A stretch of 10,567 nucleotides of DNA from an uncultured delta proteobacterium (GTDB lineage Bacteria > RBG-13-61-14 > DRUE01). The translations under genes were made by a program, and so were the position numbers. Shown one piece after another: positions 1 to 10,567 of this stretch. Where the stretch lies: positions 1 through 10,567 of the forward strand of contig CAIYYW010000302.1 in assembly GCA_903930515.1 (NCBI GenBank), given 5' to 3'. The notes under the pieces were generated by a model that ran no database searches, had not been told where the DNA came from, and saw only the letters and a program-made list of their open reading frames with translations. Position 1 is the stretch's first letter. Each line of letters starts with the position of its first letter.

Positions 1-1
1 C

Positions 2-160
2 GATGCTTTGTGGCTGTATGTTGACAATGAGTATGATGCGAGAACCAAGATATTTTGGGTTGAAAATGAATACCATGCTGATCTCAAAATATTTTTCGTT
101 AATGACGAGTCCCACGCAAAATGGAATAAAGCCCATAATTGGCAGAATCGGCTTGATTAG
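2..160 (+). CDS. DUF6150-type (septoil-knot-like) repeat protein, 3' end only
   Basis: This is the last 52 codons of a gene that begins outside the window; the reading frame is open from base 2 to a TAG at 158-160. The protein is built from 13-residue repeats of the form aromatic-aromatic-V-(D/E/N)-(N/D)-E-(Y/S)-x-A-x-x-K. Three consecutive units are visible (residues 5-17, 18-30 and 31-43 of the fragment), for example LYVDNEYDARTKI and FWVENEYHADLKI. The pattern matches my memory of the small DUF6150 proteins, which have been described as forming a 7(1) knot. The biological role is unknown. The N-terminus, promoter and full length cannot be seen. The family call rests on the repeat pattern alone. 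Confidence 0.72.
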   Translation, partial: DALWLYVDNEYDARTKIFWVENEYHADLKIFFVNDESHAKWNKAHNWQNRLD

Positions 161-184
161 GCTAAACAACTAAGCCCATTGTAA

Positions 185-252
185 TCTATGAAAGCCCAGG
201 TCAAGAGAAATTCTTCCCCCTAAAGCCAAAAAATCTTTGCTTGGGAGGGCGC
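185..252. repeat. Dispersed palindromic element, copy 1
   Basis: About 67 bp that align with 9991-10057: the first 29 bases differ at one position, and the rest is similar with small indels. The arms CCAGGTCAAGAGAAATT and AAATCTTTGCTTGG are degenerate inverted repeats around a pyrimidine-rich loop. It lies between the convergent ends of the DUF6150-type and DUF2283 genes. It could act as a terminator hairpin, but its recurrence elsewhere points to a repeat family. Confidence 0.75.
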
Positions 253-254
253 GC

Positions 255-467
255 TTATCTGGCGACGCTGTTTTTATCGGATTTGATAGGGAGGATGGTG
301 GAGAGGTCTATATGCCGGGAGGCGGAAAGGATTTCTATCCCGACCAGTCGTCCCTGCCGGTCCAGGTCCAGGGTGATCTCGGCATTGACCGGCTTGTTGA
401 TCACCTTCCGGGCCTTTCCAAAGCGGATGTAAAGCAGATCGTATTTTGAATCATAGCTAAGTTTCAT
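255..467 (-). CDS. DUF2283 family protein
   Basis: A 70-residue protein with the typical layout of DUF2283: MKLSYDSKYDLLYIRFG at the start, a central acidic strand with the motif ITLDLDRQGRLVGIEIL at about residues 31-47, then a short charged tail. Family members are about 60-75 residues long and are often found near toxin-antitoxin or mobile regions; their biochemical function is not known. The ATG start is supported by an AGAGGA Shine-Dalgarno-like stretch three bases upstream, and a candidate promoter lies just beyond it. The gene converges on the DUF6150-type gene and stands alone on its strand. The family assignment is fairly sure; the role is not assignable. Confidence 0.85.
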   Translation of the reverse strand: MKLSYDSKYDLLYIRFGKARKVINKPVNAEITLDLDRQGRLVGIEILSASRHIDLSTILPIKSDKNSVAR

Positions 468-482
468 GGTTCCTCTGATTGA

Positions 483-511
483 ATTCTAGCTCAGACTAAT
501 TAAAGGAGCAA
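483..511 (-). promoter_or_regulatory. Candidate sigma70-type promoter for the DUF2283 gene
   Basis: On the minus strand TTGCTC (506-511) is followed after 17 bases by TAGAAT (483-488). The predicted transcription start is near 476, only about ten bases before the ATG. The -10 is good and the -35 weak (three of six). Confidence 0.4.
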
Positions 512-528
512 ACGCCGGGAGAGGCGGC

Positions 529-575
529 ATCCATAAAAGCCCAGAAAATTTCCCCTAACAGCCAAATTTCTTTAA
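529..575. repeat. Dispersed palindromic element, copy 2 (shortened)
   Basis: This copy keeps the ATAAAAGCCCAG beginning and shares 20 identical bases with copy 3 (554-573 against 10024-10043, CCTAACAGCCAAATTTCTTT). About ten bases of the left arm are missing. What remains can still pair as AAATTT against AAATTT around the loop. It lies in the long gene-free stretch upstream of the glycosidase gene. Confidence 0.7.
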
Positions 576-666
576 GGTCGTCAGGATCAGATATTGATTT
601 TTTCCTTTTCCGAATCAAAAAAATTGAATTCTCTGCGTCCAATTATCGCGGCTAATCCTGTCACGC

Positions 667-720
667 TCTCGCAGGAGCGAGACAGGACGCTCGCATCCTG
701 CTTCGCTCGGAGTACCGAGC
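667..720. repeat. Three consecutive perfect hairpins
   Basis: The three hairpins are TCTCGC-AGGA-GCGAGA (667-682), CAGGA-N8-TCCTG (683-700) and GCTCGG-AGTA-CCGAGC (705-720). They follow each other with almost no spacing and are followed by CTACGCCGGACAAGC, a REP-like tail related to sequence near 10485-10500. No coding function is seen. Confidence 0.7.
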
Positions 721-752
721 TACGCCGGACAAGCATTAAAACCAAAAGAGAA

Positions 753-786
753 ATTCTTTGCGTTCTTTGCGGCTTTGCGGTAAAAT
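753..786 (+). repeat. CTTTGCG short tandem repeat with promoter-like end
   Basis: CTTTGCGTT, CTTTGCGG and CTTTGCGG follow one another directly and end in TAAAAT. Similar TTTGCG runs recur in intergenic DNA of many environmental bacteria. TTGCGT (758-763), 17 bp and TAAAAT (781-786) also fit a promoter, but the fit may be incidental to the repeat. Confidence 0.45.
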
Positions 787-810
787 AATTATTGGGAATC
801 TATCGCGGCA

Positions 811-855
811 TCCGCCTTTGCCTACAGATTGTCCGAGCCGGAAAAGGCTTCCGGC
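811..855. repeat. Dispersed 28-bp repeat plus adjoining hairpin
   Basis: Bases 811-838 match the reverse complement of 10507-10534 at 26 of 28 positions. The end overlaps a perfect hairpin, GCCGGAA-AAGGC-TTCCGGC (837-855). It looks like one unit of a REP-like family. Confidence 0.7.
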
Positions 856-918
856 CTTCGCTATCATCCGTCGCTCAAGCAATGGATGACAAGAAGCTTC
901 GGCGGACAAGTCGGCGGA

Positions 919-1001
919 CAGGAAAGCCGCTCGCAGATTACAATAGGAATCGCGACTAAAGTCGCTCGCACGGAAAGGAATCGCGGCTGAAGCCGCTCGC
1001 A
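919..1001. repeat. Tandem REP-like hairpins
   Basis: Two 25-bp units, 946-970 and 977-1001, repeat with a 31-bp period. Each contains a perfect small palindrome: GCGACT-AA-AGTCGC in one and GCGGCT-GA-AGCCGC in the other. The base differences between units are compensatory, so pairing is kept. A partial unit (919-937, AGGAAAGCCGCTCGCAGA) precedes them. Related copies lie at 5811-5841 and 10437-10463. The last unit ends seven bases before the Shine-Dalgarno of the glycosidase gene. Confidence 0.8.
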
Positions 1002-1019
1002 GATTAAGGAGGAAGAGGG

Positions 1020-2930
1020 ATGAATAAGAAGGTTTGGTTGGCGATGGGTGCTTGCGCGGTATTGATCTCATGCGCGGCGATGATGGACGGTTTTCAGAAC
1101 ATCAGGGTTCCCGACTTTTTTCATCCGCCCAAACTCACGATTGAGGGATCGGCGATAGATTTGAAGGTTATCGCGAAGCCCTGGCAGGTTTCGCTCAAGT
1201 CGGGGGATGCCAATCTTGAGCAGATAGACGATCATACGCTTAAGCTGACCAGCAAGTCGGGTCACTTGAGGATACCCCTGGAAAAGGGGGAATTGATTTA
1301 CGGATTGACCGAGCGGTTGGTTGCGGACCGGGACCGGAGCGAGAGCCAGATCCAGGAGGTTGGGAGTTTGAACCGCAGGGGTGAGATTGTTTACCAGTGG
1401 GAGCTACCGTCAGTTGCGGCTTATATCCCTTTTTATGTTTCCTCGCGAGGATACGGGCTTTGGGTCCAGGGCTGGGCCCCTGGGGTCTGGGATGTTGGCA
1501 AGACCGATCCGGACCTATTGGAGGTCGGTTTTTATCCGGGCAAGGAAGGCTTCACCTGCTATTTCATATCGGGGGACAGCTACCCGGAAATTATGGACCG
1601 GTTCACCAAACTTAGCGGGCGTCCGATCCTTGCTCCCAAGTGGATGTATTCTCCCTGGAAATGGAGGGATGAACACCGGCGTCTGATCACTGATTTTGAA
1701 GGGATCAAGATGAATGCCGATGTGGTTGAGGACATCACTATGTATGAGAAGCTGGATTTCCCCAAGGGCATTTACCTGATAGACCGTCCCTGGGGAGAGG
1801 GCAATTACGGTTACGGGAATTATAACTGGGACCAGACCCGGTTCCCCAACGGCAATAAAATGATTGAGATCCTGCACCGGCACGGATGGCGGGTTATGAC
1901 CTGGGGCGGGCCTTGGGCGCTGGGATACGCGAAAGGGGAATTCGGTTACGAGGCTCGCCAAAAGGGATACCTGATCGGGAACCGCAACATAGATTACACG
2001 AACCCGGAGGCCTTTGAATGGCAGAAGGCCAAGATTGTTGACTTTATGAAAAGCTCCGGGATTGACGCCTGGAAGCTGGACCGCGCGGACGAATACAACC
2101 CGAGCCAGGTCTCGGATATTTATGCCAACGGCGAGACCGGTTTCCAGATGCACAATAAATATCCATACCTTTATGCCAAGGCCTATTACGAGGCGGCCAA
2201 ATCGGTCCGCGGAGATGATTTCGTGATTATGTCCCGGCCGGCCCAGAACGGGACCACTACCATGGCCATCCATTACGGAGGCGACACCCCCGGGGCGATC
2301 TTGTCCGGTGGCGGTTTCAAAGGCACGGACCTGGGACTCCGGAGCGTGATTATAGAACTCCAGCGAAACGCGTTTATGGGATTCCCCAGTTGGGGATCGG
2401 ACACCGGGGGCTACCAGGGATTCCGAGACCGCGATGTGTTCGCGAGATGGATTGAGTTCTCCTGTTTCTGCCCGCTGATGGAAATCGGCGGGGTCGGTCC
2501 GCACGAGCCTTGGGCGATGCGTTCTGATCCGAAGTATGACGAGGAGATGATCAGGATCTATCACCGCTTCACCTGGATCCACGAGCGGCTCAAGGATTAT
2601 TCATATAGCCTGGCCGAGAAGGCGCACGAGACCGGAGACCCGATCGCGCATCCGCTCGTTTTTGACTGGCCGGATGATCCCAAGGTGATGGATATGTGGG
2701 ACGAGTATCTGTATGGGCCGTCGCTGTTGGTGGCGCCGATCTGGAAAATGGGCGAGCGGAGCCGCGAGGTATATCTTCCTAAGGGACAATGGCAGGACCT
2801 GTGGGACCCGGGCAAAAAATATCAAGGCCCGACCACGATCAAGGTTGAGGCGCCGATGGACAAGATCGCGGTGTTCGTAAGGATGGAAAAGGCTGATCTA
2901 TTGCCCAAAGGATTGATTGATGGATTATGA
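1020..2930 (+). CDS. Glycoside hydrolase family 31 lipoprotein
   Basis: A 636-residue member of glycoside hydrolase family 31 (retaining alpha-glucosidases, alpha-xylosidases and relatives). A lipoprotein signal ends in the lipobox LISC with Cys18, so the enzyme is probably membrane-anchored in the periplasm or at the outer membrane. After an N-terminal beta-sandwich with the family motif YGLTER (residues 94-99), the barrel carries the likely nucleophile Asp354 in WKLDRADE and the likely acid/base Asp422 in YGGDTPG. The conserved GSDTGGY (459-465) and HEPW (495-498) follow, then a C-terminal beta domain. GGAGG lies seven bases before the ATG. At 636 residues it is shorter than many members. 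The substrate cannot be read from the sequence; alpha-xyloside or alpha-glucoside are the default guesses. No transporter or other sugar gene adjoins it. Confidence 0.93.
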   Translation: MNKKVWLAMGACAVLISCAAMMDGFQNIRVPDFFHPPKLTIEGSAIDLKVIAKPWQVSLKSGDANLEQIDDHTLKLTSKSGHLRIPLEKGELIYGLTERLVADRDRSESQIQEVGSLNRRGEIVYQWELPSVAAYIPFYVSSRGYGLWVQGWAPGVWDVGKTDPDLLEVGFYPGKEGFTCYFISGDSYPEIMDRFTKLSGRPILAPKWMYSPWKWRDEHRRLITDFEGIKMNADVVEDITMYEKLDFPKGIYLIDRPWGEGNYGYGNYNWDQTRFPNGNKMIEILHRHGWRVMTWGGPWALGYAKGEFGYEARQKGYLIGNRNIDYTNPEAFEWQKAKIVDFMKSSGIDAWKLDRADEYNPSQVSDIYANGETGFQMHNKYPYLYAKAYYEAAKSVRGDDFVIMSRPAQNGTTTMAIHYGGDTPGAILSGGGFKGTDLGLRSVIIELQRNAFMGFPSWGSDTGGYQGFRDRDVFARWIEFSCFCPLMEIGGVGPHEPWAMRSDPKYDEEMIRIYHRFTWIHERLKDYSYSLAEKAHETGDPIAHPLVFDWPDDPKVMDMWDEYLYGPSLLVAPIWKMGERSREVYLPKGQWQDLWDPGKKYQGPTTIKVEAPMDKIAVFVRMEKADLLPKGLIDGL

Positions 2931-2950
2931 GCTGCCGGCGGGGAGTATTG

Positions 2951-3163
2951 CTATGCGCCCCTGGGCTTAAAATAATTCTGAACGACCCATTTGAAGTTGA
3001 GGGCCAGATGCGTGAGGATCAGGATCACGAGCAGGATGCCGTTGTAGATATGGATGTTGGCAAAGAGCTCATGCTCCAAGCCGACCAGCGCGGAGACGGG
3101 CTGGAGCAGGGCTGAGATAAACAGGATGGGGTTCAAAATTTTAAGCGCGGTAATCCGGTTCAT
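2951..3163 (-). CDS. Small two-helix membrane protein, DUF4405-like
   Basis: A 70-residue protein with two predicted transmembrane helices (about residues 8-28 and 40-57). The second helix carries H38-x3-G42, then H52, N56 and W59 (HIYNGILLVILILTHLALNFKWV without its last residue). This spacing resembles DUF4405 and cytochrome-b-like helices, in which paired histidines can bind haem. With only two helices, haem binding would need oligomers. GGAGG lies five bases before the ATG. The gene starts 14 bp after the metallo-hydrolase stop codon, so the two are probably co-transcribed. It converges on the glycosidase gene with a 20-bp gap. The function is unknown; a haem or redox role is inference only. 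Confidence 0.75.
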   Translation of the reverse strand: MNRITALKILNPILFISALLQPVSALVGLEHELFANIHIYNGILLVILILTHLALNFKWVVQNYFKPRGA

Positions 3164-3177
3164 TTAAGCCTCCGATT

Positions 3178-4071
3178 CTATTTGGTCATTTCCTTTTTAT
3201 GCGCAATCAACATTGCCGTCAAATTGCCGATGAAAACTTCCCGGGGCTGGAGCTTGATCTTGCCCCGATAGTATTTGTCCGCCATCCGCCCCAATATTTC
3301 CTGGTCCGGCTCGCCCTTTTGCAAGCCCTCTTCCAGCTCCGCCCGGAAATTCCCCGCCCATTCCAGCGCGAGCGGGAAATATTTTTTTACTTCCGGATCG
3401 GTGAGCACTCCCCCGTGCGGCAAACAGATCATTGCGATATTTAGCCGGCCAAGCTTTTCCAGGCTGCCGATGAAATCGTTGAAGCTGGAAAGGGCTTCGG
3501 GCAATATCTCGTTCCCGGAATTGTAAAAACCGATCGCCTCCCCGGAGAAGAGCGCCCGCTCCGGGTTGAGAAGATACGCCACGCTGCAGCGCGAATGTCC
3601 GGGCGCGTCATAAACCGAGAGCGAGACGCGGTCTCCCAAATCTATCCGATCGCCTTCCTTGACCGTTTGATCCACCCGCAAAGGCGCCTGAGGGAAGCCC
3701 ATTTTTTCAAAATCCATCCCGGCGAATTTTGCCAACGATTGATTAATCCCTTTGATATATTCAACCGCCTTGGGCTTCCCGAAAACCTCCGCGGTGACCC
3801 GGCTGGCAACGACCTTGACCGCGGGAAACCTGCCGAGCAGATATGCCAACCCGCCGGTATGATCGAAATGGGAATGGGTCAGGATGATCTGTTTCAGTTT
3901 CGCGTCCAGCTCCGGGTAATTCTTCATTTGCTCAAACACGGTCGGGATCGCCGGGCTGATCCCCGCGTCAATCATCGCCCAGTCCTTGCCCTTGACCAGG
4001 TAGAACGGTATCTCCGCGGAGCCTAACAGTTCAATATGCTCCGAAATATTTCCGACTTTCTCCAGCAACAT
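3178..4071 (-). CDS. Metallo-beta-lactamase-fold hydrolase
   Basis: A 297-residue MBL-fold protein. The metal-binding signature HSHFDH is at residues 66-71, followed by PGHS with His159, GEA with Glu178 and PHGG with His219. The position usually filled by a bridging Asp (the GD motif) is Glu here. An alpha-helical C-terminal part (about residues 225-297) resembles that of glyoxalase-II- and lactonase-like members. The substrate is unknown; thioester, lactone or phosphodiester hydrolysis are all possible. The ATG at 4071 is chosen over an upstream in-frame TTG at 4131, because that TTG is part of a TTGACA -35 box and would precede the predicted transcript. The gene probably heads a two-gene operon with the small membrane protein downstream. 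Confidence 0.9.
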   Translation of the reverse strand: MLLEKVGNISEHIELLGSAEIPFYLVKGKDWAMIDAGISPAIPTVFEQMKNYPELDAKLKQIILTHSHFDHTGGLAYLLGRFPAVKVVASRVTAEVFGKPKAVEYIKGINQSLAKFAGMDFEKMGFPQAPLRVDQTVKEGDRIDLGDRVSLSVYDAPGHSRCSVAYLLNPERALFSGEAIGFYNSGNEILPEALSSFNDFIGSLEKLGRLNIAMICLPHGGVLTDPEVKKYFPLALEWAGNFRAELEEGLQKGEPDQEILGRMADKYYRGKIKLQPREVFIGNLTAMLIAHKKEMTK

Positions 4072-4102
4072 CTGGTTTCTCTTTTGGCACCGGTTCCGCC
4101 AT

Positions 4103-4131
4103 ATCTTATCTTTGCGATCCAGGGATGTCAA
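4103..4131 (-). promoter_or_regulatory. Sigma70-type promoter of the MBL-fold gene
   Basis: On the minus strand a perfect TTGACA (4126-4131) is followed after 17 bases by TAAGAT (4103-4108). The predicted start of transcription near 4096 gives a leader of about 25 bases to the ATG at 4071. It is back to back with the promoter at 4150-4178. Confidence 0.75.
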
Positions 4132-4149
4132 TAACTCGGCTGAATCCTT

Positions 4150-4178
4150 TTGACTTATCGCAATCCCTTTTGTAAAAT
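4150..4178 (+). promoter_or_regulatory. Sigma70-type promoter of the divergent membrane-protein gene
   Basis: TTGACT (4150-4155), a 17-bp spacer and TAAAAT (4173-4178). Transcription should start near 4185, which excludes the TTG at 4182 as a start codon and leaves roughly nine bases before the ATG at 4194. Only 18 bp separate its -35 from that of the opposite promoter. Confidence 0.75.
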
Positions 4179-4193
4179 GGATTGAGAACCAAA

Positions 4194-4778
4194 ATGTCGG
4201 CCGTGATTAAGTTACTGATGGATTTGCTCAAGACCAATTTCTATTGGATTGATTTCTCCATCGCAACCGCCGCGCTGATCGCGGTCTTTTTGCTTTACCG
4301 CGCCAAAGTCATCGGCAAATATGCCTGGCATCTGTTCTGGCTGGGGTTTGCCCTGGGCTTGTGCTGGGAAGCGCCCCTGTCCTTGCTCAACCAATACAGC
4401 GTCACCCATCCGGCGGCCAAATTCCTCACCCCCCTGCCCACCCATTTTTCCGTCCTGATCATAATGCATTCCTTTTGGGACGGCGGATTGTTCCTGATCG
4501 GGGTCGGGCTGGTGTATCTGGCAAATAAGGCTCGTTGGTTTGAAAAATTTCAAGTCAGGGAACTCCTGATCCTCATCGCTTGGGGACAGGCCTCCGAGCT
4601 TTGGGTGGAACTGATGAGCACATATAACCAAGGCTGGGCATACATTCCCTATTGGTGGAATCCGTCCTTGTTTAAATTCAACGGCTCCGACATCACTTTG
4701 CTCCCGCAACTGATCTGGCTCGTTGCGCCGGTCATTTATTATTTCGCCGCCCTCAAGCTGAAGTCCAGGCCGGCTTAG
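4194..4778 (+). CDS. Unrecognised polytopic membrane protein
   Basis: A 194-residue protein with about five hydrophobic segments (near residues 20-36, 44-60, 84-109, 121-139 and 168-186). Charged or aromatic residues sit inside or at the edges of helices: WEAP (58-61), MHSFWDGG (91-98), ELWVEL (135-140) and a tryptophan-rich loop PYWWNP (152-157). Such intramembrane His, Asp and Glu residues suggest an enzyme or cofactor-binding protein rather than a simple anchor, but I do not recognise the family. There is no clear Shine-Dalgarno, and the predicted leader is only about nine bases, so initiation may be nearly leaderless. It is divergent from the MBL-fold gene and converges with the decarboxylase-family gene 53 bp downstream. 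Confidence 0.8.
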   Translation: MSAVIKLLMDLLKTNFYWIDFSIATAALIAVFLLYRAKVIGKYAWHLFWLGFALGLCWEAPLSLLNQYSVTHPAAKFLTPLPTHFSVLIIMHSFWDGGLFLIGVGLVYLANKARWFEKFQVRELLILIAWGQASELWVELMSTYNQGWAYIPYWWNPSLFKFNGSDITLLPQLIWLVAPVIYYFAALKLKSRPA

Positions 4779-4800
4779 CATTTATCCCGCGCCCAAAATC

Positions 4801-4825
4801 GGTCCGGGCAAGCCCCGCCCCGACC
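4801..4825. terminator. Hairpin between convergent genes, possible terminator
   Basis: GGTCCGGGC pairs with GCCCCGACC (one mismatch) around a seven-base loop in the 53-bp gap between two convergent genes. On the minus strand it is followed by GATTTTGG, a weak T tract, so it would mainly serve the decarboxylase-family gene. Factor-independent function is uncertain. Confidence 0.5.
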
Positions 4826-4831
4826 AATGCT

Positions 4832-5716
4832 TCAGAATTTTATCGTCCTTGCCTGATACCCGGGTTCGGGAAGATCAAAGCAACTGCTCATCAGCGCGGC
4901 GTAGCGGAGCTGGAACGGGTGCGGTTCTATTTCCAGATCCTTGAGCATCCGTCCGCTCGGGGTGTCGTAAATTTTTAAGTATTCCCGGTCCGGTTTGAGA
5001 TTGCTTTTGAACAAACACTTCATATATTTATTGACCTTGAATTCGCCCTGGAAGCAGGTCTGGCTTCTCAGGAATTGTCGGTCCAGCCGGGTGTATAGAT
5101 AGGACTTGACATCAAAATCAGTTGCCGCGCCCGCAGTCGGAACCCGCATCTCAAAATACGGCTCGCCCGATGATTCCTTCGCAATGGTTACGCAGTCCCC
5201 GTCCTTATCGTTGATCTCTATTTCCTGGACCACCTTGGGCAGGCCCCAAATCTTCTGTCCCCGGATCTGGTTCTCCAGAGAAGTCACCGGCATTGAAAAA
5301 ACATAATAGCCGAAGCTGGGAAATATATTGAGGACCATCGGCAAAACCGGCACATTCACCGTCGGTTCCACCATAATCGGGATGGTCATCGCAATCTCGT
5401 TATAAGCCGGAACCCCCAGAACCTTGCGGTAGATATAGCAGGAAAAAGCCACCAATGACCTGCCCTTGGGCATTTTCACCGGCTTAATTCCCGGATCAAG
5501 CATAAGCTTTTGGGCGCGTTTGTAGTTGCACATAAAAATACCGATCGCGCAGGTGACCTCGCCGTAAAAAGTAGGGAATAAATAGGTCTTGCTGATCTTC
5601 TCGGTGAGCGCAAGCGGCTGGAAAGCGGGCCGGAGCTGGAACCGCTGAAAAAAATCGTTCTTGAACTCAGCCGCATTGTCCAGAACCCGGTCAGTAAATT
5701 CAAATGTAGGTTTCAT
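4832..5716 (-). CDS. Acetoacetate decarboxylase family protein
   Basis: A 294-residue protein of the acetoacetate decarboxylase (ADC, PF06314-type) superfamily. The core YNEIAMTIPI (105-114) and the motif GQKIWGLPKVVQEI (153-166) align with the ADC active-site stretch. Lys161 would be the Schiff-base lysine. In clostridial ADC the next residue is a second lysine that lowers the pKa of the first; here it is Val162. Many family members without that pair are not true acetoacetate decarboxylases. GGAGG lies six bases before the ATG, and a strong promoter lies upstream. It is divergent from the oleate-hydratase-like gene, which suggests a linked role in lipid or beta-keto-acid chemistry. The substrate cannot be deduced. 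The length is somewhat above the approximately 245 residues of the classical enzyme. Confidence 0.85.
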   Translation of the reverse strand: MKPTFEFTDRVLDNAAEFKNDFFQRFQLRPAFQPLALTEKISKTYLFPTFYGEVTCAIGIFMCNYKRAQKLMLDPGIKPVKMPKGRSLVAFSCYIYRKVLGVPAYNEIAMTIPIMVEPTVNVPVLPMVLNIFPSFGYYVFSMPVTSLENQIRGQKIWGLPKVVQEIEINDKDGDCVTIAKESSGEPYFEMRVPTAGAATDFDVKSYLYTRLDRQFLRSQTCFQGEFKVNKYMKCLFKSNLKPDREYLKIYDTPSGRMLKDLEIEPHPFQLRYAALMSSCFDLPEPGYQARTIKF

Positions 5717-5749
5717 TCAATTCCTCCCATCCCTTGATTGCAATAGTCC

Positions 5750-5778
5750 TTTATAGCCCATCTCCGGCTCAAATTCAA
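5750..5778 (-). promoter_or_regulatory. Sigma70-type promoter of the ADC-family gene
   Basis: On the minus strand TTGAAT (5773-5778), a 17-bp spacer and TATAAA (5750-5755). The predicted transcript starts near 5743 and carries the GGAGG site in a leader of about 27 bases. Confidence 0.72.
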
Positions 5779-5810
5779 CTCCCGAAACCCTGGCTCGGCA
5801 GGCTCGCCGC

Positions 5811-5841
5811 AGGAAAGTCGCTCGCAGAAAAAGGAATCGCG
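5811..5841. repeat. REP-like repeat copy between divergent promoters
   Basis: AGGAAAGTCGCTCGCAGA (5811-5828) matches 920-937 with one difference, and GGAATCGCG (5833-5841) matches the start of the tandem unit at 946. It lies between the two divergent promoters, so it could affect their separation, though a regulatory role is only inference. Confidence 0.65.
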
Positions 5842-5870
5842 CCTTCTCAAGGCCTGTCCTCAATTCACAC

Positions 5871-5899
5871 TTGCCAAGGTTTGGCCGTTCCGCTAGAAT
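5871..5899 (+). promoter_or_regulatory. Sigma70-type promoter of the oleate-hydratase-like gene
   Basis: TTGCCA (5871-5876), a 17-bp spacer and TAGAAT (5894-5899). Transcription would start near 5906, leaving a leader of about 67 bases. This argues against the longer in-frame translation that would begin at 5871. Confidence 0.68.
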
Positions 5900-5972
5900 T
5901 GAAGCGGGATCGGTTTCGGGCGCGGATTGCCGCGCCCCTGCTGCAATGTCACAAAAAAGGAGGCAAGGTAAA

Positions 5973-7574
5973 ATGAAGGAGAAAAAGATACCAGCGGTAA
6001 CGGATCAGACGCAAGTCTATCTGGTGGGAGGAGGGATCGCCGGTCTTTCCGCCGCGGTCTTTGCCATCAGGGACGGGCACATTGCCGGGAAGAATATACA
6101 TATCTTTGAAGTGCTGGATGTCCTGGGCGGAGCTTTGGATGGAGGGGGTTCTCCAGACAAATATTATGTCACCCGCGGAGACCGTAAATTTAATATTGAG
6201 GCCTTCAACTGCACCTGGGATCTTTTTTCAGCCATTCCGTCGCTGACCGATCCGAAAAAAACCGTCAAAGATGAATTTTTTGAATACAACAAAACCCACA
6301 AAAAAAACGCCCACTCCCGATTGATAGATAAAAACCATAATAAAGATAATGTGTCCACCATGGGCCTTGGCTGGAGAGACCGGGGTAAATTGCTTTCACT
6401 CATAGTCACTCCTGAAAGTAGGATTGAAAACCGGCGGATTGATTCCTGGTTTGCGCCTTCATTCTTCAAGACCAATTTCTGGAAAGTGTTTTCCTCAATG
6501 TTTGCGCTTGAGTACTGGAATGACCTGGTGGAAATGAATAGATATATGCGGAGGTTTATGCACGATCTTGATCGGATGGTCCAGGGGGGAGGCGAGGTGG
6601 TTACCCCGTATCATAATTATGATTCCATAATTCGGCCGATTACGAAATGGCTGGGAGAGCAAGGGGTCAAATTTGAAATGGGGTGTAAGGTCACTGATTT
6701 GGATTTCAAGCCTACCCCGGATGAATTAACCGTTGAACGGATCCACTACCTTTGCAGGGGAGAAGCGAAAGAAATCGTCGTGAACAAGGGCGACTATGTA
6801 TTCGTTACCAACGGATCAATGACCGCGGATTCCAGGCGCGGGTCTATGACCGATCCCCCCGACCTTGAAACCAGGAAATTGGACGGCTCCTGGACCCTCT
6901 GGGAAAATCTTGCGAAAAAAAGGCCTGGTTTGGGAAACCCCTCTGTTTTTAACGATCATATAAATGAAAGCAAATGGATTACCTTTTGTGTGACCACCAA
7001 GGATCCTACTTTCCTGAAATTATACGAACAGTTCACCGGCAATAAACCGGGGCAGGCGGATATGGTTACTTTCAAGGACTCCAACTGGCATATGTCTATA
7101 ATCGTGCCGCATCAACCGCATTTTATGAATCAGCCCAAGGATGTATTTATGTGGGGGGGGTGCGGCTTGGTCCCGGACCAGGAGGGCAACTATGTAAAGA
7201 TTGAGATGTCCGAATGCAGCGGTAAGGACATCTTGACCGAAGTCTGCCAACAATTCGGGTTTGAGAAGGAGTTGCAGCACATCCTTGAGACCTCAACCTG
7301 TATCCCGAATATGATGCCATATGAAATGAGCCACTTTTTGCCGAGAAAAAAGAGTGACCGGCCCCTGGTGGTGCCGAAAGGATCAACCAACCTGGCGTTT
7401 ATGGGACAGTTCACTGAGAGCGGCGAGTGCGTTATGCTGGTGGAATCCTCGGTCAGATGCGGTCAAATGGCCGTGTATTCCCTGTTCAATCTGGATAAAA
7501 AAGTTCCTCCGGTTTACACCGGGGTACATAATCCCGCGGTATGGTTTAAGGTGCTATCCACCGTGCTCAAGTAG
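5973..7574 (+). CDS. Oleate hydratase (MCRA) family FAD protein, altered catalytic loop
   Basis: A 533-residue flavoprotein of the oleate hydratase family, whose members add water to the cis-9 double bond of free fatty acids. Visible family features are the FAD-binding GGGIAG (19-24), the GG-x-LDG loop (52-57), TWDLFSAIPSL (81-91), EMNRYMRRFMH (187-197), TNGSMT (279-284) and the C-terminal GQFTESGE...VESSVR (478-495). In characterised enzymes the loop reads RGGREME with a catalytic Glu (E122 in Elizabethkingia, E82 in Staphylococcus). Here it reads RGDRKF, with Lys72 at that position. The partner Tyr is kept: Tyr191 lies 119 residues on, the same spacing as E122 to Y241. A different reaction or substrate is therefore possible. 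GGAGG lies nine bases before the ATG. It is divergent from the ADC-family gene and shorter than typical hydratases (about 550-650). Confidence 0.92.
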   Translation: MKEKKIPAVTDQTQVYLVGGGIAGLSAAVFAIRDGHIAGKNIHIFEVLDVLGGALDGGGSPDKYYVTRGDRKFNIEAFNCTWDLFSAIPSLTDPKKTVKDEFFEYNKTHKKNAHSRLIDKNHNKDNVSTMGLGWRDRGKLLSLIVTPESRIENRRIDSWFAPSFFKTNFWKVFSSMFALEYWNDLVEMNRYMRRFMHDLDRMVQGGGEVVTPYHNYDSIIRPITKWLGEQGVKFEMGCKVTDLDFKPTPDELTVERIHYLCRGEAKEIVVNKGDYVFVTNGSMTADSRRGSMTDPPDLETRKLDGSWTLWENLAKKRPGLGNPSVFNDHINESKWITFCVTTKDPTFLKLYEQFTGNKPGQADMVTFKDSNWHMSIIVPHQPHFMNQPKDVFMWGGCGLVPDQEGNYVKIEMSECSGKDILTEVCQQFGFEKELQHILETSTCIPNMMPYEMSHFLPRKKSDRPLVVPKGSTNLAFMGQFTESGECVMLVESSVRCGQMAVYSLFNLDKKVPPVYTGVHNPAVWFKVLSTVLK

Positions 7575-7614
7575 ATTAAGGGCGGGACGCTTCATCAATC
7601 CCCATTATTCTGAA

Positions 7615-7642
7615 TCAAAGGGGCGGAAAACCCTCCCTTTGA
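7615..7642 (+). terminator. Hairpin after the hydratase gene, possible terminator
   Basis: TCAAAGGG pairs perfectly with CCCTTTGA. The stem can extend by a G-T pair, one mismatch and two G-C pairs to close an AAAA loop. It lies 40 bp after the stop codon. No T tract follows, so it may stabilise the 3' end or need Rho rather than act alone. Confidence 0.5.
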
Positions 7643-7782
7643 GTTGCCACCGATTTCTTGGGACACCCAATAGGGGTAGTCAATGGAATGAACAGGAAAA
7701 GAGGAAAGGGAAGGAAAGGGGCGCAGAAAGGCGCATTGAAAGGCTGGGCTTTCTCAGCCCGAAACAAACCAGAAAAAGCTAC

Positions 7783-7812
7783 TTGACCGGGTTGGGAAAA
7801 TGCGCTTTAAAT
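7783..7812 (+). promoter_or_regulatory. Sigma70-type promoter of the GT-C-like gene
   Basis: TTGACC (7783-7788), an 18-bp spacer and TTAAAT (7807-7812). Transcription would start near 7819, giving a leader of about 75 bases. Confidence 0.6.
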
Positions 7813-7893
7813 AGTGTCAAAAAAACCGGGTGCGATACACGAGCTAAACCGGCTTGTGCGCTTTGAGAACCCCGGAGAAGTGAAGGGATAATT

Positions 7894-9642
7894 ATGAACG
7901 CCAAGGTGGTCGCGTTATTATCGCACCGGCGCATGCCTTTTTTGGCGGCCGCGCTGGGGGCCTTGCTCGTCCTGCCCTCGCTGGGCTTGGGAATCGCGCT
8001 CGATGATTATCTGCAGCGGGCCATCCTCCTCGGCATCCAACCCTATTCCGACGGCACCAGCCCCCTGTTGGCCCTCTTCGATTTCACCAACACCCCTCCG
8101 GGGCCCATCCATCCCCTCGAGATGTTCCCCTGGTACCGCTCTCCCGATCTCCGGATCGGGTTTTTCCGTCCGCTCAGTTCGGCTTTCGCGATGCTCGATT
8201 ACGCGCTCTGGCCGGACAACTTCGCCATCCAGCACCTGCACAGTATTCTCTGGTATGCGGTCGCGGTGCTGGTGGTGGGTCTGCTTTACCGCAAGCTGGG
8301 AGGAGGGGCCGCGGTCGCGGGGCTGGCCGGGCTCTTCTTCGCGGTGGAGGACAGCCACTCCATGCCCGCGGCCTGGCTGGCCAACCGCAACAGCCTCATC
8401 GCGCTGGTGTTCGGCGGGCTTTGCCTGCTCCTGCATTTGGATTGGAGGCGCAAGGGCTCGCGGCCGGCCCTGGCCGGGGCGCTGGTCGCGCTGGCCGCCG
8501 GGCTGCTGGCGGGCGAGTCGGCCATCGCGGCCTTCGCCTACCTGTTTGCCTATCAGGCGTTGCTGGACCGGGGAACCCTGCCTCGGCGGATGCTGGCGTT
8601 GGCGCCGTATGTCGTCGTGATTCTGGCCTGGCGTGCGGTTTACTCCGGGCTGGGCTTTGGCACCACCGGATGCGGCTTGTATTTCGACCCGGCCGCTTCG
8701 CCGCTCAAGTTTGCCATGTATTTGCCGGGGAGGATGTCGCTGCTGATGGTCTCGCAGTGGTTCCAAGCACAAACGGAACCGCTGATGCTCCTGACCATGC
8801 CGCTGCGGATCGGGGCCGGGGTGGCGGCGGGAATGGTGACCGCGATGGTCGGATTCCTGTTCTGGCCGCTCCTGAAGAAAGATCGGGAGGCGCGGTTCTG
8901 GGCGCTGGGCATGGTGATTGCGCTGGTACCGGTGAGTGCCGCCGCGGTCATGGACCGCAACCTGGTATTCGCCGGGATCGGCGCATTCGGGTTGCTGGCG
9001 TTGATGGCCCGCGAGACCGGCCTCTTGGGCGGGCAAGCAACCATCTTCGGATGGCGGAGGACCGGCACCAAGATCCTGGTGTTCATCAACCTCTGGCTCG
9101 CGCTCATCCTCCTGCCCCTGCGCGTGCTTTCCATTCCCTACGGACTCGGCGCGATCACCTCGATCGCCCGGCAAATCCCGATGGAGGAATCCATCCGTGA
9201 CCAGACCCTCTTCTGGATCAACGGCAATGACTTCTTTACTTTTTACACGCCGCTGGCGAGGAGGCTGGAGGGGATTCCCGCGCCCCGCGCCAACTACCAG
9301 CTCGGGTTCTTGACCGGGGAGGTGCGGATGCGGCGCACCGGCGATACCAGCCTCCTCCTTCGACAGCAGCAGGGCTTCATGCCGCGGCCAATCGACATGA
9401 TGTTATGGTCGCCCGAAAACCGTTTCCGGGCCGGGCAGCGCATCTCCATGCCGGAGTTCGAGGCCGAGGTGAAGGAAGTGTTGCCTGACGGCCGGCCGCG
9501 GGCGGTGGAGTTTCATTTTGCCAAGTCTCTGGACTCGACCGCTTACGTTTTCATGTGTCTGGATAACCGGATCCAGGTATGCCGGCCGCCGGAAATCGGG
9601 AAAGAAACGATCCTGGCTGGAGTCTGGTCGGGCAAACGTTAG
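7894..9642 (+). CDS. GT-C-like polytopic membrane protein
   Basis: A 582-residue membrane protein with about ten hydrophobic segments up to residue 412 and a soluble, charged C-terminal part (about 425-582). After the first helix comes ALDDY (35-39), an Asp-Asp pair in the first outer loop as in GT-C lipid-linked-sugar glycosyltransferases. AWLANRNSLIALVF (160-173) resembles a segment of TMTC/PMT-type members. A transferase acting on cell-envelope glycans or proteins is therefore plausible, but the donor, acceptor and exact family are unknown. A weak AAGGGA precedes the ATG. The gene is clearly more GC-rich than its neighbours, with many GCG, CTG, CTC and CGG codons, which may reflect separate origin. 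It has its own promoter and no co-directional neighbour in the window. Confidence 0.75.
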   Translation: MNAKVVALLSHRRMPFLAAALGALLVLPSLGLGIALDDYLQRAILLGIQPYSDGTSPLLALFDFTNTPPGPIHPLEMFPWYRSPDLRIGFFRPLSSAFAMLDYALWPDNFAIQHLHSILWYAVAVLVVGLLYRKLGGGAAVAGLAGLFFAVEDSHSMPAAWLANRNSLIALVFGGLCLLLHLDWRRKGSRPALAGALVALAAGLLAGESAIAAFAYLFAYQALLDRGTLPRRMLALAPYVVVILAWRAVYSGLGFGTTGCGLYFDPAASPLKFAMYLPGRMSLLMVSQWFQAQTEPLMLLTMPLRIGAGVAAGMVTAMVGFLFWPLLKKDREARFWALGMVIALVPVSAAAVMDRNLVFAGIGAFGLLALMARETGLLGGQATIFGWRRTGTKILVFINLWLALILLPLRVLSIPYGLGAITSIARQIPMEESIRDQTLFWINGNDFFTFYTPLARRLEGIPAPRANYQLGFLTGEVRMRRTGDTSLLLRQQQGFMPRPIDMMLWSPENRFRAGQRISMPEFEAEVKEVLPDGRPRAVEFHFAKSLDSTAYVFMCLDNRIQVCRPPEIGKETILAGVWSGKR

Positions 9643-9670
9643 GAGCAGCCGGCAGACCTTACTCTGACTG

Positions 9671-9717
9671 CAGACTTCAGACTTTGGTCGTTTGTGGTCT
9701 AATGTCTAGGGTCTAAT
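9671..9717. repeat. Heptamer AGAC/GTCT tandem repeats
   Basis: CAGACTT occurs twice in direct tandem (9671-9684), and GTCTAAT, GTCTAGG, GTCTAAT follow in tandem at 9697-9717. Both runs have a 7-bp period and share the GTCT/AGAC core in opposite orientation. They lie at the end of the GT-C-like gene and overlap the last codons of the minus-strand ORF. Confidence 0.7.
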
Positions 9718-10145
9718 AGTCCCCCTTCCGCTGATGCGGAATTCTTAGCATGCCACTTTTGGTGCCAGTCGGAGAGCAGGGGAGAAATTTGGCGGCAGAG
9801 GGAGGGCCAGTCTTTGGAGAGTCCGGAGGAGGAGATGTATTCCTTCAGGAAGCGGATGCGGTCGGAGCCGGTGAAGAGCGAGGCGTAGTGGGGGTTGGCG
9901 AGCAAGTGGTAGAGCATCTTGTGCTCGCACGGTTTGCGGTCTTCGGCCTCGACCAGGTCGGTCAAGCCGGCGGCAAAGCCGGCGGTGTCATCTATGAAAG
10001 CCCAAGTCAAGAGAAATTCCTCACCTAACAGCCAAATTTCTTTGACTTGGAGGGTGCCCCGGACCGGCGATCCCGGAGCAGCATGGCTTGAAAATTCGTC
10101 ATAGAATTGGTCGCGATTACACTTTAATTTTGCCGCGAAATTCAA
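9699..10145 (-). pseudogene. Possible remnant of a lipopolysaccharide-kinase-like gene, with repeat inserted
   Basis: An open frame of 148 codons with only a TTG start, no Shine-Dalgarno, and a 3' end that runs into heptamer repeats, so it is probably not an intact gene. Residues about 82-133, including HYASLF and SDRIRFLKEYI followed by basic helices, resemble the C-terminal end of InaA/WaaP-type lipopolysaccharide kinases, where a -RFL-x-x-Y- motif is common. The upstream kinase core and its HxD-type motif are absent. Residues about 30-52 are translated from the dispersed palindromic element at 9991-10057, which has kept the frame open. A real small protein of unknown family remains possible. 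Confidence 0.4.
9991..10057. repeat. Dispersed palindromic element, copy 3 (best hairpin)
   Basis: The most intact copy. CCAAGTCAAGAGAAATT (10002-10018) pairs with AAATTTCTTTGACTTGG (10034-10050) with one bulge around a 15-base loop. It matches copy 1 (185-252) over its whole length and copy 2 over the right half. Copies 1 and 2 are intergenic, whereas this one lies in an open frame without breaking it. Confidence 0.8.
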
Positions 10146-10151
10146 AATATC

Positions 10152-10407
10152 GTTAAGTCTGACTTAACAATTTGCCCCTTTCTTCAAGTCCTTGAAATTT
10201 CAGCAAAATATATTTTTCGTTAAGTACGGCTGAACTTTTCAATTCTCTAATTTTAGACCTGAAATCCGGGATTTGAGTTTAAATTCAAGGGCTTATGAGG
10301 AATATATTCAAAATTCTCTATGTTACGATTTTCCTATATATAGGGGGACACGCGTTCAGCAGGCAGGTGTTCAGTATGACTTGACGAAAAAAGACGGCCT
10401 GCTGAAC
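10152..10407. other. AT-rich cluster of palindromes
   Basis: Seven or more palindromes lie within 256 bp. They are GTTAAGTC-T-GACTTAAC (10152-10168), TTCAAG-TC-CTTGAA (10183-10196), TGAAATTTCA (10193-10202), a GTTAAGT...CTGAAC variant of the first (10219-10235), AAATCC-G-GGATTT (10262-10274), TTGAGTTTAAATTCAA (10273-10288), CCTATATATAGG (10333-10344) and GTTCAGCAGGC...GCCTGCTGAAC (10354-10407, 32-base loop). It could be operators, the end of a mobile element or a structured leader of a gene beyond the window. No gene is supported here. Confidence 0.65.
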
Positions 10408-10436
10408 AGAGCCCTGGTTCTTTTACAACAATGTTC

Positions 10437-10534
10437 AATCCCGACTAAAGTCGGGAGCGACCCATCCAATCCGTGTGATCGGATTTGTCCGCCGTAGCCT
10501 CTGCTTGCTCGGACAATCTGTCGGCGAAGGCGGA
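10437..10534. repeat. REP-like hairpins at the right end
   Basis: CCCGACT-AA-AGTCGGG (10440-10455) is a relative of the tandem units at 946-1001. ATCCG-TGTGAT-CGGAT (10469-10484) follows. Then TCCGCCGTAGCC (10488-10499) pairs with GGCGAAGGCGGA (10523-10534) at 10 of 12 positions. Bases 10507-10534 are the inverted partner of 811-838. Confidence 0.7.
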
Positions 10535-10567
10535 TTTCAACTTTGGAGCTTACAGAAACAATTACAC

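Follow-up and report, generated by a model that had tools for sequence, protein, structure and literature searches.

The stretch of DNA analyzed, referred to below as the window, is 10,567 nucleotides long and carries on its forward strand an open, intact reading frame that starts with an ATG, is preceded by a ribosome-binding site and encodes a protein of 533 residues (Table 1). A gene of the acetoacetate decarboxylase (ADC) family is divergently oriented on the other strand. The PF06100 profile matched the 533-residue protein over positions 2-495 of its 495 (599.3 bits, E 8e-180), and the score against the NCBIfam model "oleate hydratase", PRK13977, was 597.9 bits, above the cut-off of 567. 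The protein is clearly a member of the MCRA/oleate hydratase family, and its gene was the only MCRA gene found in the genome to which the window belongs. The FAD-binding N-terminus has the sequence VGGGIAGLSAA, the triplet IFE at residues 44-46 and the lid GGALDGGG. Alignment with five solved hydratases showed that the lid is short and has no HFam3 insertion; the extended FAD lid of 25-27 residues, a hallmark of HFam3, was absent. Pfam and NCBIfam profiles revealed no second cofactor domain. Oleate hydratase as an enzyme (EC 4.2.1.53) hydrates oleate to 10-hydroxystearate, a candidate activity of the protein.

An AlphaFold2 model calculated from ten sequences had a mean pLDDT of 80.4 and a pTM of 0.86, while residues 54-73, which include the lid and the catalytic loop, had a pLDDT below 50. 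The modeled protein has the oleate hydratase fold. The top 15 matches were all oleate hydratases with Z scores of 38-44 (5odo, 43.7; 7kaz, 43.0), and the next family scored 22. Outside the family, phytoene desaturase matched with a Z score of 22, protoporphyrinogen oxidase with 20-21 and the P. acnes isomerase that produces CLA with 19.

Elsewhere in the window, an ORF of 636 residues (1020-2930, +) encodes a GH31-family glycosidase, for which the NCBIfam alpha-xylosidase/alpha-glucosidase models were best, with scores below their cut-offs. Two further ORFs (4182-4778, + and 7894-9642, +) appeared hydrophobic by eye and had no Pfam or NCBIfam match.

Table 1. Positions of the features in the window
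Feature	Position	Strand	Basis
Divergent ADC-family (acetoacetate decarboxylase, PF06314) gene, 294 aa; family common to the ADC of the L066 operon	4832..5716	-	Profile and comparison
Ribosome-binding site GGAGG	5959..5963	+	9 nt upstream of ATG 5973; read from sequence
K-type (Lys-type) MCRA / oleate-hydratase-family flavoprotein, 533 aa	5973..7574	+	PF06100, PRK13977, nearest solved structures
FAD-lid motif GGxxxG, residues 52-59	6126..6149	+	Aligned with five solved hydratases
Catalytic/activation loop RGDRKF, residues 68-73 (canonical RGGREM)	6174..6191	+	phmmer and MAFFT alignments
Lys72, codon AAA, at the position of E122 EmOhy / E82 SaOhyA / M77 ReOhy	6186..6188	+	Alignment
Glu76, substitute acid proposed earlier; not conserved	6198..6200	+	Alignment
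Asp184 (Sa S194), invariant in Lys clade; Ser in 26/27 others, Asp in Leu-type L049	6522..6524	+	Alignment
Tyr191 (Y241 EmOhy / Y201 SaOhyA); Phe in clade member L087	6543..6545	+	Alignment
TNGS motif, residues 279-282	6807..6818	+	Sequence
Pro379 at EmOhy N438 (carboxylate contact)	7107..7109	+	Alignment; N438 role from PMC7306040

Lysine at the position of the catalytic glutamate

A reading of the sequence alone had proposed that the loop RGDRKF places a lysine where characterized hydratases have their catalytic glutamate, with the partner tyrosine and the TNGS motif retained. Both parts of this proposal were borne out. When phmmer aligned the protein with 4ia5, 4uir and the chains from S. 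aureus, Lys72 lay beneath the Glu of RGGREM, and a MAFFT alignment of 37 sequences put it in the same column as the catalytic Glu. The spacing of 119 residues between Lys72 and Tyr191 was equal to that of E122-Y241 and E82-Y201, and TNGS was present. Of the hallmarks of the Glu type, the protein thus has the active site Tyr and lacks the Glu; the Met of the HFam3 hallmark RGGRML is also absent, Lys72 occupying its position.

Whole-genome and contig searches recovered nine relatives with 61-88% identity, one of them a partial sequence of 187 residues. These are L003 (= L010), the nearest relative with 88% identity, from Deltaproteobacteria RBG_13_61_14; L014 from Smithella sp. SDB_sulfate1; L004 (= L013), L012, L015 and L017 from bacterial MAGs; L046 and L087, found in searches around Smithella; and L011. 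Together with the window protein they formed a monophyletic clade of ten sequences from several lineages in the tree of the 37-sequence alignment (support 100/99). The lysine was conserved in all ten members within the loop variants RGDRK, FGDWK, LGDWK, RGDWK, RGARK and HAAWK and, because every member has it, Lys72 is neither a chance substitution nor a sequencing error, the ten having come from separate assemblies. The suggestion that Glu76 serves as a substitute acid did not survive the comparison, since the residue is Glu in only three of the ten members and mostly Lys or Pro in the others.

The sister group of the Lys clade was a pair of Leu-type sequences, L049 and L050, with the loop RGARL (100/99), followed by the Met-type L082 and then by the Met group that includes the R. 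erythropolis hydratase OhyRe (ReOhy); the midpoint root does not separate OhyRe from the Lys clade. Across the root from these were the Glu-type enzymes, interspersed with additional Met types. The tree was rooted by midpoint alone, so that the polarity of the residue change is read from that rooting; a direct change from Glu to Lys is disfavored, as the adjoining branches are Met and Leu types. The earlier proposal that loss of the acid, with fold and Tyr kept, indicates another reaction or another mode of protonation consequently stands in part. The loss itself is real, while the case for a new reaction is weakened, because the Lys clade sits beside Met/Leu enzymes, including the active R. 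erythropolis hydratase, and the missing loop Glu is by itself not proof of a changed reaction.

The Lys clade is under purifying selection, with a dN/dS of 0.13 between the window protein and L003 and lower values for more distant pairs, in which dS was saturated. A scan of viral contigs returned Met- and Glu-type sequences and no further Lys type, and no report of Lys at the catalytic Glu position was found in the papers covered by a literature search. Isoprene reductase (PMC10134865), considered as a lead, is a different enzyme and was set aside. The clade is apparently an undescribed, small branch within the bacterial fatty-acid-hydrating enzymes. The absence of Glu in the family is already known; the strict lysine, the loss of the residues that handle the carboxylate and the operon are new as far as the papers and sequences covered here show.

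Several sequences in the set had features of their own. In L011 (249-1853), from a contig labeled Euryarchaeota, an in-frame TAA was found together with the degenerate loop HAAWK, so the gene may be decaying, contain an assembly error or lie on a misbinned contig. The active site Tyr is Phe in L087 (G635:C57:14719-16266). Two differing MCRA genes per genome were found in G061/G071 (L012 and L023) and in G110 (L047 and L054); in G061 one is Lys-type and the other a divergent Glu-type (RGERE), which suggests a division of labor. The Leu-type genes L049 and L050 are neighbored by TetR and SDR genes or by hydrolase and MFS genes, and no description of the RGARL loop was found in the literature searched.

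Neighborhoods of the Lys-type genes

Lys-type genes were found in operon-like arrays in two lineages. At L066, which belongs to the MAG DX4.bin27, a single strand carries ten genes that encode the Lys-type MCRA protein, TetR, an NAD-epimerase/HSD, ADC, two acyl-CoA dehydrogenases (ACADs), a nitroreductase, a ferredoxin, an SCP2-like thiolase and an AMP-dependent ligase. At L065, in Smithella, the genes on one strand encode a thiolase, an AMP ligase, two ACADs, a nitroreductase, a ferredoxin, an SDR and the Lys-type MCRA protein, followed by a TRAP-transporter binding protein. The block ACAD-ACAD-nitroreductase-ferredoxin, with thiolase and CoA ligase, was kept in both (L066:1-10051; L065:9024-18496). 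A ligase of the same type adjoins the Lys-type gene at L012, a FadL/TodX-type porin is encoded near that at L063, and L015 has a TetR of the same type as L066. The neighbors of L003 differ and encode an M16 peptidase, URO-D and MaoC.

The single ADC gene of the L066 genome (G022, 99% complete) is in the operon, while the genome of the window has five, and the two ADC proteins linked to MCRA genes, in the window and at L066, were 31% identical. In the genome of the window, contig C144 encodes a nitroreductase with 66% identity together with a ferredoxin and a thiolase, and contig C357 encodes ACAD-ACAD-ADC, the ADC with 58% identity. Parts of the operon thus exist in this genome, divided between two contigs. 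Eleven neighborhoods of Glu- and Met-type genes served as controls, some of them short (4.8-17.7 kb); phmmer gave no ADC, nitroreductase, ACAD, ligase or thiolase matches in them, and an SDR was present in one of the eleven. The ADC proteins had no match among solved structures. The operon nitroreductases matched CLA-ER (4qlx) weakly, with E values of 5e-4 and 2e-4, which does not support orthology with CLA-ER. The operon context suggests that such enzymes help to degrade acids in lineages that are poorly known and probably anaerobic, and not that they detoxify host fatty acids.

Proposed role of Lys72 and alternative readings

In classical hydratases the loop Glu works with a buried water molecule and the loop arginines, Sa R81 and R78, steer the substrate carboxylate (PMC7948970), which in the Elizabethkingia enzyme is bound by T436 and N438 (PMC7306040). 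The residues that handle the carboxylate also change in the Lys clade. The arginines at Em118 and Em121 were invariant in all 27 sequences outside the clade; within it, six of the ten members have Trp at Em121 and five have Phe, Leu or His at Em118. Em T436 is replaced by Ile, Leu or His (Ile377 in the window protein), Em N438 by Pro (Pro379) in each of the nine sequences that extend over this position, and Em R439 is also lost, so that the window protein has neither the T436 nor the N438 carboxylate contact. Lys72 is the only cationic loop residue common to all ten. Because the Arg, T436 and N438 positions change while Lys72 never does, the lysine probably replaces the missing carboxylate grip, not the acid. 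Glu180 and Asp184 are invariant in the clade, and further clade-specific positions are Phe173 (Sa W183), Leu489 (Sa T507) and Ser492 (Sa Y510). A salt bridge between Lys72 and Asp184 is an idea only.

The reading tentatively preferred, to which we assign somewhat less than an even chance, is that the window protein is a variant hydratase of a distinct Lys-type branch, that it serves a pathway of acid degradation and that Lys72 grips the anion. The substrate would be an unsaturated carboxylic acid, with water added to or removed from one of its isolated double bonds. Once FAD is bound, the RGD[RW]K loop would close over the isoalloxazine, and the substrate would be held by its carboxylate, or by some other anionic head, through the ammonium group of Lys72, which would stand in for the classical Arg/Thr/Asn set. 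As is presumably the case in the Met types, the proton donor would be a buried water, positioned by Tyr191 and the helix dipole, and not a loop Glu. The hydroxylated product would then be handed to enzymes of the short-chain dehydrogenase, ADC and nitroreductase families before it enters CoA-dependent oxidation. The origin of the Lys clade beside Met/Leu enzymes makes it plausible that hydration proceeds with no acid in the loop. About 30% of known hydratases have Met at the Glu position, and OhyRe (Met77) is active (PMC8403116, PMC8994360, PMC13422127), its activity falling approximately 5-fold when the Glu is restored by the M77E substitution (PMC8403116, PMC8994360).

Several points count against this reading. 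Unless its charge is paired, a protonated Lys should disfavor hydration, since it sits where the transient hydronium or carbocation arises. The loss of the Tyr in L087 and the stop codon in L011 may reflect another role, or decay, in some members. In addition, the neighbors of L003 differ despite its 88% identity, the nitroreductases are far from CLA-ER and the two ADC proteins are only distantly alike. It is possible, though unlikely, that the Lys-type branch runs a different reaction, for example a flavin-redox reaction or an isomerization of an unsaturated or cyclic acid in an anaerobic, CoA-dependent degradation pathway; Lys72 would then be a catalytic residue new to the fold.

On a rival reading, to be regarded as rather improbable, the branch would have left hydration for flavin redox or isomerase chemistry in which Lys72, close to the edge of the flavin, stabilizes its reduced form or polarizes a carbonyl and the ferredoxin and nitroreductase supply or accept electrons. 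The nearest folds outside the family are indeed flavin oxidoreductases, ferredoxin and nitroreductase genes share an operon with the Lys-type gene in two lineages, the backbone at the E82 position touches the flavin in SaOhyA (PMC7948970), and L087 has lost the Tyr. Yet most members retain the Tyr and the FAD-lid motifs, the protein shows no second cofactor domain, and the neighboring Met-type OhyRe is a hydratase without a loop Glu.

The same enzyme weighs on the still more doubtful proposal that Lys72 is catalytic in hydration itself, either as an ammonium of perturbed pKa that is the general acid for the double bond or as a neutral amine that activates water. Its strict conservation at the exact catalytic position and the invariant Asp184 and Glu180, which could tune its charge, are in keeping with such a role, but the Met/Leu relatives are conserved and OhyRe works with no ionizable group there, and the Lys clade arises beside them, so that an acid or base is dispensable at this position; moreover, one Leu-type sequence has Asp184 as well. 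The least probable alternative, that the clade consists of non-catalytic or decaying proteins that bind fatty acid or FAD, would account for the lost Glu, for the gate Arg that most members lack, for the lost Tyr of L087 and for the stop codon in L011, but runs against the purifying selection, the intact reading frames of the other full-length members, the strictly kept Lys72 and lid motif and the operon with catabolic genes.

The field has yet to settle how oleate hydratases work without the loop Glu (PMC8403116, PMC8994360, PMC13422127), and the natural series of Glu, Met, Leu and Lys at one position of one fold offers a direct test of proton handling versus cation stabilization versus substrate grip.

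Relation to known systems

The Glu-type enzymes EmOhy (4UIR), SaOhyA (7KAW/7KAZ), LaOhy (4IA6) and StOhy (5Z70) share with the window protein the fold, the FAD motifs, the 119-residue spacing to the Tyr and the GS(M) motif region. In contrast, they have the Glu of RGGREM, the Arg/Thr/Asn-His residues for the carboxylate and a longer C-terminus, and are 35-38% identical to it. OhyRe (HFam3, 5ODO) resembles the window protein in fold (Z 43.7, rmsd 2.0) and in its side of the tree, and neither protein has the loop Glu or long N- and C-terminal extensions. The two differ in Met versus Lys, in the 27-residue HFam3 lid of OhyRe versus the short lid, and in the Pro that the window protein has at the His/Asn carboxylate position, and their identity is 36.5%. 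The CLA-producing fatty acid isomerase of P. acnes (2B9W), in which the flavin has a redox role, is likewise a flavin enzyme with a fatty acid substrate and has a remotely similar fold (Z 18.9), but belongs to another family and is 11% identical.

In Lactiplantibacillus plantarum, CLA-HY, CLA-DH, CLA-DC and CLA-ER act in the saturation of linoleate (PMC9241672, PMC11719350). The MCRA, SDR or epimerase/HSD, ADC and nitroreductase families also co-occur at the Lys-type loci, a likeness at the level of families only. The Lys-type loci add a CoA ligase, a thiolase, two ACADs and a ferredoxin, their nitroreductase is not close to CLA-ER, and no Lys-type locus was shown to have the orthologous set. 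The relation of these loci to the CLA route is best described as a putative functional analogy, not membership.
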